64,000 nucleotides of DNA, taken from the NCBI RefSeq assembly GCF_036172515.1, contig NZ_JAXKVW010000001.1, forward strand, positions 1 through 64,000, in the 5' to 3' direction. The notes beneath the pieces were generated by a model. It worked only from the letters and a program-made list of their open reading frames with translations, had not been told where the DNA came from and did no database searches. Source of the stretch: Flexistipes sp. (lineage in GTDB: Bacteria; Chrysiogenota; Deferribacteres; Deferribacterales; Flexistipitaceae). Both the position numbers and the translations under genes were made by a program. Numbering within the stretch: the stretch's first letter is position 1; the number at the start of each line of letters is the position of its first letter. Positions 1 through 64,000 of the stretch are shown here, one piece after another.

Positions 1-230
1 GATGTATTTTTATTAAGGCTATAAACGATAAACAACTGGCCTTTTGAACACTTGTTTCCTCCATCAACTTCTGCAGATAAATGAAATATTTTGCTCCTGG
101 AATCTTGGGTAATCTTTGCATCAAAATTTTTAACCCTCACTTCACCATTCCTTCCAACAAAAAACTCTCTTGAATAAACATTTGTCGAAACGAAGGCAAA
201 TAATAAAACAAATACAGCCAAAACCCTCAT
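1..230 (-). CDS. Exported protein, partial (runs off the left edge)
   Basis: An open frame starts with ATG at 230 and reads leftwards without a stop to the window edge (76 codons visible). A GGGGG-type ribosome binding site lies just upstream. The first 20 residues form a clear signal peptide: a basic start, a hydrophobic LAVFVLLFAFVS core, and a probable cleavage near VYS. The mature part begins REFFVGRNGEVRVKNFD and shows no motif I recognise. It is probably periplasmic or envelope-associated; the function is unknown because the C-terminus is missing. Confidence 0.6.
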   Translation of the reverse strand, partial: MRVLAVFVLLFAFVSTNVYSREFFVGRNGEVRVKNFDAKITQDSRSKIFHLSAEVDGGNKCSKGQLFIVYSLNKNT

Positions 231-344
231 AGCTACCCCCTTATTCTTTAAAACATATAATTATACCCAAAGTTTTTACTTTTTGTAACGAAAATCACTT
301 TTTCTAACTGATTATTTTAAATGTGGAATTTTCTCTGGAGTAAA

Positions 345-1907
345 TTAGAATACAGCTGTTATTCCTGGCCTGTTCACTTGATATGAAAGGCCTACTATCA
401 TATCCTGCAACAATTCTCTTTTTATTCTGAACCAAAACTTCCCTCTGTTTTCTGCCTCAGGAATGTCCAATGCTTTGAATAAAAGGTAATTGAATATAAT
501 ATCATACTTCTTATTATTTATAAAAACTACAGGTGCTCCTTTATAAAATGGTCCTGATTTAGTTTTTGTACCAACAGGAAAAACGAGCCCTGAAATTAAT
601 CTTGACTTCTTCCATTTATTTTGAGCATAATCGCAAATTGGAGAAACTTCCAGTTCTACGAAATGAAAATCTGAAATTTTATCAGGAATATTTTCAAAAT
701 AAGTTGGAAGAAGTTTCTTTTTTCTTTCTTCTAAAACATCAATCATATAAACGTTCCCGGGCATATGACCTTCGCTAGGCTCTAATTCAATATGAAGTTT
801 TGTATTTATTAAGGAGGGTATGTCACTATATACTTCAGCAAGGCTGGTAAAAATTTGTTTTTCTTCGTTATCATCTGGAAGTGTAATTTTCTGACTGAAA
901 TCATCCAGCTTAATATTTTCCAATCCATTAAATTTATTATTATTTTTAAACAAAGTACCTTTTAGCCGACTATTACTATCTATATTTACACTGATTTGAT
1001 AGGTGTCATAATTTAACTTTTTAGCAATCGAGAATGGAGAATCAAGTTTGATATAATCCGGGAAATCAAGCTTCCGGATTGCATATTCGAGTTCCTCTGA
1101 AAATGATCCAGACAGAATTGACAGAGCAGCTTTCATGAATAGTTCATCAGAAAGAGTGTTTTGCCCTGTTCTTGCTTTTGCCATTCTTTTGAGTACGTCT
1201 CTCATGTTAGCTTCCCACAGGTCTGAGTACTCAATTGTGGATGATATAGCGTTCACTGTTTGATACCCAGCCTTTCTAACTAGGTTTTCCCAAATAACAA
1301 ACAAATGGAATACCCCAGCTTCTTTAAGTTCATTTTCAAGGCTATTTTCAATTTTTTCGAATGCGTCTGTCTTACTTTCATATTCTACATCTTCCTGAAA
1401 ATTACTAATAATACTTTTCTTTATTACATCAAGATCGTCTTTATCAAATTGAGATTCAATATCATCAATAACTTGATTTGCAGATTCTTCTATCCATTCC
1501 GGTTCTTTCATAATTATACATTCAGACTTTTCCAAACTGGCGATACAAATAGGGACAATACCGTGGGAAGGATTATTAATCTTTTTTTTAAACTCTTCAC
1601 CAAGCGAATAATCTTTCAAGCTCCATATCAGTAACATATAAGGACCATTATTGGGTGCAATAATATTTTTTAATACATTAATTAGAATTGTTGATATAGT
1701 ATGTTCATCGCTGGTACTCTCAATTAACTGAAGGTCAACTATGGCAAGACGAACGTTATCAAGCTGTTTTTCAGGGATATATTCCTCTCTACTACCCTTA
1801 AAATATAAGGTTGCGATACCTTTTTTTGCCAGCAAATCAATTATTGGCATTGCCTGATTAGGGTCATCATCGATTACAATCACTGAACCATTCTTCGGTA
1901 AAATCAT
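345..1907 (-). CDS. Receiver-domain protein with large unknown C-terminal region (defence-associated response regulator)
   Basis: 520 aa. The N-terminal ~120 residues look like a CheY-type receiver: an acidic triplet D13-D15 follows the first strand, and the likely phosphoacceptor D58 lies in LAIVDLQL. The remaining ~400 residues contain no DNA-binding or nuclease motif I recognise and end in a conserved-looking KFWFRIKRELLQDM segment. The gene starts 7 bp after the stop of the double-GHKL protein and is the last gene of the vsr/methylase operon. Receiver-like proteins next to GHKL ATPases are known from predicted restriction-type neighbourhoods. I infer that this one takes a phosphoryl group or a conformational signal from its neighbour and acts as effector or switch. 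The C-terminal function is unknown. Confidence 0.75.
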   Translation of the reverse strand: MILPKNGSVIVIDDDPNQAMPIIDLLAKKGIATLYFKGSREEYIPEKQLDNVRLAIVDLQLIESTSDEHTISTILINVLKNIIAPNNGPYMLLIWSLKDYSLGEEFKKKINNPSHGIVPICIASLEKSECIIMKEPEWIEESANQVIDDIESQFDKDDLDVIKKSIISNFQEDVEYESKTDAFEKIENSLENELKEAGVFHLFVIWENLVRKAGYQTVNAISSTIEYSDLWEANMRDVLKRMAKARTGQNTLSDELFMKAALSILSGSFSEELEYAIRKLDFPDYIKLDSPFSIAKKLNYDTYQISVNIDSNSRLKGTLFKNNNKFNGLENIKLDDFSQKITLPDDNEEKQIFTSLAEVYSDIPSLINTKLHIELEPSEGHMPGNVYMIDVLEERKKKLLPTYFENIPDKISDFHFVELEVSPICDYAQNKWKKSRLISGLVFPVGTKTKSGPFYKGAPVVFINNKKYDIIFNYLLFKALDIPEAENRGKFWFRIKRELLQDMIVGLSYQVNRPGITAVF

Positions 1908-1914
1908 TATAACC

Positions 1915-4038
1915 TCAGTTTTTTTTTATTTTAAAAGCTAAACCCACTATTGCTCCTGATTTAAATTCCTCTGGTATACTGAAATAATCAGATTCAGGAA
2001 ACAAAAGATTCCCGCCATGGCTATTCATTATTTCGGAAGCTAAATGCAAACCTATACCAATTCCTCCTTCTTTACTTGAAATGAAAGGCTTTATCACATC
2101 TTCCGGAGGTAATGTAAAACCTGGTCCGTTATCAGCTATTAAAATAGTTATATGCTCAGGATACTCATCACTAATTTCAACCCAAAGCTTTTTATTCTGC
2201 ACCTTTCCGTAATTCAACCACCAAATTGAATTATCGATTATATTAATGATTGTTCCAATTATAAGGTTATCAGAGCATCTTACATTACTCTCAAAATCTT
2301 TTACTTTATCAAAGCCCGTAATCATCTCGATATTGTGAGATCTGAGTCTAAAGTCAATATTCCAGAGAGCATCTTTTATTACTTGCTTAAGGTCGTGAGT
2401 TTTTTTATACCTTTTTTTTATCAGGGCACTGTATCCTTGAATCAACTCTCCGAGACGTTTGGTTAACAATTTAATTCGATCATATGATTTGGTTTCATCT
2501 ACTACTTTTAGCAATTCTGAAATTATTTTTTCTATTTCGTGGATGACAATACTCAATCCCAAACCAGCACTAGCACTCCTAATGTAGATTTCACTAATTG
2601 TTTTATAATCACTTTCAATCTCTGAGAGCATTTTCAGAATATCTTTCACTAATTTAGGATCCTTTAATTGTGCAGAACTAATTCTTTCCCGAAGTAGACT
2701 TAATGTACCGACAACCGGTTCTTTTGGAAGATTTTTCCCATAGTGGCTTCTTAGTTTCTCCTTATCAATATTTCTTTGAGTAACGACTTGGTTAATTGCA
2801 AATCTTATAGCACTATAAAAAACCCGAAATGCATTATTCTCTATAAAACCTTCACGATTGGTTTTTTCTATAAGATCCTTACTTGCCAGTCTGTCCAAAT
2901 AGATTGCTCCTATAACTATATTGTTACTAATTTTTGCAGAAGGTAGGTTGACACGCTCAAGGTCAAGATTTAACCAATCATTGCCAGGCTCGCCATAATC
3001 ATATACACGAACCCCATCCCTGTAAACACGAACACCTCCATTATCTTTTAAGTAACTTTGAAACCCTCTTTTATCCTGAATTCCTGAAAGAGACATCAAA
3101 TTGGTGTCCAAGTCAAAAATGAGCATCTTCAGCTTTATACGACCGATATCATAAGCAGAAAGGTCAATATCTTTAAACACTTGTTTTTTTTCTACTTCAT
3201 CATACTCCTTTTGCCTCATAACAACGGGATTTTCCGGTTTATATATTCGCCCTTTTAATTTTTTAAGAGTTGCCCAAGGTGTGAACTCATACTTAAAGTT
3301 AACAATCTGGTTACCTTCAAGTTCCGCTTCTGCACTGAATAAAGAATTATCCTTGATTTCGTCAAAAGATAACAAACCTCTTAACCACTCTGGTTTATCA
3401 ATTTTAAAAAAAACCCTGAAAGAATTATTTGATTCAAACGGAGAGTTCAGTGAATTAATAGCAGTATAAAGACTTCTAATGGCACCACGTGTCCATTTGT
3501 TTTTTAACTTATGTATTACTATTTTTGTGCCGTAATTTCCATCTTTAAACACCTCAGGATCTCTTTCTGAAATATTAATGGGAACATTTTCCAACATGTC
3601 ATCATTATCGAAATCTTTCCAATCTATCTTAAGTACCGCTTCTTTTTCATCCTTTTTCCTAGAAACTACTTCAATTTCTTCTCCAAGTTTATGGGCACCG
3701 AACCTCCCAATACCCTTTTCCCCGAGTGGAATTCGTTTACATGGGCTAATAAAATCTTCAGATTCAATCTGATTTTTTTTAAATGTTGTGCCTGGTACAA
3801 GCCAAATATCCTTAAAATGATTGTAATTCATTCCAAAACCGTCATCCTCAATTACTATGGAACCTAATTCAGGACTGTCCAGATTCTTCATGCTAATTGT
3901 AACTTTTCTTGCACATGCATCATATGAATTTTTAATAATTTCAAGCACAGCAATATTCTCACTCCGAATAAGCTGATCACCGAGCTGGAGAATAATTCTT
4001 GCTGTTGGCTTAAATCCAATGTTATTGTAATTTTCCAT
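1915..4038 (-). CDS. Double GHKL ATPase: MORC/Hsp90-like N-terminal module plus histidine-kinase-like C-terminal module
   Basis: 707 aa. The N-terminal module has all GHKL boxes: E33/N37/D40 in EIIKNSYDA, D65-DGFGM, and a G106-EKGIGRFG lid, as in Hsp90, MutL and MORC proteins. The C-terminal third resembles a sensor kinase: a helical segment IVIHEIEKII with candidate phospho-acceptor H500, then N-box IIDNS (~600), G1 box DNGPGF (~634) and G2 box GGIGIGL (~659). Two complete ATP-binding folds in one chain is unusual. Its start overlaps the methylase stop by 1 bp (TAATG), and the receiver-domain gene follows at once, so the three are probably made together. My inference is a DNA- or damage-sensing ATPase that signals to the receiver protein. 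H500 as a phosphorylation site is unproven. Confidence 0.8.
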   Translation of the reverse strand: MENYNNIGFKPTARIILQLGDQLIRSENIAVLEIIKNSYDACARKVTISMKNLDSPELGSIVIEDDGFGMNYNHFKDIWLVPGTTFKKNQIESEDFISPCKRIPLGEKGIGRFGAHKLGEEIEVVSRKKDEKEAVLKIDWKDFDNDDMLENVPINISERDPEVFKDGNYGTKIVIHKLKNKWTRGAIRSLYTAINSLNSPFESNNSFRVFFKIDKPEWLRGLLSFDEIKDNSLFSAEAELEGNQIVNFKYEFTPWATLKKLKGRIYKPENPVVMRQKEYDEVEKKQVFKDIDLSAYDIGRIKLKMLIFDLDTNLMSLSGIQDKRGFQSYLKDNGGVRVYRDGVRVYDYGEPGNDWLNLDLERVNLPSAKISNNIVIGAIYLDRLASKDLIEKTNREGFIENNAFRVFYSAIRFAINQVVTQRNIDKEKLRSHYGKNLPKEPVVGTLSLLRERISSAQLKDPKLVKDILKMLSEIESDYKTISEIYIRSASAGLGLSIVIHEIEKIISELLKVVDETKSYDRIKLLTKRLGELIQGYSALIKKRYKKTHDLKQVIKDALWNIDFRLRSHNIEMITGFDKVKDFESNVRCSDNLIIGTIINIIDNSIWWLNYGKVQNKKLWVEISDEYPEHITILIADNGPGFTLPPEDVIKPFISSKEGGIGIGLHLASEIMNSHGGNLLFPESDYFSIPEEFKSGAIVGLAFKIKKN

Positions 4039-5657
4039 TATTTTACCAATTCCGGGATTTGATAAGTTTCTTTAACGAACCGTTTTGCATAAATTGATTT
4101 AAATATTTCGAATACAATTTCAGCAATTTGATTTGCTAAAAGTGGTGGTACAGCGTTTCCCACCTGAACAAACTGTGAAGTTCTTGGACCGCAGAAGTAA
4201 TAGTTATCCGGAAATGTCTGAATCCTTGCAGCTTCTCTGACTGTAAAACTCCTGCACTGAGCAGGGTCAGGGTGGATGTAATAATGACCATCTTTGGAAA
4301 TATGGCTTGTAACTGTTTTACATGGTTTATTCCATAGTTGAACCCGAAATCTGTCTGCAAATTTTTTATTTTCAATTCCGTCATTTATATTTTTATGGGC
4401 TGGAAGCAAAGCTTGAGGAAAGTCTTCTAATTTGGGAGAGCGTTTTTTTACTTTAGCAAAACAGGAAGCAAATAAATAACGAGTTAAATCGCTTTTCATA
4501 TGACCTCTGGAAGAGTGGTTACAAACTCCTTCAATTCTAGGATCCAAATACCATTCTGGATAATATGGGGTTGATGTTTGTTTGTAAGTCAAATATTCTC
4601 CACCTGGTTTCTTTTCAGAAGCAGATATTTTATTCAGCTGTTTTAATATTTCTTCTTTAACAGATTTATCAATATCAACTAATATACCTTTTTCCAAAAT
4701 ATCATTTATTGCAGATTTCCAGGCTAAATTGTTATCTGCCGTTTTGGAAAGCCTGCTTCTTATTTCAGGCAAATCGGATAAAACGGATGAAATTGACACT
4801 TCACTGCTAGGCTTAAGAGTTTTAGGTGAAAATTCAATATCCTTGCGTATCCCAAGAAGAATAACCCTATGACGTGTCTGTGGGACACCAAACTTCTCAG
4901 AACGTATAACGAAATCTTGAGGACAAAAAATAGGATTACCCTTTGAATCAAAATCAGTTGGCTCAGCAACCAAAGAATAAATACGATAACCCGGGCTATT
5001 CAATTTTATATCTTTGTTCTTGCAATCAGACAAATACGCACTTCCAGGAGCTGAAAGATCAGCAAGTATTTTGGAAAATAGAGGACTTCTCAAGGTCTTT
5101 GCTGACAATAAACCTTTTACATTTTCCATTACAAAAACTGCAGGTTTATGAACTCCTAAAATTCTTAGATACTGCTTATATAAAGCTACACGCTCATCTT
5201 TCTTCTCATCAAGGACTTTTTCCCTTCTTCTTGATCGTCCGACAACTGAATATGCCTGACATGGAGGGCCACCAATCAGGACCCAGTCTTTTTCCTTATT
5301 CAGAGCGCTTTGAATCTTTTTATCAACAATAGAATTAGATACCGCTTCTTTTCCCTCTCCAAGTTCAGCCAACAAAGCTTCTGCATTAGCTTTTTTAGCT
5401 TGAAGCGGCCATCTAACGTATAGTTCAGAGAGAGTAATACGTTCTTTGATACACTCATAGTATTCTAACGGAACCTGTTCTGGCGCAAACTGGCGGAAAA
5501 AACTTCTTAATTTCAGGGTCTGATGTGCATAAGTATCTTTCTCAATCGAAAGAGCTATTTTAAATTGTCTCTTATGATTTTCTGGATTTACAAACGCACT
5601 AAACCCTTCACCAAGTCCGCCTGGTCCGGCAAATATATCAATTATAGGTATTTTCAT
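4038..5657 (-). CDS. DNA (cytosine-5-)-methyltransferase
   Basis: 539 aa. It transfers methyl groups from SAM to C5 of cytosine in DNA. Conserved motifs appear in order: motif I FAGPGGLGEGF (~9-19), the catalytic PCQ loop GGPPCQAYS (~130), motif VI ENVKG (~176), motif VIII QLWNKPCKTVTSH, and motifs IX-X including REAARIQTFP and QVGNAVPP (~497). It is longer than a minimal Dcm because of extra sequence between motifs I and IV and in the target-recognition region. The start overlaps the vsr stop by 4 bp (ATGA), indicating translational coupling. Pairing with vsr suggests protection against T:G mismatches created by 5-methylcytosine deamination. The recognition sequence cannot be read from the protein. 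Confidence 0.93.
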   Translation of the reverse strand: MKIPIIDIFAGPGGLGEGFSAFVNPENHKRQFKIALSIEKDTYAHQTLKLRSFFRQFAPEQVPLEYYECIKERITLSELYVRWPLQAKKANAEALLAELGEGKEAVSNSIVDKKIQSALNKEKDWVLIGGPPCQAYSVVGRSRRREKVLDEKKDERVALYKQYLRILGVHKPAVFVMENVKGLLSAKTLRSPLFSKILADLSAPGSAYLSDCKNKDIKLNSPGYRIYSLVAEPTDFDSKGNPIFCPQDFVIRSEKFGVPQTRHRVILLGIRKDIEFSPKTLKPSSEVSISSVLSDLPEIRSRLSKTADNNLAWKSAINDILEKGILVDIDKSVKEEILKQLNKISASEKKPGGEYLTYKQTSTPYYPEWYLDPRIEGVCNHSSRGHMKSDLTRYLFASCFAKVKKRSPKLEDFPQALLPAHKNINDGIENKKFADRFRVQLWNKPCKTVTSHISKDGHYYIHPDPAQCRSFTVREAARIQTFPDNYYFCGPRTSQFVQVGNAVPPLLANQIAEIVFEIFKSIYAKRFVKETYQIPELVK

Positions 5658-6073
5658 CTGCTTCTTAGCTGTTTCTTTATCCTTGTAAGAGTCTGTTCGC
5701 TTTTTCCATCTTTAAGCTCACATTCAAAGATTGTAATTATATTCCAGCGATCCGCTTTAAGCTTATTGGTATTTTCTAAGTCCAACTGTTTGTTTCTATT
5801 TATTTTTTTCAGCCACCACTCTGTTCTGGTTTTAGGTATTACAAAATATTTGCACTCATAATGTCCATGCCAGAAACATCCATGCACAAAAATTACTGAA
5901 TTATACTTAGGAAGTACTATGTCTGGTTTCCCCGGAAGCTTTTTGTCATGCAAGCGATATCGAAAACCTTGGCTATGTAAGTATTTTCTCACTATCATTT
6001 CAGGCTTAGTGTTTTTTGATCTAATTTGACTCATATTATAACTACGCGTTTTATTATTATGAACATCGGCCAT
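5654..6073 (-). CDS. vsr: Very short patch repair endonuclease Vsr
   Basis: 139 aa, the normal length for Vsr. The family nicks 5' to the T in T:G mismatches left by deaminated 5-methylcytosine. Visible family residues include the N-terminal MSQIRSKNTKPE segment (E25), the catalytic aspartate D51 in GKPDIVLPK, H64 in FVHGCFWHGH with C66 and H69/H71 (zinc and catalytic region), and the aromatic EWWL segment. It is the first gene of the operon and overlaps the methylase start by 4 bp. In some defence systems Vsr-like nucleases act as restriction enzymes rather than repair enzymes. Here it is the only nuclease motif I can identify in the operon, so it could do either. Confidence 0.93.
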   Translation of the reverse strand: MADVHNNKTRSYNMSQIRSKNTKPEMIVRKYLHSQGFRYRLHDKKLPGKPDIVLPKYNSVIFVHGCFWHGHYECKYFVIPKTRTEWWLKKINRNKQLDLENTNKLKADRWNIITIFECELKDGKSEQTLTRIKKQLRSR

Positions 6074-6673
6074 TTTCTATCCAAGTATGAAAATCAATTT
6101 TGCACATAATAAATCTTATTTTCACAATCCCTGTATGTCAACGAAAACTTCTTTTTATTAATTTTATTGCCTTATATGCAAGTGATACACAAACATTATA
6201 TTCGTTTGTTAATGATAAACAGGAAACTTTTATCTCTTTAAACATATATAATATTCTACGCATAGGTTTTATAAAGAATCTTTTTAAGAAGTCTACTTTT
6301 CTCTTTTTATGTGATTTGTTTGGCAAATCGGGAAATATAGTCTGTCCGAAGGAATGCCACCCACACACTTCTTATGAATGTCATGAGTAAATAATCTAAG
6401 CATGAGCGCAAGTTTTCGAAAATATATTTTAAATCTATTTTTAGTTCCTCAGAAACTCTCTAATGTTATAAGGAAGACTCATAGTTCGCTTTTAATGTAG
6501 TGAAGTCCTTTTTAGTTTTTTCGACGAGCGCTTTGATGCTCTTGCTTCCTCTTACAACTTTCTCCTTTTATGTGTGTGGGTTGCCGGAATGCAAAGCATG
6601 TAAGTTATCCGAATTATGTTGTTGGACGCCGGTATTGTAAAGTAGCTTTTTCGTATTTAGAACTGTTCAGTGT
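6074..6673. other. Gene-poor interval between vsr and the phosphoesterase
   Basis: About 600 bp without a convincing gene. It holds the vsr operon promoter. On the minus strand, 6466-6561 has coding-like sequence (reads ...SIKALVEKTKKDFTTLKANYESSL then stop) without a start codon. It follows an in-frame stop, so it may be the decayed tail of a lost gene. Open frames on both strands between 6100 and 6390 have no recognisable motif and I do not call them. Confidence 0.4.
6113..6141 (-). promoter_or_regulatory. Sigma-70 type promoter of the vsr-methylase-GHKL-receiver operon
   Basis: On the minus strand a perfect TTGACA (6136-6141) is separated by 17 bp from TAAGAT (6113-6118). The predicted transcript starts near 6106, giving a short leader before the vsr ATG at 6073. 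No comparable box was seen between the four genes. Confidence 0.55.
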
Positions 6674-8032
6674 TTAGTTTATAAGTTTTGCTTTTTTAAG
6701 CTTTTCATATGCATGAGTGTCGAATAAATCTAAAGGACGACTTAATGAACATGACTCTACTCCGTTATTTTCGAACTCTTTTGAGTCAATATTGTAATAA
6801 TATGAGTGACACTGTATATTGCGACTTCCGTCAATTTGATAGATATAGAACCCATTTTCTCTGGAATTCTTTTTTGTTGCAGTTGCCGCCACAGAATTAA
6901 TGAGTTTTCGATTCTTTAGCACACTACGTATTTCGTCATTAACAACTCCAGCTATTTCATCTAGAGTTTTACGTACTTGGCTGTCCGATAGATCCACCTT
7001 CAAAAATTCTTTATAACCCTTCTTAATAGACCGCTCAGCGAGCGTAATGCCTTTGAATCGATAGAATTTTGTAGCGGCTACATCATCCATTCCCTCCGCT
7101 TTGCTCTTGACGTATTCAATCGCAATGCGCAATGTTTTTGGCAGTAATTTATTATTATTTTTGTCTATGTGGTAAACAGGTGGCCTTTTTATTCCAAGTT
7201 GCCTTACACAATACATTCTTGCAAAACGGCGAATTGCTCTGTGATCAAGTAAGTCTTGGTATTTTTGGCTGCTAAAGACGTCATGGTGGTCGTGTCCGGC
7301 AAGCACCATATCAAAGTCGTCTGAAACAATTTGACCCAATACCTCATGGGCATTAGTTAAGCTCATAAAGGGCTGTTTTCCGTATGCTTTAGGTAGATAT
7401 AAAAAATGGTGTAATACTATAATCTTGTAGCTTCTGTTGAACAAATTAGCTGCCTCTTCTTCACTATTAAGACCATCAATACCGAGAAACAGGCCGTCTT
7501 TTTTCAGGTTTCCGTGACGACCTTGATCTGTCCATTTGCGAACCAATTCCAAATCGTTTTTTTCAACGTAGCCGTTGGCTATGCTCTTTTCTCCTGGCGA
7601 TTCTAATGCGATAATATATGCGGATACATCTTTCCCGTTAGAGCAGAAGTGCCATCTGGGTAGTTTGTGTCTTTTGAAAACGTTATAGTAATTGACCTTT
7701 GGATCTCCTTTCGGCAATTGGAAAGGAGATCCATTCGAAGTGTAGTAATCGTGATTGCCCGGTATTATTATGACTTTATTCGAAAAGTTCTCTCCAAGTC
7801 GCAGGCCAAATGCTTTGTTTGTGTCGAATGGACTGATGGCACCCTTAAGCCAACTAAGTACGAACTGAAGTGAATATTCTTCGTTAGATTCCGATATGTC
7901 TCCAGATATCACGTAAAGATCTGGATTCAATGATATGAGTTTCCTTGTAAGTGCCTCCCATATATGCCAAGAATGTCCACCGACATGGAGATCCGACAAA
8001 TGGGCAACTGACAATATTCTATCTTTCACCAT
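6674..8032 (-). CDS. Calcineurin-like metallophosphoesterase
   Basis: 452 aa. The N-terminal ~250 residues carry the binuclear metal motifs in order: H11/D14/H16 in HLSDLHVGG, GD in VISGDIS, GNHD in IIPGNHDYY, the later H in IVLHHF, and GHDHHD. Family members hydrolyse phosphodiesters of nucleic acids or cyclic nucleotides. The C-terminal ~200 residues are unassigned and end in a RPLDLFDTHAYEKLKK segment. The start has GGAGG 5 nt upstream. It has its own promoter and lies beside the vsr/methylase operon in the same direction, so a role in the same defence island is possible but not shown. Confidence 0.88.
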   Translation of the reverse strand: MVKDRILSVAHLSDLHVGGHSWHIWEALTRKLISLNPDLYVISGDISESNEEYSLQFVLSWLKGAISPFDTNKAFGLRLGENFSNKVIIIPGNHDYYTSNGSPFQLPKGDPKVNYYNVFKRHKLPRWHFCSNGKDVSAYIIALESPGEKSIANGYVEKNDLELVRKWTDQGRHGNLKKDGLFLGIDGLNSEEEAANLFNRSYKIIVLHHFLYLPKAYGKQPFMSLTNAHEVLGQIVSDDFDMVLAGHDHHDVFSSQKYQDLLDHRAIRRFARMYCVRQLGIKRPPVYHIDKNNNKLLPKTLRIAIEYVKSKAEGMDDVAATKFYRFKGITLAERSIKKGYKEFLKVDLSDSQVRKTLDEIAGVVNDEIRSVLKNRKLINSVAATATKKNSRENGFYIYQIDGSRNIQCHSYYYNIDSKEFENNGVESCSLSRPLDLFDTHAYEKLKKAKLIN

Positions 8033-8559
8033 AGCCCTCCGTAGTTAGTTTTATTCCCCGAAAACCATAATACAACACATAGTTTAATTCTATAATTTTA
8101 TAATATCTTGAGTTTTTAGTCAAAGTCAAGCGTTTAGCTTTATTTGCGCCCTCTCATTTTTTTACAGCATCATACAAATTACCATATCTTTGACAGCTTC
8201 CAATTTAGACAAACTGGAATCAGTTGAAATTTTATCATCGATAAAAGAATCGACAAGTACTGTTTTTTGAAATTCTTACAGGAGCCAAACTCCTAAAGAT
8301 TATGGACGGTTTATTTTCCAGACAAGGTTTATATTAATACTCAGAGATAAGCTAAAACTTTATTTTATGGATAAAAGAAGACCTTAGCTTTAGTGCAATA
8401 TTTTTTCGTTAAATTGGCAGCATAAAGCTTTTGGTACATGCTCCCGGGGCGTGTGACAAAACTAACTATAAACAAAATATAACAGCAAATCTGTAAAGGT
8501 TTTACACAACAGCTATAGAGACAAAAAAGGCGGATTTTACGGCACCTCAAAAACTTTAT
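8033..8559. other. Non-coding interval
   Basis: About 530 bp. Apart from the phosphoesterase promoter at its left end I see no gene, RNA or repeat. A 61-codon frame at 8365-8550 lacks a ribosome binding site and family motifs and is probably chance. Confidence 0.4.
8095..8123 (-). promoter_or_regulatory. Predicted promoter of the metallophosphoesterase gene
   Basis: Minus strand TTGACT (8118-8123), 17-bp spacer, TAAAAT (8095-8100). A second TTGACT directly abuts it upstream (8124-8129). The predicted start near 8088 leaves a ~55-nt leader to the ATG at 8032. Confidence 0.45.
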
Positions 8560-9024
8560 TCAAAATCCAGACTGTTTTCCAAACATAGAAGTCAGGATAA
8601 TTTCAATCACGGCTGTTTTATTTAAAGCTTCTTCAGAGAACTCAATTCCACTGCTTTCCTTTGTGTAATGGTTCATTATGATCTCAAGTGCCTTGCGCTT
8701 CTTAACCTTTTCCTCAACAAAATAAGCTTTACCAAAAGCTATCACACTGCGATACCTCATACTCCATTTGCATGCAATCTCACCTTTAATTATCTCCGTA
8801 TCCGTATCAAACTCTAAGCACACATTGTTATTTTCCCTTAATATTTCTATTTTTTTGCCTTCAGCAGCACTATGAATAAATATTGAGTTATCTTTATACC
8901 CAAAAGACACAGGAACAATATATGGGATATTATTGATAGATAGAGCTAAACGGCATACATCTGGTTTAGAAATAATATTTTCTATTTCTGATTTTGATTT
9001 AATTTCTTTTTCTTGCCTTCTCAT
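8560..9024 (-). CDS. Pyridoxamine 5'-phosphate oxidase-like flavin-binding protein (NimA type)
   Basis: 154 aa from the ATG at 9024, which has AAAAGG 9 nt upstream. A TTG at 9033 is also in frame but sits against that site. The split-barrel fold is indicated by a CRLALSINNIPYIVPVSFGYKDNSIFIHSA segment spanning the family's flavin-binding strands, then CKWSMRYRSVIAFGKA. Proteins of this type (5-nitroimidazole reductase-like) bind FMN or related cofactors and reduce small molecules; the substrate here is unknown. It lies 54 bp downstream of livF on the same strand and may be read through from the Liv operon. Confidence 0.8.
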   Translation of the reverse strand: MRRQEKEIKSKSEIENIISKPDVCRLALSINNIPYIVPVSFGYKDNSIFIHSAAEGKKIEILRENNNVCLEFDTDTEIIKGEIACKWSMRYRSVIAFGKAYFVEEKVKKRKALEIIMNHYTKESSGIEFSEEALNKTAVIEIILTSMFGKQSGF

Positions 9025-9087
9025 CAAATACAACCTTTTTATTTTTATCTTGGGAATATTACTCTAAGACTCTTTAAAATCACAATT

Positions 9088-9801
9088 CTACAGTCCCAGA
9101 TATGCTTTCTTAATTTCAGGATTATCCATCAAATCATCGGGTGAGCCTTCAATTACAAACTGACCGTGCTCCATTACATATGCTCTGTCACTGATTGCTA
9201 ATGAGTTAATAACATCCTGCTCAACAAGAAGTATTGTCGTTCCGTATTCTTTGGAAATCTTACTGATTGTAGTAAATATGTCTTTTTTTAACAATGGTGC
9301 CAATCCCAGAGACGGCTCATCCAGCATCATTAATTTTGGATATCCCATAATACCCCTTCCGATAGCAACCATCTGTTGTTCTCCTCCGCTCAAAGTAACA
9401 GCTAATTGTTTCTTTCGTTCCTGTAATCTCGGGAACAGTTTAAATACTTCCTCGATGCTATCTTTAAAATGTTTTTCCGCATTCTTACTGTATGCGCCTA
9501 TCTCCAAATTTTCATATACACTCATTAAAGAAAAAAGCCTCCTGCCTTCAGGTACATGAATAAGCCCTTTTTCCACTATTTCGTGAGGTTCCAGCTTACT
9601 GATTATCTCATTGTCAAATTCAATAGTACCAGCAATTGGTTCCAACATTCCTGAGATAGTCTTTAACAACGTGGACTTACCGGCGCCGTTAGCACCGATA
9701 ATACTTATAATCTCACCTTCTTTTATTTGAAGCGATAAATCAAAAACTACCTGTATTTCTCCGTATGATACATTTATATTATCAACTTTTAGCAGCGACA
9801 T
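9088..9801 (-). CDS. livF: Branched-chain amino acid-type ABC transporter ATP-binding protein
   Basis: 237 aa from ATG 9801, preferred over the in-frame ATG at 9807 because GGAG lies 6 nt upstream of 9801 and abuts 9807. Walker A is GANGAGKST, the signature is LSGGEQQM, Walker B is LMMLDEPSLGLAP, and the H-loop region is ILLVEQDV. Length and motifs fit LivF, one of two cytoplasmic ATPases of HAAT importers. It overlaps the end of livG by 20 bp and is the last gene of the transporter set. The context (aminotransferase and aldehyde oxidoreductase upstream) suggests the cargo is an amino acid used for catabolism. Confidence 0.93.
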   Translation of the reverse strand: MSLLKVDNINVSYGEIQVVFDLSLQIKEGEIISIIGANGAGKSTLLKTISGMLEPIAGTIEFDNEIISKLEPHEIVEKGLIHVPEGRRLFSLMSVYENLEIGAYSKNAEKHFKDSIEEVFKLFPRLQERKKQLAVTLSGGEQQMVAIGRGIMGYPKLMMLDEPSLGLAPLLKKDIFTTISKISKEYGTTILLVEQDVINSLAISDRAYVMEHGQFVIEGSPDDLMDNPEIKKAYLGL

Positions 9802-10513
9802 ATTCATCTCCTAAATAAGCTTTTATAACCTCTTCATCTGCAGCAATTAAATGCGGTTCTCCTTCAGCTATAATTTTACCGAAATTCATAACATAGATAT
9901 TTTCCGATAAATTCATTATCACTTGCATTATATGCTCGACAATTATTATCGTAATTCCCGAATTGTTTATCTTTTTTATAATCGGCAGCATTTGAGCTAC
10001 TTCTGAAGGTCTGAGGCCTGCCATAACCTCATCCAGCAAAAGGATCTTAGGATCTGTGGCTAAAGAGCGGCATAATTCAAGTCTTTTTAGCTCCGGAAGT
10101 GTTAAGTTTTTTGCAAGAATATCCTTTTTGTCATAAAGATTAAGAAATTTTAACACATCCAGAGCGATTTTTTCTGCTTCATGCAAAAAATTTGTCTGAG
10201 CAAAAGCTCCTACCATTGTGTTGTAAAGGACTGTTTTCGATCTAAAAGGTTTTACCACCTGAAACGTCCGGGATATGCCTGACTGGCATATTTCAAAAGG
10301 CTTCTTCCCTCCTGTCTCTTTATTATCAAACAATATACTACCGGAACTCGGGGGTAATGCCCCGGCAATACAATTAAACAATGTTGTCTTTCCTGCTCCG
10401 TTAGGGCCAATTATCCCGACAATTTGCTTCTCATTTATTTCCATATTTACAGAATTAACTGCAACTAACCCGCCGAACTTTTTTGTCAAATCCTTTATCT
10501 TAAGCAGTCCCAT
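9782..10513 (-). CDS. livG: Branched-chain amino acid-type ABC transporter ATP-binding protein
   Basis: 243 aa from ATG 10513, chosen because AAGGAG lies just upstream; an upstream in-frame start at 10585 would overlap livM and add 24 non-family residues. Walker A is GPNGAGKTT and Walker B is ILLLDEVMAGLRP, with the H-loop at IIIVEHIM. The ABC signature is unusual: LTLPELKRLEL stands where LSxGQ is expected. That variant occurs in some LivG-like proteins, so I do not read it as inactivation. The livM stop is 10 bp upstream. Confidence 0.92.
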   Translation of the reverse strand: MGLLKIKDLTKKFGGLVAVNSVNMEINEKQIVGIIGPNGAGKTTLFNCIAGALPPSSGSILFDNKETGGKKPFEICQSGISRTFQVVKPFRSKTVLYNTMVGAFAQTNFLHEAEKIALDVLKFLNLYDKKDILAKNLTLPELKRLELCRSLATDPKILLLDEVMAGLRPSEVAQMLPIIKKINNSGITIIIVEHIMQVIMNLSENIYVMNFGKIIAEGEPHLIAADEEVIKAYLGDEYVAAKS

Positions 10514-10523
10514 CGTAAACTCC

Positions 10524-11576
10524 TTATTTATTATCAATGAAAGTACTTTCTTTGTCTCCAGATTGTGTTTTATCAAATGGATCAATTATGTACTTTTTTA
10601 TAAGCTTAGAAATAGGCTCTATTATACCCCTGGGTTGATAACGCATAACGATAACTAAAATCAGCCCATATATTATAAGATGTAAACCGGGCAGAGAGCT
10701 TGAAAGGTAAATTCTCGTTATTTCACCAATAGGTCTTAGCAAAAGTGCACCCAATACAGGACCTAAAATTGTTCCGCGTCCGCCAATAAGGGCAATAAAA
10801 GCTATTTCAAAAGAAAGATTAAGCCCAAAAATTGATTTTGGATAAAAATACAACATCAACTGTGCGTAAAATGTTCCTCCAAGTGCTGTGAAAAAACAAC
10901 TTAATATCATTGCAATGAGTTTGTATCTCGAAACCTTTATACCTAATGACTCTGATGCTTCAGGGTCCTCTCCGGCTGCAGCTAAATAATATCCAACTTT
11001 TGAATTCATCATGATATAAGTTAAAAGTAATACAAAAATAAGCATTATCAATATGATATAAAAATATGGATATTTGCTTGAAAACTGAAAATGAGAAAAT
11101 GAATTGCCGCTAACCAAATTTATCAACAAACCTTTCGGACCTCTTATTTCAAAAGGACCTATTCTTTCAATATTTTCAAACAGCACGCGCATTCCTTCAC
11201 CGACTGCAATTGTAGCCAAGGCAAAATATGCCCCTCTTAGCCTTAATGTCGGCAGACCTATTATAATCCCCGCAATAGCTGCCACAATTCCTCCGAAAAT
11301 CATACCGAACCAAGGACTCAAACCATATGTTAAATACAGAGCGGTGGAAGTATATGCACCGATGCCAACAAAAGCCGCATGCCCCAATGGCAAAACTCCT
11401 GCAAACCCTCCTACAAAATTCCAGCAGGATGTTAAATATGCATAAAAAACAATTAAAATTAAGATTTGCATTACTGTTGGACTACTTATAAACAAAGGCA
11501 GAACAAAAACTATAACCAAAATAGTTAATGCCATAATTTTAATAATTGGTTTCTGATTTATTAAAAGTTTAAACAT
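10524..11576 (-). CDS. livM: Branched-chain amino acid-type ABC transporter permease
   Basis: 350 aa inner-membrane permease with about nine hydrophobic segments. The HAAT permease signature is visible in GILPLGHAAFVGIGAYTSTAL (early) and ALIGGRGTILGPVLGALLL (late), with the EDPEASESLGI cytoplasmic loop between. It pairs with LivH to form the translocation pore. AGGAG precedes the ATG by 7 nt. The gene lies 20 bp downstream of livH. Confidence 0.92.
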   Translation of the reverse strand: MFKLLINQKPIIKIMALTILVIVFVLPLFISSPTVMQILILIVFYAYLTSCWNFVGGFAGVLPLGHAAFVGIGAYTSTALYLTYGLSPWFGMIFGGIVAAIAGIIIGLPTLRLRGAYFALATIAVGEGMRVLFENIERIGPFEIRGPKGLLINLVSGNSFSHFQFSSKYPYFYIILIMLIFVLLLTYIMMNSKVGYYLAAAGEDPEASESLGIKVSRYKLIAMILSCFFTALGGTFYAQLMLYFYPKSIFGLNLSFEIAFIALIGGRGTILGPVLGALLLRPIGEITRIYLSSSLPGLHLIIYGLILVIVMRYQPRGIIEPISKLIKKYIIDPFDKTQSGDKESTFIDNK

Positions 11577-11596
11577 TTTACACTCCTGACTCCAAA

Positions 11597-12481
11597 TTAA
11601 AAATCCTGCTTAAGCCCAAAAAGACCGGACGGTCTTACAAATAAAACAATCAAAAATACTATATACACTAACAGTTCTGTCCATGTAGCCGCCATAAATT
11701 GCGCCCCTAAAGTTTCAATAACGCCCACGATTATTCCGCCGAGAATTGCTCCGCTTATACTTCCCAGTCCTCCCAAAACAACTATTATGAACGACTTAAT
11801 ATCAAAAGTAACGCCAACAGTCGGATATACATAATAAAAAGGCACCAAAATACAGCCTGCAACACCACAAAGTGCACATCCCAGCCCAAAAGAAATGTTA
11901 TAAATTTTTGATTGTTTGATACCCATAAGAGACGCAGCTTCCCTGTCCAGACTGGTAGCTCTTATTGCTTTGCCCATTTTTGAATATTTCAGAAACCAAA
12001 AGAAATAAATTCCTACTAAAACTGTTACCCCAAAACCAATAATTTTGGGCAATAAAAAGTACATATTAAAGATTTCAACGATATTACCGGTAACACTTGT
12101 TTTAACTACACGGTACTCAGCCCCGAAAAGCAACAGAGCCAAATTATCAAGAATATACCATACACCGGTTGTAACTATAATAACGGTTATGGGTTCTCTG
12201 ACATTTTTTTCTGCCTCAAATGTCGGTTTAATAACAAATTGTTGCAAAAAGTAACCGAAAAAAAACATGAAAGGCACAACAACAAAAAGTGATAAGTATG
12301 GATTTACTCCGGTAAGCTTAACAAACCAATAAGCTGCAAACATACCGACCATCAAAACAGAGCCATGGGCAAAGTTTATGACTTTCATGACACCGAAAAT
12401 AAGTGTTAAACCCACTGCAGCTAATCCATATATGGAACCCATAAGTATACCGTTAAGTAATGCTTCAACATAACTAATCAT
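11597..12481 (-). CDS. livH: Branched-chain amino acid-type ABC transporter permease
   Basis: 294 aa with about eight membrane segments. Family landmarks are GLAAVGLTLIFGVMKVINFAHG near the N-terminus, the LDREAASLMGI coupling loop, and FIIVVLGGLGSISGAILGG near the C-terminus. AAGGAG lies 8 nt upstream of the ATG. It is separated from the binding-protein gene by a strong hairpin, so permease and ATPase genes are probably expressed at a lower level than the binding protein. Confidence 0.92.
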   Translation of the reverse strand: MISYVEALLNGILMGSIYGLAAVGLTLIFGVMKVINFAHGSVLMVGMFAAYWFVKLTGVNPYLSLFVVVPFMFFFGYFLQQFVIKPTFEAEKNVREPITVIIVTTGVWYILDNLALLLFGAEYRVVKTSVTGNIVEIFNMYFLLPKIIGFGVTVLVGIYFFWFLKYSKMGKAIRATSLDREAASLMGIKQSKIYNISFGLGCALCGVAGCILVPFYYVYPTVGVTFDIKSFIIVVLGGLGSISGAILGGIIVGVIETLGAQFMAATWTELLVYIVFLIVLFVRPSGLFGLKQDF

Positions 12482-12504
12482 GACAATGCTCCTTGTTTAC
12501 AAGA

Positions 12505-12532
12505 AACGGCAGGAAAATCTATTCCTGCCGTT
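12505..12532 (-). terminator. Intercistronic hairpin between binding-protein and permease genes
   Basis: A perfect 11-bp stem (AACGGCAGGAA / TTCCTGCCGTT) with a 6-nt loop lies in the 59-bp gap. The sequence downstream on the transcribed strand (TTCTTG) is only weakly U-rich, so it probably works as partial terminator or 3'-end stabiliser rather than full stop. This is a common way to keep the binding protein in excess. Confidence 0.6.
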
Positions 12533-12540
12533 ATTTTCAG

Positions 12541-13779
12541 TTATTTTGCAGGCTGCGGAAAAACGGGTGTGTATCCCTCATGCCTGACATTTTTAGGCCA
12601 CACTGTCAGCCTTTTCATTTCTCCATTTCTTTCTCTGACTTGCACAATGACCGGCATAGCGTTTTGATTTTGGCCGCTTTCATCAAAATTTATACAGTCA
12701 TAGGCCAACATTTTCGCTTTTCCGTCACAATAATTGATATCTCTTAGCACATCTTTGAGTTTTTGAGGATTTGTTGTACCGGCTTTTTCCAGTGCTTCTT
12801 TAATAAGATACATTGAAATATAGGCATCAACAGCTTCACCAGTCAGGTTCTGCCCGTATTCTTTCTTAAACTTGGCATTTGTCTCCTTTAAACCGGGTCT
12901 GTTAAGATCTGTTTCCCACTCAACTATATCAAACATGTATTCGGAGTTTTTGCCGGTTGCTTCAAGAAAAGAAGGGTCAGCATGACCGCCGCCACTTGTT
13001 ATAATTGCTTTAGGATTCACATCCATTTCAGCAATGGTATTGGTCAATAGAATAGCATCAGAAGCATTGGAAACCAGAAATACTACATCAGGATTTACAC
13101 GCTTCAGCTTAATTACAACCGGGGTTAAATCACTGGCTGTACTTGGGTAAGGCTCATCCAAAACGATATCGTATCCTCTGTCTTCAGCAAGTTTACGCCA
13201 TTTTTCAGCGAACCCTGTTCCCCAGTCACCGTTCTCATAAACAAAAGCCACTCTTTTTACATCAACATCAAATTCTTTTTGCATATCATCCAAAAAAGAA
13301 AATTGGTCACGTACCCACCATGAATCTTTTGCTGCAATACGGAAAATATATTCAAAACCTCTCTCCGTAATAGTATCCCTGACGGACACCGGTACAATAA
13401 AAGGGATTTTGTACCTTTCAGCGACCTGAGATGTGGGATAAGTAACGGCAGAATTCCAGCAGCCTGTTAATATATCCACATTTTCAGAATTAATAAGGCG
13501 CTCAGCCTCCGTTACACCTGTGGTCGGCTCACTTTTACTGTCAGCAAAAATGAGTTCCAGTTTGGCACCGCCCAGAGACTTAATACCTCCTGCAGCATTA
13601 ATTTCTCTAACAGCCATTTCCCTGGCCTGTTTACCTTGAATGCCTACCGAGGCAGACGGGCCGGAAAGAGGAATTATATTCCCGATCTTAACCGTATTGC
13701 TTGCTGCAAATGCTGATCCGAACATACATAATGTAAGGATTGATACAAAAACCGCTAAAACCTTTTTTGAATTTCTCAT
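12541..13779 (-). CDS. Periplasmic amino acid-binding protein of the Liv-type transporter
   Basis: 412 aa. The N-terminus is a typical Sec signal peptide (RNSKK, then a hydrophobic stretch, ending SAFAA-SNT). The mature protein starts VKIGNIIPLSGPSASVG, the ligand-binding type I periplasmic fold seen in LivJ/LivK, with the lid motifs LTGCWNSAVTYPTSQVAE and ASDAILLTNTIAEM. It captures the substrate and hands it to LivH/LivM. GGGAGAG precedes the ATG. The ligand is not readable from sequence. The operon suggests a branched-chain or omega-amino acid such as 4-aminobutyrate. Confidence 0.92.
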   Translation of the reverse strand: MRNSKKVLAVFVSILTLCMFGSAFAASNTVKIGNIIPLSGPSASVGIQGKQAREMAVREINAAGGIKSLGGAKLELIFADSKSEPTTGVTEAERLINSENVDILTGCWNSAVTYPTSQVAERYKIPFIVPVSVRDTITERGFEYIFRIAAKDSWWVRDQFSFLDDMQKEFDVDVKRVAFVYENGDWGTGFAEKWRKLAEDRGYDIVLDEPYPSTASDLTPVVIKLKRVNPDVVFLVSNASDAILLTNTIAEMDVNPKAIITSGGGHADPSFLEATGKNSEYMFDIVEWETDLNRPGLKETNAKFKKEYGQNLTGEAVDAYISMYLIKEALEKAGTTNPQKLKDVLRDINYCDGKAKMLAYDCINFDESGQNQNAMPVIVQVRERNGEMKRLTVWPKNVRHEGYTPVFPQPAK

Positions 13780-13820
13780 ACATCTCTCCCTTTATATTAT
13801 TTTCCGCAAAACGGAATTGA

Positions 13821-15590
13821 TTACAAATTATCAACTGGAATGCCCCTTTCATCCCAGCCTCTTAATTTGTAATATTCACTTTTCAATTTATCGAAAACGT
13901 TCTGATTCATAACACTGCCATTCTCCAACTTTTCTTTGAACAAGCGTTTGGGAAGCTTATCCAAGCTATCAATATTATCTGGATTTTCTCTAATATTAAA
14001 TTTTTTGGCCAACGCATGAATCCGTTTTGACATATCTTTCAGCTCTTCTTTGGAAATCGATTCATCTCCATAAATAACTCTGAAAAGTTCAACTGTTTCA
14101 TCCCACCAATAGAGATCTCTGAAAAACCGGCAAATTATCAGGGTATCCTGAACACAAAACCTGTCTTCCCAGTCAGCTACATGATAGGCTTTATCATCAA
14201 GATCCTCAGGTTTTGAGTAATTTGAAAGTTCAGCTTTGTAAAATCCGCTTCTTAAGTGACAACCGCCCCTCATCGAAACGGCATATCCCAGAGCAGTCCC
14301 CGGCAGCATCCTTGGATCGTAGCCGGCCGGCTCAAGTCCTTTATTATGAATCGCCAAATCTTCTAATCCAAAATATTTAGATGCAAAAACAATTCCTTCA
14401 CTCAATACCTCCCCGATGCCTTTCTTAAATACAATCTTTTCAATTAAATCAGCTGCATGCTTTGTGTTACCGTACTCATATTTTTCTTTAGTCTTGCCTA
14501 AAGAGGACGCTTCCATAGCAAAGGCAATAATGTTTCCTGCAGTAATTGTGTCTATACCGTACCTGTCACACAAATCATTTAAATATAAAATGTCTTCAAT
14601 ATCGTCTATGCAGCACAAACCACCTAAAGCATAAATTGTTTCATATTCCGGCCCCTCGACAACTAACCCCGGGTATTTGCTTCCTTCTTTTGTTTTGCTC
14701 AATTTCCCGCAGGCTATGAAACATTTCTCACAGGCCTTGGGTTTTACATCCAAGACTTCCTGCATTTTTTCAGCAGTAATATTTTCATTCTTTTCAAAAA
14801 CACCTTTGTGCCAATATTTAGTTGGAAACGCTCCCTTGTCATTTAACAGTTTAACCCCAGCAGGTGTACCGTATTTCCTGTATTTAAGTACTGTTTCATC
14901 TGTCTTGCTTTTTTGCCTGTAATAAGAGTACAGTTCGTCGATTTTTTCCTGGTTTCCAGCTTGTCTTCTTTGATTACCATAAAAAACTACGCCCTTTATT
15001 TTTTTACTTCCCATAACTGCACCAGCACCGCCTCTGCCCAAACTTCTCCAATAGTCATTTTCTATCAAACTAAACTTGCATAGGTTTTCACCGGCAGGTC
15101 CTATAACAATGGCTCCGCACTTATCACTGCCGGCCTTACTTTTTAAAGTGTCTTCAGAAATATAAGTATCCTTGCCCCATAAATCGCTTGCATCGTGAAA
15201 CCCGATATTTTCATCAGTTATTTCAAGCCAAACCGGACTCTGACTCTTACCTTTTATTACAATTGCATCATAACCTGTTCTTGAAATATATTTGGACAAA
15301 TGACCGCCCGAGGTTGAGTCGAGATAACAATTCGTCAAAGGACTTTTTGTGTAGATTCCAAACCTTGAAGAACCCCACACCTTCAAATCATCAGCCGGTC
15401 CGGTATTGATAATAATATGATTATCCGAATCAAAAGGATCCACTCCTACGGGGTTCAAGTTGTAAAGGAGATAAGTACCTAACCCTTTTCCGCCGCCATA
15501 ACTTCTTAATATCTCTTCATCTATAGAAAATTCTTCATAAATTTCATCGTTCAGATTTATATAAAGGTATTTTTTGAAAAAGATATTCAT
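13821..15590 (-). CDS. Aldehyde ferredoxin oxidoreductase family tungsto/molybdoenzyme
   Basis: 589 aa, close to the usual ~600. Family signatures: an N-terminal RSYGGGKGLGTYLL strand, the pterin-binding GRGGAGAVMGSKKIKG stretch, and the 4Fe-4S motif CEKCFIACGK, with a later Cys in LIICRFF. The family oxidises aldehydes to carboxylates with ferredoxin as electron acceptor, using a bis-pterin tungsten or molybdenum centre. It begins 1 bp after the aminotransferase stop. I infer that it removes the semialdehyde produced by that aminotransferase, in place of an NAD-linked dehydrogenase. The exact substrate is unknown. Confidence 0.9.
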   Translation of the reverse strand: MNIFFKKYLYINLNDEIYEEFSIDEEILRSYGGGKGLGTYLLYNLNPVGVDPFDSDNHIIINTGPADDLKVWGSSRFGIYTKSPLTNCYLDSTSGGHLSKYISRTGYDAIVIKGKSQSPVWLEITDENIGFHDASDLWGKDTYISEDTLKSKAGSDKCGAIVIGPAGENLCKFSLIENDYWRSLGRGGAGAVMGSKKIKGVVFYGNQRRQAGNQEKIDELYSYYRQKSKTDETVLKYRKYGTPAGVKLLNDKGAFPTKYWHKGVFEKNENITAEKMQEVLDVKPKACEKCFIACGKLSKTKEGSKYPGLVVEGPEYETIYALGGLCCIDDIEDILYLNDLCDRYGIDTITAGNIIAFAMEASSLGKTKEKYEYGNTKHAADLIEKIVFKKGIGEVLSEGIVFASKYFGLEDLAIHNKGLEPAGYDPRMLPGTALGYAVSMRGGCHLRSGFYKAELSNYSKPEDLDDKAYHVADWEDRFCVQDTLIICRFFRDLYWWDETVELFRVIYGDESISKEELKDMSKRIHALAKKFNIRENPDNIDSLDKLPKRLFKEKLENGSVMNQNVFDKLKSEYYKLRGWDERGIPVDNL

Positions 15591-15591
15591 A

Positions 15592-16941
15592 TTATTTTTC
15601 CCCTAAAATTTTATGGACAGCTTCTTCGAAAATACTGATTCCCTGCTTCAGTTGATCTTCGGTTAAAACCAGCGGGGGAAGGAATCTTATTACGTTACCG
15701 TAAATTCCGGCACTAATTATTATCAAACCATTCTTTAAACATTCCGTAATAATTTTTCCGACAACTTCTTTATTAGGAGATTTTTTTTCAGGATCTTTAA
15801 CAAACTCTATACCTATCATTGCCCCTAAATTCCTAACATCACCTATTTCAGAGTATCTCTGTTGTAATTTTTTTAACTTCTCAACAATTAAGTTACCGAT
15901 CTCTTCAGACTTTTTAGTGAGGTTGTTTTCTTCAATATAGTTAATAGTGGCAAGAGCAGCCTCACATGCCACCGGATTGCCTCCAAATGTTCCTCCGATG
16001 CGTCCGGGGCCTATTGCATCCATTATTTTCTTATTGCCAACAACTGCGCTCAAAGGCATACCGGAAGCAATTGTCTTTGCAAGGGTAATGATGTCCGGAA
16101 CAACCTCAAAGTGTTCAACGGCAAACATTTTACCGGTACGTGCAAAACCGGTTTGAACTTCATCAGCAATAAGAAGAATGCCGTGCTTATCACATAACTT
16201 TCTCAGGCCTTTCCAATAACCTTTGGGAGGTATATTGAAACCGCCTTCGCCCTGCACAGGTTCCAAAATAATTGCAGCAATATCGGAAGGATCAACTTCA
16301 GAGATAAAGAAACGTTCAAAATACTTCAGATATTCTTCTGCAGCTTCTGATTCCGACACATTCAGGATTCCATTGTATGTATTTGGAAAAGGAACTTTGT
16401 ATATTTCAGGAGCAAAAGGACCGAATTCATATTTATAAGGCTTCACTTTACTGGTAAGTGACATTGTTAGGAGAGTTCTGCCATGATAACCGGACTCGAA
16501 GCTGACTATCCCCTGTCTGCCGGTTGCCGCCCTTGCTATTTTAATGGCATTTTCAACAGCTTCTGCCCCACTGTTTACAAACATTGCTTTTTTTTCATGG
16601 TTTCCAGGCGTTATAGCAACAAGTTTCTCAGCCAGATTTATATAAGAATCGTACATCGTTACCATGAAACAAGAATGTAAAAGTCTGCTTGATTGTTTTT
16701 TTATGGATTCAATTACCGGTTCAGGGCAGTGACCGGCAGTAGTTACTCCTATTCCGGCATAGAAATCCAGATATATGTTTCCTTCCACATCTTCAATAAC
16801 ACTTCCTTTTGCTTGCTTTATGGATATTGGAATAATGTTGGAAACACCGTCCGAAACATATTTTGCTTTCCTATTGAATAACTCTTCGGTTTTCTCACTT
16901 TGTGAAAATTTTATCGACGCTAACTCTGTTCCCTTCAACAT
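15592..16941 (-). CDS. Class III aminotransferase (4-aminobutyrate aminotransferase-like)
   Basis: 449 aa from ATG 16941, chosen because GGAGG lies 7 nt upstream and the N-terminal extension to 17013 would cross the predicted transcription start. PLP-binding features: GAEAVENAIKIARAATGR, the ILEPVQGEGGFN strand, the cofactor-binding ADEVQTGFARTGK, and the Schiff-base lysine in TLAKTIASG. Class III members transfer omega-amino groups (GABA, acetylornithine, beta-alanine). With the downstream aldehyde oxidoreductase and importer this suggests conversion of an omega-amino acid to a semialdehyde. It is the first gene of the sigma-54 operon. Confidence 0.9.
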   Translation of the reverse strand: MLKGTELASIKFSQSEKTEELFNRKAKYVSDGVSNIIPISIKQAKGSVIEDVEGNIYLDFYAGIGVTTAGHCPEPVIESIKKQSSRLLHSCFMVTMYDSYINLAEKLVAITPGNHEKKAMFVNSGAEAVENAIKIARAATGRQGIVSFESGYHGRTLLTMSLTSKVKPYKYEFGPFAPEIYKVPFPNTYNGILNVSESEAAEEYLKYFERFFISEVDPSDIAAIILEPVQGEGGFNIPPKGYWKGLRKLCDKHGILLIADEVQTGFARTGKMFAVEHFEVVPDIITLAKTIASGMPLSAVVGNKKIMDAIGPGRIGGTFGGNPVACEAALATINYIEENNLTKKSEEIGNLIVEKLKKLQQRYSEIGDVRNLGAMIGIEFVKDPEKKSPNKEVVGKIITECLKNGLIIISAGIYGNVIRFLPPLVLTEDQLKQGISIFEEAVHKILGEK

Positions 16942-16988
16942 ACCTGTCCTCCAATTTGATAAAACAAATTTTGAAACACAGGTACTTA

Positions 16989-17004
16989 AACAAAAAGCAT
17001 GCCA
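16989..17004 (-). promoter_or_regulatory. Predicted sigma-54 (-24/-12) promoter of the aminotransferase operon
   Basis: On the minus strand the sequence reads TGGCATGCTTTTTGTT. It matches the TGGCAcg-N4-TTGcw consensus, with correct GG to G spacing and GC changed to GT at -12. Expected transcription start is near 16977, ~36 nt before the ATG at 16941. An NtrC-type activator gene ends 135 bp upstream, which fits this promoter class. Confidence 0.7.
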
Positions 17005-17078
17005 ATAATCCAATATTAGGATGTTAGTGATAAATTATTGTAGAAAATAGATTTGTGGTCAGACAAGAAAAAAGATTC

Positions 17079-17114
17079 CGTCAACTTAAGTTGACGTAAA
17101 TTGCAAAAGTTGAC
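17079..17114. promoter_or_regulatory. Palindromic upstream activator site for the NtrC-type regulator
   Basis: A perfect 18-bp palindrome CGTCAACTTAAGTTGACG occupies 17079-17096. A further half-site AAGTTGAC is repeated at 17107-17114, 19 bp (about two helical turns) from the first AAGTTGAC. The block lies 75-110 bp upstream of the -24 element, the usual place for enhancer sites of sigma-54 activators. The adjacent regulator has a Fis-type helix-turn-helix. The link is positional inference. Confidence 0.65.
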
Positions 17115-17138
17115 CTTTTATATCTAATAAGAATAAAG

Positions 17139-18545
17139 TTACTGTCTTACTCTTTTGCTTAAAGCCTGCTTGGAAATACCCAAAAGTTTCGCAGCCTGAT
17201 TTTGATTATTGTTTGTATATGCAAGAGCTGCACTAACTGTGTAATTTGAAACTTCCTTTAGAGTGGGAAAGCTTCCAAAAATTCTCTCCAAAAACATAGG
17301 GTCAGGAACATTTTTATCAGACAGATTGAGTATTAGATCCTCAGAAAGCCTATCTGATATTAATTCAAGCTTAATGGTATCGTCTGTGCACATTGCTACA
17401 GCATCATAAATATAAGTTTTTAACTCTCTAATGTTCCCTTCAAAATTTTGAACTGTCATAAAATCAATAAAATCTTTTGAAATTTTCGGTACTGTACGAT
17501 CCATACTTTTTGCTGCCTCTTCTGCTAAAAATGATATTAACAGAGGTATATCATTTTTTCTTTTCCTCAACGGCGGAACTTTTATTAAATGAGTGCTCAA
17601 TCTGTAATAAAGGTCTTTTCTGATGTTTTTACCGTTGCCAACCAATTGATTTATTTCTTTATTTGCTGCAGAAATAATACGGGCTTTGCTGTATCTCGGT
17701 GTATCCGATCCCAAAGGATAATATGTACCTTCTTGAATCAGTCTGAGCAATTTCACTTGAGAGGATTCAGAAAGATCCCCAATTTCGTCAAGAAATAGAG
17801 TACCATATGCAGCTTTCTCAATTAAACCTTTGCGGTCTTTGTCAGCTCCCGTGTATGCACCTTTAACGTGCCCGAAAATTGCATCTGAGAATAGAGTATC
17901 ATCCAAACCGGATAAATTGACAGCGACAAAATCTCCTTCCAATCTGCTTAGGTTATGAACTGATTTGGCAAGTAATTCTTTGCCTGTTCCTGTTTCTCCC
18001 AAAATCAAAACCGGTTGGCCTGTAGTTGCTATGGTTTCAGTATATTTAAAGATATTAAGCATCTTCTCATCTTTTGTAACTATATTTTTAAATACTTCAG
18101 GATTATTAAGTTTTGAATTAAAATTAACTCCTTTCAGCGACAGAACTTCATTTCTGAGAGAAGCAATTTCAATAGCATTTCTTAGTGCTGAGCCGAAACT
18201 GTTTAAACTTATTGGTTTTACAAGATAATCATGTGCTCCAAGCTTAATACACTCTACGGCCGTTTCAATCTCAGAGTAAGCAGTACAAATAATAACAGGA
18301 ACATGAGGCATTTCTTCTTTTATTTCTTTAAGTACTTCTATACCTGACTTATGAGGCATACTTAAATCAAGGAAAATTATTGGAAAATATATATCTTTCA
18401 GACAACTCATGACATTTCTGCTATCCTGCACAGTCGTAATATTTTTTATACCCATAGATTCCAATAAAAACTTATACGCTTCCAACTCAGCTTTTTCATC
18501 GTCAACAAAAATAACATTCAAACTTTCATTTTTTAAATTCAGCAT
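17139..18545 (-). CDS. NtrC-family sigma-54-dependent response regulator
   Basis: 468 aa with three domains. Receiver (~11-125): D15/D16, phosphoacceptor D60 in IIFLDLSMP, and VKPIS. AAA+ (~155-390): Walker A GETGTGKE near 180, the sigma-54 contact loop GAYTGA near 230, Walker B LFLDEIGD, and an arginine-finger region YYRLSTHLIKVPPLRKR. C-terminal Fis-type helix-turn-helix: NQAAKLLGISKQALSKRVRQ. When phosphorylated, such proteins assemble into an ATPase ring that opens sigma-54 promoters. AGAGGTGA precedes the ATG. The kinase gene ends 14 bp upstream. The sigma-54 promoter and palindrome just downstream make the aminotransferase operon the obvious target. Confidence 0.93.
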   Translation of the reverse strand: MLNLKNESLNVIFVDDEKAELEAYKFLLESMGIKNITTVQDSRNVMSCLKDIYFPIIFLDLSMPHKSGIEVLKEIKEEMPHVPVIICTAYSEIETAVECIKLGAHDYLVKPISLNSFGSALRNAIEIASLRNEVLSLKGVNFNSKLNNPEVFKNIVTKDEKMLNIFKYTETIATTGQPVLILGETGTGKELLAKSVHNLSRLEGDFVAVNLSGLDDTLFSDAIFGHVKGAYTGADKDRKGLIEKAAYGTLFLDEIGDLSESSQVKLLRLIQEGTYYPLGSDTPRYSKARIISAANKEINQLVGNGKNIRKDLYYRLSTHLIKVPPLRKRKNDIPLLISFLAEEAAKSMDRTVPKISKDFIDFMTVQNFEGNIRELKTYIYDAVAMCTDDTIKLELISDRLSEDLILNLSDKNVPDPMFLERIFGSFPTLKEVSNYTVSAALAYTNNNQNQAAKLLGISKQALSKRVRQ

Positions 18546-18559
18546 CTGTCACCTCTTAG

Positions 18560-20725
18560 CTAAATTTTGGGCAGCTTAATTGTAAAGCATGCGCCGTTTA
18601 CTATATTTTCTGCAAATATAACTCCGCCCATTTCCTTTTCTACTATCATTTTTGCCATATAAAGGCCTATGCCCATTCCAGACGCAGTACCCTTAGTCGT
18701 AAAGTAAGGCTCAAATATCTTATTCAGTATCTTTTTAGGGATTCCTCCTCCCGAATCGGAAATAGTAAGCACAACATAATTATCAGGATTTTGAAGCTGG
18801 AGAGATATTTGCTTCTTCCCTTCCTTGTTAGATTTAGAGTTATTAGCAATAATAGCATCCTGAGAATTCGTAATAATATTTATCAAAACATGTATAAATT
18901 CACTTGGATAGCCCAAAACGTTAAGATTTTGATAAGAATGATACTGCACTTTTAAATCAATTGATTTTTGTTTCAATTGAGGTTCGATAAGCTTGATAGT
19001 TTTTTCCAGTATCTCAACCATTTCAAATACAATCTTCTTCTTTGAAGGTTTTAAGAAATTTCTGAAATCATCTATTGTTTTTGACATAAACTGAATCTGG
19101 GTTTCAGCACCCAATGCAATTTTTTTAACAGCTACCGGGTTTACTTTGTCATTGTAATAAATAGACTGAAAGCTTGCAATATAAGTAGATAGAGTGTTTA
19201 ACGGCTGACGCCACTGATGAGCAATGGAACCGAGCATCTCTCCCATTGCAGCAAGTTTTTGCGTTTGTCTTAACTGTTCCTCAACAGCTGCTCTCTTTGA
19301 AATATCCCTGATACTTAACAGAGTCAGCGATTCATTTTTTATCTCTACGGTTTTAAGGCTGACTTCAGTAGGGAACTCTCTTCCGTCAGCTTTTTTAAAA
19401 GTCCAGACAAAAGATTGCTGTTCACCCTGCTCAGATTTATGCATTATATCAATAAATTTTTTATTACTTTTTCCCCCGTCACTTTGTATATCAGCGGAAA
19501 ATGAAATAAGAGGACGCCCCATAAAGTTCCTTTTACTTATACCAAACAACTCCAGAGCTTTATCGTTGGAGTCAAAAATTATAAAACCTTTCATCAAAAT
19601 TATCGCATCATTGGCAACAGTAAAAATTGTCTGGTAATATGTTTCAAGCTCTTCACGTCTTATAGTTTGCAGCCTCAGATTCTCATTTATACCTGTCATC
19701 TCCTCTTCATACTTATGAACAGTTGTCTGAAAAGTTCTGCTGTAAGCGTACAGTATCAGTGCACTGCCGCCCACACCAGCTGTAGTAAGCAAAAAAAGTA
19801 CACCTAAAACCTTCAGAATTTTCTCTGAAGAGTATAATATTGCACTGTTTTGAGAAAAAGCGACAGCTTCGCTCTTTGGAACAATAGTGCATAAATACCA
19901 TCCGGTAATATCTATCCTATTATAGGCTAAAATCTTTTTTTGGTTTTTTCCATATTTGACAATGCCCGACGGAGCACTCACAAAATTAGATGTAATATTA
20001 TTAAGTTCGGGTTCAAAATCTTGTATTTTTGATTTCATAACCAGATTTTTATTTTTGTGAACAAGTATCATTCCTTCTTTATCAACAATAAAAGCATAGC
20101 CGGTGTTCCCTATTTGCAGACTTGACAATGATTCAACCAATGTATCGAGAATTATGTCTGAGCTTATAACTCCGGCAAACTTATTATTAATATACATAGG
20201 GGAAGCCAGGGCAATGACCAAGGACATTGTGGTTAAATCAATATATGGTTTTGAGAAAGTTGTATGACCAGCATCTACTGCAGCATTAAACCATGGCCGA
20301 ACTCTGGTATCATATCCAGGCGGCGGAATCCATCTGGCTCCGTCAATTATCGAGCCATCTGTTAACCCAATATAGACATCACTGAAATCTCCGGCTTTCA
20401 TTGTGGTTTCTAAAATCCGTAAAATTTCATCTTTATTGCCAATACCTGTTTTCTTAACTGCGAATACAGCAGCTTCCAAAATATTCACTTGTTGTTTAAG
20501 CCAAACTTCTGTAGTTATCGTTGCCTCTGAGGCTATTCTCAACTGGCTTTCGTTCACTGTTTTTTCTTCAATACCTTTAGCGCTTATAAAGATAAACCAA
20601 ACTATGCTACCAATAATAGATATTACTATCAACATTGTGATTAATAAATATTTGGCCTTTACACCTATAAACTCTCTTTTAAACAGATTCTGCAGGTATT
20701 CAGAAAATCCAGTAAAAAAAGACAT
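18560..20725 (-). CDS. Membrane histidine kinase with dCache sensor and PAS domains
   Basis: About 721 aa from ATG 20725 (an in-frame TTG at 20737 adds four residues; numbering here uses TTG as residue 1). A membrane segment (~30-52) is followed by a periplasmic double-Cache region, a second membrane segment (~305-330), a PAS domain (~370-480), a dimerisation box IAHQWRQPLNTLS with phospho-acceptor H near 507, and HATPase with NIITNSQDAI, DSGGGIP and GMGIGLYMAK. In the distal Cache region Y142, R147, W149, Y165 and D194 have the spacing I recall for the amino-acid-binding dCache motif. F150 replaces the usual Tyr. It lies 14 bp upstream of the NtrC-type regulator and is presumably its kinase, sensing an external amino acid. 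Confidence 0.9.
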   Translation of the reverse strand: MSFFTGFSEYLQNLFKREFIGVKAKYLLITMLIVISIIGSIVWFIFISAKGIEEKTVNESQLRIASEATITTEVWLKQQVNILEAAVFAVKKTGIGNKDEILRILETTMKAGDFSDVYIGLTDGSIIDGARWIPPPGYDTRVRPWFNAAVDAGHTTFSKPYIDLTTMSLVIALASPMYINNKFAGVISSDIILDTLVESLSSLQIGNTGYAFIVDKEGMILVHKNKNLVMKSKIQDFEPELNNITSNFVSAPSGIVKYGKNQKKILAYNRIDITGWYLCTIVPKSEAVAFSQNSAILYSSEKILKVLGVLFLLTTAGVGGSALILYAYSRTFQTTVHKYEEEMTGINENLRLQTIRREELETYYQTIFTVANDAIILMKGFIIFDSNDKALELFGISKRNFMGRPLISFSADIQSDGGKSNKKFIDIMHKSEQGEQQSFVWTFKKADGREFPTEVSLKTVEIKNESLTLLSIRDISKRAAVEEQLRQTQKLAAMGEMLGSIAHQWRQPLNTLSTYIASFQSIYYNDKVNPVAVKKIALGAETQIQFMSKTIDDFRNFLKPSKKKIVFEMVEILEKTIKLIEPQLKQKSIDLKVQYHSYQNLNVLGYPSEFIHVLINIITNSQDAIIANNSKSNKEGKKQISLQLQNPDNYVVLTISDSGGGIPKKILNKIFEPYFTTKGTASGMGIGLYMAKMIVEKEMGGVIFAENIVNGACFTIKLPKI

Positions 20726-20827
20726 TTTATTTACCAACTTAATTTTAATATAATGCTGCTGAGCTAATTGAATTTCATATAAAACTGATCAGAGTTTTGA
20801 CCATATTTTCCTTGAAATCTGATCCAC

Positions 20828-21376
20828 TTAAAATGTCGGAGGAGATATTACCCAGATAAGCTCACAATTGATATTGCCTTTATTTTCATAGCCGTGTTTA
20901 TCAGTAGATTTGAAATAAAATGCATCTCCTTCTTCCAAATCGTAAGTTTTATTATTTACTGTCAAGACTAAACTGCCTTTCAACACGATACCAAACTCTT
21001 CACCTGAGTGAAAATATAACCCTTTTGATCCTCCTCCTGGTTTTACTAACTTATGCAATGGCTCCATATTTTTATTCTTAATGTCTCTTGTAAGTATTTC
21101 ACATAGAACTGAATCGTTGTGCAAATTAAAGTTAATTCTTTTATTTTTCTTGATTATCAATGTATCTTCATTCTTCGTTTCATCTATTACTTCAACAAGT
21201 TCTACCAGTGAAACATCCAGAGCATTGGCAATTTTTTTAAGCGTTGATATTGAGGGGGAAGCAATTTCTCTTTCTATCTGAGATATAAAAACATCGGTAC
21301 AGCCAACTTTAGCTGCTAAATCTTTGAGGGTATATTTACTTTCTTTCCTAAGCTCTCTTATTCTTTTTCCAATCAT
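20828..21376 (-). CDS. XRE-type regulator with C-terminal cupin domain
   Basis: 182 aa. Helix-turn-helix in residues ~4-60 (RIRELRKESKYTLKDLAAKVG then SQIEREIASPSISTLKKIA), followed by a cupin barrel (~110-180) with HSGEEFGIVLKGSLVLTV and EEGDAFYFKSTDKHGYEN. This architecture is typical of ligand-responsive regulators of amine and amino-acid metabolism such as PuuR-like proteins. It lies 90 bp upstream of the sensor kinase on the same strand, so it may control the kinase/regulator pair or belong to the same catabolic regulon. The ligand is unknown. Confidence 0.88.
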   Translation of the reverse strand: MIGKRIRELRKESKYTLKDLAAKVGCTDVFISQIEREIASPSISTLKKIANALDVSLVELVEVIDETKNEDTLIIKKNKRINFNLHNDSVLCEILTRDIKNKNMEPLHKLVKPGGGSKGLYFHSGEEFGIVLKGSLVLTVNNKTYDLEEGDAFYFKSTDKHGYENKGNINCELIWVISPPTF

Positions 21377-21851
21377 GTCAAATTATAAAATATTATTTTA
21401 TATTGTCAACAAAAAATAAATAATACTTTATATTTCTAAAAGATATTGTAACCACTGGAATAAAAAAACAGTGCCGGATGCAGTTTTGTCGGTGTCAAAA
21501 TATGTTGGAATGGAAGGTGTGGGGAATCATGCAAATAGCATAAAACATAGCATAAAACAATGAAGCTCTATGTATGCGAAGGAAAAAAATTTGATTCTGT
21601 GTAATAGTAGCAATTTATACCAGTGTTTAGTAATAGCGAATATTAGGCACTATTAGTAAAAAAACTTATTTCTATTTTTACCGATTACATAATTTTTTTG
21701 GTTAATTCATTTGTTGCACACTAAAAATGGATAAAGTTGCAAACATGAACTCCTGAAAGATTGCAAGAAGTTCCACAACCATTAACAAAAAGAAGCTAAT
21801 GGGATTTCAACTTGTATAAATAAAATTTGTGCGAGCAACCCTTAAGTTAGC
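21377..21851. other. Non-coding interval with a short tandem repeat
   Basis: About 475 bp, AT-rich. It must contain the promoter of the XRE-cupin gene at its left end. A perfect tandem duplication of TAGCATAAAACA lies at 21536-21559. I see no gene or RNA. Confidence 0.4.
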
Positions 21852-22055
21852 CTACTTGCCGGCGTTGCGTCTTACAGTTACTGTTTCACCAGCGATACCC
21901 CAATTATCAGTTTCGATTTCGTCGATAATAACAACTGTTGTCGCCGGATTTTTCCCCAGTACATCCACTAGCAACTGTGTTGCCCCTTTGATCAATTGAG
22001 CTTTTTGTTCGGGAGTGGCGCCTTCCTTGGTGATTTTAATGTTAACGTATGGCAT
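21852..22055 (-). CDS. 4-oxalocrotonate tautomerase family protein
   Basis: 67 aa, the usual size of this small family. After removal of Met the N-terminal proline (PYVNIKITKEG) would be the catalytic general base. The LIKGATQLLVDVLGKNPATTVVIIDEI helix-strand pattern also fits. The family interconverts enol and keto forms of small unsaturated acids; here the substrate is unknown. It starts 2 bp after the MFS transporter stop and is co-transcribed with it, so it may act on the exported or imported compound. Confidence 0.9.
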   Translation of the reverse strand: MPYVNIKITKEGATPEQKAQLIKGATQLLVDVLGKNPATTVVIIDEIETDNWGIAGETVTVRRNAGK

Positions 22056-22057
22056 TA

Positions 22058-23281
22058 TTAACCTCCTTTTTTGATTTTTTCGGTTGCAAAATCTCTGTCT
22101 ATAGCTATTAGTATCCCTCCTAATATAACACAGAACGCTGCGAGTAAAAGAGGTAAACCAAAACTGTTTTGCTGATCGGCCAATTTACCTGCAATGATTG
22201 GACCAATCATTTGACCTACACTGAAACTAACAGTAAGGATTGCTGCTGCACGCCCCCCATCTTTGCTTAATCTTAAACTACCTTCGGACAGTGTTAATGC
22301 AACGATTCCCAGAAAAGTACCTCCGAAAGATAAGGCTGCAAACATGACTTCGATGACAGAGACAGCACGGACACTGATCATAATACCTGCTGCTTGAAGG
22401 GCATATGCTGCCAGTAGGGCTTTTTTATTGCCAATGCGGCGGGCCAGGTAAGGCCAAAAAATTGTTGATGGTACAGCAGCAAGGCCAACGAATACCCAGC
22501 TATAAGATGCAAAAGCTTCCAACCCAGGCGTAGCAGCGATAATAGCTACAATGAACGTAGCAGTTACGATATAACCCATCCCTTCCAGAAAATAAGCGGC
22601 GGTAAGAATCCAAATTTTACTCAAATTAGGTGTCGGTTTAGCAAGACCGGATGGTGCTTCTGTTTTGTAAAGGCCATTTTGCCCCAAAATAATGCCACCA
22701 AAAGCTAAAACTGCTGTAATTGCTGCAATAATTCCCATCCCTGCCCAGGCGGCATCCCATCCTCCAATCTTGTCCAGTTGAGGAACTATAAGACCGCTTA
22801 ATGCAATGCCTAAACCGATTCCACCGTATATAGCTCCAACCCAACGTCCGTATCCACGTTTGATAAGTGCTCCGCCAACTTCTGCTGAAATAATTACAAA
22901 CATGACTGCGCTGACAAACCCACCAGTCAGACGCAGCACAGACCACCAGAACTCTGAGAGTGTTAGACTCATAAGAAAGGTGGTAGCAATGCTTAGCAAC
23001 AACGCACTGCTTGCAACTGCCCGTGAGCGCATAAGTTGGGGAGTGATTGTACAGATTACAGCTCCAATCAAGTAACCAAGGTAGTTTAAACCTGCAAGCC
23101 ATCCTGCAACCGTGTTGCTCACACCAAGATCCCGCTGCATGAGAGGAAGGATCGGGGTAAATGCAAATCGGCCTATCCCCATCACCACTACCATACCGCA
23201 GATGCCCCCTACAATAATTTTCAGGGCTTCCAAGTCTTTTTGTGATGATTGCTGATTAATGTTTGCTTTCATATTTGACAT
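22058..23281 (-). CDS. YbfB/YjiJ-type MFS transporter
   Basis: 407 aa with about twelve membrane segments and no signal peptide. The first transmembrane segments (GGICGMVVVMGIGRFAFTPI, then LPLMQRDLGVSNTVAGWLAG) are typical of the YbfB/YjiJ branch of the major facilitator superfamily. The N-terminal ~22 residues are hydrophilic. It is divergent from a LysR gene across a 59-bp gap and is followed by a tautomerase gene. Direction of transport and substrate are unknown; the LysR neighbour suggests induction by a small acid. Confidence 0.88.
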   Translation of the reverse strand: MSNMKANINQQSSQKDLEALKIIVGGICGMVVVMGIGRFAFTPILPLMQRDLGVSNTVAGWLAGLNYLGYLIGAVICTITPQLMRSRAVASSALLLSIATTFLMSLTLSEFWWSVLRLTGGFVSAVMFVIISAEVGGALIKRGYGRWVGAIYGGIGLGIALSGLIVPQLDKIGGWDAAWAGMGIIAAITAVLAFGGIILGQNGLYKTEAPSGLAKPTPNLSKIWILTAAYFLEGMGYIVTATFIVAIIAATPGLEAFASYSWVFVGLAAVPSTIFWPYLARRIGNKKALLAAYALQAAGIMISVRAVSVIEVMFAALSFGGTFLGIVALTLSEGSLRLSKDGGRAAAILTVSFSVGQMIGPIIAGKLADQQNSFGLPLLLAAFCVILGGILIAIDRDFATEKIKKGG

Positions 23282-23340
23282 ACTACTTATTACTTGTTAT
23301 TATTGCAAATGAATATTTTTGAAATTTTATATCATAAAAA

Positions 23341-24210
23341 GTGATATCAATGGAACTAAGTGAACTGAAAATTTTTTTAGCTGTAGCCCGCAAAGGAAGT
23401 ATTTCAAGAGCTGCAGAAGAACTTCATTGTGTCCAATCCAATGTAACCACCCGTATCAAGCAACTGGAAGAGCATCTTGGAACCCTTCTTTTTCATCGAA
23501 AAAGTAAAGGTGTAGCGCTAACCCACTCAGGGTATTTATTGATGAATTACGCTGAACGAATCATCAATCTCTCCAGGGAGGCAGAAGAAGCTGTCTCAGA
23601 TCAAGGTGAACCTAAAGGCAGATTGTCTATTGGTTCTATGGAAACTACTGCCGCTGTACGTTTACCACGTCTTTTAGCCTATTATCATAAAATCTACCCC
23701 AAGGTCGAATTAAATCTTGTGACAGGCTCTTCTAAAGATTCACTGTGGCGTTTGCTTGATTACCAGATCGACGGTGCATTAGTTGCCGGTGAAATTGATC
23801 ATGACGATTTGTCAGCAGAATTGGCATTTGAAGAAGAGTTGTTTCTTGTGGCGCCCCCCGGTGTAACTTCAATTGATTGCATTGAGAATTTGAAAATTCT
23901 TGTTTTTAGATCAGGATGTAGCTACAGAGCCCAGTTAGAGGAGTGGCTCAGGAAAACAGGCAGATTTACGTATCAAGTAATGACTTTTGGTTCTATAGAG
24001 GGGATTATGGGGTGCATTGCGGCTGGAATGGGAGTGAGTTTTTTGCCTCGTTCAGTTGTCGAGCGGCCGCACTATCAAAACCTTTGTACACTTTTTAGTC
24101 TGCCCAGTGACGTTGGTAAAATGAATACATGGTTTGTGCGTCGTAGAAATGAAAAGTATAGTAAGGCATTGCAGGCTTTTGTGGATTTAATTTGCTCAAG
24201 CCGACAGTAA
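23341..24210 (+). CDS. LysR-family transcriptional regulator
   Basis: 289 aa from a GTG at 23341, or 286 aa from ATG 23350 (MELSELKIFLAVARKGS), which is the more typical LysR beginning. Winged helix-turn-helix in ~5-65 (GSISRAAEELHCVQSNVTTRIKQLEEHLG), then a periplasmic-binding-protein-like effector domain with GSMETTAAVRLPRLLAYYHKIYP. It is divergent from the MFS-tautomerase pair, the standard arrangement for a LysR activator of that operon. ATTATTGCAAATGAAT in the shared gap has a T-N11-A form and is a candidate operator. Confidence 0.9.
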   Translation: MISMELSELKIFLAVARKGSISRAAEELHCVQSNVTTRIKQLEEHLGTLLFHRKSKGVALTHSGYLLMNYAERIINLSREAEEAVSDQGEPKGRLSIGSMETTAAVRLPRLLAYYHKIYPKVELNLVTGSSKDSLWRLLDYQIDGALVAGEIDHDDLSAELAFEEELFLVAPPGVTSIDCIENLKILVFRSGCSYRAQLEEWLRKTGRFTYQVMTFGSIEGIMGCIAAGMGVSFLPRSVVERPHYQNLCTLFSLPSDVGKMNTWFVRRRNEKYSKALQAFVDLICSSRQ

Positions 24211-24752
24211 CGGAATTTCTTTTGCAACTTTGTCCATTTTTAGTATGCAACATATTCTCCTGCATATGATTCCTCCTTAATATTATTGAAGCCATCAAAA
24301 GCTTCATGAATTAAAAAGGAGGCCAGTCAATGTTTTGCTTAAAATTTTATGCGCCATATTTGTTTTCTCCTACAAGCCACTAAGAAAGGTTATACAATAA
24401 AGGCTGTTTTTATGTTTTCCAAGAAGTGAACAAATGAATCTATACAAAGAGACACAGAAACTACCGTTAAGTTATACTAAGTTATATATACATATAACTT
24501 AACCAAGTAGTTTGGCAAATTACCATTGTTTTCATGACGGCGCTGAAGCGCCATTTCCAAAAAACACATATGCTTTTTGGGCTTATTACTTTCTTGCTGT
24601 AGCTTGATATAACCTCTCCTGATGAATTAGGGGAGGAATTTTATAAATGAAAACCGGTCAGCTGTATCATTAATCAATATCTTGATTTTAATTGATGAAT
24701 TTGTACAATATGCAAGTGAATTTATATAGGCAATAGCCTGGAGAGAATTTTT
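24211..24752. other. Non-coding interval with inverted repeats
   Basis: About 540 bp. An AT-rich imperfect palindrome (AAGTTATAT-ATAC-ATATAACTT) lies at 24479-24500. A hairpin CCTCTCC...GGGGAGG near 24610-24640 resembles repeat arms at 49.8 and 53.1 kb. No gene is evident. GGAGAG 6-10 nt before 24753 serves the next gene. Confidence 0.4.
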
Positions 24753-25718
24753 ATGGATATCAAGCACCCTCACGACAGTTTCTTTAAACAGATAATGACA
24801 GACAGGAAAAACATCAGTGACTTTATCAGGAATTTTCTGCCTGAAAATATTTCAACTAAAATCAACTATGACACCTTAAAATTGCCAGACAGGGAAAAAT
24901 CTACAAAGAATTATAAAAAGTACCATATGGATATTATCGTGGAAGCGGAGATTGACCATACTCCATCAGATATAATAATTCTGTTTGAACATAAATCTTA
25001 CAAAGATAAATTCACACTAATACAAATACTGTCCTATTGTGTTTCCGTATGGGAAAGTAATCTTAAAAACAAAGAATCTCTAAAACCTATAATCCCTGTG
25101 GTATTTTATCATGGTACAGGCAAATACGATCTTCCGTTAAACTTCGGTGATTATTTTGATGTGCCGGAGGATTTGAAAAGATACATTGTAAGTTTCGATT
25201 ATGAATTATTTGATACGTCTGCTTATGACGAGGATAGCATACAGAGGGACTGTCATGACAATTTGCTTTTATCTGCATTTTTGTTATCAATGAAGAATAT
25301 TTTTTCAGGCAGGCAGGGTTTAGAAAAAATATTTGCCGGGTTATCCCGTCTTGAAAATACCGGCAGAGAGATTATAATAGGTTATATACTGAGAAGTGTA
25401 GACATAGAATTGGAAGAACTTGATGAGATAGCCAAAAAGGGAGGTATGCAGGATATGCCCAGTTTAGCTGAAAGACTTGAAGAAAAAGGTGAAAAAAGGG
25501 GTCTTGAAAAAGGTATCCAGAAAGGTATCCAGAAAGGATTCATTATAGAAGCCCAAGATATGGTAATAAACGGACTGGAAGCAAAATTTGGTGAAGTGCC
25601 TTCTGACATTTCTGATAAAATAAAAAGTATTGATGACAGGGAACGCCTCAGAAATCTTCACAGAATGCTTTTTAAAACAGACAACATTGGTGATTTCAGA
25701 GAATTGCTTCAACTATAG
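24753..25718 (+). CDS. Rpn-family recombination-promoting nuclease / putative transposase
   Basis: 321 aa. The N-terminus HPHDSFFKQIMTDRKNISDF and the core HMDIIVEAEI...DIIILFEHKSY match the Rpn/PD-(D/E)XK transposase family, with the E-x-K nuclease element in FEHKSY. Family members promote RecA-independent recombination or act as mobile nucleases. The C-terminal half contains a charged repeat (EEKGEKRGLEKGIQKGIQKG) typical of this family. GGAGAG precedes the ATG. An IS256-family element is inserted 37 bp after the stop and does not disrupt the gene. Confidence 0.85.
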   Translation: MDIKHPHDSFFKQIMTDRKNISDFIRNFLPENISTKINYDTLKLPDREKSTKNYKKYHMDIIVEAEIDHTPSDIIILFEHKSYKDKFTLIQILSYCVSVWESNLKNKESLKPIIPVVFYHGTGKYDLPLNFGDYFDVPEDLKRYIVSFDYELFDTSAYDEDSIQRDCHDNLLLSAFLLSMKNIFSGRQGLEKIFAGLSRLENTGREIIIGYILRSVDIELEELDEIAKKGGMQDMPSLAERLEEKGEKRGLEKGIQKGIQKGFIIEAQDMVINGLEAKFGEVPSDISDKIKSIDDRERLRNLHRMLFKTDNIGDFRELLQL

Positions 25719-25755
25719 ATATTTTTTCTAAGTGTTTTAGTTTTAGAGAGACAGC

Positions 25756-27067
25756 GGGACCGTTCATAATTTTGTGTCAACCTCTGTAATTTAATCATAT
25801 TATCACAAATCCAGTATGTTGTCCAATCTGCCTTCGAAGAAAATCGCCAGCTGAGATAAGGTCAGATTCCAGTTCCAAATAGGCTTGTGCCACTTCTTCT
25901 CGGCATTCTGTATCCCCATGTACAAAAGTTTTAAAAGACTGCTTTCGTTTGGGAAAGCGCCCTTCGTTTTCGTCAACTTCCTGAATTGGCGGTGTACAGA
26001 CTCGATGATATTTGTGGTGTATATAACCTTCCTTATATCCTCAGGATACTTGAAATAACAGGATAAATTGTCCCATCTACGCCGCCAAGACTGGATAACA
26101 ATAGGATACTTTTTGCCCCATTTCTTTTCAAGATTATCCAGCGCTTCTTCAGCAGCTTCTTTGGAAACTGCCTTGTATATGGGCTTAAGATCTTTTGAAA
26201 ATTCCTTCTTATTCTTTGATGCTATATATTTTAGGCTGTTCCTGATTTGATGGACTATACACAACTGGACTTCAGTCTTGGGAAATATACTTTCTATTGC
26301 TTCTACAAAGCCCGTGAGACCATCCACAGAGGCTATCAAGATATCTTCTACTCCACGGTTCTGAAGATCGGTCAGTACCTGAAGCCAAAAATTGGCGCCT
26401 TCACTCTCTGACAAATATAAACCTATTACCTCTTTCTTGCCTTCTATATTTATGCCCAAAATCGTGTATACAGCCTTATTTACATATCTGCCATTTTCTT
26501 TGATCTTGTAGTGAATGGCGTCAAGCCACACAAATGGATATACTCGGCTCAAGGGGCGTTGTTGCCAATCTTTCAGCATAGGAATTATCTTATCTGTTAC
26601 GGCACTTATGGCTGAACTGGAAAATTCTACGCCGTATATATCCTGAATATGACCAGATATTTGAGAATAGCTGTTACCTAAAGCATAAAGCGAAATGATC
26701 TTTCTTTCTATTTCATCTGTGATATGACGCTGGTGTTTTTTGACTAACTGGGGCTCGAAGCTACCGTTTCTGTCCCTGGGCACTTCAAGGTCAAATTCTC
26801 CTGCTGAACTTTTCATTGTCTTGGATGAATTGCCGTTCTTGCGGTTATTTGTAAGATCTTCGGATAAATGACTGTCCAGTTCGCCTTCTAAAGCTGCTTC
26901 TGTCAATTGTTTAATCAAGGGTGCCAATACTCCGTCTTTACCATCAATCTTGGCACCTTTCTTTACTTCTTCTAACGCTTTGTTAAAATCGAATTCTTCT
27001 TTCTTACTCATGTGTCACCCCGCATTGTTATTTTATAACAAAGTGACACAAAAAATTAAACGCTCCC
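25756..27067 (-). mobile_element. IS256-family insertion sequence, complete, with 8-bp target duplication
   Basis: 1312 bp. The ends form imperfect inverted repeats of about 24 bp: the left end begins GGGACCGTTCATAATTTTGT. The right end, read inwards, begins GGGAGCGTTTAATTTTTTGT, and both continue into GTCA. The element is flanked by the direct repeat GAGACAGC at 25748-25755 and 27068-27075, the 8-bp size expected for this family. The duplication is perfect, so insertion looks recent. It contains one full-length transposase gene. Confidence 0.93.
25803..27011 (-). CDS. IS256-family (mutator type) transposase
   Basis: 402 aa, full length. DDE catalytic features: D in VWLDAIHYKIKE, D in LIASVDGLTGFVEAI, and E in IIESVHRQFRKLTKTKGAFPNE, with LCIVHQIRNSLKYI between, as in the mutator superfamily. 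It catalyses cut-and-paste or copy-out transposition of its element. The reading frame is intact and both element ends and target duplications are present, so the copy is probably active. Confidence 0.95.
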   Translation of the reverse strand: MSKKEEFDFNKALEEVKKGAKIDGKDGVLAPLIKQLTEAALEGELDSHLSEDLTNNRKNGNSSKTMKSSAGEFDLEVPRDRNGSFEPQLVKKHQRHITDEIERKIISLYALGNSYSQISGHIQDIYGVEFSSSAISAVTDKIIPMLKDWQQRPLSRVYPFVWLDAIHYKIKENGRYVNKAVYTILGINIEGKKEVIGLYLSESEGANFWLQVLTDLQNRGVEDILIASVDGLTGFVEAIESIFPKTEVQLCIVHQIRNSLKYIASKNKKEFSKDLKPIYKAVSKEAAEEALDNLEKKWGKKYPIVIQSWRRRWDNLSCYFKYPEDIRKVIYTTNIIESVHRQFRKLTKTKGAFPNESSLLKLLYMGIQNAEKKWHKPIWNWNLTLSQLAIFFEGRLDNILDL

Positions 27068-27124
27068 GAGACAGCTTTTTTAGAATTTTGCAATGTACTT
27101 AATTTACCTGACCCCATTTTTTAA

Positions 27125-27481
27125 TTATAAGTCTTTCTCAATTATTTTGATTTCATCGTCGGTCAGGTCATAAAGATCGTATATCATTCTCTCGATTTCA
27201 TGTTCAAGGTCTGTTGTATCGGCTTTTGGGTTATTTTTCTTAATATCAATAATATTGTTTGCAATGGTTTCAAATATATTTTGCTTTTCTTCTGATACTT
27301 CAGGAATATGTATTTGATTTATATACTGAATTTTAAACTCATAGCCCTTTCCCATTTTAATACCAAGTTGAGAAAACTGCCAAAGGAAAGTAGCTGAATT
27401 AAAATAAGATAACAAGTATTTCAGGTTAATATTTTGGTCGCTTTTTGTCAGCAAGTTCGCTTTATCATTTTTATCATACAA
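27125..27481 (-). pseudogene. C-terminal fragment of an Eco57I/TaqI-type DNA methylase
   Basis: 118 codons without a catalytic domain. The end, IYDLYDLTDDEIKIIEKDL, is identical to the end of the full methylase at 30210-33692, and the preceding ~20 residues differ only at a few positions (ADTTDLEHEIER against TDTTELEHEIDK). The middle matches the target-recognition tail (SYFNSATFLWQFSQLG...INQIHIPEV). It is a remnant or spare specificity tail left by rearrangement, downstream of a second truncated methylase. It might be a donor for specificity change by recombination; that is speculative. Confidence 0.7.
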
Positions 27482-27495
27482 AAAATTTATTACTG

Positions 27496-28212
27496 TTAAC
27501 CATTGTTAAGAATATCAGTTAAATCTAACTCTGATTTATACTCAGCTCTTGGTTCTTTTAATAAATGCAATTCTAATTGTTCAGGATTTTTAAAACCCTG
27601 TAGTCTTTTGCGATATTTATTAAATATCTCTTCATTTTCAATTTCAAGTTTTCTGTTTTTGCTAATTTTAAGATATTCCTCTTCAACATCAATTCCAAGG
27701 AATTTTCTTTCTAATAAATTTGCCGCAATACCGGTTGTACTACTACCGGTAAAAGGATCTAAAATCCAAGCTTCTTGTTTTGTTGATGCAAGAATAATTC
27801 TTGTTAGTACCGAAAGCGGTTTTTGGGTAGGATGTTTTCCACACGATTTTTCCCATTTAGCAATTGCTGGTAATACCCAAACATCTTTCATCTGTTTATT
27901 ATCGTTAATTTCCTTCATTAATTCATAGTTGAAGTAATGTGGGACTTTTGCATTTTTTCTTGCCCAAATAATTTGTTCAGTGGAGTGAGTAAAGTAACGA
28001 CAAGAGTAATTTGGCGGTGGGTTTGTCTTTTGCCAAGTAATTATGTTTAGAATTTTAAAATCTAACTCTGTTAAAATTTGTCCAATACTGAAAATATTGT
28101 GTATTGTTCCACTAATCCAAATTGTCGAATTCTCTTTCATTTTATCACGAATAAGCTTCAACCACTTGCGATTAAAATCGTTTATATATTCAAATCCTTT
28201 TGATTTATCCAC
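27496..28212 (-). pseudogene. Truncated beta-class adenine/cytosine-N4 DNA methyltransferase
   Basis: 238 codons from a GTG at 28212 that directly follows an in-frame TAA. The SAM-binding motif DPFTGSSTTGIAA and upstream features STIWISGTIHNIF and WQKTNPPPNYS are intact, as is GKHPTQKPLSVL. The catalytic DPPY motif, which in this class lies N-terminal to this region, is missing. I therefore call it a 5'-truncated gene rather than a working methylase. It lies 14 bp upstream of the TRD-tail fragment and near an IS element, in a decayed restriction region. Confidence 0.75.
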
Positions 28213-28888
28213 TTATTTTTGTTTACGATTGTTATTTCGCTATTTTTATATGCATATTCCGGCTTGATAGAGCCAGGTGTCCGTTATGATCTGAGCCACC
28301 CTTCAGGAACTGAGAGCCAGTCAATTCCGGAAGGAGAGCCATCATTAAATTAAAATTTCCAGGCTTTTAAACTGGTAAATATGATGTTTTCCACTAGCAT
28401 CGGTCAATGACCGATAAATTTGTGTCTACAATATATTTACCAGCCTTATAGGCTTGTGCTAGTTGTCAAACATTCAATTTAGCTATTTACATAGCTGCTA
28501 ATCGGTCTTTGACCGATGCTAGATGAATTATTAAATAAACGTTCAGTCGGAATGAGCCTGTGAGAAAATGGGAGGGCGCCAATTGAATTAAGGTTGAATT
28601 ATATCATTATCTGATCTATATTATAAATAAGCTTTACAGTGTAAAGCTGTCGGCATTTCTGTAGGGTTGTTGGCCCCAAACTAACAGCCCTTTTCTATTT
28701 ATATCATCTCTTTCATTTTTCTCGCAGAAATTGGAACACATTAGCGTTTTTGTTTGTTTTCCATTTTACTATGGTCTTTACCAAAATCAAAAAGTATTAT
28801 TTACCTTTATTTAATAAGCACTTTTACTGCACTTTTTTTATTGTAAAGATAAAAAAGTATGCTATTATTTTACTAACAGGAGGAGCGT
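28213..28888. repeat. Repeat-rich scar region upstream of the truncated methylase
   Basis: No gene in ~675 bp until the small ORF at 28889. Between about 28360 and 28530 there is palindromic sequence: CTAGCATCGGTC / GACCGATGCTAG arms, and the blocks ATATTTACCAGCCTTATAGG and GGCTTTTAAACTGGTAAATA. These resemble the core of the MITEs at 51.9 and 63.7 kb, which read ATATTTACCAGTCTAAAAGA. This looks like a diverged or partial repeat copy marking an old rearrangement that removed the methylase 5' end. Confidence 0.55.
28841..28868 (+). promoter_or_regulatory. Predicted promoter for the small ORF / protease pair
   Basis: TTGTAA (28841-28846), 16-bp spacer, TATTAT (28863-28868). The predicted start near 28875 gives a short leader with an AGGAGGAG ribosome binding site before ATG 28889. 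Confidence 0.35.
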
Positions 28889-29065
28889 ATGACTAATGAA
28901 ACAGAAAAAAGAAAAATCATAGAACAAACTAAAAAGAAAATCATGGCAGAAAATAAAGAGATTGCTCACATCAGATCAATGCAGGAATCTTTAAATACTT
29001 CAAAAATTGAAAAAAAACAAGAATATACTTGTGTAGCGAGTGAACAGAATGCCTACCTTGGATGA
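28889..29065 (+). CDS. Small charged protein overlapping the protease gene
   Basis: 58 codons starting at ATG 28889 with a very strong AGGAGGAG site 6 nt upstream. The product is almost entirely charged and polar (MTNETEKRKIIEQTKKKIMA...), predicted helical, without membrane or signal segments. Its 3' end overlaps the protease start (GTG 29040 or ATG 29049) by ~20 bp, suggesting translational coupling. The protease has no good ribosome binding site of its own. I do not recognise the family; a partner or regulator of the protease is possible. Confidence 0.55.
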   Translation: MTNETEKRKIIEQTKKKIMAENKEIAHIRSMQESLNTSKIEKKQEYTCVASEQNAYLG

Positions 29066-29939
29066 GCTACAAGTTAACTTTAGCAAAATTCCTGAAATGG
29101 AATATTTGTTTAACGCTTTGGAAGATTTAGCTAAACAAAGAGAATCTTCGGTGATACTATATTCTAGCGGTTTTACTGAAATCAAAAGAGCACCTTCAAT
29201 ATTCTTTTCTATTACAGACAAGGATACCCAAGGGTTTATGACATGCCTGAATGGAATCAATAAAAAAAAACTTGATCTTATAATTCATACACCTGGCGGT
29301 GATTATGAAGCTACAAAAAGGATCATTAGCTATCTTGATAACTCTTTTTCAGAAATCAATGTTTTTGTGCCTCATCTAGCTATGAGTGGTGGTTCATTGA
29401 TAGCCTGCAGTTCTGATAAAATATATATGGGTAATTATTCAAATATAGGTCCTACTGATCCACAGATTTATATCTCAGATAAAGGTTTTGTTGGTGTAAA
29501 TTCTATGTTGCAAGAATTCGATAAAGCCGTTGAAGATGTAAAGAAAGAGCCTGAAACCTCTTTAATATGGAACGAAAGACTTAAACAAATTCCTTTCGGC
29601 CTTATAAATTCAGCTGAAATTATGGAAAAAAATTCTAAACAATACTTGGTTGATATTTTAAGTAAAAGACTTTGTAAAAATTCTGATAAAGAAAGTATTG
29701 GAAGGCTGGCTGACTTTCTTAATTCCAACAAACACCACTCTTCACATGGAAGTGGAATAAATCTTGAAACTGCAAAAGAGAAAGGGTTAAATGTCGAAGA
29801 TTTAGGAAAAGACAAATTACTCGAAGATAAAGTTTTGACAATATATCATACAATGAGCTTAATATATCAAAAAACACCTATCACCAAAATTATTGCAAAC
29901 AGCACACGTAAAAATTTTCTAAATACTTTTTCAGAATAA
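29040..29939 (+). CDS. Clp-like serine protease (SDH/SppA fold, cytoplasmic)
   Basis: 299 aa from GTG 29040 (ATG 29049 also possible). Crotonase-type protease features: LDLIIHTPGGDYEATKRII, then the nucleophile S116 in PHLAMSGGSLIAC, and MGNYSNIGPTDPQI. This matches the serine dehydrogenase proteinase family. There is no signal peptide or membrane segment, so unlike SppA it should be cytoplasmic. Such proteins are frequent in defence islands next to restriction genes; a role here is inferred from location only. It is preceded by a coupled 58-codon ORF. Confidence 0.85.
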   Translation: MNRMPTLDELQVNFSKIPEMEYLFNALEDLAKQRESSVILYSSGFTEIKRAPSIFFSITDKDTQGFMTCLNGINKKKLDLIIHTPGGDYEATKRIISYLDNSFSEINVFVPHLAMSGGSLIACSSDKIYMGNYSNIGPTDPQIYISDKGFVGVNSMLQEFDKAVEDVKKEPETSLIWNERLKQIPFGLINSAEIMEKNSKQYLVDILSKRLCKNSDKESIGRLADFLNSNKHHSSHGSGINLETAKEKGLNVEDLGKDKLLEDKVLTIYHTMSLIYQKTPITKIIANSTRKNFLNTFSE

Positions 29940-30209
29940 CCCGCCATCTGTCCGGGTAACAGTCAACTACAAATAAGCCGCTAGGTTTCCTTCACACTGA
30001 GAAAATAAGTCACCTTGTTTCACTTTTTAATGGTAATTATAAACGGTATTGCGACCTTTGCACAGGAAATCTTTCCGTTATTTTCTGCGCAAAGGTCTCG
30101 AAATATGAGTTTATAAATATATCCACAAAACAATAGTGTTTGATGTCCAAAAAAATTTATTTGTAAACAAACAGATGCTTTATTTTCGCAAAGTACGCAA
30201 GATGCGTGA

Positions 30210-33200
30210 TTATAAGTCCTTCTCGATGATTTTGATTTCATCGTCGGTCAGGTCATAAAGATCATATATCATTTTGTCGATTTCATGCTCAAGCTCTGTT
30301 GTATCGGTTTTTGGGTTATTTTTCTTTTTATTTAGAATATTTTTAACGGTACTTTTTATATTTTTTACAAAACTTGCATTTGCTGCATCAATGGCTGGTA
30401 TTGGTATATTTTCTACATAAATAGAAAACATTCTCACAGCCTTTTCTCCCAACTGAACTGATAACGTTCGATAATACCAATCTATAAGGTTTGAATTTAA
30501 TAATCCTAATAAGTACTTTAGCTCAGTATTATAGCACATAAAATAAACAGTATTGTTAAAATAGATATTTTCTTCTGCGAGGGCAAAAGTCAGTTTTTGA
30601 CAAATATCATTGTATACGATTTTTTCTTTTTCAAATTCTTCAATATATGCACAGTTTCTCAAGTTATAAGAAGTTACACCTTTATCCTGCCTTTTGGCTA
30701 TTTTCGGATAAAATTTATCAAGATGATTTTTGATTGCCGGATAATTATTAATATTTATTGGCGGTATAAATCCATCTTTTGATTTATAACCATTGTGGCT
30801 GTTTATCAGCCAACGGTCGGCGAAGTCCGCATGGTAGCGTTTTATATCTCTGCCCCTGAGAAGAGGTTTTATGATTTCAGCCGACTTAGGGTCTTCGGCA
30901 ATAAGGCGGTCTTTTGTTTGACCATCTATTACAAATGCTTCATTACAGCCAGTTAGTACCCCTCGATAAATATTAATATCCCAATCTTTTAAAGGTGTAC
31001 CTATGTTTTCAATTTTCTCCTTTAATTTCGACTCCACAGGGTTTGATATAATCCAGGGGGCACCTGTTTTAAAAAGGTCGGTTAAGAATCCTTTTGTATT
31101 GACATATTCTTTAAAGTTTTCATTCCGATAATCCCCGCCAAACGTTACAGCATAGCATTTATGATTATTTTCCCCTCTCTGGAAAGTTAATATATTTGTA
31201 TCCACTGTGGCAGATTTGAAAACTTTTACCCCGGCTAAATCTATTAAAAGCTTAGGATTGGCTTTATTTGATAGAAATCTTCTGAGTTTTTTACCATAAT
31301 CAGCCCTCATCCACTTGTTTGATGTGATATAAGTTAAGTGGCCGCCTTTTTTTAGCAGCTGCCAGCCTCTTTCATAAAAAATAACATAAATATCACCTGT
31401 CCGTGCAAAAGTTTCATACCCCAGTTTGGAAAGTGCATTTGCAAGTTTGCCGGCATTCTTCTGCAACTGAATATACGGCGGATTGCCAATTAAAATATCA
31501 AAACCACCTTTTACACCGAACATCCACTCCGGATGAAACCAATCCGCTGAAACATTCTGATCAAAAATATCATACTCAGCCACTTTGTTGGCAAAATCAG
31601 CAGAAGTGCCAAATTTCATAAAATAACTTTTTAAATCATTTCTCAGTTTTATATCTTTTTCTCTAAGTCTTTTTTTCTCAGTTCTTGTTTTTGCATTGAA
31701 ATAACGATGCCTTATATCCTTTAATTTATCCTCTATTTCCTCGACTTCTTTTGTATAAAATATATGCTCCTGATCAAGCGGTATAAGGGTATTAGCAGCC
31801 ACAAATTTCGTTTCAAGATTTGGCAAAGCCAGTATACCCCTGTTTTCCCTAGAATCATCTTTTTCTTCATCTACAATTAAGGATATGAAAAACCTGAGTT
31901 TGGCTATTTGTACTGCTATGGGCTGAATGTCTACTCCATATATGCAATTCTCAATAAGATACAACTTTCTTGCATAATCAGGGGAGTTGATATTTAAATC
32001 AAATACTTCATTTATTACTTTAAGTTGTTCTTCCCTTTCACTCTTATCATTTTCTGTTTTAAATGTATTCTCTGTTTCCCTCAATGCCTTTTTATACTGC
32101 AAATCCTGCCATAGTTTATTGTCGTGATCAATTTTTTGCAGCATATGTACCAGTTTGTGTAGTATCCCCATGGGAAAAGCCCCGGAACCGCATGCCGGAT
32201 CAATTATTTTTATGCTGTCAATACTGTTGATTAATGTTTCTTTTTCCTCTTTCTTCAACTCAACCTTTTCGTCAGAATATGATATTAAAAGCTTAATTTT
32301 ATCTTCATTAATTTCAGGCAATTTTGTTTTTAAGTATTCTGTTAAACTCTCGTCCACCATAAAATCAACTATCTCACGTGGAGTATAATAACTTCCGGTT
32401 TCTTTTCTGGCTGTAGTAGATGTTTCAGGATTAAAAGAGGCAAGAAGATTTTCAAAAACTTTGCCCAAAAGCTCCGGATCAAGGGCAATTTCCTGATCTA
32501 CAGGTGTGTTTTCATCAGTAACAAAATTGTAGTTGTTTAAAATGTCAAACAAACCTCTTACTTGTTTGTCTTTTCCTATTCCATATTTGCTTAAATCCAC
32601 TTTCTTTTCTTCTTTGTTAAAAAAAAGAAAGTCGGGTATTTGTGCTGTTTTCTTTGGATTGCGGGAAAAGCCATCTATGTAGACAACTCTTCCATTCTCA
32701 TCCTCTTTGTCCAAACAGTCAAACAGTCCGCCATTTAAAAAAGGTATCTCACTGAACAAACTTAGTGCACTTTCTTCAGAAATAAGAAACTTGTCGTTGT
32801 ACCTATAAAGATTTTTGACTCCGTATTCACTCCTGTTTTCATGGAAATTACCGTTATTGGCAAATTTTCTCTCACTCATATTACGATTCAGAGTACCAAA
32901 AAATAAATTCTGGAGAATAGCGTTATAATAATTGGTTGAATCTTTAGTCTTATTGAAGTCTTTAACTATCTTTTCGATAAACTTACTATCAAAAAGATTA
33001 CTGGATACTAAATCTTTCTCTTTTAAAAACCATACAAAAATTATTCTTGTAATAAGCCTGATCATATTCTGGGCATTACGTATCTCTTTATCTTTCTCAT
33101 CATTTTCGTGAAATTTGTAATCATCTGGAAAAATGACACTATCCAATGACCAAAAATACCAATTAGCAATTTCATCGTAAAACTGTTTTGTAACCTTTTC

Positions 33201-33692
33201 TACGCTGAATGCTTCCTTGATGCTTTCCAGCGAAGAAAAATCGGCAAGGGACATTTGTTTGATAAATGTTTTGTTTGTAAGAGAAGGGCTGACATAATAG
33301 GTAAAGCGCTTATAGTTACTGAATTCCGCTTTTGTGCCTGAAAATTCCTGAAAGATTAAACTCATGCGAAAATTACCGGATTCATCGTAAAAAACAAATA
33401 TTCCGGCATCTTCCATACAATCTTTTAATATTTTCTTGGCTTTGTCAAACTGACGCTTTTTACTGCTTTTTTCGGTAAGTCCGAAAGTGGATTTCAGTGA
33501 AAAGAGAGACAGAGTTTCTACTTCGGAAAACTTAATCCTGCCAAGGTTGCTGATTTCAGTAAAATTCTCATCATCCCATTCTGAAAAGTCTTCATCAGAC
33601 GGGGTAAACTTACTGTTTAGTTTTCTGAAAAAAAGAACAAGTTTATCAATGTCAAACGCCGCACATAAATCTTCTATAACTTTTTTATCCAT
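30210..33692 (-). CDS. Eco57I-type adenine-N6 DNA methylase/specificity protein
   Basis: 1160 aa. Methylase core: GSYYTPREIVDFM (~433), SAM motif IIDPACGSGAF (~497), catalytic NPPY in ILIGNPPYIQLQ (~739). The C-terminal ~300 residues form a TaqI-type target-recognition region (LLGLLNSNLIDWYYR...VENIPIPAI). The N-terminal ~400 residues are unassigned and I see no clear PD-(D/E)XK nuclease motif there. It is the last gene of an operon with a PLD-nuclease/helicase and a small protein, and would supply both modification and sequence recognition. PglX-type and type IIG enzymes share this layout. Its C-terminal tail is repeated in the fragment at 27125. Confidence 0.9.
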   Translation of the reverse strand: MDKKVIEDLCAAFDIDKLVLFFRKLNSKFTPSDEDFSEWDDENFTEISNLGRIKFSEVETLSLFSLKSTFGLTEKSSKKRQFDKAKKILKDCMEDAGIFVFYDESGNFRMSLIFQEFSGTKAEFSNYKRFTYYVSPSLTNKTFIKQMSLADFSSLESIKEAFSVEKVTKQFYDEIANWYFWSLDSVIFPDDYKFHENDEKDKEIRNAQNMIRLITRIIFVWFLKEKDLVSSNLFDSKFIEKIVKDFNKTKDSTNYYNAILQNLFFGTLNRNMSERKFANNGNFHENRSEYGVKNLYRYNDKFLISEESALSLFSEIPFLNGGLFDCLDKEDENGRVVYIDGFSRNPKKTAQIPDFLFFNKEEKKVDLSKYGIGKDKQVRGLFDILNNYNFVTDENTPVDQEIALDPELLGKVFENLLASFNPETSTTARKETGSYYTPREIVDFMVDESLTEYLKTKLPEINEDKIKLLISYSDEKVELKKEEKETLINSIDSIKIIDPACGSGAFPMGILHKLVHMLQKIDHDNKLWQDLQYKKALRETENTFKTENDKSEREEQLKVINEVFDLNINSPDYARKLYLIENCIYGVDIQPIAVQIAKLRFFISLIVDEEKDDSRENRGILALPNLETKFVAANTLIPLDQEHIFYTKEVEEIEDKLKDIRHRYFNAKTRTEKKRLREKDIKLRNDLKSYFMKFGTSADFANKVAEYDIFDQNVSADWFHPEWMFGVKGGFDILIGNPPYIQLQKNAGKLANALSKLGYETFARTGDIYVIFYERGWQLLKKGGHLTYITSNKWMRADYGKKLRRFLSNKANPKLLIDLAGVKVFKSATVDTNILTFQRGENNHKCYAVTFGGDYRNENFKEYVNTKGFLTDLFKTGAPWIISNPVESKLKEKIENIGTPLKDWDINIYRGVLTGCNEAFVIDGQTKDRLIAEDPKSAEIIKPLLRGRDIKRYHADFADRWLINSHNGYKSKDGFIPPININNYPAIKNHLDKFYPKIAKRQDKGVTSYNLRNCAYIEEFEKEKIVYNDICQKLTFALAEENIYFNNTVYFMCYNTELKYLLGLLNSNLIDWYYRTLSVQLGEKAVRMFSIYVENIPIPAIDAANASFVKNIKSTVKNILNKKKNNPKTDTTELEHEIDKMIYDLYDLTDDEIKIIEKDL

Positions 33693-33725
33693 ATTAAATC
33701 CAAAAAGGTAAGTTTTATTTTAGTT

Positions 33726-33911
33726 TTATTTTTCTTCTAACCTTTTATATTCCTCGGGGATTTCCTGAGTGATCGTTCCATCACTCAGTTGAAAATAAAG
33801 CCTCTTATTTTTGCTGTAGACATTCGGTATGCCCTTTCTTAGATTTTCCATCTGGGCTTCTTTAACAGCCCTCGCGGCAATCTTTAATATTTTCTTTTCC
33901 GTGTCATTCAT
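33726..33911 (-). CDS. Small conserved-looking protein between helicase and methylase genes
   Basis: 61 aa from ATG 33911; a GTG at 33956 would give 76 aa. The product (MNDTEKKILKIAARAVKEAQMEN, then a two-strand tail NKRLYFQLSDGTITQEIPEEY) is a charged helix followed by a short beta segment. There is no signal peptide or membrane segment. It lies 33 bp upstream of the methylase start and 73 bp downstream of the helicase stop (measured to ATG 33911), so it is very probably part of the system. I do not recognise the family. Confidence 0.65.
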   Translation of the reverse strand: MNDTEKKILKIAARAVKEAQMENLRKGIPNVYSKNKRLYFQLSDGTITQEIPEEYKRLEEK

Positions 33912-33984
33912 TTTGCAAATCCCAAAAAAACTGTTTAAAAGTATTTCGTCATACACGAAGCTATTATCTGTTGTTAATTTTTTA

Positions 33985-36900
33985 CTATAAAATGTTTCTG
34001 TTTTCCACAGCCAAAATCAGTTCTTTCTGGGTATCTTTCAATCTTAATTTTTCCTTATCCAGATAATGCTCACCCAGTTCTTTTTTTAAATTTTCTATCT
34101 CTCTTATTGTTTTCTTTTGGTTGTTTTCTCCATTTAACTTAAGATTGGCGATTCGGCGGAGGGTGTAGTCCGGTAATGTTCCAAAATCCATCAAATCGTC
34201 CAAAAGCATATCTATAAATGGTACATGTTTTTCCAATCCTTCAAAAGGTTTACTATGCATAGTTTTCAGGTTATTATGTGCTTTCTTTTCATTACTTTGT
34301 TCTGTTAACGGGGCTTTCTTTTCCTTTATATTCTTAATCTTTTCATAGTAGTCCCAGAAATATTCGCTAAAAGGCTGTCTTTCTTCATTTTCATCACATT
34401 TTACATTTTCAATTGCATCTTCAAAAGGCAGAAGGACAGGATCTTTCTCATTCTCATAATCAGCATAGTGGATAAAAATCTTATGTTTTTTAAAAAATAC
34501 CAGCTGTTCATCCCTGACGTATTTTTTGGCAACTTTTAGTCTCTTGGGATATTCCGATACATTCTCTGCCAGCTTTGGATATTTTTTCCTGATTTCCTCA
34601 AATTCATTCAGCATTTTAGTATAAAAACTTTCACCCTCTATATTTTCCGGATTGGTCTGAATCCGTTCATAAAGTTTAGAAGGTGTGGGTTCTTCATCGA
34701 TATCAAATATTTTGGAGTCCTCCCCCAGTGCATTGTGTATCAGATACATTTTATTACTTGCAATTTCCCTGGATTTGACCATTTCAGAACCTTTCTCTGT
34801 AGGGAAAAAATTAACAACGTATAACTCATCAAAAACTTTTTTATTTATCCTGTTAATACGACCCACTCTCTGAATGACACGGACGGGATTCCAAGGTATA
34901 TCATAGTTGATAATCATCCCCGCTCTGTTTAGGTTAAAACCTTCCGATATTTTATCAGTGGATAGTAAAATATCATAATCATCTTTTTGTTGATCAGCCG
35001 GGTGAGAAGCATCAAAATTTTCGTAAATATCTTTTAGTTTTTTATTACCGAGAAGACCGTGAACTGTCAGAACTCTGTTTTTGAAATGTTTTTTAAGTGC
35101 CGGTTCAATATATTTTACTGTATCGGTGTACTCGGAGAATATAATAATTTTACGCTTGTGATTTTCTTCTGATTCAAACTGATGTTTGATGTTACTTACA
35201 AGACTTTCCAGTTTGGGATCATTTGATACAAGGTCAAGCTTATCAAGATTGGAAAGGATTTCCCGGAACATTTCGTAATCGGATTTAATATCCTCCAGAA
35301 ATTTTTCTTTATCTTTGAATTTCTTTATGTCGTAAACTCTGTGGTTTTTCGGGTATTCTTTCTCTTTCATTTTACGGGCATACTGATTCAGTTCATCCTC
35401 AATTTGTTCCACATCAAGCTCGTAAATTTTTTCCAATAAGACTCTATCCAGAATATAATTTCCGGTCTTGTCTATAAATTCCCTTACCACTTCAAGGATA
35501 TTTATGAAGTTCTTGATACTCTGTTTGAAAGCTCCGAAGGAACTTTCAAAGCGCTTAACAAGCAACCTTCTCATGAAATCATAGAGGTTTTTCTGCTGAT
35601 AATACTGGAAAGCTTCTTTGCCTTTCTCAATATTTTTTTCGCTGACTTCATATTCGTAAGGACGGTATATAGCCCCTTTAAACAGGCCTCCGTTATCCGG
35701 ATCACCGAAATAATCTTTAATTACCAGATCATAAAAAGAGGATTGTTCAGCTGATAACTCAAAAAACCACTCTTTGGGGTCACTGACTTTAGACAATTCA
35801 TTAATTTCCGACTTATATTCAGGGTTATGTAATAAATCCAGTCTGTTTCTCCTGATTGTTACAGGTTCAATAATATCTCTGATCTGTCTGGCAATATAGT
35901 GTGAACGCTCTTTTACCTTTTCAATATCAATGGGAAGATATCCGAAAAGTTTTTGGAATAAGGCTTCCGCTTTTTTTCTTTTGTCCTCGTCAGATGAGTT
36001 CCTGTATTTGTAGATAAACGATAAATCTTCAAATACCGATTTAAATGTACGGAATCTGTCTAATAAATTGTTATCCAGTGTAATAGAGGATTTTTTGGGT
36101 GAAATAAAAAGCTTCAGCAGTGATAAAATATCCGAGGGGCGGTTGTTAAAAGGTGTAGCAGTCAACAAAATAACAATCTTTCCCCGGCATATATTTTTCA
36201 GATATTCATAGGACTTGGTATCCTGGTTTCTAAAACGGTGTGCCTCATCAATAATTACAACTTCAATATCTTCCCTTTTTCTTACAAAATCATATACATT
36301 TTCCAAGCCCCCTATCGACCTTGCCTCCCAGCTGTATAGCTCAAAATCTTCGAGATACCCTTTCCAGCCGCTGGAATTCTGTTTGTCACCAACCAATCCA
36401 GGAGGAGAAACAACTATCCCTCTTTTATTTAGCTGCTTTGCCACCATGCAGGCAACTATTGTTTTTCCAAGACCTACAACATCAGCTATAATAACGCCGT
36501 TGTGGCTATTTATGATGTCAAGTGCCTGATTAACAGCATCAAGCTGATATTTATATGCATTGTAGCCTTTGATATTAAGGAATTCTCTAATGTTCAAGGG
36601 CTTGTCACTCGGTTTCATTGAATCGAGGTATGCTTTTAAAAGAAGTACGTAAGCCTCAAATGGAGTAATTTCTTTTAGTGGGGTTTCTTTTCTTATGATT
36701 TTTATCAATTTATCTTTTTTAGCATCATCTTCAGTAATAGGTGCAGCTTCTTCCCACAACTCATCAAAATATTCAATTGCCTGATCAGTACCATAGTCAC
36801 TGATTTCAACATTAAATTCATCCTGCGACAACACACCGCTTCTGGTGAGATTACTGCTGCCTGTTATAAATAAGGCCTCTCGGGGGATTTTCTCTCTGAG

Positions 36901-37314
36901 TTTAAAAATATAGAGTTTTGCATGGTTTGGTCGGAATGTTTTTCTGATTTCAAGTTGGCCGTTTTCAAGAAGGGATAAAAAGTAATGGAACTTATTTTGG
37001 GTGTCTTCTTTGTCGAAGTCATCGGTATCTGTATACATTTTCAGGGAATTTACATAGTTTAAAAAGAGGCGGTCGTTGGATAGCTTATCAGTGCCTCCTG
37101 TTTCAATCACATCATAATTCATTCTGTCTAGCTGCAGTCCAACCAGTATTCTTATAGTGAGGTCTTTGTTTTTAGTAATCGGTGTGAAGATTTCGTCAAC
37201 ACCGGAAAAATAGAAGAAACCGGTGAGAAAGTTTAACTCTTTACTATATGCTATCAGTTCATGAAGGCGTTTCTTCAGGCTTTTATCAGTTGTATTTGTA
37301 ATAAAGTTCTGCAA
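33985..37314 (-). CDS. PLD-nuclease/SNF2-type helicase fusion
   Basis: 1109 aa from a TTG with AGAGG 5-9 nt upstream. The N-terminal ~190 residues are phospholipase D-like, with HAKLYIF (H-x-K, ~131) and GSSNLTRSG. A superfamily 2 helicase follows: Walker A DVVGLGKT (~281), DEAH in VVIIDEAHRF (~353), LLTATPF, and the C-terminal lobe ISEGFNL and QRVGRINRI (~813). The last ~250 residues are charged and unassigned. This would be the ATP-driven translocase and probable nuclease of a two-component restriction system with the Eco57I-type methylase downstream. The single HxK motif means a PLD dimer would be needed for a full active site. Confidence 0.9.
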   Translation of the reverse strand: MQNFITNTTDKSLKKRLHELIAYSKELNFLTGFFYFSGVDEIFTPITKNKDLTIRILVGLQLDRMNYDVIETGGTDKLSNDRLFLNYVNSLKMYTDTDDFDKEDTQNKFHYFLSLLENGQLEIRKTFRPNHAKLYIFKLREKIPREALFITGSSNLTRSGVLSQDEFNVEISDYGTDQAIEYFDELWEEAAPITEDDAKKDKLIKIIRKETPLKEITPFEAYVLLLKAYLDSMKPSDKPLNIREFLNIKGYNAYKYQLDAVNQALDIINSHNGVIIADVVGLGKTIVACMVAKQLNKRGIVVSPPGLVGDKQNSSGWKGYLEDFELYSWEARSIGGLENVYDFVRKREDIEVVIIDEAHRFRNQDTKSYEYLKNICRGKIVILLTATPFNNRPSDILSLLKLFISPKKSSITLDNNLLDRFRTFKSVFEDLSFIYKYRNSSDEDKRKKAEALFQKLFGYLPIDIEKVKERSHYIARQIRDIIEPVTIRRNRLDLLHNPEYKSEINELSKVSDPKEWFFELSAEQSSFYDLVIKDYFGDPDNGGLFKGAIYRPYEYEVSEKNIEKGKEAFQYYQQKNLYDFMRRLLVKRFESSFGAFKQSIKNFINILEVVREFIDKTGNYILDRVLLEKIYELDVEQIEDELNQYARKMKEKEYPKNHRVYDIKKFKDKEKFLEDIKSDYEMFREILSNLDKLDLVSNDPKLESLVSNIKHQFESEENHKRKIIIFSEYTDTVKYIEPALKKHFKNRVLTVHGLLGNKKLKDIYENFDASHPADQQKDDYDILLSTDKISEGFNLNRAGMIINYDIPWNPVRVIQRVGRINRINKKVFDELYVVNFFPTEKGSEMVKSREIASNKMYLIHNALGEDSKIFDIDEEPTPSKLYERIQTNPENIEGESFYTKMLNEFEEIRKKYPKLAENVSEYPKRLKVAKKYVRDEQLVFFKKHKIFIHYADYENEKDPVLLPFEDAIENVKCDENEERQPFSEYFWDYYEKIKNIKEKKAPLTEQSNEKKAHNNLKTMHSKPFEGLEKHVPFIDMLLDDLMDFGTLPDYTLRRIANLKLNGENNQKKTIREIENLKKELGEHYLDKEKLRLKDTQKELILAVENRNIL

Positions 37315-37351
37315 GAAAACCTCTTCTGTAAATGATTAAAACAACATTCGA

Positions 37352-37380
37352 ATTATAACTAAACATTTATCAAAATGCAA
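37352..37380 (-). promoter_or_regulatory. Promoter of the helicase-methylase operon
   Basis: Minus strand TTGCAT (37375-37380), 17-bp spacer, TATAAT (37352-37357). Predicted start near 37345, ~30 nt before the TTG start codon at 37314. Confidence 0.55.
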
Positions 37381-37504
37381 AAAATATTAAAGACAACTTC
37401 CAATTACCCTTCTTCATAATATTTTTGAAAAAATTTTTTCTTTATACTCAGATTTAAAGGGGAGAATTACTACCAAATTTAATGTTTGTTTTTTCCTTGA
37501 AAAC

Positions 37505-37533
37505 TGTACATCCAGGCTTGAAACTGATATAAT
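37505..37533 (+). promoter_or_regulatory. Promoter placing transcription start at the kinase ATG (leaderless)
   Basis: TGTACA (37505-37510), 17-bp spacer, perfect TATAAT (37528-37533). The ATG at 37541 begins 8 nt after the -10 element, so the transcript would start at or next to the start codon. No Shine-Dalgarno sequence is visible. Confidence 0.45.
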
Positions 37534-37540
37534 AGTATTT

Positions 37541-39829
37541 ATGAATAACAGCCAAAAGCTTAGCTATCAAAATCTGCTGGATTCCATTCCCGTGCCTATA
37601 TTCTACAAAGGTACAGACGGTAAATATCTGGGTATGAACAAAGCTTTTGAGGATTTTTTCGGAGCAAGTAGAGAAAATCTTATAGGCAAAGGTGTTTACG
37701 ATATAACCGATAAAGAATATGCAGACGTTTATTTTAAAAAAGATAAAGAACTTTTTGGCAATCCCGGTGTACAAATCTATGAAACTCAGGTCAAGAACAA
37801 TCAAGGCAATATCCATGAAGTAGTTTTTAACAAAGCTACTTTTTTTGATGAAACCGGTAAAGTTGCAGGACTTGTAGGCACAATTCTCGATGTAACAGAA
37901 AAAGTTAACTCTGAAAAAGAAATTAGTGAAAAACAAAGAAAATTAGAAACACTGATGTCTAATCTGCCCGGGATGGTTTATCAATGTCTGAATGATCCTG
38001 ACTGGACTATGCTGTTCGTAAGTAACGGGTGTGTGGATTTAACTGGATATAGTGCTGAAAAATTAATAAATAATAACTATGTGTCTTACGGCAGTATCAT
38101 TCACCATGATGATCAAACAAAGATTTGGGAGAAAGTTCAAGAATCAATAAAAAGAAATAATAATTTTGTGAGCACCTACCGTATTTTAACCAAAGAAGGT
38201 GATATCAGATGGGTATGGGAACAAGGAGTAAAAGTTGGTAAAAATGAAAACGGTATTGATGTACTTGAAGGCTATATTACAGATATCACCGAAGCTAAGA
38301 AATATTATGATGAACTGCAAACGACGAAAGCATTTGTGGATGATGCTCCCGATGCAATATATTGGACCCGTGAGAATGGTGCTTTTGCTTTTGTAAATAA
38401 AACCGCTGCTCAGATGCTTGGTTATCATGTTGATGAGTTATCTCAAATGTCAATATTTGATATTGATAAAGAGCTTAACGATGAAGCATTCGAGAAAATC
38501 TGGAACAATGTAGATATAAGAAATAGTATTACTATCGAAAGAAAGCATCAGAAAAAAGACGGCTCTTTTATCCCAGTTGAAATTTCTGTGAGGAAGATAA
38601 ATTTTGCCGGAGAGGATCTTCATGGCAGTTTTGTTCGAGATTTAACTGAACGAAAGAAAGCTGAAAAAGAAAAAGAAATTCTTAATGCCAAACTTAACCA
38701 AAGCAGTAAACTTGAAGCAATAGGCAGGATGGCCGGAGGGATTGCGCACGATTTTAATAATATGCTGAGCGTTATTCTCAGTTATTCGGAAATGGGTTTA
38801 TTAAAATCTAATCGAACAGATCAATTTCACGAGTACTTTGAGGAAATTGGCAAAGCAGCACACAAATCAGCAGAAATAACTGATCAGCTATTAAATTTTG
38901 CCAGAGAAAAACCGATATCGCCAAAAATATTAAATCTTAACGAATCAGTTAAAGACATGAAAAAAATGCTAAGCAAAGTTGTGGGTAAAAATATTGAGCT
39001 AAACTGTGAATTAAGCAGCAATTTATGGCCCGTAAAAATAGACCCTTCTCAAATAAGTCAAATATTAACTAATCTTTGCGTAAATGCACGGGATGCAATA
39101 AAAAATAAAGGTACTGTCGAGATAAAAACATCCAATGAGTATCTGGATGAGGAATTCTGCATTTCTGAAAGCGAATGTTATCTGGGTGAATATGTGGCAC
39201 TGTCTGTCAAAGACAATGGCATGGGTATGAGTAAAGAAACTCAGAAAAAGATTTTTGAACCTTTTTTCACTACAAAAAAAGAAGGTAACGGAACAGGAAT
39301 AGGTTTGGCTACATTATACGGTATCGCTAAACAAAACGGCGGATTTATAAACGTTCAGAGTAAATTAGGTGTTGGTACTACTTTTGAGGTTTATTTGCCA
39401 AGATATAAAGGAGAAAAAACTGTCAGTGATGAAGAAACAACAAGTATTTTAAAGGGCAATGGCGAAACAATCTTATTAATCGACGATGATACTTCTATCC
39501 TTGCCATAAGTAATAAGGTGCTTAAAAAATTAAACTACAAAGTTGTTCCCAGACTTTCTGCTTCTGAAGCCATACAAACTGCCATAGAATACAAAGAAAA
39601 CAATAAAGATATAGATTTATTAATTACAGACGTTGTAATGCCCGAAATGAATGGTAAAGAACTTTTTCATCAAATGCAAAAGGTATACCCTGAGATAAAA
39701 ACTTTATTTATCTCCGGTTATTCGGAAAGTAATATCCAAGAGGAAAAAAACAAATCGAGCAATATATTCTTCCTTCAAAAACCTTTTGATATTAAATCAA
39801 TAGGAAACAAGTTAAAAGAAATACTGTAA
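37541..39829 (+). CDS. Soluble hybrid histidine kinase with three PAS domains and C-terminal receiver
   Basis: 762 aa without membrane segments. Order: PAS (~10-130), PAS (~140-260), PAS (~265-385), dimerisation box AGGIAHDFNNMLSVI (~415), HATPase with NLCVNARDAI, DNGMGMS and GTGIGLATLYGIA, then a receiver (~640-760) with LLIDDDTS and phosphoacceptor in LLITDVVMPEM. The IAHDFNN type autophosphorylates and passes phosphate to its own receiver. The sensed signal is unknown, though PAS domains often bind heme, flavin or small ligands. It diverges from the helicase operon across ~225 bp. Confidence 0.92.
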   Translation: MNNSQKLSYQNLLDSIPVPIFYKGTDGKYLGMNKAFEDFFGASRENLIGKGVYDITDKEYADVYFKKDKELFGNPGVQIYETQVKNNQGNIHEVVFNKATFFDETGKVAGLVGTILDVTEKVNSEKEISEKQRKLETLMSNLPGMVYQCLNDPDWTMLFVSNGCVDLTGYSAEKLINNNYVSYGSIIHHDDQTKIWEKVQESIKRNNNFVSTYRILTKEGDIRWVWEQGVKVGKNENGIDVLEGYITDITEAKKYYDELQTTKAFVDDAPDAIYWTRENGAFAFVNKTAAQMLGYHVDELSQMSIFDIDKELNDEAFEKIWNNVDIRNSITIERKHQKKDGSFIPVEISVRKINFAGEDLHGSFVRDLTERKKAEKEKEILNAKLNQSSKLEAIGRMAGGIAHDFNNMLSVILSYSEMGLLKSNRTDQFHEYFEEIGKAAHKSAEITDQLLNFAREKPISPKILNLNESVKDMKKMLSKVVGKNIELNCELSSNLWPVKIDPSQISQILTNLCVNARDAIKNKGTVEIKTSNEYLDEEFCISESECYLGEYVALSVKDNGMGMSKETQKKIFEPFFTTKKEGNGTGIGLATLYGIAKQNGGFINVQSKLGVGTTFEVYLPRYKGEKTVSDEETTSILKGNGETILLIDDDTSILAISNKVLKKLNYKVVPRLSASEAIQTAIEYKENNKDIDLLITDVVMPEMNGKELFHQMQKVYPEIKTLFISGYSESNIQEEKNKSSNIFFLQKPFDIKSIGNKLKEIL

Positions 39830-39887
39830 TCAAAAAAATTTCTGAAAGGGTCGCCTTTTTACCAAAGACAGCCTTGAGATTATTTTG

Positions 39888-40010
39888 CTAATTCCTTATT
39901 TTACCACTTTTTTTAAAAACTTTCCCTGCTGAAAATTTCGGAACTTTAGCTGCCGGAACCGTTGGTTCTTGTTTAAAATCATGATTATATTCAGTAGCTT
40001 TTGAATACAT
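39888..40010 (-). pseudogene. C-terminal remnant of an HU/IHF-type DNA-binding protein gene
   Basis: A 40-codon minus-strand frame ends in PTVPAAKVPKFSAGKVFKK then SGKIRN and a stop. This closely follows the C-terminal arm of HU proteins (IPAAKVPKFSAGKxLK). The first ~65 residues of HU, including the dimer core and the DNA-binding arm, are absent, and the upstream DNA shows no HU-like coding. The rest of the 39830-40243 interval holds no gene. Confidence 0.5.
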
Positions 40011-40243
40011 AACTTACTGACACCTGTTTCACGTAAACATCACCTGTAGCACAAATATCGCTTGGTCTACCCCAATACACAAAATTTTAAATTACAGAAT
40101 ACAACTATTGCTTCGATACCGAACATTTTAACCTTTCAGAAGAAAAAACTATTCCCTTTTTGATTGTTTGAATTAATATATGTAAAAATACTTAATAAAG
40201 AGTTTTGTAAAATTTTATCAAGACATGTCACAAGAGGGAAGCA

Positions 40244-41899
40244 TTGGAAGATTTTTTGAGTTTAATTATTAAAGAAATGGAAACTTTCTTAGAAAACTGG
40301 ACATTTTATATGAACGAAGCCGGTTATCTTGAGCATACCACTGCAAAAAAAGACGATTGCATATTAAGTCTGCAGGGAATTATTGATGCATTAAACATTG
40401 CCATAGAAGAAAACCCTGATCTTAATTTTTCAAAACTGATCAAGGATCAAAAAAATATTTCTGATTTTTTAATAAAAACAGCTGACAGACATAAGGCAAG
40501 AGGTGTGAATGCTGAAATGTTTTTCGGCTGCTTTAAGACTCTATTGCACTCGATCGATGATATTATACTCAACCTGAATTTGGATGAAAGCGAAAAGCTA
40601 AAAAAATATATAGCGCTCAGAAGGGCTTTTGATGCTATGGAGATCATATCCATAGAAGACTGGGCTTCTTTAGATTCCAAATCATATATTGAAATGCTTT
40701 CTGAGCAAAACCGTAAATTAACGCTGGAAAAAAATAAATACGAAAATATTTTTGAAGCCACTTCCGATTTGGTGTTTGTTATTGATGACAGTGGTAATAT
40801 TCTTGAAATGAATGAATCGGCCTTCCAGAGTTTTCCTGATATTTCCCTGGGTATGAATGTTTTAAATATATTAGGGTTTCAAAATTATTCATCCGACGAA
40901 TTTATTAATCAATTTTTATACAGTGAAGGTCATGAAATAACAATACCTGAAAAGGATTCTGTTTACTCAATGGTTATAGTTCCGTTAAAAAAGATTTCAT
41001 TAGCTTCAGCCGGGTATGTCATTATTCTTAATGATATTACTTGTATCGTTGACCAGAGAATTCAGCTTGAAAAAACTGTAAAAGAGAGAACAGAGGCTTT
41101 AAGGAAATCGGAAAAACTTTTTCGCTCTCTTTTTGTATCTGCAGGGGAAGGAATAGTTCTGGCTGATAAAAATTATAAAATATTACAGGTTAACCCTAAG
41201 GCTGCTGAAATATTCAAAACTTCTGTGGAAAATATTGTCAATGTTAGTTGTGTTAGTATTATTCACCCCGGCAACATAGATGATTTTTATGTCTCTGCGG
41301 CTATGAGCGAAGGAGATATTATAAGTAATGAAATGAACTGCATAACATTTAGTGGCGAAATATTTCCGGCCAGTGTCACTATCAATAAATTCAAATTAAA
41401 TGATAAAGATTTCCTGCATATTATCTTTAAAGATATTTCACAGCAAAAATCTATGGAAGAATATTTGAAAAAGGAAAAGGCACAGGCGGAAGAAATGAAC
41501 GTTACACTAAAAAACGTATTGAAATCAATTGACAAAGAAAAGGATGACCTTGAGTTGTCCATAAGTCAAAAAATAACAACAAATATAATACCGTCCCTTC
41601 AGAAACTTGCTATGGAAGACAGTAAAGATGTCAGAAATGTATATCTTGAAACTTTAAAAAATCAACTGATAAATCTGACAAAATCAGGTGATTCATTAAG
41701 CAGCAGGGATATCGCAAAGCTCACAAAATCAGAAGTGCAGGTTTGTCAGATGATTCAGTCAGGTTACAGCAGTAAAGATATATCTGAGGCTATGAGATTG
41801 TCTTTGGAAACAGTTCAAACCCACAGAAAAAATATAAGAAAGAAGTTAGGTCTCAGCGGCAGCAGTGTAAGTCTTTACTCTTATCTAAACAGCAAATAA
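40244..41899 (+). CDS. PAS-domain LuxR-type transcriptional regulator
   Basis: 551 aa from TTG 40244, supported by GAGGGAA 5 nt upstream. An N-terminal all-helical region (~1-150) is unassigned. Two PAS domains follow (~160-280, NIFEATSDLVFVIDDSGNIL; ~300-410, LFVSAGEGIVLADKNYKIL). A coiled segment leads to a LuxR helix-turn-helix (~490-551: LTKSEVQVCQMIQSG and LETVQTHRKNIRKKL). No receiver or kinase domain is present, so it probably senses a ligand or redox state directly. It lies 112 bp upstream of the TorD/molybdoenzyme operon and is the likely regulator of it; the gap contains phased TACCC sites. Confidence 0.88.
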   Translation: MEDFLSLIIKEMETFLENWTFYMNEAGYLEHTTAKKDDCILSLQGIIDALNIAIEENPDLNFSKLIKDQKNISDFLIKTADRHKARGVNAEMFFGCFKTLLHSIDDIILNLNLDESEKLKKYIALRRAFDAMEIISIEDWASLDSKSYIEMLSEQNRKLTLEKNKYENIFEATSDLVFVIDDSGNILEMNESAFQSFPDISLGMNVLNILGFQNYSSDEFINQFLYSEGHEITIPEKDSVYSMVIVPLKKISLASAGYVIILNDITCIVDQRIQLEKTVKERTEALRKSEKLFRSLFVSAGEGIVLADKNYKILQVNPKAAEIFKTSVENIVNVSCVSIIHPGNIDDFYVSAAMSEGDIISNEMNCITFSGEIFPASVTINKFKLNDKDFLHIIFKDISQQKSMEEYLKKEKAQAEEMNVTLKNVLKSIDKEKDDLELSISQKITTNIIPSLQKLAMEDSKDVRNVYLETLKNQLINLTKSGDSLSSRDIAKLTKSEVQVCQMIQSGYSSKDISEAMRLSLETVQTHRKNIRKKLGLSGSSVSLYSYLNSK

Positions 41900-41904
41900 A
41901 CATA

Positions 41905-41969
41905 TAAATGGGTATAAATATACCCATTTATTACCCTCATCGTACCCTTCTTTTTCTATCCAAATACCC
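41905..41969 (+). promoter_or_regulatory. Helically phased TACCC operator array upstream of the molybdoenzyme operon
   Basis: A perfect palindrome TAAATGGGTATA-AA-TATACCCATTTA occupies 41905-41930. Direct TACCC repeats begin at 41921, 41932, 41943 and 41965, spaced 11, 11 and 22 bp, that is on one face of the helix. TACCCAT and TACCCCT fit the TACYYMT heptamer known for NarL-type LuxR proteins. A weak -10 (TAGAAT, 41988-41993) without a -35 follows, as expected for an activated promoter. Confidence 0.6.
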
Positions 41970-42011
41970 CTATCTTTTTAAAAAGCTTAGAATTGATTGT
42001 GGAGAAAACAA

Positions 42012-42560
42012 ATGGATAATAATGATATTATATTAAAATCCAGGGATTTTTTTGGCAGTACAACGTCAGAAGATCTGGAGCAGTCCTATTATGATATTTG
42101 TGAGTTTTATAAAATACCCTGTGAAAAAGAAATAAACTGGGAAGAAGAGGAGTTTGTTTTTAACAGGCTCTTCGTTGGCCCGGCTGCACCCTTAGCTCCT
42201 ATGGTAGCTTCGGCATACCTGGATCCGGAGGCCAGGATACATGGAGTAACAACAACTGATGTAAGAACGTTTTATTATGAGCTGGGGCTCACACTGGAAA
42301 ATGAAGGAAAAGAACCGGAAGACAGTCTTCTCCATGAGCTAAGTATTTGTTCATACCTAAGTCAGACTGCAAAAATCAAACCTGAATGTAGGGATATTTA
42401 TAATAAGTTTTTAAAGTTTCATTTTTTTCTATGGGTTCCTGAATTTATTAGCAGAGCTTTGAATAATGCGGGTGATTCAGTAGCAGTGAGTAAAGTTTTA
42501 AATCTTTTTTCAGACTGGATTATCCGGGAAACAAATAAACTTTTAGAGGGGGTTTTATGA
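42012..42560 (+). CDS. TorD/DmsD-family redox enzyme chaperone
   Basis: 182 aa from ATG 42012 (GGAG 7 nt upstream; an in-frame TTG at 41997 lies before that site). All-helical, with the family-type stretch VFNRLFVGPAAPLAPMVASAYLD and a later FLKFHFFLWVPEF. Such chaperones bind the Tat signal peptide of a molybdoenzyme and hold it until cofactor insertion is complete. Its stop overlaps the start of the Tat-exported molybdoenzyme by 4 bp, so that enzyme is the client. Confidence 0.88.
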   Translation: MDNNDIILKSRDFFGSTTSEDLEQSYYDICEFYKIPCEKEINWEEEEFVFNRLFVGPAAPLAPMVASAYLDPEARIHGVTTTDVRTFYYELGLTLENEGKEPEDSLLHELSICSYLSQTAKIKPECRDIYNKFLKFHFFLWVPEFISRALNNAGDSVAVSKVLNLFSDWIIRETNKLLEGVL

Positions 42561-44824
42561 AAAAGAAAAAAAGTTTGACTGAAAAATGCATTTTAGGGGC
42601 TACCAGCCGGAGGAGCTTTCTAAAAGGTACTTTGGCTGCCGGAGTGGCTGCTTCGGTACCGTTGGGATTCAAAAGTGTACATGCATGGGAGAGAACAAAT
42701 TTTGAAGGAAACTATAAAATTTACAGGAATGCCTGTCCAAGAAACTGCTATGACACCTGTAGTATTAAATCCTATGTGAAAAACGGTTCTCTCGAGTTTG
42801 TGGAAGGTGCAACAGAGTCTACGTTTACCGATGGGGCTTTATGTGTAAAAGGCTTTTCCTACCCAAGAAGAGTTTACAGTCCGGACAGGATAAAGTACCC
42901 GATGAAACAGATTGGAAGGGGTACAGGTAACTGGAAAAGAATCACATGGGATGAAGCTTTGGAGGAAATTTCCGGAAAAATTCTGGAAATCAAAGAAAAA
43001 GATGACAATCTTCTGGGGATGGCACTGGACAAATATTCAGGCAACTTCTCAATAACCCACTATGGTGTGGAAGGCATGATGAGTTCCCTGGGATATACAA
43101 CACGATTTGTAGGAACGCCATGCTGGCCGGCCGGTATCGATGCCCAAAACTTTGACATGGGTAATATGTGGTGCAACGATCCTGAAGATATAGTGAAATC
43201 AGACTATATCATAATCTGGGGAGGTAACCCCGCCTGGAACTCTGTGCACACAATGAAGTTTATTTATGAGGCTCAAAAAAGAGGTGCAAAGCTGATTGTC
43301 ATCGACCCGGTGTTTACACAGACTGCTGCAAAAGCCGATATCTTTATCAGAATAAAAACTGCGCAGGACGGCGCACTGGCTTTGGGTATGGCAAAGTATA
43401 TTGTTGAAAACAATATGCATGATAAAGATTTCATAAGCAAACACAGTAAAGGCTTTAAAAGCTATGAAAAATATTTGAAAAACAATGTCACTTTAGAATG
43501 GGCGGCAGAAAAAAGTGGGGTACCTGTTGACGTAATTAAAAATACTGCCAGGGAATTTGCTTCTGCCGGCGCTTCAACGATCTGGATAGGGTATGGGCTG
43601 CAAAGACATACAAACGGTGGCGTCAATGTCAGGGCAATAGATTCCTTGGTGGCTATGACAGGAAATGTTGGCAAAGAAGGGGGAGGTGCCCGCTATGGAC
43701 ACCTGCAGACATGGGGATTTAACTATAATGCCATGGTACAGAAAAAGCCGAAAGGCTCAAAAGGCTATCTCGGAGAGAAAACGATAAAAAGCGAGTTCGC
43801 TAATGACGAGTCCGGAAAAGCCGATTATTCAGACAGAACAATAAACATCAATAAGATAGCGGAAAAAATATTAACTACTGACAATCCGCCCATCAGACTG
43901 TTATGGGTTGCCTGCAAAAACCCTTTTGCACAGGACTTTGACAGACCGAAACTTAAGAAAGCATTTGATAAGCTTGAAATGGTGGTAACTGTTGACCAGT
44001 TTTTTAACGAAACTGTTGAAAACTCTGACATCGTGCTGCCTTCCACCACTCTATTTGAAGAATATACAGTCAATGCTTCATACTGGCACTATTGGCTTAG
44101 CATTAATGAAAAAGCAATTCCTGAGCAGTACGAAGCGAAAAGTGACTTACAGATTGGTGCAATGTTGTCGAAAAAAATGAACGAGTTGGAACCAGGCTCA
44201 TGCACTTTCCCCCAGATTACAGATACAAAAATATGGATGGAGAAGGAATTTAATGACGGTATCCATAAACTTTTTGGTATAAAATCATGGAAGGACCTCA
44301 AAAATGGCCCCAAAAAAGCAAAACTTAAGTCAACAGCTTCCTGGTATGATATGAAATTCGGTACACCGTCAGGGAAGTACGAGTTCAGCTCCGACCTGGC
44401 TGCTGATTACGGACATACGAAAATTCCGGAATATAAAAGCAGGAGAGAAGCTTACGATAAATTCAGAGTGCTCACACCTCATACACAGTTTGGGCTCCAC
44501 TCTCAGTTTGTAAATCTTGACTATATGGAAGACTTTAACAACGGGCCTTTTATTTATATTAACCCGAAAGCCGCAAAAAACAAAAATATCAAAGATGGTG
44601 ATACTGTAAAAATTACGAACAAAGTCGGCAATATGGAAGTCAGAGCCAGGTTAACCGATAACATAGCTGAAGATGTCATACTTATGTATGAAGCCTGGTA
44701 CAAAGATTTAAAATACAATGTTCAGAATGTTGTGGATGACGAATCTTCAGATATGGGCACATTCAAAACAGGTGCTCCTGGAGTTGCCATTCACGATCAA
44801 TTTGCAGATATAGTAAAAGTATAA
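42557..44824 (+). CDS. Tat-exported molybdopterin oxidoreductase catalytic subunit (DMSO reductase family)
   Basis: 755 aa. The N-terminus has a twin-arginine signal (SRRSFLKGTLAAGVAAS, cleavage near VHA). The 4Fe-4S site is C-x3-C-x3-C in NACPRNCYDTC with the fourth Cys in ALCVKGF. Molybdopterin-binding segments follow: YIIIWGGNPAWNSVHT, LIVIDPVFTQTAAKAD, IGYGLQRHTNGG, NSDIVLPSTTLFEEY. The C-terminal domain contains LTPHTQFGLHSQF and GDTVKITNKVGNMEVRA. It acts in the periplasm in anaerobic respiration or substrate oxidation. The substrate cannot be assigned; CPRNCYDTC differs from the DmsA-type cluster. Confidence 0.9.
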   Translation: MKKKKSLTEKCILGATSRRSFLKGTLAAGVAASVPLGFKSVHAWERTNFEGNYKIYRNACPRNCYDTCSIKSYVKNGSLEFVEGATESTFTDGALCVKGFSYPRRVYSPDRIKYPMKQIGRGTGNWKRITWDEALEEISGKILEIKEKDDNLLGMALDKYSGNFSITHYGVEGMMSSLGYTTRFVGTPCWPAGIDAQNFDMGNMWCNDPEDIVKSDYIIIWGGNPAWNSVHTMKFIYEAQKRGAKLIVIDPVFTQTAAKADIFIRIKTAQDGALALGMAKYIVENNMHDKDFISKHSKGFKSYEKYLKNNVTLEWAAEKSGVPVDVIKNTAREFASAGASTIWIGYGLQRHTNGGVNVRAIDSLVAMTGNVGKEGGGARYGHLQTWGFNYNAMVQKKPKGSKGYLGEKTIKSEFANDESGKADYSDRTININKIAEKILTTDNPPIRLLWVACKNPFAQDFDRPKLKKAFDKLEMVVTVDQFFNETVENSDIVLPSTTLFEEYTVNASYWHYWLSINEKAIPEQYEAKSDLQIGAMLSKKMNELEPGSCTFPQITDTKIWMEKEFNDGIHKLFGIKSWKDLKNGPKKAKLKSTASWYDMKFGTPSGKYEFSSDLAADYGHTKIPEYKSRREAYDKFRVLTPHTQFGLHSQFVNLDYMEDFNNGPFIYINPKAAKNKNIKDGDTVKITNKVGNMEVRARLTDNIAEDVILMYEAWYKDLKYNVQNVVDDESSDMGTFKTGAPGVAIHDQFADIVKV

Positions 44825-44833
44825 GGGGGAGTT

Positions 44834-45406
44834 ATGAGTAAACAATTAGCCTTTTTAGTAGATTCAAAAAAATGTATAGGATGTTATTCATGCGCAATGG
44901 CATGTAAAAATCAATATCATCAGGAACCGGGAGTTAAGTGGAGGGATCTGAAACCTCTGCCGGAAGATGTATATCCGCACAGAGACAGAGCTTTTTATTC
45001 ACTATCATGCAATCATTGTGCGAGTCCGGTATGTGTTTCTGTTTGTCCTGTAAATGCTCATACTAAAAGGGAAAAAGACGGAATTGTTGTCCATGATGCT
45101 GAAAAATGCATATACTGCAAAGCTTGTATTAACTCATGCTCATATGGGGCGGCTAAAGATAATAAAACTCAGGAAAGGGCAGAAAAGTGCAGCTTTTGTG
45201 TAGAAAAAATTGACGAGGGGTTGCTCCCCGCCTGTGTCCTGGGGTGTCCCACAAAAGCACTGAGTATGATAGACCTTGATAAAGCTGACAGCGGTAATAT
45301 TGAGCAGTATCCTAAAGGCTTTGAAAAACATACCAAACTGAATCCATCCACCAGGTTTGTTTTTGCAAAAACTCCAAAACTGGTAACTTCCGATACAGAT
45401 GCATAA
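44834..45406 (+). CDS. Four-cluster ferredoxin subunit (DmsB/NrfC type)
   Basis: 190 aa with four cysteine groups: CIGCYSCAMACKNQ, CNHCASPVCVSVCPVNA, CIYCKACINSCSYGA, and CSFCVEKIDEG...CVLGCPTKA, enough for four 4Fe-4S clusters. There is no signal peptide; such subunits are carried out with the Tat-signal partner. It relays electrons between the molybdoenzyme and a membrane or soluble partner. It starts 9 bp after the catalytic subunit. No NrfD/DmsC-type membrane anchor follows. Confidence 0.92.
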   Translation: MSKQLAFLVDSKKCIGCYSCAMACKNQYHQEPGVKWRDLKPLPEDVYPHRDRAFYSLSCNHCASPVCVSVCPVNAHTKREKDGIVVHDAEKCIYCKACINSCSYGAAKDNKTQERAEKCSFCVEKIDEGLLPACVLGCPTKALSMIDLDKADSGNIEQYPKGFEKHTKLNPSTRFVFAKTPKLVTSDTDA

Positions 45407-45782
45407 TGAATTTGCCCGGGTTTCCCGCCCGGGCAGCATTTTAGCAAAAATACTTTTGTTTTTGATATTTTTTTCTATCTCAAATGTGTTTGCTTCTGAG
45501 CTTCAGGTAGATGAAAATAAATGGTTTTTTATCCCGGTAAATCTGCCCGAAGGCAAAAAAGGCGGCGCTGACTTTTATAGTTTCAAGGCTTCATTTGATA
45601 CAAAAAATGTGGAGCATCGATCCAAAAACAGCGGCATTGAAATAAAATTCTCAATAACAGGTACACATAAAACTACCATTGATATATACCACATCACAAA
45701 GAGCAGCTGTGCAGGCGCTTCAGTCAAGAAAATTGAAAGTATCGATTATACTGTAAATATAAAAGATAAAGAAAACAAATAG
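45399..45782 (+). CDS. Small exported protein co-transcribed with the molybdoenzyme
   Basis: 127 aa; its start overlaps the ferredoxin stop by 8 bp. Residues ~14-33 (GSILAKILLFLIFFSISNVFA) form a signal peptide or single membrane segment. The mature part starts SELQVDENKWFFIPVNLPEG and seems beta-rich, with one Cys (SSCAGASVKK). No heme or quinone motif is visible. It is the last gene of the operon, so it may be an accessory or assembly protein of the enzyme, but I do not recognise the family. Confidence 0.7.
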   Translation: MHNEFARVSRPGSILAKILLFLIFFSISNVFASELQVDENKWFFIPVNLPEGKKGGADFYSFKASFDTKNVEHRSKNSGIEIKFSITGTHKTTIDIYHITKSSCAGASVKKIESIDYTVNIKDKENK

Positions 45783-45827
45783 ATTCGTCTCATATTACCG
45801 AAATAATCCAACATTCTTTCAACGAAT

Positions 45828-45856
45828 TTGCATTTTGTGCAGGCAGGGTATATATT
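45828..45856 (+). promoter_or_regulatory. Promoter-like block similar to the one at 49.17 kb
   Basis: TTGCAT (45828-45833), 17-bp spacer, TATATT (45851-45856). The spacer end CAGGGTA and flanks are shared with the block before the SRAP-like gene. No ORF follows on this strand before the hairpin at 45888, so it may be an orphan left by insertion or drive a short RNA. Confidence 0.35.
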
Positions 45857-45887
45857 TTTAAATAATTATTTAAGAATCAGCGGGAAC

Positions 45888-45926
45888 TATCCTATCCTCA
45901 CACTTGCGAAGTGTGAGGATAGGATA
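45888..45926. repeat. Long perfect hairpin (18-bp stem, 3-nt loop)
   Basis: The left arm TATCCTATCCTCACACTT pairs perfectly with the right arm AAGTGTGAGGATAGGATA around GCG. It sits between the molybdoenzyme operon and the convergent GC-rich module. It could be a bidirectional terminator although the flanking T runs are short. The core CACACTT-nCG-AAGTGTG recurs at 56763-56779, so it is probably a dispersed repeat. Confidence 0.6.
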
Positions 45927-46024
45927 TTTGATAAATAATATAATGTGACTGGACATGGAAGACGGACATAAATCTGAATTTTTTCTTGCTTAAAGCATAG
46001 AGGAGCAAAGAAAAAAATATGGAG

Positions 46025-46489
46025 CTACTTATTATCGGTATCATATTCTTGTTTGGCTTTTTCCCAGGCATTGCTCATCGACTGGTATGCGTCTGAGAAT
46101 CCCTTTTTCATCTCTCCCCAGGCATCTGCAGAGCTGTTTTTTAAGCTTCCATACCACTCGGCAAGCTCATTTCGTTGCTGACGCAGCGCTTTCAGATTGG
46201 ACTTGGCTTTCTTTCGGACCGCCTGAGTCATTTTGTCCCAATTATTGTCAATACTGCTTTGCAGTTCATCAATTCGCTCATCAAGCTTTTTAAGTGCCTG
46301 GTCGACCTCTTTTAGAGCCTGATCCCGCTGATTAAATGTATATTGCTGAAGTGAGTTAATCAGCTCCTTTGTTTCCTTTTTGACATCCTGGGCAGTGACG
46401 GTGCCATTGCCGGATTGCGCCTGGGCAGTGGACATAAAACAGAGCGTCATCACTGCAACAATGGTTAGAATCAACGTATTATTTCGCAA
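46025..46489 (-). CDS. Exported helical coiled-coil protein
   Basis: 154 aa. Signal peptide in residues 1-24 (hydrophobic TLILTIVAVMTLCFMSTAQA, cleavage AQA-QSG). The rest is almost wholly amphipathic helix (KELINSLQQYTFNQRDQALKE...KKLDERIDELQSSID), resembling apolipoprotein-type or stress-induced periplasmic helical proteins. It ends a run of four minus-strand genes with the MscS channel and shares a tryptophan-spaced pattern (SADAWGEMKKGFSDAYQ, then SMSNAWEKA) with the next gene. Function unknown; envelope stress or channel support is a guess. Confidence 0.75.
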   Translation of the reverse strand: MRNNTLILTIVAVMTLCFMSTAQAQSGNGTVTAQDVKKETKELINSLQQYTFNQRDQALKEVDQALKKLDERIDELQSSIDNNWDKMTQAVRKKAKSNLKALRQQRNELAEWYGSLKNSSADAWGEMKKGFSDAYQSMSNAWEKAKQEYDTDNK

Positions 46490-46534
46490 AGTTCTTCTCC
46501 TTAATATGAAGTTATAAAGTGTATCGTTCTGCCC

Positions 46535-46825
46535 CTATTGACCAAAGCGGGAAGTTGCAGATTTGATTGCGCTACTGAGTGAATCCCAGGCGTTATCCAT
46601 TCCGGCCTTGAGATCTTCCCATGCATCATCACCGGCTTCCTTCAGTTCATCAAGCTTTTTACTGACAGCTTCCTGCATCGACTGTAACTCTTCAATCTGC
46701 TTGTAATATTCCAGCTGAGCATCAGCCTCAGCTGAATCCGCCTTGGCTTTAAGCTTTTCTATTTCCGCACTCCATTCATCCAGTTTGCCCTGCAGCTTTT
46801 TTTCGTATGCCTTTTTCATACTCAT
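46535..46825 (-). CDS. Small cytoplasmic coiled-coil protein
   Basis: 96 aa with GGAG 8 nt before the ATG. It is highly charged and helical throughout (KKLQGKLDEWSAEIEKLKAKA...) and ends in DDAWEDLKAGMDNAWDSLSSA, then IKSATSRFGQ. There is no signal peptide. The C-terminal repeat of W-x6-8 spacing matches the exported helical protein downstream, suggesting related or interacting proteins. Family members are often found near mechanosensitive channels in proteobacteria. The function is unknown. Confidence 0.72.
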   Translation of the reverse strand: MSMKKAYEKKLQGKLDEWSAEIEKLKAKADSAEADAQLEYYKQIEELQSMQEAVSKKLDELKEAGDDAWEDLKAGMDNAWDSLSSAIKSATSRFGQ

Positions 46826-46942
46826 GCCTATTCTCCTTTTTTTTTGATCCCCTTTTGGGGTCTGGTTAACACTTTTATTTTACTTGCAAACTTCTGAAAA
46901 TAAATTCTAACAAAGATAAATATGGCGTCTAATCCCACCAAG

Positions 46943-47773
46943 TCAAGCTTTATTTGACGGGATAGCGCATGTGGCTGGAAATTCCACACCCAAATCCAGC
47001 AGCGCCGCCTTGCCGCGCACAGTCATGTCCGTAATGAAAAGAAATTGCTGGCCTGAGTTGACCGGATAGGCTTTCAGACGATAGTGGGTTCCCCAGGGTT
47101 CTTCCTTAACAATCACAACAACTGGACTATCAAAGTACAGATAGGGACTGGTCAAGGCCACATTTTCCAGCACCTTCTGCACCTGCTGTGCGTTATGGTG
47201 GGGGTTTAGATAAAAGTCGGCAATACATTGCAGCCGCGAATCGCCATTATTAGCGTTAATGACAGGTTTATTCCAGAGGAAACTATGCGGAATCAGAACC
47301 CTGTTGTCATCCGGCGTCACAATCTCGACAGTACGTAATCCGATATGGCGCACTTCACCATACACATCTTCCAATTGAACCCAGTCCCCATTGCGGTAGT
47401 TGAACTCACCAGTAGCGACAATTCCTGCAATAAGACTGCTGGCGTAATCCTTGAGAGCAAACCCCAGAACCAGACCAAGCGAACCAAGTATCGCCACCAT
47501 GTTTTGTAAAGACGGTTCGATCAATAAGGGGATTGCCATAAAAATGGCAGCCAAAATAACCAAAAGACGAAAAAAGGGTACAATAGAGAGAACATAGAGG
47601 CGATTACGACCTGGCAGGCGGTTCGCGACCCAAGGCACAATCCTCTGAACGGCAACAATCAGCAGAATGGCTGTCACAACGATAATTGCCAGCTCCAATA
47701 GCGCTGCCGAATCGAGACTTTTAAAGATATTTCCTATCTGGTTTTCATTCGGCATGATATTCTCCATCGTCAC
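46943..47773 (-). CDS. MscS-family small mechanosensitive channel
   Basis: 276 aa (GTG 47773, or ATG 47767). Three membrane segments (~15-45, ~55-85, ~90-115), the third continuing into the MscS pore helix LGLVLGFALKDYASSLIAG. The beta domain NYRNGDWVQLEDVYGEVRHIGLR follows, and the cytoplasmic alpha-beta part contains DNRVLIPHS. It opens under membrane tension to release solutes. The start overlaps the stop of the upstream gene by 1 bp. The codon and base use are GC-richer than in most of the window, as in the neighbouring 421-aa gene, indicating transfer. Confidence 0.9.
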   Translation of the reverse strand: MTMENIMPNENQIGNIFKSLDSAALLELAIIVVTAILLIVAVQRIVPWVANRLPGRNRLYVLSIVPFFRLLVILAAIFMAIPLLIEPSLQNMVAILGSLGLVLGFALKDYASSLIAGIVATGEFNYRNGDWVQLEDVYGEVRHIGLRTVEIVTPDDNRVLIPHSFLWNKPVINANNGDSRLQCIADFYLNPHHNAQQVQKVLENVALTSPYLYFDSPVVVIVKEEPWGTHYRLKAYPVNSGQQFLFITDMTVRGKAALLDLGVEFPATCAIPSNKA

Positions 47774-49014
47774 TAGAATGAGTCGGTAAGATAGCCGTGA
47801 GCACTCAGCAACCTGCGGACCACAATGTAGGCCATTTCACGAACCTGCCAACAACCATTAGCACAATGCACTATGCCGAATTGCTGCATCTGCCCTAAAA
47901 GCCCTCGACAACGTATCGCAGAAAAAGGCAGGAGGTCACGCAGCAAAGACTCCGGCAGGCCGCCATGTAACATAATGGCGTGCAACAGGAGGCAATACTC
48001 CTCATCATTACCTATCGGTAACTCTGGTTCGGGGGGCATGGCGGTGACCCAGAGATGCTCACCGAATCGGTTTTCATCTGTGTGCATTTTCGTTTTTCCG
48101 TCAAACGGTTCTTCATATCCATCTTGTCTGTAGGTCAGACGCTCCCGCCAGTACGTTGTCGCAATTGCAACATTGCCACGACAATAGGCAGCTAGTTCCT
48201 CAAACTCTTTCTGTCGCTGTCCTTCTTCTGCGGATATGCCGGTAATTTCCTGGCCATGTTTTGCGCTATAATAGTGAATCTTCGTGTTCGACTGAGATTT
48301 CATCAGGCCGTAAATCAAACGCTGCAGTCGATCGGCGTCGAAGGCCTGCAGTGTTATGGCATCGGCCTGTGGCAATGGAAAAATACGTTGAACATAGGCC
48401 CAGGCCCAACTGTCACATCCGATCACGCCTTTACCCAGCTGTCCGCTCACAGCCAATCTCAGCAGTCGGCGTACCAGGCTCAGTCCGTTTGCGTGGCGAA
48501 GGTAGCAATGCTCCAGTTTTGGCAGAACCCAGAAAGTTCCGTATGAAGGCCAGCTATCAAACCAGCTTTTCTCGTTAAAAAGAATTTGCTCGATGGAAGG
48601 CGGCGTGATCTCTACTGCCTGATGCCTCACTCCCAGATGCGAGACGACTTCGGGGTGTTCTGAAAAAGGCTGCCCGATGAAAAACTTGACACTATTTTCA
48701 GAAAACTCGTCCGCCATCCAGTCCCGCAGTGCAGTGTCCAATGCGACTGCCACATCTTCCCATGGCAACGATGGTACCAGATGCGCCAATTGGACTCGTG
48801 GCAGGGAATAAAGGTCGTATTCTTTTTTGAACGAAACATCTAAGACATCTTTACGTCGAAATATCTGTTGAAAAAACTGCCAAGCTTTGGATACAGGTTT
48901 CTGCATGTGAACTGTCGGCACGGCGTAATCATTAGGTGGAACAAACTTCCAGATTGGGGTTCGTGGTGAATTCTCCTGCGCTTCATAGGTTTGTTCATTT
49001 ATTTTTTGTCCCAT
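47773..49014 (-). CDS. Unknown protein coupled to the MscS channel
   Basis: 413 aa from ATG 49014; a TTG at 49038 is in frame. I recognise no family. It has no signal peptide or membrane segment. It contains aromatic-rich SYGTFWVLPKLEHCYLRHANG and GCDSWAWAYVQRIFPLPQA and an acidic patch PIGNDEEYCLLLHAIMLHGGL. The C-terminal ~80 residues may be a winged-helix-like fold (GLPESLLRDLLPFSAIRCRGL, then LGQMQQFGIV). The translated stop overlaps the MscS start, so the two are made together. Base composition is distinctly GC-richer than the surrounding chromosome, consistent with acquisition from another lineage. Confidence 0.7.
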   Translation of the reverse strand: MGQKINEQTYEAQENSPRTPIWKFVPPNDYAVPTVHMQKPVSKAWQFFQQIFRRKDVLDVSFKKEYDLYSLPRVQLAHLVPSLPWEDVAVALDTALRDWMADEFSENSVKFFIGQPFSEHPEVVSHLGVRHQAVEITPPSIEQILFNEKSWFDSWPSYGTFWVLPKLEHCYLRHANGLSLVRRLLRLAVSGQLGKGVIGCDSWAWAYVQRIFPLPQADAITLQAFDADRLQRLIYGLMKSQSNTKIHYYSAKHGQEITGISAEEGQRQKEFEELAAYCRGNVAIATTYWRERLTYRQDGYEEPFDGKTKMHTDENRFGEHLWVTAMPPEPELPIGNDEEYCLLLHAIMLHGGLPESLLRDLLPFSAIRCRGLLGQMQQFGIVHCANGCWQVREMAYIVVRRLLSAHGYLTDSF

Positions 49015-49168
49015 ATAATAGCAATTACTCCTAGTCAAAGCTATCAGTAACTATGCCTTTTATTAAAACAGGAGCCGACAAATGGCAAAAAGCTGGTCAT
49101 TTAATAAAATTATAACATAAAATCATTTAAATATTAATTCAAAAATAATGTTAATTTTTTCAGTAAGT

Positions 49169-49197
49169 TTGCATTTTATACAATCAGGGTATATAAT
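49169..49197 (+). promoter_or_regulatory. Promoter of the SRAP-like gene
   Basis: TTGCAT (49169-49174), 17-bp spacer, perfect TATAAT (49192-49197). Predicted start near 49204, 47 nt before ATG 49251. The block TTTGCATTTT...CAGGGTATATAATTTT is shared with 45827-45857. Confidence 0.55.
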
Positions 49198-49250
49198 TTT
49201 CCCGACGGTTGTTTTAAAATAAGAAAAAACTGAATTTTATCAGGTGCATT

Positions 49251-49673
49251 ATGTGCGGCGGGATGATGTTTTACAGGGGAAACAGAGAATTGATTAAAGT
49301 GTTTTATCCTCAGCCGTATCCTTATGTACCGTGTATAACAAAACAACATGAGCAGATTCAGTGTATCTGGGGCAGGCGAAACAAAGAGGAATTCGCGGAA
49401 TCAGAAATCCCTGTCACCGGATGGTCGAGACTGGAAGCTATCAAAGCAGGCAAATGGCACAAATACAATCCCGAAAAAGTCTATATACTGGCCGATCAGT
49501 ACATGGAAAAAGATAAAGACGGCCAATCACACTGGTTTGAACCGCCTCAGGGTAAGTTGCCGGTGGGCCTGATGCTGAACGCCGGAGAAAATGAAAAAGT
49601 GGTTTACGTTGTAACAATACCTTCGCCTGAAGAATTTTCGCATATTCACCACCGCTGGCCGCTGTTTGGCTGA
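49251..49673 (+). CDS. Short SRAP-like protein (YedK/HMCES fold)
   Basis: 140 aa. It begins MCGG, so Cys2 would be N-terminal after Met removal, as in the abasic-site-crosslinking SRAP proteins. Other pieces fit that fold in order: CIWGRR (compare the FWG strand), a W-S-R-x-E segment (compare N-A-R-x-E-T), and KVVYVVTIPSPEEFSHIHHR-WPL (compare the final strand ending in IH-x-R-P). It is shorter than YedK (~222 aa), so it is either a compact variant or a diverged relative. SRAP proteins form thiazolidine crosslinks with abasic sites. Activity here is inferred. Confidence 0.6.
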   Translation: MCGGMMFYRGNRELIKVFYPQPYPYVPCITKQHEQIQCIWGRRNKEEFAESEIPVTGWSRLEAIKAGKWHKYNPEKVYILADQYMEKDKDGQSHWFEPPQGKLPVGLMLNAGENEKVVYVVTIPSPEEFSHIHHRWPLFG

Positions 49674-50039
49674 AAAAGAAAACGAATTATTGTAAATTGC
49701 TTTGTCATTTGTTGCAACTGCTCTTAAGCAGATTTAAATTATTAATATTATAGATAAAGATTCCCCGGCTTCGCTCGATATGTCAATTTTTACAGTCGAG
49801 GTGACAGAAAACTGTTATTTGACAATGAATGTACCCCCTCTTAATCTCCCCCTAAAATAGTGGGAGAGACCGGCTCCCCTCCTAAGATAGTAGGGTTAGG
49901 GCTTGTCCTGTTGAATGCTTAAAGCAAATTGCTAAGCCATTTATTCAACTGGGGTTGGTATGAAAAAAAGTGTTTGGAGCTTGAAGTATTCAGTATTATC
50001 TGGCAAAAAATAAACAAGTAAGCCTATAGGTGTATTTTT
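49674..50039. repeat. Non-coding interval with dispersed repeat fragments
   Basis: No gene. A degenerate copy of the CCTCGGCTTCGCTCG repeat starts near 49764. At ~49830-49905 there is a TACCCCCTCT...TCTCCCCCTA...GGGAGA block. It is an inverted copy of the block at 53125-53205 and contains short hairpins. Confidence 0.5.
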
Positions 50040-51827
50040 ATGTCTTTTGAAAAATTTTCAGCAGAAATCGGACAATTACTTTTAGATGAAAATAGTAGTA
50101 ATCAAACACAGATCAGGATTAAGGGTTATCTGAACAACAAATCCGGCAAACTTACCGGCAACAACACAGTGGACTCTTTTTTTGTAAAGCTTCGGCAAAA
50201 AGCGGCATCAGACTATGCTATTATTAAAAAACATTATGATTTCAAAGTGAGTAAAAATGAAAAAATAAGACGAATTCAGGAAATATTTTTCCCTGAAAAT
50301 CTGCTGGATTATGAAAAAACAATAGAAGCTATTCGCAAAAAAAGAAGAGTACATATCACGAAGAAATCTGAAAATCAGGTAAAAAATCCTTATAAAGAAA
50401 TTCTGATAACAGCTAATGCCCTTTTAACCATGCCTGAAGACTCCAATAACCTTCCAGACGCTTTTGTGGGAAAGATTGATTTTAATGAAAAACAGAAATA
50501 CTGGTACGACCACCCTGTGCCGGTAGATGCGCCGGACTCAGAGAATGAAATCATTTACGGTTTGACAAAATTAAACGAGTCACTTTCTGCTGCAACAGAC
50601 GAAAAAGTCACAGTTGTTTTATCCGTGAGCTGCACCCATGATTCTCTGAATACGATTGCAAAGGATTATCTGAGAGAAATACTTAAAAATTACAAATTAG
50701 ACCGGATAAAAGTATATGCCTTTACGGAAGAAGATGTGGGCAAAATGCTAAACCTCATTTTCCCCGGCGATAATGAAAAATACAACAATATAAAGGAAAC
50801 TATCGGGGTTCAGGGCAAATACGGGAGACATTACAGCTTTTTAAAAGCAGTTGCCGCCTTCTGGAAATATTATGTGGATTCAAATATAAAGGCAACATTC
50901 AAAATAGATTTGGATCAGGTATTTGACCAAAAAACCCTTAAAAAATACACCGGAAAGTATGCCTTTGAAAATTTCAAAGATGATTTTTGGGGTGCATCCG
51001 GTACAGACAGTAATGGTGAAAAAGTCAGGCTTGGAATGATTGCCGGGTCATTGGTGAATGATTATGATATAGACAAATCTCTGTTTGTTCCCGATGTCAA
51101 AAAACCGGACAGTTCGCAAATGGCATACGATAAATTTATTTTTAACTCGCAGAAACCTCAGTATATATCGACAATTGCAGAAATGGGCACAAGATACAAA
51201 AATGGAGATAATCCGATAATAAGATACCATGTCACCGGAGGCACCAACGGCATACTGGTGGAAGATTTAATCAGCTATAAACCGTTTACACCTGGTTTTA
51301 TTGGAAGAGCTGAAGATCAGGCTTTTATTCTCTCTGTTATAGATAAGAAAGTGGATGGGAAATACCTGAGATACTACCACAGCGATTCCCTGGTAATGAG
51401 GCACGATAAACACAGTCTGGTCAAAAGGACGATAGAAAAATCGGAAACATCAAAAATGGTCGGTGATTATGAGCGGATTTTACTGTTCAGCTATTATGTT
51501 GATAAAATATTAAACAAATATGATTATATAAAAGAGGAGTTGTTCCCTTTCACATCCTGCTTCATAAGCAAAACTCCTTATATAATTATATATTTCAGAG
51601 CATTACTGAAAGCTTACACTCTGGCAGAAGAAAATGAAACGAACGCTGGAGAGTTTTTGCTGAATTTATCTGATAGATTAAATAACGTAATTGATCATAT
51701 AGACAACAGTTATTACTATAAACAGTATTTAAAAGAAAAGCAGGCATGGGAAGAATTTTACGATCATTTTGATGAATATAAAAGATTTCCGGAATCATTC
51801 ATCTCAAGCTTATCAGTTACCGATTAA
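50040..51827 (+). CDS. Large protein with glycosyltransferase-A-like features
   Basis: 595 aa, soluble, no signal peptide. An N-terminal ~130-residue helical segment is followed by a long alpha/beta region. There is a D-x-D-like element in TFKIDLDQVFD (~290), a hydrophobic strand pattern KVTVVLSVSCTHDSLNTIA, and an acidic-helix motif FIGRAEDQAFILSVI like the ED(x) catalytic motif of family 2 glycosyltransferases. These suggest transfer of a sugar from a nucleotide donor, but overall similarity is weak. It stands alone, flanked by repeats. Alternative: a nucleotidyl- or sugar-binding protein of unknown class. Confidence 0.5.
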   Translation: MSFEKFSAEIGQLLLDENSSNQTQIRIKGYLNNKSGKLTGNNTVDSFFVKLRQKAASDYAIIKKHYDFKVSKNEKIRRIQEIFFPENLLDYEKTIEAIRKKRRVHITKKSENQVKNPYKEILITANALLTMPEDSNNLPDAFVGKIDFNEKQKYWYDHPVPVDAPDSENEIIYGLTKLNESLSAATDEKVTVVLSVSCTHDSLNTIAKDYLREILKNYKLDRIKVYAFTEEDVGKMLNLIFPGDNEKYNNIKETIGVQGKYGRHYSFLKAVAAFWKYYVDSNIKATFKIDLDQVFDQKTLKKYTGKYAFENFKDDFWGASGTDSNGEKVRLGMIAGSLVNDYDIDKSLFVPDVKKPDSSQMAYDKFIFNSQKPQYISTIAEMGTRYKNGDNPIIRYHVTGGTNGILVEDLISYKPFTPGFIGRAEDQAFILSVIDKKVDGKYLRYYHSDSLVMRHDKHSLVKRTIEKSETSKMVGDYERILLFSYYVDKILNKYDYIKEELFPFTSCFISKTPYIIIYFRALLKAYTLAEENETNAGEFLLNLSDRLNNVIDHIDNSYYYKQYLKEKQAWEEFYDHFDEYKRFPESFISSLSVTD

Positions 51828-51898
51828 AAATTATATCCGGCCAAATATTCAAAAAATCTCTTAAATATTGCAAAGATATTATGCTATTATTAATAAAT

Positions 51899-52387
51899 CA
51901 AGTTTCGCACTTCATTTTGTATAGCATTCGCTTTTAGCGAATATATAGAATGTTAAACATATTTACCAGTCTAAAAGACTGTTGGCACCCTCCCATTTTT
52001 TAGAGCTATGAAAATACGCAGATATTGTTAGTACATAGATAGAGATCCCTCGGCTTCGCTCGGGATGACATAAATTGTTGTCATTTCGAACAAAGTGAGA
52101 AATCTCTGCCATATAAAACGACATAACGAATAAATATACAACTGTGTTTAATATTGGGGTATCTTTATGAGCGAAAACCCCGATATTAAGATAAAGTATT
52201 GTCAAATAGCATAAGTACAAAAATTTTGGGAGGTTGCTAATAAAAGACTGGTGCTAGCCATAGGCATCCTTGCGAAACCCTGTGGAAACAGGGTTGTGGC
52301 AATCTCAAAACAAGAAAAATAGTGAGATTGCTTCGTCGTTTTCACTCCTCGCAAAGACGTGAAAACAGTGTAAGTGCGAAACTTGAA
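51899..52387. mobile_element. MITE copy, interrupted by a second element
   Basis: The ends CAAGTTTCGCACTT (51899-51912) and AAGTGCGAAACTTG (52372-52385) form perfect 14-bp inverted repeats. Possible target duplications are TAATAAAT (left) and TAATAAGT (right, after two extra bases). When the 261-bp insert and one 8-bp duplication are removed, 218 bp remain, essentially the size of the 63.7-kb copy and collinear with its reverse complement. It carries no ORF. Its right end lies ~30 bp before the PilZ gene. Confidence 0.85.
51981..52241. mobile_element. Second small element nested in the MITE
   Basis: 261 bp flanked by the perfect direct repeat AAAAGACT (51973-51980 and 52242-52249). The ends are imperfect inverted repeats: GTTGGCACCCTCCCA at the left and, read inwards, ATTAGCAACCTCCCA at the right. 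Internally it contains the AGAGATCCCTCGGCTTCGCTCG repeat also seen at 62.15 kb and an inverted ATTGGGGTATC / GATATT pair. No ORF for a transposase. Confidence 0.8.
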
Positions 52388-52417
52388 TAATAAGTAATAA
52401 TTTTCACAGGAAGGAAT

Positions 52418-53065
52418 ATGTTAGGTATAGATAATTATTATGTGATAGGTTGCAGCATATACTGTATTAATGAAGATTTGTCAGTTTACGGCATATGGGT
52501 TACCAACATTAATACCAGCTCAACAGAGCTGTTGTTCCTGCAGGACAATCTTTTTTATCTTTTTACCAGTCTTGAAAAAAACATATCAGATGACACCGCT
52601 TTACAATGTAAAAGCTGCAGCAATTTTGACTGCTCTGTTCAAATATCCGAGGACAGTCTGAAAATACTTACCAACACAATTTACGGTCTGGAAAAAAGCA
52701 ACAGGAGAAGTGAAAGGTATCCTTTGAAAATGAGTGCTGATCTTGTTGAAATATCCGGATCTCATTTACCAGAAGATACCGAAATAACGATTAACGACTT
52801 AAGTCTTGGCGGGGTTCAGTGCGAAGCAGACAGAGACAGCATTTCTTTAAAAGCTAATGATAAAATGAAAATCGACCTTCGCAAATCACTCAAAAATTTT
52901 CCGGGACTGTCCATAATTTCAACAGATGAGACTCACACTGCCATAGAAGGAACCGTTATCTGGACAATGGGAAACAGATTTGGAGTGGAAATCAATCCTG
53001 AAAACAAGAATTACGGCACATTAAAAATAATCGTGGAGGAGATAATTAACAGAGTCCGCACATAA
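52418..53065 (+). CDS. PilZ-domain protein (predicted c-di-GMP receptor)
   Basis: 215 aa, GGAAGGA before the ATG. The N-terminal ~90 residues form an unassigned domain with a Cys-rich LQCKSCSNFDCSVQ. The PilZ domain (~94-215) has the c-di-GMP-binding R96-x3-R100 in NRRSERYP and D-x-S-x2-G in INDLSLGGVQC. It probably regulates motility, adhesion or surface polysaccharide in response to c-di-GMP. It is monocistronic; the nearby MITE end supplies its upstream DNA. Confidence 0.85.
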   Translation: MLGIDNYYVIGCSIYCINEDLSVYGIWVTNINTSSTELLFLQDNLFYLFTSLEKNISDDTALQCKSCSNFDCSVQISEDSLKILTNTIYGLEKSNRRSERYPLKMSADLVEISGSHLPEDTEITINDLSLGGVQCEADRDSISLKANDKMKIDLRKSLKNFPGLSIISTDETHTAIEGTVIWTMGNRFGVEINPENKNYGTLKIIVEEIINRVRT

Positions 53066-53124
53066 AACTCAGCAAAACTAGTTTATCAGAAAATTACTTC
53101 TATTTTAATAACTTTAAATAAATA

Positions 53125-53205
53125 CCCCATCCTACCCTTCCTCTAAGTTAGGGGAAGGGACTTTCTTCTCCCCCTGGATTAGGGGGAGATGTAGAGAGGG
53201 GGTAT
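53125..53205. repeat. Dispersed GC-rich hairpin repeat in a convergent gap
   Basis: It contains two hairpins: CCCTTCCTCTAA-g-TTAGGGGAAGGG (53135-53159, one wobble) and TCTCCCCCT-ggatt-AGGGGGAGA (53167-53189). An inverted diverged copy lies at ~49830-49905. An 18-bp perfect palindrome GCAGGGCTTAAGCCCTGC follows at 53237-53254. In this place they could terminate transcription from both sides. Confidence 0.6.
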
Positions 53206-53281
53206 ATTTTGTTTCCGAACAGAGTCCAGTACACCTGCAGGGCTTAAGCCCTGCTTCCGGATTTATTCAAAGCTTTTATTT

Positions 53282-54211
53282 TTACAGTATCTTGTATAAA
53301 CGATTCAGCTCCTTTTTATGTTTGAGAATTAGTCTTTCCGCCTCCTGTTTAAGATTTTCCACATTACCGTTTGAAGCATTGTCCATATCATCCGAGGCTA
53401 TTGTCAAGTCCGTTTGCAGCCTGATATAACTTTTACCAAGAAGTTTTTTCATCTGATAATCAGCAGCATCGGACACACCGTCAAACATACAACTCATAAC
53501 CGGCAGCATCCATTCGGCTTTCCCCCAGTTTTTTGCCTCTTTATACGTAATAGGACGTGTCTGCTTGCCCGTACCCAAAGAGAGAACAAAAAAATCGGTT
53601 TCTTTGGGAAATATTCTTATAGCCTCTGCAAAGGCTGAAACGGAGGGAGAATTAATAAAAACACCGCCGTCAACCAGAGCCTTATCCTCACCCTCAATAT
53701 TAACGAGGGCAGGTTCAAAATAGGTCGGAGCTGCCGAAGTGGCTCTCGCCGCATCCTTCATAAGAACATTACTGTGTTTTTTCCGCCAACTCTTTAGAAA
53801 TACAGGTGCCCGGTTTTGAATATCATATGACGTAACAATAGTATTTACTAAACAATCACCAAGAACATCGCTGCCGAAATACTCATCAAGGAGTCTTTCA
53901 AGCCCATCAGCAGGATACAGCTCATCGGTCAGACCGCCCACCGAAGAAACACCTTTCCAAAATGACCGGCTGAAGATTTCTCTTCCTCTTTTGCTGTAAA
54001 TTTCGGCAAGTTTTCCCGCTGAGTACATCGGCTTGCCATCGGCATTGCTTTTGGAAAGCCCGAGTGCAAGAATGCCCCCTGTGGAAGTTCCGGCAATCAG
54101 ATCGAAACATTCACCCACGGGTTTACCAACTTTTTTCTCGATATCAGAAAGTATCATAGACGGTATAATTCCTCTGATTCCCCCTCCGTCAATACTGAGA
54201 ATTTTTTTCAT
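53282..54211 (-). CDS. Patatin-like phospholipase
   Basis: 309 aa. The oxyanion-hole motif GGGIRGIIP (~9-17), nucleophile Ser in GTSTGG (~45), and Asp of the catalytic dyad in LVDGGVFINSP (~190) are all present, so the enzyme should be active in acyl-ester hydrolysis of lipids. There is no signal peptide and no membrane segment. In some bacteria patatins are effectors of cyclic-nucleotide defence systems, but no nucleotidyltransferase lies beside it here, so a lipid-metabolism role is equally likely. Confidence 0.88.
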   Translation of the reverse strand: MKKILSIDGGGIRGIIPSMILSDIEKKVGKPVGECFDLIAGTSTGGILALGLSKSNADGKPMYSAGKLAEIYSKRGREIFSRSFWKGVSSVGGLTDELYPADGLERLLDEYFGSDVLGDCLVNTIVTSYDIQNRAPVFLKSWRKKHSNVLMKDAARATSAAPTYFEPALVNIEGEDKALVDGGVFINSPSVSAFAEAIRIFPKETDFFVLSLGTGKQTRPITYKEAKNWGKAEWMLPVMSCMFDGVSDAADYQMKKLLGKSYIRLQTDLTIASDDMDNASNGNVENLKQEAERLILKHKKELNRLYKIL

Positions 54212-54319
54212 AAAAAACCTCTAATATTTTTATAACCACTATACTATATCGGCTATTTGGTGTGCATTTCGCTTGCATCCCACCACTCATTACTCATTAC
54301 GCATCACGGCATCTCCCGC

Positions 54320-55162
54320 TTACCGGTTTAAAAGTGAGAGATTTTTAACCTTTCTCTTTGCGGTATTATTCTTTAGTTTTTTCACCCGGTCAACCTTCAC
54401 AGTATCGAAATTACTGAGATCTTCCCTTTTGGCCATCGATGAAAGAATGGAATCCAGCTCATGATAGCTCATTTTGAGCATTTGTTCGTCCGTAACACCG
54501 GGGATGAGATCGGGGGAAGGCGGTTTATTGCGAATTTTCTCCGGAATACCAATCTGTTCTGCCAGCTCATATACCTGCTTTTTATAAAGGTGAAGGATCG
54601 GCTCTATATCTGAAGAATCATCCCCCCATTTAACAAAAAATCCCGTTTCATATTCTGTGCGGTTAGCAGCACCCAATACAGCATAATTAAGCTGCTCAGC
54701 TTCCAGGTAGAGACACACCATACGCATCCGGTGTTTTGCACGATAATATGCCAGCCCTTTCCTAAAATCATCATCCCCCTCATTTCTTAAATCTTTCAGA
54801 TAAACATCGCCCTCTGTGGACTCTATACGTTTTTTGACATACAGTTCCTGTATTTTTCGGGGGACAAAACGTGTTGAAGGTTCAAGGTCGTAAACCCCTA
54901 TTGCCTTCAATCCTTTTGTAATAGGCTTTACGATGCGTTCAATTCCAATAAAATCACAAACTTCTTCAGCATCAGTCAGAGTTTCAGCAGCGGAATCCCT
55001 TTCAGGCATAAGCAAACCAAGCACTCTGGCTTTGCCAAGGGCATCAGCAGCGAGCTTTGCAGTTACAGCTGAATCGAGTCCGCCGCTGATGCCGATTACA
55101 GCTCCTTTGTATTCATATTTTTCAACGCACGTTTTTATAAAATCAATAATTTCATCTTTCAT
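54320..55162 (-). CDS. nadE: NH3-dependent NAD+ synthetase
   Basis: 280 aa. It converts deamido-NAD, ATP and ammonia into NAD. The P-loop of the N-type ATP pyrophosphatase is GISGGLDSAVTAKLA (~24-38). Later motifs GAANRTEYETGFFVKWGDDSSDI and the C-terminal NKPPSPDLIPGVTDE are typical. No glutaminase domain is fused, so it should use ammonia directly. The start follows the radical SAM gene stop by 9 bp, suggesting co-transcription. Confidence 0.93.
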   Translation of the reverse strand: MKDEIIDFIKTCVEKYEYKGAVIGISGGLDSAVTAKLAADALGKARVLGLLMPERDSAAETLTDAEEVCDFIGIERIVKPITKGLKAIGVYDLEPSTRFVPRKIQELYVKKRIESTEGDVYLKDLRNEGDDDFRKGLAYYRAKHRMRMVCLYLEAEQLNYAVLGAANRTEYETGFFVKWGDDSSDIEPILHLYKKQVYELAEQIGIPEKIRNKPPSPDLIPGVTDEQMLKMSYHELDSILSSMAKREDLSNFDTVKVDRVKKLKNNTAKRKVKNLSLLNR

Positions 55163-55171
55163 CTGGGAAAC

Positions 55172-56620
55172 TTATCTGTGTCCGTTGCTTTCCAGAGAGC
55201 GGGAGTAGCTGAATAGTTCCTGAAATTCTTTTCCTTCTCTATACCACCGGTTACTCGGATCATTAATCATTTCCTCCCAAACGGGATCCGTCAGCTCGGC
55301 AAACCGCTCTGCATATTCATCCATCCACTGCGCTATATAAGGATCATCAACAAGACTGTCCGGGGAAGAGTGACCTGAAACAGCATTGTGCTTACGCACA
55401 GCACTTCGCAACACCTTAGGGTTGTCGATAATCATGCATGGCCGCTTCAGATTGCCCTTTTCATTATAGGGGAACTCTCTGCGTATATCTTTAAAAAATG
55501 GAGAATTGACAATTTCAAGCAGTGGTTTTTCACGAATGTTGTCAACACCGAAATGAGCAAAAACACAGGGCTCAACATTGCCGTTATGAAGAATGTGGAG
55601 ATACCGTCTTCCTGCAGCAAGGCATCCTCCCACGGCCTGTCCGTCATTCCAGAAGTCTGCCAGAAACATGGGGTATTTTTCCCTTAGATGGTTTACCCGC
55701 TCACCACAGCGTAAACGCTGCTCCGGCGTCATAACCAACTCCAGAACAGGATCCTTGCCCACAGGCATAAACATAAAGTACCAGCCGAATATAGTGCCTC
55801 TGTCCATAAAAAATTCGATAAACTCCTCGCTGGTGACCTCTTCCATATTATTCCGGGTGGCGGTAACACTGATTCCGAAAAGCACTCCGTTTTTCCGCAA
55901 TCTGCCCATAGTGTCCAAAATATTATTCCACATTCCCTTTCCACGTCTGTGTTCGGTTTCCTCTTTCCAGCCTTCGACACTTATTGCAGGAGCAACATTG
56001 CCGAGCCTGCCTAATTCTGAAGCCGTTTTATCATCAATAAGCGTTCCGTTGGTATAGGTCAGAAAAAACATATCGTCATATTTTTTGAATAATTTTAGTA
56101 ATGTATCTTTCAGAATATAAGGTTCGCCGCCTGAAATAACAATAAAATGTATTCCCATATCTCTAACTTGTGCAAAAAGATTATCAAGCTCCTCTTCCGT
56201 TAATTCGTTATCCTTCGAATATAGCCCCGAATAGCAGCCGGCGCAATCCAGATTACACCTCATTGTGGGGCTGACCACGATGAAGCCAGGCACAATATCT
56301 TCCTCATCCCCTAAGTTGTTATTAAGTTCTCTCCTTTTGGCTTTACCTGTAATAAAGTGGTTATAGATAAGATTAGTAATCAGCTTCTTACGATAAGAAC
56401 GCGACGTTTCTTTGCCCACCCGCAAAAACATTCTGGCAAACGCTGTGTCTTTATTAATGGATGATTCCAGAGATTCGATAAAATTCTGATCAGCAGGGTC
56501 AAGCTGAATGTCGCTTTTTCTGTAAAACTGCAAAAACTTCTCCAAACCTTCCCTTTCACCGTTAAGACAGTCCGCAATTTTACCTATAAAAGCTTTTTTG
56601 AACATTGAATTAGCAAACAT
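55172..56620 (-). CDS. Radical SAM protein
   Basis: 482 aa with GGAGG before the ATG. The radical SAM cluster motif is C-x3-C-x2-C in MRCNLDCAGCYSG (~130), followed by the SAM-binding ISGGEP. The C-terminal part contains ILHNGNVEPCVFAHFG, which resembles SPASM/twitch auxiliary-cluster segments (only a few Cys). The N-terminal ~110 residues are helical and unassigned. The substrate is unknown; its coupling to nadE gives no clear clue. Members with a similar layout take part in peptide or cofactor modification. Confidence 0.88.
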   Translation of the reverse strand: MFANSMFKKAFIGKIADCLNGEREGLEKFLQFYRKSDIQLDPADQNFIESLESSINKDTAFARMFLRVGKETSRSYRKKLITNLIYNHFITGKAKRRELNNNLGDEEDIVPGFIVVSPTMRCNLDCAGCYSGLYSKDNELTEEELDNLFAQVRDMGIHFIVISGGEPYILKDTLLKLFKKYDDMFFLTYTNGTLIDDKTASELGRLGNVAPAISVEGWKEETEHRRGKGMWNNILDTMGRLRKNGVLFGISVTATRNNMEEVTSEEFIEFFMDRGTIFGWYFMFMPVGKDPVLELVMTPEQRLRCGERVNHLREKYPMFLADFWNDGQAVGGCLAAGRRYLHILHNGNVEPCVFAHFGVDNIREKPLLEIVNSPFFKDIRREFPYNEKGNLKRPCMIIDNPKVLRSAVRKHNAVSGHSSPDSLVDDPYIAQWMDEYAERFAELTDPVWEEMINDPSNRWYREGKEFQELFSYSRSLESNGHR

Positions 56621-56762
56621 TGCTACCTCCTTTTTAATATCTTAAAAAGAGGCTTTATGGTTAAACATCCTCCTTATAATTATTCTTAATCTGCTCATTA
56701 TTAAAAAATTGTTCTATAATTGAGAGTTGTCAAGGCTTTTTCCCCCAAAAAAACAAAGTGCC

Positions 56763-56779
56763 CACACTTACGAAGTGTG
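56763..56779. repeat. Short hairpin related to the 45.9-kb repeat
   Basis: CACACTT-ACG-AAGTGTG, the same 7-bp arms as the centre of the long hairpin at 45888-45926, followed by GAGAATTGGAAGG. Confidence 0.45.
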
Positions 56780-56818
56780 AGAATTGGAAGGCATTTTGGC
56801 AAAATAAAACAATATACT

Positions 56819-56855
56819 TAAAAAAGTCCGGGATTATCAGAAGCTTTCCCCGGAC
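56819..56855 (-). terminator. Rho-independent terminator of the ald-symporter operon
   Basis: On the minus strand a GTCCGGG / CCCGGAC stem with a ~16-nt loop is followed by TTTTTT. It begins about 12 bp after the stop of the symporter gene. Confidence 0.75.
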
Positions 56856-56866
56856 ATCTATAAAAA

Positions 56867-58249
56867 CTACTCTCCCCGCTTATCGAGCCTGCCCTCATAG
56901 TCCTTCAGCATACCAAAAACCACCGAACTCAGTGCAATAAGTGCTATAAGATTTGGGATAGCCATCAATCCGTTGAATGCATCGGAAATACTCCATACAA
57001 AACTCAAAGGAACTGTGGCTCCCACAAAAATCAGCACAACCCACACCCACTTATAATAGGACGCCACTCTGGCGTTTGTAAGGTATTCCAGTGACTTGTA
57101 TCCATAGAAATACCACGTAAGAATGGTGGAATAGGCAAAGAATACAAGACCGAAACTGACAATAAACTGCCCGAATCCCCCGGGCAAAGCCTGGTTATAA
57201 GCAGCCGTGGTAAGTGCTGCACCATTCAGACCGTTATTTATCACCATCAATCCATCTGCTCCAATTTTCATAACGGGAGAAATCATAATAACAAGTGCGG
57301 TCATCGTACATACAACAATCGTATCAATGAAAGAGCCGAGAGATGCTATTATCCCCTGTCTTACAGGGTCGTTATTTTTTGAGGCTGCATGTGCAATCGG
57401 GGCACTTCCCAATCCGGCCTCATTGGAAAAAACGCCGCGGGCAACCCCCATTCTCACAACGGTACCCAAAAAGCCTCCTCCTACAGCATTCCCGTTGAAT
57501 GCATTGCTGAATATCCAGCCGAAAGCCCGGGGAAGAAACTCTAAATTGGCAAATATAATCCACAGTGATCCGGCAACATAAATCAGTGCCATTACCGGAA
57601 CTATGGCTTCTGCAACTTTTGCAATACTTTTGATACCGCCGATAACAACCAGCGCAGTAGCAACAGCTACTACTATTCCGCTGACCCAGTGAGGGACACC
57701 GAGGGATTGGTTTACTGCATCAGCCACGGAGTTGGACTGCACCATATTGCCTATACCGAATGATGCCACAAATGCAAATAACGCAAAAGCAGAACCCAGC
57801 CATTTCCAGTTACCACCGTATTTTTCCTCCATCCCTCTGCTGGCATAATACATCGGACCGCCGGATTTTTCACCAAGCTCATCAGTGACTCTGTATCTGA
57901 CAGCCAGAACCGCTTCGGAAAATTTTGTTGCTCCGCCCAGCACAGCCGTGACCCACATCCAAAAAACCGCACCGGGTCCTCCTATAGCAATAGCTGTGGC
58001 CACCCCGGCAATATTTCCCGTACCAATTGTAGCGGAAAGTGACGTCATCAGCGCTGCAAAGGGGCTGATATCCCCATCACCTTCAACCTTCCGGGAGAAA
58101 AGCAGTTTGAATGCATATCCGATTTTCCGATACTGAACAATCTTGGTACCGATGGAAAGTAACAGACCGGTGGCAAACAAAAGGGCGATCATCACCGGCC
58201 CCCAGGCAAAAGAACCGACAGCACTCACAATTTCATTAAAAGTCTCCAT
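56867..58249 (-). CDS. Sodium:alanine symporter (AGCS family)
   Basis: 460 aa with about eleven membrane segments. AGCS signatures: SLSATIGTGNIAGVATAIA near residue 70, GGPMYYASRGMEEKYG, and GVARGVFSNEAGLGSAPIAHA in the second half. It imports alanine or glycine with sodium. It lies 28 bp downstream of the alanine dehydrogenase gene and ends at a terminator, so the pair forms an alanine uptake and deamination operon. Confidence 0.93.
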   Translation of the reverse strand: METFNEIVSAVGSFAWGPVMIALLFATGLLLSIGTKIVQYRKIGYAFKLLFSRKVEGDGDISPFAALMTSLSATIGTGNIAGVATAIAIGGPGAVFWMWVTAVLGGATKFSEAVLAVRYRVTDELGEKSGGPMYYASRGMEEKYGGNWKWLGSAFALFAFVASFGIGNMVQSNSVADAVNQSLGVPHWVSGIVVAVATALVVIGGIKSIAKVAEAIVPVMALIYVAGSLWIIFANLEFLPRAFGWIFSNAFNGNAVGGGFLGTVVRMGVARGVFSNEAGLGSAPIAHAASKNNDPVRQGIIASLGSFIDTIVVCTMTALVIMISPVMKIGADGLMVINNGLNGAALTTAAYNQALPGGFGQFIVSFGLVFFAYSTILTWYFYGYKSLEYLTNARVASYYKWVWVVLIFVGATVPLSFVWSISDAFNGLMAIPNLIALIALSSVVFGMLKDYEGRLDKRGE

Positions 58250-58277
58250 ATCAACGCTCCTTCAAATTTTTATGAAA

Positions 58278-59390
58278 TCAAATAATTTTTCTCAAATCTG
58301 TATACTCAAGCCCCAGATCATCGGCCACCGCCCTGTAAGTAAGTTTGCTTTCATAGAGATTTATACCGGCAGCAATTTCATTATTTTCCCTGGCTGCTTT
58401 TTCCAACCCTTTATCCGCTATCTCAAGACCGTATTTCAGGGTAACACCTGTAAGTGCCTGTGTAGCTGTCCGGGCAACCGCTCCCGGCATGTTTGCAACA
58501 CAATAATGAACAACATCATCAATCACAAAAACCGGATTATCGTGTGTAGTGGGTTTTGATGTTTCAACACATCCGCCCTGATCCACCGCCACATCCACAA
58601 TAACAGCTCCATTTTTCATATTTTTAAGATCATCCCTTTTAATTAAATGCGGTGCTTTTGCACCGTGTATCAAAACAGCACCGATCAAAAGGTCACTTTC
58701 GGCAAGAATCTTCTCTATATTAGCTCTGCTGCTGTACAGTGTTTCGATACGCCCGCCGAAGATATCGTCAAGATATTCAAGTCTGTTAATGTTAATATCC
58801 AGCACAGTCACCTTTGCCCCAAGCCCGTATGCCATTTTCACCGCATTGGTACCGACAACTCCGGCGCCCAAAACAGCGACTTTTCCTTTTTCAACTCCCG
58901 GTACTCCTCCCAAAAGCACACCTCTGCCGCCGAAAGGCTTTTCCAGGAATTTTGCTCCTTCCTGTATACTAAGCCTGCCTGCAATCTCGCTCATGGGTTT
59001 TAGCAGGGGAAGCTGTCCGTTTTCCATTTCAATTGTTTCATAGGCAACACCCTTAATCCCAGCTCTGAGCAGCTTCTGAGTAAGCTCCTCGTTGGAGGCA
59101 AGATGGAGAAACGTGAATAAAATCTGACCGCTGTGGAAAAGTTCGCACTCCTGCCTCAAAGGCTCCTTCACCTTGACAATCATTTCACATTCATCAAAAA
59201 TCTTTCTTTTATCATCGATAATAAGTGCTCCAGCAGCTTTATATTCTTCATCGGTATAACCGGCATTTACCCCGGCTCGGGTTTCAATAAAAACGTCATG
59301 CCCGTGTCTGATATAAGCTTCAGCACAGGAAGGTGTAATTCCCACACGATACTCATGAGATTTAATTTCTTTCACACAACCGACTTTCAT
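58278..59390 (-). CDS. ald: Alanine dehydrogenase
   Basis: 370 aa, the usual length. It interconverts L-alanine with pyruvate and ammonia using NAD. Seen: the N-terminal GCVKEIKSHEYRVGITPS, the active-site LFTFLHLAS (His ~96), the Rossmann NAD motif VLGAGVVGTNAVKMA (~172), and DVAVDQGGCVETSKPTTH (Asp ~270). In an anaerobe it can supply pyruvate or assimilate ammonia. It is first gene of the operon with the symporter. Its promoter must lie in or before the 63-bp gap after the CPBP gene. Confidence 0.94.
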   Translation of the reverse strand: MKVGCVKEIKSHEYRVGITPSCAEAYIRHGHDVFIETRAGVNAGYTDEEYKAAGALIIDDKRKIFDECEMIVKVKEPLRQECELFHSGQILFTFLHLASNEELTQKLLRAGIKGVAYETIEMENGQLPLLKPMSEIAGRLSIQEGAKFLEKPFGGRGVLLGGVPGVEKGKVAVLGAGVVGTNAVKMAYGLGAKVTVLDININRLEYLDDIFGGRIETLYSSRANIEKILAESDLLIGAVLIHGAKAPHLIKRDDLKNMKNGAVIVDVAVDQGGCVETSKPTTHDNPVFVIDDVVHYCVANMPGAVARTATQALTGVTLKYGLEIADKGLEKAARENNEIAAGINLYESKLTYRAVADDLGLEYTDLRKII

Positions 59391-59453
59391 AAACGCCTCC
59401 TGACAACAATAAAATCTAATTAATCGGTTTTTTCAAAATTATCAATAATATTT

Positions 59454-60005
59454 TCAAAAGGAAAGATTTTGCAAAACAAGATTTCTGCCGCCCAGAAAAC
59501 CCACCCAGGCAACCACAACAATCCAGTGAATAATAACAGCCGGCCATAATGAGCGGGAAAAAATATAGCTCAGACTGCAAAAAATACCCAATAAAAACAC
59601 AACTGTTAAAAAGAACGGATTATAAAAAAGAGTTCTTGCACCGGGATTAAGCAGAAAAGCGTTAACAGGGTGCCATAATACAAATGCCAGCGAACTGAGT
59701 ATTGTATACTTAATAACAGATGAACGGCCTTTTTTAGCCGTCTCAATCGGAATCAAAAAACCTCTGAAAAAAGACTCTTCCAGGAATGACGGGAAAACAA
59801 ACAGAATCAGGAGATAAAAAGGGGAGAATATACTTTTCTCAAAAGCCCAGTGAAATATGCCTGCATAAAACCCTGTGAATGAAGCAAGTACTCCGAAAAT
59901 CAATAGGAACAAAACATGCAGCAACGGCATTGCGATATTAAACTGTTTTAACCCCCTGAGATAGTTGTTTGTAATAAAATAATAAAATTTTTTGACCCAG
60001 AACAT
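59454..60005 (-). CDS. CPBP-family intramembrane metalloprotease
   Basis: 183 aa with about five membrane segments. The glutamate motif E-E-S-x2-R in SFLEESFFRGFLIP and later His residues in LWHPVNAF and AVIIHWIVV fit the CAAX/CPBP abortive-infection protease family (glutamate-type metalloprotease in the membrane). Possible roles are protein or peptide processing and bacteriocin immunity. It is a single gene upstream of ald on the same strand. Confidence 0.85.
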   Translation of the reverse strand: MFWVKKFYYFITNNYLRGLKQFNIAMPLLHVLFLLIFGVLASFTGFYAGIFHWAFEKSIFSPFYLLILFVFPSFLEESFFRGFLIPIETAKKGRSSVIKYTILSSLAFVLWHPVNAFLLNPGARTLFYNPFFLTVVFLLGIFCSLSYIFSRSLWPAVIIHWIVVVAWVGFLGGRNLVLQNLSF

Positions 60006-60134
60006 TCGCTAAATTAGCAGTCAGTTAAACAATTGTAAATCAATAGTTGCACAACAATGGAGGGCATACTGCATTATTTTCAATTCGAAAAATCTGAAAA
60101 AGCGTATTGTTAAAAGTTAGTTAAAAAATTTTGT

Positions 60135-60163
60135 TTGACTTTTTATCATTACTCTTTTAATTT
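60135..60163 (+). promoter_or_regulatory. Predicted promoter of the hybrid kinase gene
   Basis: TTGACT (60135-60140), 17-bp spacer, TAATTT (60158-60163). It leaves a leader of ~95 nt before ATG 60264. Spacing is good; the -10 is weak. Confidence 0.3.
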
Positions 60164-60263
60164 GCATCAGATTCTTTGGTTATACTCAATGCATGCAGCG
60201 CTGTACGGTTTCTGTATAAAATTGTTTCCGGCCTAAAACAAAAATTTATCTTATGGTTAACTT

Positions 60264-62087
60264 ATGTCGTATACGATACTCACTCTTTCAATAATTTTTC
60301 AGATATGTGCGGCCATCCTTGCTCTTCGTCTGATTAAAAAAACCGGCCGTTTCTACGCATGGATCTTCATAGCAGCCGCTCTGCTTCTCATGGTTTTTCG
60401 CAGATTAATACCTCTGTACCAATCCTTTTCCCCAAACGGCGAACCGATAGACCTGGCTGCTGAAACTGTGGCAATGCTTATCTCCCTTTCTTTACTAATA
60501 GGCGTACTGCTTATCGGCGGCATTTTCGATAAACTTAACAAACTTCGCCTTGAAACCGAAGAGGAACTTGAAAAACGCAAAAGAACAGAGAAAGAGCTGC
60601 TTGAAAGTGAAGAGCGTTACAGAGGTTTGTTCAACAGGGTTTCCGAAGGTATACTCGTATCAGAAAGCAGCAATATGAAAATCGTATTTGCGAATCCGGC
60701 TGTCTGTAATATGCTCGGCTATTCAAAAGAAGAATTGAGGGAAATGACGGTTCCGCAGCTGCACCCGGAAGAATATAAGGAGTACGTAATCTCCGATTTC
60801 CGGGATAAGGTAAAAGGAAACAACCCTGTCACTTTGAATATACCGTGTCTTCGCAAAGACGGCGGGATTGTTTACGTCGACATAAAAACAAGCAACTATA
60901 AATTTAAAGACAAAAATTATATTCTCGCATTATTTTCCAATGTTACAGAGCGAAGAAAAGCCGAGGAGGAGCAGCAGCGAATAGAAAATCTCGAAAAGCT
61001 CGGAAATATTGCAGCCGGTATAGCACATGACTTCAATAATCTGTTTACAGGAATTTACGGAAATATTGAAATTGCAAAGCTTGAACTCCCGAATAACCAT
61101 CCAGCTTTATCAAGCCTTGAAAAAGCACAGAATACAATGGACAAAAGCAGAGAGCTTACATCAAAACTGCTGACGTTTGCCAAAGGCGGCGGGCCTGTTC
61201 CTGAAATCGTACCTCTGGGGGAGTTGGTACAGGAAACTGTATCTTCAATACTCACAGATTGTAAAAATATAAAAGCGACCTTCAGCTTCCCTGATAATTT
61301 TTGGCCAGTGAAAACGGACAGAGATCAGACTGCACAAGTGTTTGACAGTCTTACACATAACGCTGTTGAAGCTATGCCCGATGGGGGAAAAATAAAGATA
61401 AGTGCTGAAAATGTTACCCGGTCAGGCAGCAATAATGCAGAAACATACTTCGTCAAAATTATTTTCAGTGACGAAGGCAAGGGAATACCGCTGAACATAG
61501 TAGATAAAATATTCGACCCGTTTTTTACAACCAAGCAGATCGGCAAGGGGCTGGGACTTTCCGTTGTCCACAGTATTATAAACAAACACAATGGCCAAAT
61601 CAAAGTGGACTCAAAACCGGGCAAGGGTACAACATTTACCATATTCCTGCCTGCTGCAAACAATTCAAAACCTGACAATGGAAGGACAACCACAAAAAAA
61701 CTAAATATTTTGTTTATGGATGACGATGAAATGTTGCGAAAGCTTGCAGCAGAAATGCTCAAGTCTCTTGGTCACTCAGCTGTAACAGCAAAAGAAGGTA
61801 AAGAAGCTGTGAAAATATTCAAAGAATCCCTTCAAAAGGGCACCTATTTTGATATTTTAATAATGGATCTCAGCGTACAAAATGGAAAAGGTGCTAAAGA
61901 TGTAATAGGAGAAATTCTGGAGATTGCACCGGATACAAGAGTTATATTAACCAGCGGCTATGCCTCTGATCCTGTTATAAACAATTATAGAGATTACGGA
62001 TTTTATGAAACCCTTATTAAACCGTTTAATCTGGCACAATTGGAAGAAAAAATCTCAAAAGCAGCTGAAGTAAATGTTGGAGAATAA
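60264..62087 (+). CDS. Membrane hybrid histidine kinase (PAS, kinase, receiver)
   Basis: 607 aa. Three N-terminal membrane segments (~5-22, ~30-46, ~70-90) with almost no periplasmic loop, then a PAS domain (~113-240), an IAHDFNNLFTGIYG dimerisation box (~255), HATPase (LTHNAVEAMPDGG, DEGKGIP, GKGLGLSVVHSI), and a C-terminal receiver (LFMDDDEM, phosphoacceptor in ILIMDLSVQNG). The receiver has no output domain, so an internal phosphorelay or phosphate sink is likely. Signal unknown, perhaps membrane or redox state. Confidence 0.92.
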   Translation: MSYTILTLSIIFQICAAILALRLIKKTGRFYAWIFIAAALLLMVFRRLIPLYQSFSPNGEPIDLAAETVAMLISLSLLIGVLLIGGIFDKLNKLRLETEEELEKRKRTEKELLESEERYRGLFNRVSEGILVSESSNMKIVFANPAVCNMLGYSKEELREMTVPQLHPEEYKEYVISDFRDKVKGNNPVTLNIPCLRKDGGIVYVDIKTSNYKFKDKNYILALFSNVTERRKAEEEQQRIENLEKLGNIAAGIAHDFNNLFTGIYGNIEIAKLELPNNHPALSSLEKAQNTMDKSRELTSKLLTFAKGGGPVPEIVPLGELVQETVSSILTDCKNIKATFSFPDNFWPVKTDRDQTAQVFDSLTHNAVEAMPDGGKIKISAENVTRSGSNNAETYFVKIIFSDEGKGIPLNIVDKIFDPFFTTKQIGKGLGLSVVHSIINKHNGQIKVDSKPGKGTTFTIFLPAANNSKPDNGRTTTKKLNILFMDDDEMLRKLAAEMLKSLGHSAVTAKEGKEAVKIFKESLQKGTYFDILIMDLSVQNGKGAKDVIGEILEIAPDTRVILTSGYASDPVINNYRDYGFYETLIKPFNLAQLEEKISKAAEVNVGE

Positions 62088-62124
62088 ATCGTTCAACGTT
62101 GGGAACCAATTCCAATAACGAATA

Positions 62125-62340
62125 AGTAGAGATGCAGAAATTATTGCATATAGATAGAGATCCCTCGGCTTCGCTCGCCCTGTTAAATATCAGCTTCACT
62201 GATTGCCTGTGGCATTTAACGGGGCGAGGGATGACTTTTTGTCATCTCGACCGGAACGGAGTGGAGCGGAGAGATCTCTACTGTTATATTGCAAAGAGAC
62301 CTCTCGGCTTCGCTCGAGGTGACAATTACATACATACTGT
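62125..62340. repeat. Composite dispersed repeat with a nested palindromic unit
   Basis: The AGAGATCCCTCGGCTTCGCTCG repeat (also in the nested element at 52.05 kb) is split at GCTCG/GGATGAC by a ~50-bp palindromic unit with arms CGCCCTGTTAAAT and ATTTAACGGGGCG (62176-62226, one mismatch). A second half-copy (GACCTCTCGGCTTCGCTCGA) follows near 62300. No ORF. Confidence 0.65.
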
Positions 62341-62466
62341 CTATCAGCGATAGCTAAATAGAATGTAAACATATTTACCAGTCTAAAAGACTGGTGCTAG
62401 CCATAGGCATCCTTGCGAAACCCTGTGAAACAGGGTTTCGCAAGGACACAGAGAAGTGCGAAACTT
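62341..62466. repeat. Rearranged, incomplete MITE copy
   Basis: It shares with the 63.7- and 51.9-kb copies the blocks ATATTTACCAGTCTAAAAGA, CTGGTGCTAGCCATAGGCAT, CCTTGCGAAACCCTGTG and the terminal AAGTGCGAAACTT. The left terminal repeat and the CAATCTC half are missing, and the GCGAAACCCTG / CAGGGTTTCGC palindrome is complete. It fits a recombination between palindrome arms. Confidence 0.7.
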
Positions 62467-62518
62467 TAATTAAATACTTAATTTTTTGAAAAAAACATGC
62501 TTTTCCGATATCTTTTTC

Positions 62519-63163
62519 TCAGGCAACAATTGTCAGAATTTCACTGAAATTACCTGCATGATAATGAGGTTTGGCCTCCGCGTGAAATTTTCCATAACCC
62601 CAGTCAGCAAATACGGACTTTATACCTGCATTTTTGCCGGCTGTAATGTCTGTATAATTATCCCCGATTATAAACGTGGATTCACGGTTCAGGTTCCCGC
62701 CGTTATAAAGCTTTCCTATAAGATGAATCATCTCAGAATCGGGTTTGGGGTTATTTACTTTGCATGCGCCTATAATAAAATCGAAAAAATATTCTATCCC
62801 GGCAGCTTTTAAAATCCTTTCTCCAAACTCAGTGGGTGCATTGGTAGCCACTGACATTTTCGCGCCTGTTTTTTTCAGAATTGTCAGAGTTTCAACCACA
62901 CCATCAAATGGAGCAACATTTTTAATGCACTGATCCCGGTAATGTTCTTCAAAAACTGCTCTGTCTTCCGGCAGATAAGAATCGGTGTCATACAGCCTTT
63001 TAGCCAGCTCTTCCCTTTTATGATTTATAATTTCAAGCACTTCATTTTGTGTAAGAGGAGGCATGTTTTTCAGACCTCTTACATAGTTTATGGAAGTCGT
63101 TATATCGTGCCTGGTATCAACCAGTGTTCCGTCCATATCAAAAATTAACAGTTTTTCAGTCAT
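62519..63163 (-). CDS. HAD-superfamily phosphatase (phosphoglycolate phosphatase-like)
   Basis: 214 aa. HAD motifs: nucleophile Asp in LIFDMDGTLVDT (~8), motif II in SVATNAPTEFG, Lys in NPKPDSEMIHL, motif IV IIGDNYTDITAGKNAG. A C1-type cap domain (~15-85) is inserted after motif I. Likely reaction: hydrolysis of a small phosphate ester such as 2-phosphoglycolate or a nucleotide. Its start overlaps the end of the ybaK-like gene by 8 bp, so they form an operon. Confidence 0.9.
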   Translation of the reverse strand: MTEKLLIFDMDGTLVDTRHDITTSINYVRGLKNMPPLTQNEVLEIINHKREELAKRLYDTDSYLPEDRAVFEEHYRDQCIKNVAPFDGVVETLTILKKTGAKMSVATNAPTEFGERILKAAGIEYFFDFIIGACKVNNPKPDSEMIHLIGKLYNGGNLNRESTFIIGDNYTDITAGKNAGIKSVFADWGYGKFHAEAKPHYHAGNFSEILTIVA

Positions 63164-63644
63164 TTATACCCACTCTCACCTTTTCAGCATTTAAGATTCT
63201 TTTAACATCCGAAGGATCTGCCTTAACCAAAAGCCCTCTTTTGCCGCCGTTGATAAATATTTCATCGAGATTTAATATGGTTTCTTCCATAAAAACATTC
63301 AATCTCTTTTTTGTCCCGAAAGGTGAAGTTCCCCCTGTTAAATATCCGGTGTGTTTGGTTACCGTATCAGCAGAGCAGGGTTGAACAGATTTTACCTTTA
63401 AAATCCTCGCCATATTTTTCAGGGAAACCTCTTTGTCTCCATGCATCAATACAATAAAGGGTTTGTTACTTTCATCTTCCATAACAAGCGTTTTTATTAC
63501 AACATGTTCACTCACACCCAATTCTCTAGCCGAAACCCTTGTCCCGCCTCTCTCCTCGTACTTGTAAAATCTCGGTTCAAAAGCAATACCGCATTGTTCC
63601 AGATATCTGATCGCAGGTGTTTTGGGGAGTTTTTGTTTTGCCAT
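63156..63644 (-). CDS. ybaK: YbaK/EbsC-type Cys-tRNA(Pro) deacylase
   Basis: 162 aa from ATG 63644 (MAKQKLPKTPAIRYLE), the usual N-terminus; an ATG at 63680 is also in frame, and neither has a clear ribosome binding site. Fold landmarks are VVIKTLVMEDESNKPFIVLMHGDKEVSLK, with the conserved lysine in VIKTL, and the TGYLTGGTSPFGTKKRLNVFMEE loop characteristic of YbaK. It hydrolyses Cys mischarged on tRNA(Pro), a trans-editing role in translation fidelity. Confidence 0.92.
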   Translation of the reverse strand: MAKQKLPKTPAIRYLEQCGIAFEPRFYKYEERGGTRVSARELGVSEHVVIKTLVMEDESNKPFIVLMHGDKEVSLKNMARILKVKSVQPCSADTVTKHTGYLTGGTSPFGTKKRLNVFMEETILNLDEIFINGGKRGLLVKADPSDVKRILNAEKVRVGIND

Positions 63645-63709
63645 AACATGAAAATTATTACAAATAATCATGCAAGTCAAAGCTTTTCAAAAACAGAGAT
63701 TAGTAATTA

Positions 63710-63927
63710 CACAAGTTTCGCACTTGCACTTATTACACGTCTTTGCGAGGAGTGGTAACGACGAAGCAATCTCTCTTTTTTATCATTTTGAGATTGCCAC
63801 AACCCTGTTTCACAGGGTTTCGCAAGGATGCCTATGGCTAGCACCAGTCTTTTAGACTGGTAAATATGTTTAACATTCTATATATTCGCTAAAAGCGAAT
63901 GCTAGACACAGAGAAGTGCGAAACTTG
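63710..63927. mobile_element. MITE, complete copy with 8-bp target duplication
   Basis: The 14-bp inverted ends CAAGTTTCGCACTT (63712-63725) and AAGTGCGAAACTTG (63914-63927) are perfect. The direct repeat AGTAATTA flanks the element (63702-63709 and 63928-63935). Inside are a CCTGTTTCACAGG hairpin, GTCTTTTAGAC and ATTCGCTAAAAGCGAAT palindromes, and no ORF. It lies just upstream of the ybaK-like gene and occupies most of 63681-64000; the remainder shows no gene. Confidence 0.85.
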
Positions 63928-64000
63928 AGTAATTAGTTGATTGGTATAATTATTATTGGTTTATCGGTTGAGTGGTAATAGGTATTCCTTAGCACTTAGC

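What the first reader, a model, noticed from the sequence alone, without database searches (positions are those of the whole stretch)
345..6141. Candidate phosphorelay-controlled methylase/Vsr defence operon
Seen: four genes (vsr, C5-methylase, a protein with two complete GHKL ATPase modules, a receiver-domain protein) with overlaps of 4 and 1 bp and a 7-bp gap, behind one TTGACA-N17-TAAGAT promoter. Known: GHKL/MORC-like ATPases and receiver-like proteins occur in predicted restriction-type neighbourhoods described by Aravind and colleagues, and a two-component-like antiphage system (Detocs) exists. Inference: the C-terminal kinase-like half (H500 in an HE helix) signals to D58 of the receiver protein, whose ~400-residue tail would be the effector or switch. 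The coupling of DNA methylation, mismatch nicking and a phosphorelay has no mechanism I know of.
Basis: partly seen in the sequence, partly recalled or inferred. Interest (0 to 1): 0.85.

Follow-up and report, generated by a model that had tools for sequence, protein, structure and literature searches.

The report
Phosphorelay pair within methylation-based defence operon
A bacterial four-gene operon joins a DNA-marking enzyme and its usual repair helper to a soluble two-protein signalling relay with a DNA-clamp-like sensor; relatives in many phyla plug the same relay into very different DNA-cutting systems, so it probably acts as a swappable switch for defence, although nothing has been tested in the lab.

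Summary
In detail: Vsr, C5-methylase, a protein with two GHKL modules and a receiver protein form a compact minus-strand operon (345-6073) with the stated overlaps, promoter, H500 and D58. Both residues are invariant in homologues: H500 in 66 of 66, D58 in 72 of 72. The kind was predicted in 2021 (Bellieny-Rabelo et al., PMC8011034: HEF_HK/Response_reg_2 beside C5-methylases, type II R-M and Vsr), building on the paraMORCs of Iyer et al. 2008. The window's subfamily escapes those Pfam models (receiver 0/72, kinase 1/66). New here, from 91 related loci: (1) kinase and receiver are one inherited unit (distance correlation r=0.91), while the methylase is exchanged (r=0.20). (2) Vsr is a repair accessory, not the effector: it never co-occurs with a HhH-GPD glycosylase that takes its place (0 of 55, p=0.004), and it accompanies genuine restriction enzymes (17 of 22). 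(3) The nuclease slot is swappable: Mza, HNH, EcoRII-C, MvaI/BcnI or AspBHI/Mrr. (4) The receiver's tail has no solved relative and carries invariant G384, C425, D426 and R513. No nuclease was recognised with the window operon, but the contig ends 345 bp downstream. Best reading: a new variant of a known, experimentally untested kind, in which a MORC-like sensor kinase phosphorylates a receiver that licenses restriction.

The parts
6113..6141 (-). predicted sigma-70-type promoter TTGACA-N17-TAAGAT
   Evidence: 10 of 12 consensus matches; only match in 64 kb, 0.07 expected; consensus match only, function not shown
5654..6073 (-). vsr: E. coli-type very-short-patch mismatch endonuclease, 139 aa; repair accessory of the methylase
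   Evidence: PF03852 1.1e-34; TIGR00632 136 bits against cut-off 97.85; E. coli Vsr 1cw0 E=8e-33 over residues 2-126; alternates with HhH-GPD glycosylase in relatives
4038..5657 (-). C5-cytosine DNA methyltransferase, 539 aa (GPPCQ, ENVKG and QTRHR motifs present)
   Evidence: PF00145 2.8e-44; best PADLOC hit DrmMII 2.9e-97; tree clade 98/95 with methylases of Mza- and AspBHI-type loci
1915..4038 (-). HK-like sensor: N-terminal MORC/Hsp90-type GHKL plus S5 module (about 1-400), linker helices, histidine-bearing helix with H500-E501 (about 490-540), C-terminal histidine-kinase ATPase (about 546-707)
   Evidence: kinase half to ZraS/HK853 class, N-terminal half to Hsp90/MutL; MORC2, MORC3, Hsp90 folds; H500 invariant in 66 homologues
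345..1907 (-). RR-like protein: receiver domain (about 1-130; D13, D14, D58, S96, K127) plus about 390-residue tail with invariant G384, C425-D426 and R513
   Evidence: AlphaFold pLDDT 93.2; Foldseek receiver matches at probability 1.00; conservation; tail without PDB or Pfam match

Best explanation
The operon is a horizontally acquired modification-and-signalling cassette of a restriction-type defence system. The C5-methylase marks self DNA. Vsr repairs the T:G mismatches that arise when the mark deaminates. The 707-aa protein is a soluble sensor kinase whose N-terminal MORC-like GHKL-S5 clamp engages DNA (inferred: lacking the mark, or otherwise foreign) and, on ATP-driven dimer closure, aligns the helix that carries H500 with the C-terminal kinase ATPase. 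H500 phosphate passes to D58 of the receiver protein. Phosphorylated receiver switches on a defence output through its tail: in relatives most simply by licensing the adjacent restriction module (Mza, HNH, EcoRII-C, MvaI/BcnI or AspBHI/Mrr). In the window no such module was recognised, so the output is the tail itself, a nuclease encoded elsewhere, or has been lost. Shown by computation: domain content, conserved catalytic residues, inseparability of kinase and receiver, exchange of methylase and nuclease, repair-type behaviour of Vsr. Inferred: DNA sensing, phosphotransfer, activation of a nuclease, antiphage effect.
For: H500 invariant in 66 kinases and D58 in 72 receivers; standard receiver residues kept. 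Kinase half matches true histidine kinases and N-terminal half matches Hsp90/MutL/MORC. Receiver gene adjacent to the kinase gene in 75 of 79 genome loci, two of the four exceptions being a contig end and a fragmented kinase. Distance correlation kinase-receiver 0.91 against 0.20 for kinase-methylase over 78-80 loci. Methylase within 6.5 kb in 80 of 91 loci, Vsr 48, glycosylase 7, type II restriction enzymes 22, Mza 17 (identities). Closest kinase relatives (65-70%) carry restriction genes directly after the receiver gene: L014 and L016 Mza, L015 AspBHI/Mrr. Kinase and receiver not found in two congeners and sparse in the phylum. Homologues on plasmids and viral contigs.
Against: No phosphotransfer, DNA binding or phage protection has been measured for any member. 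Coevolution between kinase and receiver gave no contact-level signal. No recognised nuclease partner for the window copy: Z1 and HNH_2 absent from the genome, Mrr_cat only as a 115-aa frame. About half of the Vsr-bearing loci (26 of 48) also show no recognised restriction module within 6.5 kb, some because contigs are short. Enrichment in defence islands was not tested statistically.
Confidence: 0.5

Rival explanations
1. The receiver protein is itself the effector: its tail (invariant G384, C425-D426, R513) is an enzyme or toxin switched on by phosphorylation, so Vsr-methylase-kinase-receiver is complete without a separate nuclease.
For: Tail is confidently folded, has four invariant residues in 68-72 homologues and no known fold match. 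Many loci show no recognised nuclease. A Cys-Asp motif also appears in the tails of the two Response_reg_2 proteins examined.
Against: No catalytic motif of any known nuclease or toxin is visible. About 40% of loci do carry a recognisable restriction module, directly after the receiver gene in the closest relatives. Invariant residues could equally serve binding.
Confidence: 0.22
2. Control of the R-M genes: the kinase-receiver pair senses cell state or invading DNA and regulates expression or activity of the methylase and nuclease (for example restriction alleviation), not attack itself.
For: Proposed in PMC8011034. The pair is exchanged among methylases and nucleases of unrelated families, as a generic controller would be.
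Against: The receiver protein has no recognisable DNA-binding domain (PDB search). The sensor is a MORC/Hsp90-type DNA or protein clamp rather than a ligand-binding sensor. The pair often shares one operon with its targets.
Confidence: 0.2
3. Vsr is the restriction nuclease of this system, directed by the GHKL ATPase as MutL directs MutH.
For: Iyer et al. 2008 drew the MutL-MutH/Vsr analogy. Vsr is the only recognised nuclease in the window operon.
Against: Window Vsr is an ordinary E. coli-type Vsr. A HhH-GPD mismatch glycosylase takes its place in 7 loci, never together with it (p=0.004). Vsr accompanies genuine restriction enzymes in 17 of 22 loci (p=0.013). Vsr distances follow the methylase (0.43) more than the kinase (0.27).
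Confidence: 0.05
4. Degraded remnant: the operon has lost its restriction module and now serves as an orphan methylase-repair set with an idle relay.
For: Closest methylase kin sit in Mza- or AspBHI-type loci but Z1 is absent from the genome. The sequence downstream of the receiver gene is an unrelated secreted-protein gene that is repeated elsewhere in the genome.
Against: All four genes are intact with all catalytic residues. Four-gene loci without a recognised nuclease are common (26 of 48 Vsr loci). The contig ends 345 bp after the receiver gene, so an adjacent gene could lie on another contig.
Confidence: 0.15

Closest known systems
HEF_HK (PF19191) / Response_reg_2 (PF19192) two-component-like pair beside R-M systems (Bellieny-Rabelo et al. 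2021, PMC8011034)
   Same: HATPase_c_3 + histidine helix + HATPase_c soluble kinase next to a receiver-like protein; neighbours are C5-methylases, type II restriction enzymes and Vsr; kinase homologous over its length by profile comparison (probability 100, E=2e-43); receiver tail with a Cys-Asp motif in both
   Different: Pfam models miss this subfamily: 0 of 72 receivers, 1 of 66 kinases. Kinases here lack the roughly 300-residue insert of the two HEF_HK proteins examined (707 against 982-1023 aa). Receiver homology is weak by profile alone (probability 7, E=0.005).
MORC / paraMORC GHKL ATPases of restriction systems (Iyer et al. 2008, PMC2292703)
   Same: N-terminal GHKL plus S5 module in operons with C5-methylases, Vsr and restriction nucleases; structural match to MORC2 and MORC3
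   Different: A full histidine-kinase module is appended and a receiver partner follows; neither is described for paraMORC1-5 in the parts of the paper read
Mza (MzaABCDE) and Z1/DUF4420/C5-methylase systems (PMC9523054; PADLOC models)
   Same: 17 of 91 loci carry MzaB, C or D homologues next to the pair; window methylase nests among methylases of such loci
   Different: Window genome has no Z1 helicase; kinase-receiver pair is not part of Mza as defined in PADLOC or PMC9523054
Dcm-Vsr very-short-patch repair of E. coli
   Same: C5-methylase with an E. coli-type Vsr overlapping it
   Different: In an operon with a signalling pair; methylase target sequence unknown
Detocs two-component-like antiphage system (own knowledge; no paper in the held library named it)
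   Same: Cytosolic kinase-to-receiver logic proposed for defence
   Different: N-terminal MORC-like module and methylase linkage here; receiver tail has no nucleosidase or other known effector domain

Membership tests
HEF_HK/Response_reg_2 TCS-like pair (PMC8011034) | Kinase matches Pfam HEF_HK (PF19191) | tested here: not met
   No hit for the window protein; 1 of 66 homologues hits
HEF_HK/Response_reg_2 TCS-like pair (PMC8011034) | Receiver matches Pfam Response_reg_2 (PF19192) | tested here: not met
   0 of 72 homologues
HEF_HK/Response_reg_2 TCS-like pair (PMC8011034) | Kinase architecture HATPase_c_3 + invariant His-acidic helix + HATPase_c, no membrane domain | tested here: met
   Both ATPase domains in 66 of 66, H500 invariant; profile homology E=2e-43; membrane segments not scanned separately
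HEF_HK/Response_reg_2 TCS-like pair (PMC8011034) | Adjacent receiver with acidic pair, Asp, Thr/Ser and Lys | tested here: met
HEF_HK/Response_reg_2 TCS-like pair (PMC8011034) | Linkage to C5-methylase and type II R-M, Vsr in part | tested here: met
   Methylase 80/91, Vsr 48/91, type II restriction enzymes 22/91
Histidine kinase / response regulator phosphorelay | Intact H, N, G1, G2 boxes and receiver catalytic residues | tested here: met
Histidine kinase / response regulator phosphorelay | Autophosphorylation and transfer | not testable with these tools
   Needs biochemistry
Restriction-modification system | DNA methylase | tested here: met
Restriction-modification system | Cognate restriction nuclease | tested here: inconclusive
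   None recognised in the operon; Z1, HNH_2 and a full Mrr_cat enzyme not found in the genome; DUF4420 search had no positive control; contig ends after the receiver gene
Mza system | MzaC (Z1) and MzaD (DUF4420) | tested here: not met
   Z1 absent with a working control; DUF4420 not found but without control
DISARM | DrmA/B/C helicase and effector genes with the methylase | tested here: not met
   Methylase scores best with DrmMII, but the operon holds no drm gene besides the methylase
Detocs | Receiver-fused nucleotide-degrading effector | tested here: not met
   No such domain in 72 receivers by Pfam; no fold match of the tail
Vsr mismatch endonuclease | Vsr fold and catalytic motifs | tested here: met
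   1cw0 E=8e-33, aligned over residues 2-126

The most novel reading that the evidence does not exclude
A freely exchanged MORC-kinase/receiver cassette that gives unrelated restriction systems (type II enzymes, Mza and, in a variant, a metallo-beta-lactamase-fold enzyme with an N6-methylase) a common phosphorelay trigger, with a receiver tail of new fold as the universal adaptor or effector.
Probability: 0.35. Interest if true: 0.85.

Novelty: new variant of a known kind. Interest (0 to 1): 0.58.

Why it matters
Restriction is usually thought of as an enzyme that cuts wherever its site is unmodified. A widespread, separately inherited phosphorelay that plugs into many different restriction modules would mean that cutting is gated by a signalling decision, and would make the long-open role of prokaryotic MORC-type ATPases directly testable with two point mutations (H500, D58). 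The data also settle a smaller point: Vsr in these operons behaves as repair of the methyl mark, since an unrelated glycosylase can take its place.

Tried and rejected
Receiver protein alone as a search query: no match in plasmids, in 146 other genomes or in genome contigs, because it diverges fast; the kinase alignment worked. Vsr as the cutter: rejected by the co-occurrence tests. Mza as an unlinked partner in the same genome: Z1 absent. Mrr-type partner: the only hit is a 115-aa frame beside what looks like ribonuclease HII, probably a YraN-type protein. First co-occurrence count missed Vsr in overlapping frames and was redone. Contact-level covariation of kinase and receiver: dominated by phylogeny, no signal. 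Fold search of the tail: no credible match in PDB or viral libraries. Receiver homology to Response_reg_2 by profile alone: inconclusive. PHROGs: nothing.

Full report
1. Observation. The four genes are present on the minus strand exactly as described: Vsr 6073-5654, C5-methylase 5657-4038, two-GHKL protein 4038-1915, receiver protein 1907-345, with overlaps of 4 and 1 bp and a 7-bp gap. The promoter TTGACA-N17-TAAGAT at 6141-6113 is the only match of that pattern in 64 kb (0.07 expected). Pfam confirms Vsr, DNA_methylase and the two ATPase domains; the 520-aa protein has no Pfam hit. A structure model of it (68 sequences, mean pLDDT 93.2) shows a receiver domain: several solved receivers match at probability 1.00, although Foldseek E-values for the whole chain are only 0.003-0.1.

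2. Homologues. The receiver protein found nothing by itself. An alignment of five kinases found 79 loci in one genome per species and 29 viral contigs, plus plasmid and phage records. The genome loci span Bacteroidota, Ignavibacteriota, Pseudomonadota, Spirochaetota, Campylobacterota, Bacillota, Planctomycetota, Nitrospirota, Acidobacteriota, Fibrobacterota, Actinomycetota and others by record title. I used own profiles for kinase, receiver, methylase and Vsr, laid out the neighbourhoods, identified the recurring neighbours and counted 91 loci with kinase and receiver after removing near-duplicates.

3. The relay. H500 is invariant in 66 kinases and E501 is over 90% conserved; both ATPase modules keep their motifs. 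The receiver keeps D13 (67 of 68), D14 (59), D58 (68), S or T at 96 (66) and K127 (67). The kinase half resembles ZraS and HK853-class kinases; the N-terminal half resembles Hsp90 and MutL by sequence and MORC2, MORC3 and Hsp90 by fold. The receiver gene lies next to the kinase gene in 75 of 79 genome loci; of the four exceptions one is a contig end and one a fragmented kinase gene. Pairwise distances of kinase and receiver correlate at 0.91; kinase and methylase only at 0.20; methylase and Vsr at 0.43. Some of the 0.91 reflects shared inheritance rather than contact, and a contact-level test found nothing. The sound conclusion is that kinase and receiver are one unit, joined to exchangeable methylases.

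4. Vsr is repair. The window's Vsr aligns with E. coli Vsr over nearly its whole length. In 7 loci a HhH-GPD glycosylase of the kind PADLOC lists with Vsr-like nicking enzymes is present; none of these has Vsr (48 Vsr only, 7 glycosylase only, 0 both, 36 neither; p=0.004). Loci are not independent, but the methylase tree places the glycosylase loci on at least three separate branches. Vsr is more frequent where a type II restriction enzyme is present (17 of 22 against 31 of 69, p=0.013). Both facts fit a repair enzyme that protects the methyl mark, and argue against Vsr being the cutter.

5. The nuclease slot. Recognised restriction modules near the pair are HNH_2, MvaI/BcnI, EcoRII-C, AspBHI-N/Mrr (22 loci together) and Mza components (17 loci); 3 loci have both kinds. 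Others have type I, Eco57I-like or McrB-like genes. The closest relatives by kinase carry restriction genes directly after the receiver gene: Mza in L014 and L016, an AspBHI/Mrr-type enzyme in L015. The window methylase falls in a supported clade (98/95) with those of L014, L015, L026 and L032.

6. The window copy. No such module is next to it. The genome has no Z1 helicase and no HNH_2 (controls worked), no DUF4420 (no positive control), and a Mrr_cat hit only in a 115-aa frame. Its only other C5-methylase belongs to a separate Vsr-methylase locus. But the contig begins at window position 1, inside a gene repeated at 93% next to a type I R-M system elsewhere in the genome, so a nuclease beyond the break cannot be excluded. 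The kinase and receiver were not found in the two congeners searched, and the best kinase relatives are in Bacteroidota and Ignavibacteriota, which points to horizontal acquisition.

7. The tail. Beyond the receiver domain lie about 390 residues with invariant G384, C425, D426 and R513. No Pfam, PHROG, PDB-sequence or fold match was found. Two Response_reg_2 proteins fetched for comparison carry a similar Cys-Asp motif in their tails, which, with the full-length homology of their kinases, links the two subfamilies. Whether the tail is enzyme, adaptor or DNA-binding part is open.

8. Prior knowledge. The pair beside C5-methylases, type II R-M and Vsr was predicted by Bellieny-Rabelo et al. 2021 (PMC8011034); the ATPases and their R-M neighbourhoods by Iyer et al. 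2008 (PMC2292703). Mza-like neighbours are discussed in PMC9523054. I found no experimental test in the held library, which lacks most subscription papers and preprints. The window's subfamily is missed by the published Pfam models, so it is a new variant of a known, untested kind.

Noticed in passing
window 1-307; L138 3069-3376: Window start is a 93% repeat of a stretch on contig C3 holding a 122-aa signal-peptide gene that lies just upstream of type I R-M-like genes (HsdM-, Fic-, HsdS- and HsdR-like by reading the sequence). The contig break is therefore probably a repeat at the edge of two defence islands.
   Followed up: partly
window 6674-8032 (-): Calcineurin-like phosphoesterase about 600 bp upstream of vsr, weakly similar to the DS9_1 anti-phage phosphoesterase model (1.4e-05, below cut-off); no homologue near other kinase-receiver loci.
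   Followed up: partly
L126 10485-13105 (genome contig C5): Second, separate Vsr - C5-methylase - 360-aa unknown protein operon with integrase-like genes nearby; the 360-aa protein has no Pfam hit and may be a restriction enzyme.
   Followed up: partly
L012, L108, L111, L112: Variant: N6-methylase-like protein - kinase - short receiver protein without the Cys-Asp tail - metallo-beta-lactamase-fold hydrolase, suggesting a separate effector gene.
   Followed up: no
L015, L044, L058, L065, L074: AspBHI-N/Mrr-type enzyme, a family of methylation-dependent nucleases, near the kinase-receiver pair, in four of the five with a C5-methylase; how self-cutting is avoided is unclear.
   Followed up: no
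L017, L019, L022, L045, L064, L066, L091: HhH-GPD glycosylase takes the place of Vsr next to the kinase-receiver pair.
   Followed up: yes
L027: Two kinase-receiver sets side by side in one locus, without a methylase nearby.
   Followed up: no

Follow-up and report, generated by a model that had tools for sequence, protein, structure and literature searches.

A MITE nested within a MITE in Flexistipes: two families of short mobile elements and their candidate IS4-type partners in related genomes

The window analysed here, a 64,000-nucleotide stretch that forms the start of contig C1 in a 2.47-Mb Flexistipes assembly of 31 contigs, contains at 51.9 kb a MITE (MITE A) that is split by a second, unrelated MITE (MITE B). 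Two nested target duplications, along with intact copies of A that lack B, support two independent transpositions, A first and then B into A, as the only simple explanation of this locus. From the nested pair one can read the exact ends of two MITE families and the order in which they arrived. The papers searched contain no earlier description of either family: none deals with Flexistipes and MITE together, and queries with the end sequence and a palindrome recovered unrelated papers only. Comparison with the ISs of related genomes further indicates that A and B were very probably moved in trans by two different DDE transposases of the IS4 family. The nesting of one MITE in another is as such an ordinary event, and the nested copy probably has no function beyond that of an intergenic insertion. 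Less ordinary, and of moderate interest, are the interchangeable modules common to both families, the candidate parents, and the change of the elements in place.

The nested locus at 51.9 kb

The features of this locus, and of an uninterrupted copy of A at 63.7 kb, are the following:

51897..52387, + strand: MITE A (copy 1) with MITE B nested inside it; CGTTTTG-type ends, ATCAAGTTTCGCACTT...AAGTGCGAAACTTGAA; of the two hairpin modules it has ML but not MR
51891..51896: TAATAA, target duplication to the left of A copy 1, register as in other A copies
52388..52393: TAATAA, target duplication to the right of A copy 1, register as in other A copies
51982..52240, + strand: MITE B, 259 bp, with TIRs TTGGCACCCTCCCA / TTAGCAACCTCCCA
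51972..51981: TAAAAGACTG, target duplication to the left of B, read from the sequence
52241..52250: TAAAAGACTG, target duplication to the right of B, read from the sequence
63710..63929, - strand: intact MITE A copy 2, uninterrupted, 216 bp from CAAG to CTTG; two other Flexistipes genomes lack it at the corresponding orthologous site
63704..63709: TAATTA, target duplication to the left of A copy 2
63930..63935: TAATTA, target duplication to the right of A copy 2

The layout of 51891-52393 is TAATAA / AT CAAGTTTCGCACTT ... TAAAAGACTG / TTGGCACCCTCCCA ... TGGGAGGTTGCTAA / TAAAAGACTG ... AAGTGCGAAACTTG AA / TAATAA. A sequence-only reading of this DNA had already recognised one MITE split by another, and the intact A copies indeed supply the uninterrupted site. 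That reading held the 51.9-kb copy to be collinear with the reverse complement of the 63.7-kb copy, and alignment confirms this for 63712-63927, the insert apart. Its figure of 218 bp for the restored element also stands, being the 487-bp span from CAAG to CTTG less the 259 bp of B and one 10-bp repeat; the same span in the 63.7-kb copy is 216 bp. The insert likewise has its own inverted ends, TTGGCACCCTCCCA/TTAGCAACCTCCCA, as described. Its size had been given as 261 bp, which we correct to 259 bp (51982-52240), and the 8-bp duplication AAAAGACT assigned to it is here part of an exact repeat of 10 bp, TAAAAGACTG. A has a target duplication too, as had been said of both elements; it is TAATAA here, and the ends of A reach 2 bp past CAAG/CTTG; the locus thus defines exact ends of two families, as had been maintained, yet at boundaries differing by 1-2 bp from those first given. 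Two transposition events had been taken as proven; the nested duplications speak for them, although "proves" is too strong a word for the only simple explanation.

In the intact A copy at 63710-63929, read in reverse orientation, the target of B is uninterrupted (CCAGTCTTTTAGACTGG). The insertion point of B is therefore the loop of a small hairpin in A, CCAGTC TAAAA GACTGG. The window copy of B has only 2 mismatches in 259 positions to the copy at C9:104345-104603, so that the two are closely related and the insertion of B into A is probably recent.

Two dispersed families and their candidate partners

A genome-wide count by end sequences, proposed as a check with the sequence-only reading, found TIR-bounded copies of A at 46 places and 12 TIR-bounded copies of B in the DNA of this genome examined, all without a transposase gene, which agrees with the proposal of two non-autonomous dispersed families. 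Copies of A are mostly 130-280 bp long, with size classes of about 140, 191, 218 and 269 bp, and those of B measure 259-551 bp. The TIR of A occurs 100 times with at most one mismatch, as against 0 occurrences of a reversed control. Exact flanking duplications of at least 6 bp accompany 28 of the 43 A copies taken into this comparison, which is beyond chance, 500 shuffles of the flank pairs having given a mean of 2.6 and a maximum of 8; they are mostly of 6-7 bp, with an AT-rich target and a common register. In family B, exact duplications flank 11 of the 12 intact copies; they measure 7-10 bp, 8 bp being the commonest. Each family thus has the hallmarks of a MITE, being short, TIR-bounded, multi-copy, associated with target duplication and devoid of a transposase gene. 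The left flanks of many B copies contain (G/A)TCAA, some 3 bp away from the duplication on its outer side, and B may therefore prefer palindromic targets.

Empty sites, another suggested check, could be found for the 63.7-kb copy of A. Alignment of its flank gives 92% with F. sinusarabici and 88% with a third Flexistipes, G002, the empty site being GATTAGTAATTATTTGGCTGG in the former and TTTAGTAATTTGTTTAGTAG in the latter, and the occupied site AGTAATTACA[A]AGTAATTAG; the duplication TAATTA is read outside the NTCAAG/CTTGAN element ends. On the simplest reading of these sequences, this copy was inserted after the split from F. sinusarabici. For the 51.9-kb copy no empty site could be demonstrated in F. 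sinusarabici or G002 because the downstream neighbourhood is not conserved in these two relatives; the upstream gene alone has a match (in G002), and the region beyond is unrelated. A 218-bp copy (L003) was dropped as an orthologous pair, since its left flank did not align.

The sequence-only reading had also called for a full-length IS with matching ends, and one per family was found in relatives, none in this assembly. For A it is a 1526-bp IS present in 14 complete copies in Denitrovibrio acetiphilus, which has in common with A a 13-bp terminal sequence, TCAAGTTTCGCAC, with CT..AG outer ends. CTCAAGTTTCGCA is found at the ends in 14/14 of these copies (one mismatch in 12 bp allowed), and exact duplications, at AT-rich sites, are of 7 bp in 8/14 and of 6 bp in 1/14. 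The transposase scores 335 bits against the model NF049925 IS4_4 (cut-off 250) and contains the YREK motif, with Y343 in YGQRWAVEVLFKDAK at 343. According to De Palmenaer et al. (2008, PMC2266710), elements of the ISPepr1 subgroup of the IS4 family are 1500-1600 bp long, have ends of the form YT-AA-YTT---A and insert at AT-rich targets with repeats of 7-8 bp. In its ends, its size, its repeats and AT-rich targets, and its IS4-type transposase with YREK, the D. acetiphilus IS agrees with these elements; it belongs to the IS4 family and has ISPepr1-type features. MITE A itself is like ISPepr1 in its ends and its 6-7 bp duplications, but unlike it lacks a transposase, the ends alone being in common. 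Outside the order, a transposase 43% identical to that of D. acetiphilus has a TIR copy adjoining its end. When genomes were scanned for further kin of the A-type transposase, one more contig came up, from a Denitrovibrio MAG.

The candidate partner of B is an IS4-like element of 1435 bp, of which F. sinusarabici has 7 intact copies with B-type ends and 8-10-bp duplications; the TIR is common to MITE B and this IS for about 20 bp, TTGGCACCCTCCCATTTTTT. Its 429-aa frame encodes a DDE-type protein with YREK, YYHRWGVEECYRFEK at 300, and in these two features and its direct repeats of about 10 bp it is like the IS4 family. It is unlike the listed IS4 subgroups in its TIR, TTGGCACCCTCCCA as against CA, CT or CAT ends, and in that its transposase lies under every curated IS4 cut-off and passes that of no NCBIfam model (best NF033591, 57.7/152 bits; PF01609, 22.7/23 bits). 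Since only about 20 bp of end sequence is in common, MITE B is no simple internal deletion of this IS.

Several other loci came to light in these comparisons. F. sinusarabici has a second IS (L194, L195) with a 473-aa frame 41% identical to B's partner and ends, CTGGCGTCACCCCATTTT, whose pattern resembles that of B's ends. In the same genome, two A-type ends at 1346346-1347605 (L131) enclose 1256 bp with a ParE-family toxin gene (PF05016), a stretch that may not be one element because there is no clean duplication, and at 971222-976210 (L143) A ends stand convergent about 5 kb apart. Within the window, 27124-27259 and 30209-30344 form a 136-nt direct repeat of 89% identity with a spacing of 3085 bp.

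Hairpin modules and turnover of the interiors

MITE A is modular, with a 140-bp core to which a 77-bp hairpin, ML, may be added near one end and a 52-bp hairpin, MR, near the opposite end. Copies with neither, either or both are found, across several end-sequence subfamilies. MITE B has constant ends, and its centre gains ML and MR-type modules as in A. In alignments of A copies and of B copies, from which the junctions were read for a part of the loci, ML takes the place of one base, in MITE A the A of GTCATTGCG and in MITE B the A of GTCATTTCG. As a single strand each element folds into a branched hairpin (MITE A, z = -9.0; MITE B, z = -3.6), and a search of Rfam gave a single sub-threshold match at chance level.

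Insertions with the same flanks in this genome and F. sinusarabici differ in module content, measuring (here/F. sinusarabici) 139/192, 191/142, 268/360, 140/362 and 160/39 bp, and one B insertion is 336 bp here vs about 474 bp there; some are unchanged (185 vs 186 bp). The interiors therefore turn over in place. Six orthologous pairs with differing modules (L017, L082, L002, L019, L039 and L079 here; L233, L264, L234, L251, L201 and L149 in F. sinusarabici) differ by segments of roughly 52, 77, 90 bp or more that were gained, lost or exchanged. Such copies, found in a complete reference genome, could show how palindromic modules are gained, lost and exchanged, a process that is poorly understood.

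The conservative reading is that this turnover reflects gene conversion among copies, including the chimeras L251 and window 62123-62468. More speculatively, and in our estimate with rather less than an even chance, the modules might themselves be cassettes, mobile or exchangeable at a second level, which take the same palindrome spot in two unrelated MITE families and turn over after insertion by a site-specific enzyme, template switching or gene conversion. A RAYT might likewise be the mover of the modules, but the RAYT-like genes of this genome have no flanking modules.

At window 62123-62468 lies a chimeric array, in which a B-type interior without B ends leads via ML to the right end of A, GTGCGAAACTTTAA, and which points to recombination between A and B. 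Likewise, L193 of F. sinusarabici (2454196-2454761) is a B element whose interior holds the right half and right end of A, by nesting or recombination in the reverse sense (A into B). Contigs C6, C20, C30 and C31 (L107, L105, L104 and L101) start with the 3' portion of a transposase of IS110-like type, KLIRQAFGVLKSGKPYDPDHANNLTLVAKNA, and continue with MITE B-type palindromes, which suggests that an IS110 element targets these palindromes, its family being read from the peptide alone.

Probable mobilisation in trans and comparison with known systems

A arrived first, and we propose that it did so by cut-and-paste through an ISPepr1-type IS4 transposase acting on YTCAAGTTTCGCA ends and duplicating an AT-rich target of 6-7 bp. 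B inserted later, into the hairpin loop inside A, and would have been moved by the transposase of the 1.43-kb IS4-like element, acting on TTGGCACCCTCCCA ends and duplicating 8-10 bp. The D. acetiphilus and F. sinusarabici ISs, or close kin once resident in Flexistipes, would have been the source of these enzymes and would subsequently have been lost from this Flexistipes lineage. Ends, duplication length and target preference are the grounds on which we infer the identity of the enzymes; the interiors of the MITEs do not look like deletion derivatives of the ISs. With full-length IS4-type matches in neighbouring genera, mobilisation in trans is directly testable.

An autonomous partner with matching ends in the same genome is common, though not obligatory, for MITEs, and neither A nor B has one here. 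Searches with NF049925 and the transposase found no homolog of the A-type enzyme in three Flexistipes genomes, that of this strain being the 31-contig draft; likewise, the B-type enzyme has no homolog in this draft, though it is present in F. sinusarabici. With neither transposase found in this assembly, both MITEs look orphaned. No gene-bearing element lies between A ends around 12 unpaired TIRs of this genome, and the contig ends examined hold IS110-like and IS3-like sequence and neither autonomous IS; fragmented assemblies can conceal multi-copy ISs, which bears on the absence of the transposases. It counts against our proposal that the transposase is absent, yet at least one A insertion postdates the split from F. 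sinusarabici, so that a recent source is required. The same facts would suit transposases of this genome that are unrelated to the two ISs, or hidden in gaps, as the movers of A and B. This we hold to be improbable, as the ends, duplication length and target preference of A and B match the two ISs from close relatives, and the stretches of this genome examined contain no TIR-flanked gene-bearing element.

Recombination is real in these families, as seen from the differing interiors at orthologous loci and the chimeras at window 62123-62468 and L193, and an A copy might have taken its interior by gene conversion from one that contained B. The insert is nevertheless delimited exactly by the TIRs of B, outside which 10 bp of A sequence are perfectly duplicated, and the complete B copy that is 257/259 identical has a different duplication, AAAAATTCT, making such an origin of the nested structure very improbable. 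The REP-like palindromes in the interiors of A and B, and the RAYT-like Y1 genes of this genome (C14:4971, C18:36235, C4:44541 and C25:1176), could suggest REP/REPIN-type palindromes moved by a RAYT (Y1) enzyme and not a DDE transposase, which we judge the most far-fetched of these alternatives. Cut-and-paste by DDE enzymes typically leaves target duplications of 6-10 bp next to the TIRs, and to our knowledge Y1 enzymes make none of this kind; the duplications of A and B hence argue against RAYT for the whole elements. Further, a Y1 transposase gene flanked by the repeats, the mark of REP/REPIN systems, is not seen, the RAYT-like genes having no flanking A or B modules, one 15-nt match apart. 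Mobilisation in trans by two IS4-family transposases is the reading that we prefer.

BOX and ERIC are modular elements. Like these and other prokaryotic MITEs, A and B are short, TIR-bounded, palindromic, intergenic and without a transposase gene, and have optional internal segments; unlike them, the elements described here form two unrelated families with common interchangeable modules and differ in content at orthologous places. Among the prokaryotic MITEs reviewed in PMC10969869, QMITE2 of Coxiella is cited as a target of IS1111, and REPs are similarly targets of IS110 (PMC1525189). The nested locus is like these pairs in that an element is inserted in MITE palindromes, and IS110-like copies lie in the same palindromes here. 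It is unlike them in that what was inserted is another MITE, one of IS4 type, with a generic duplicated target.
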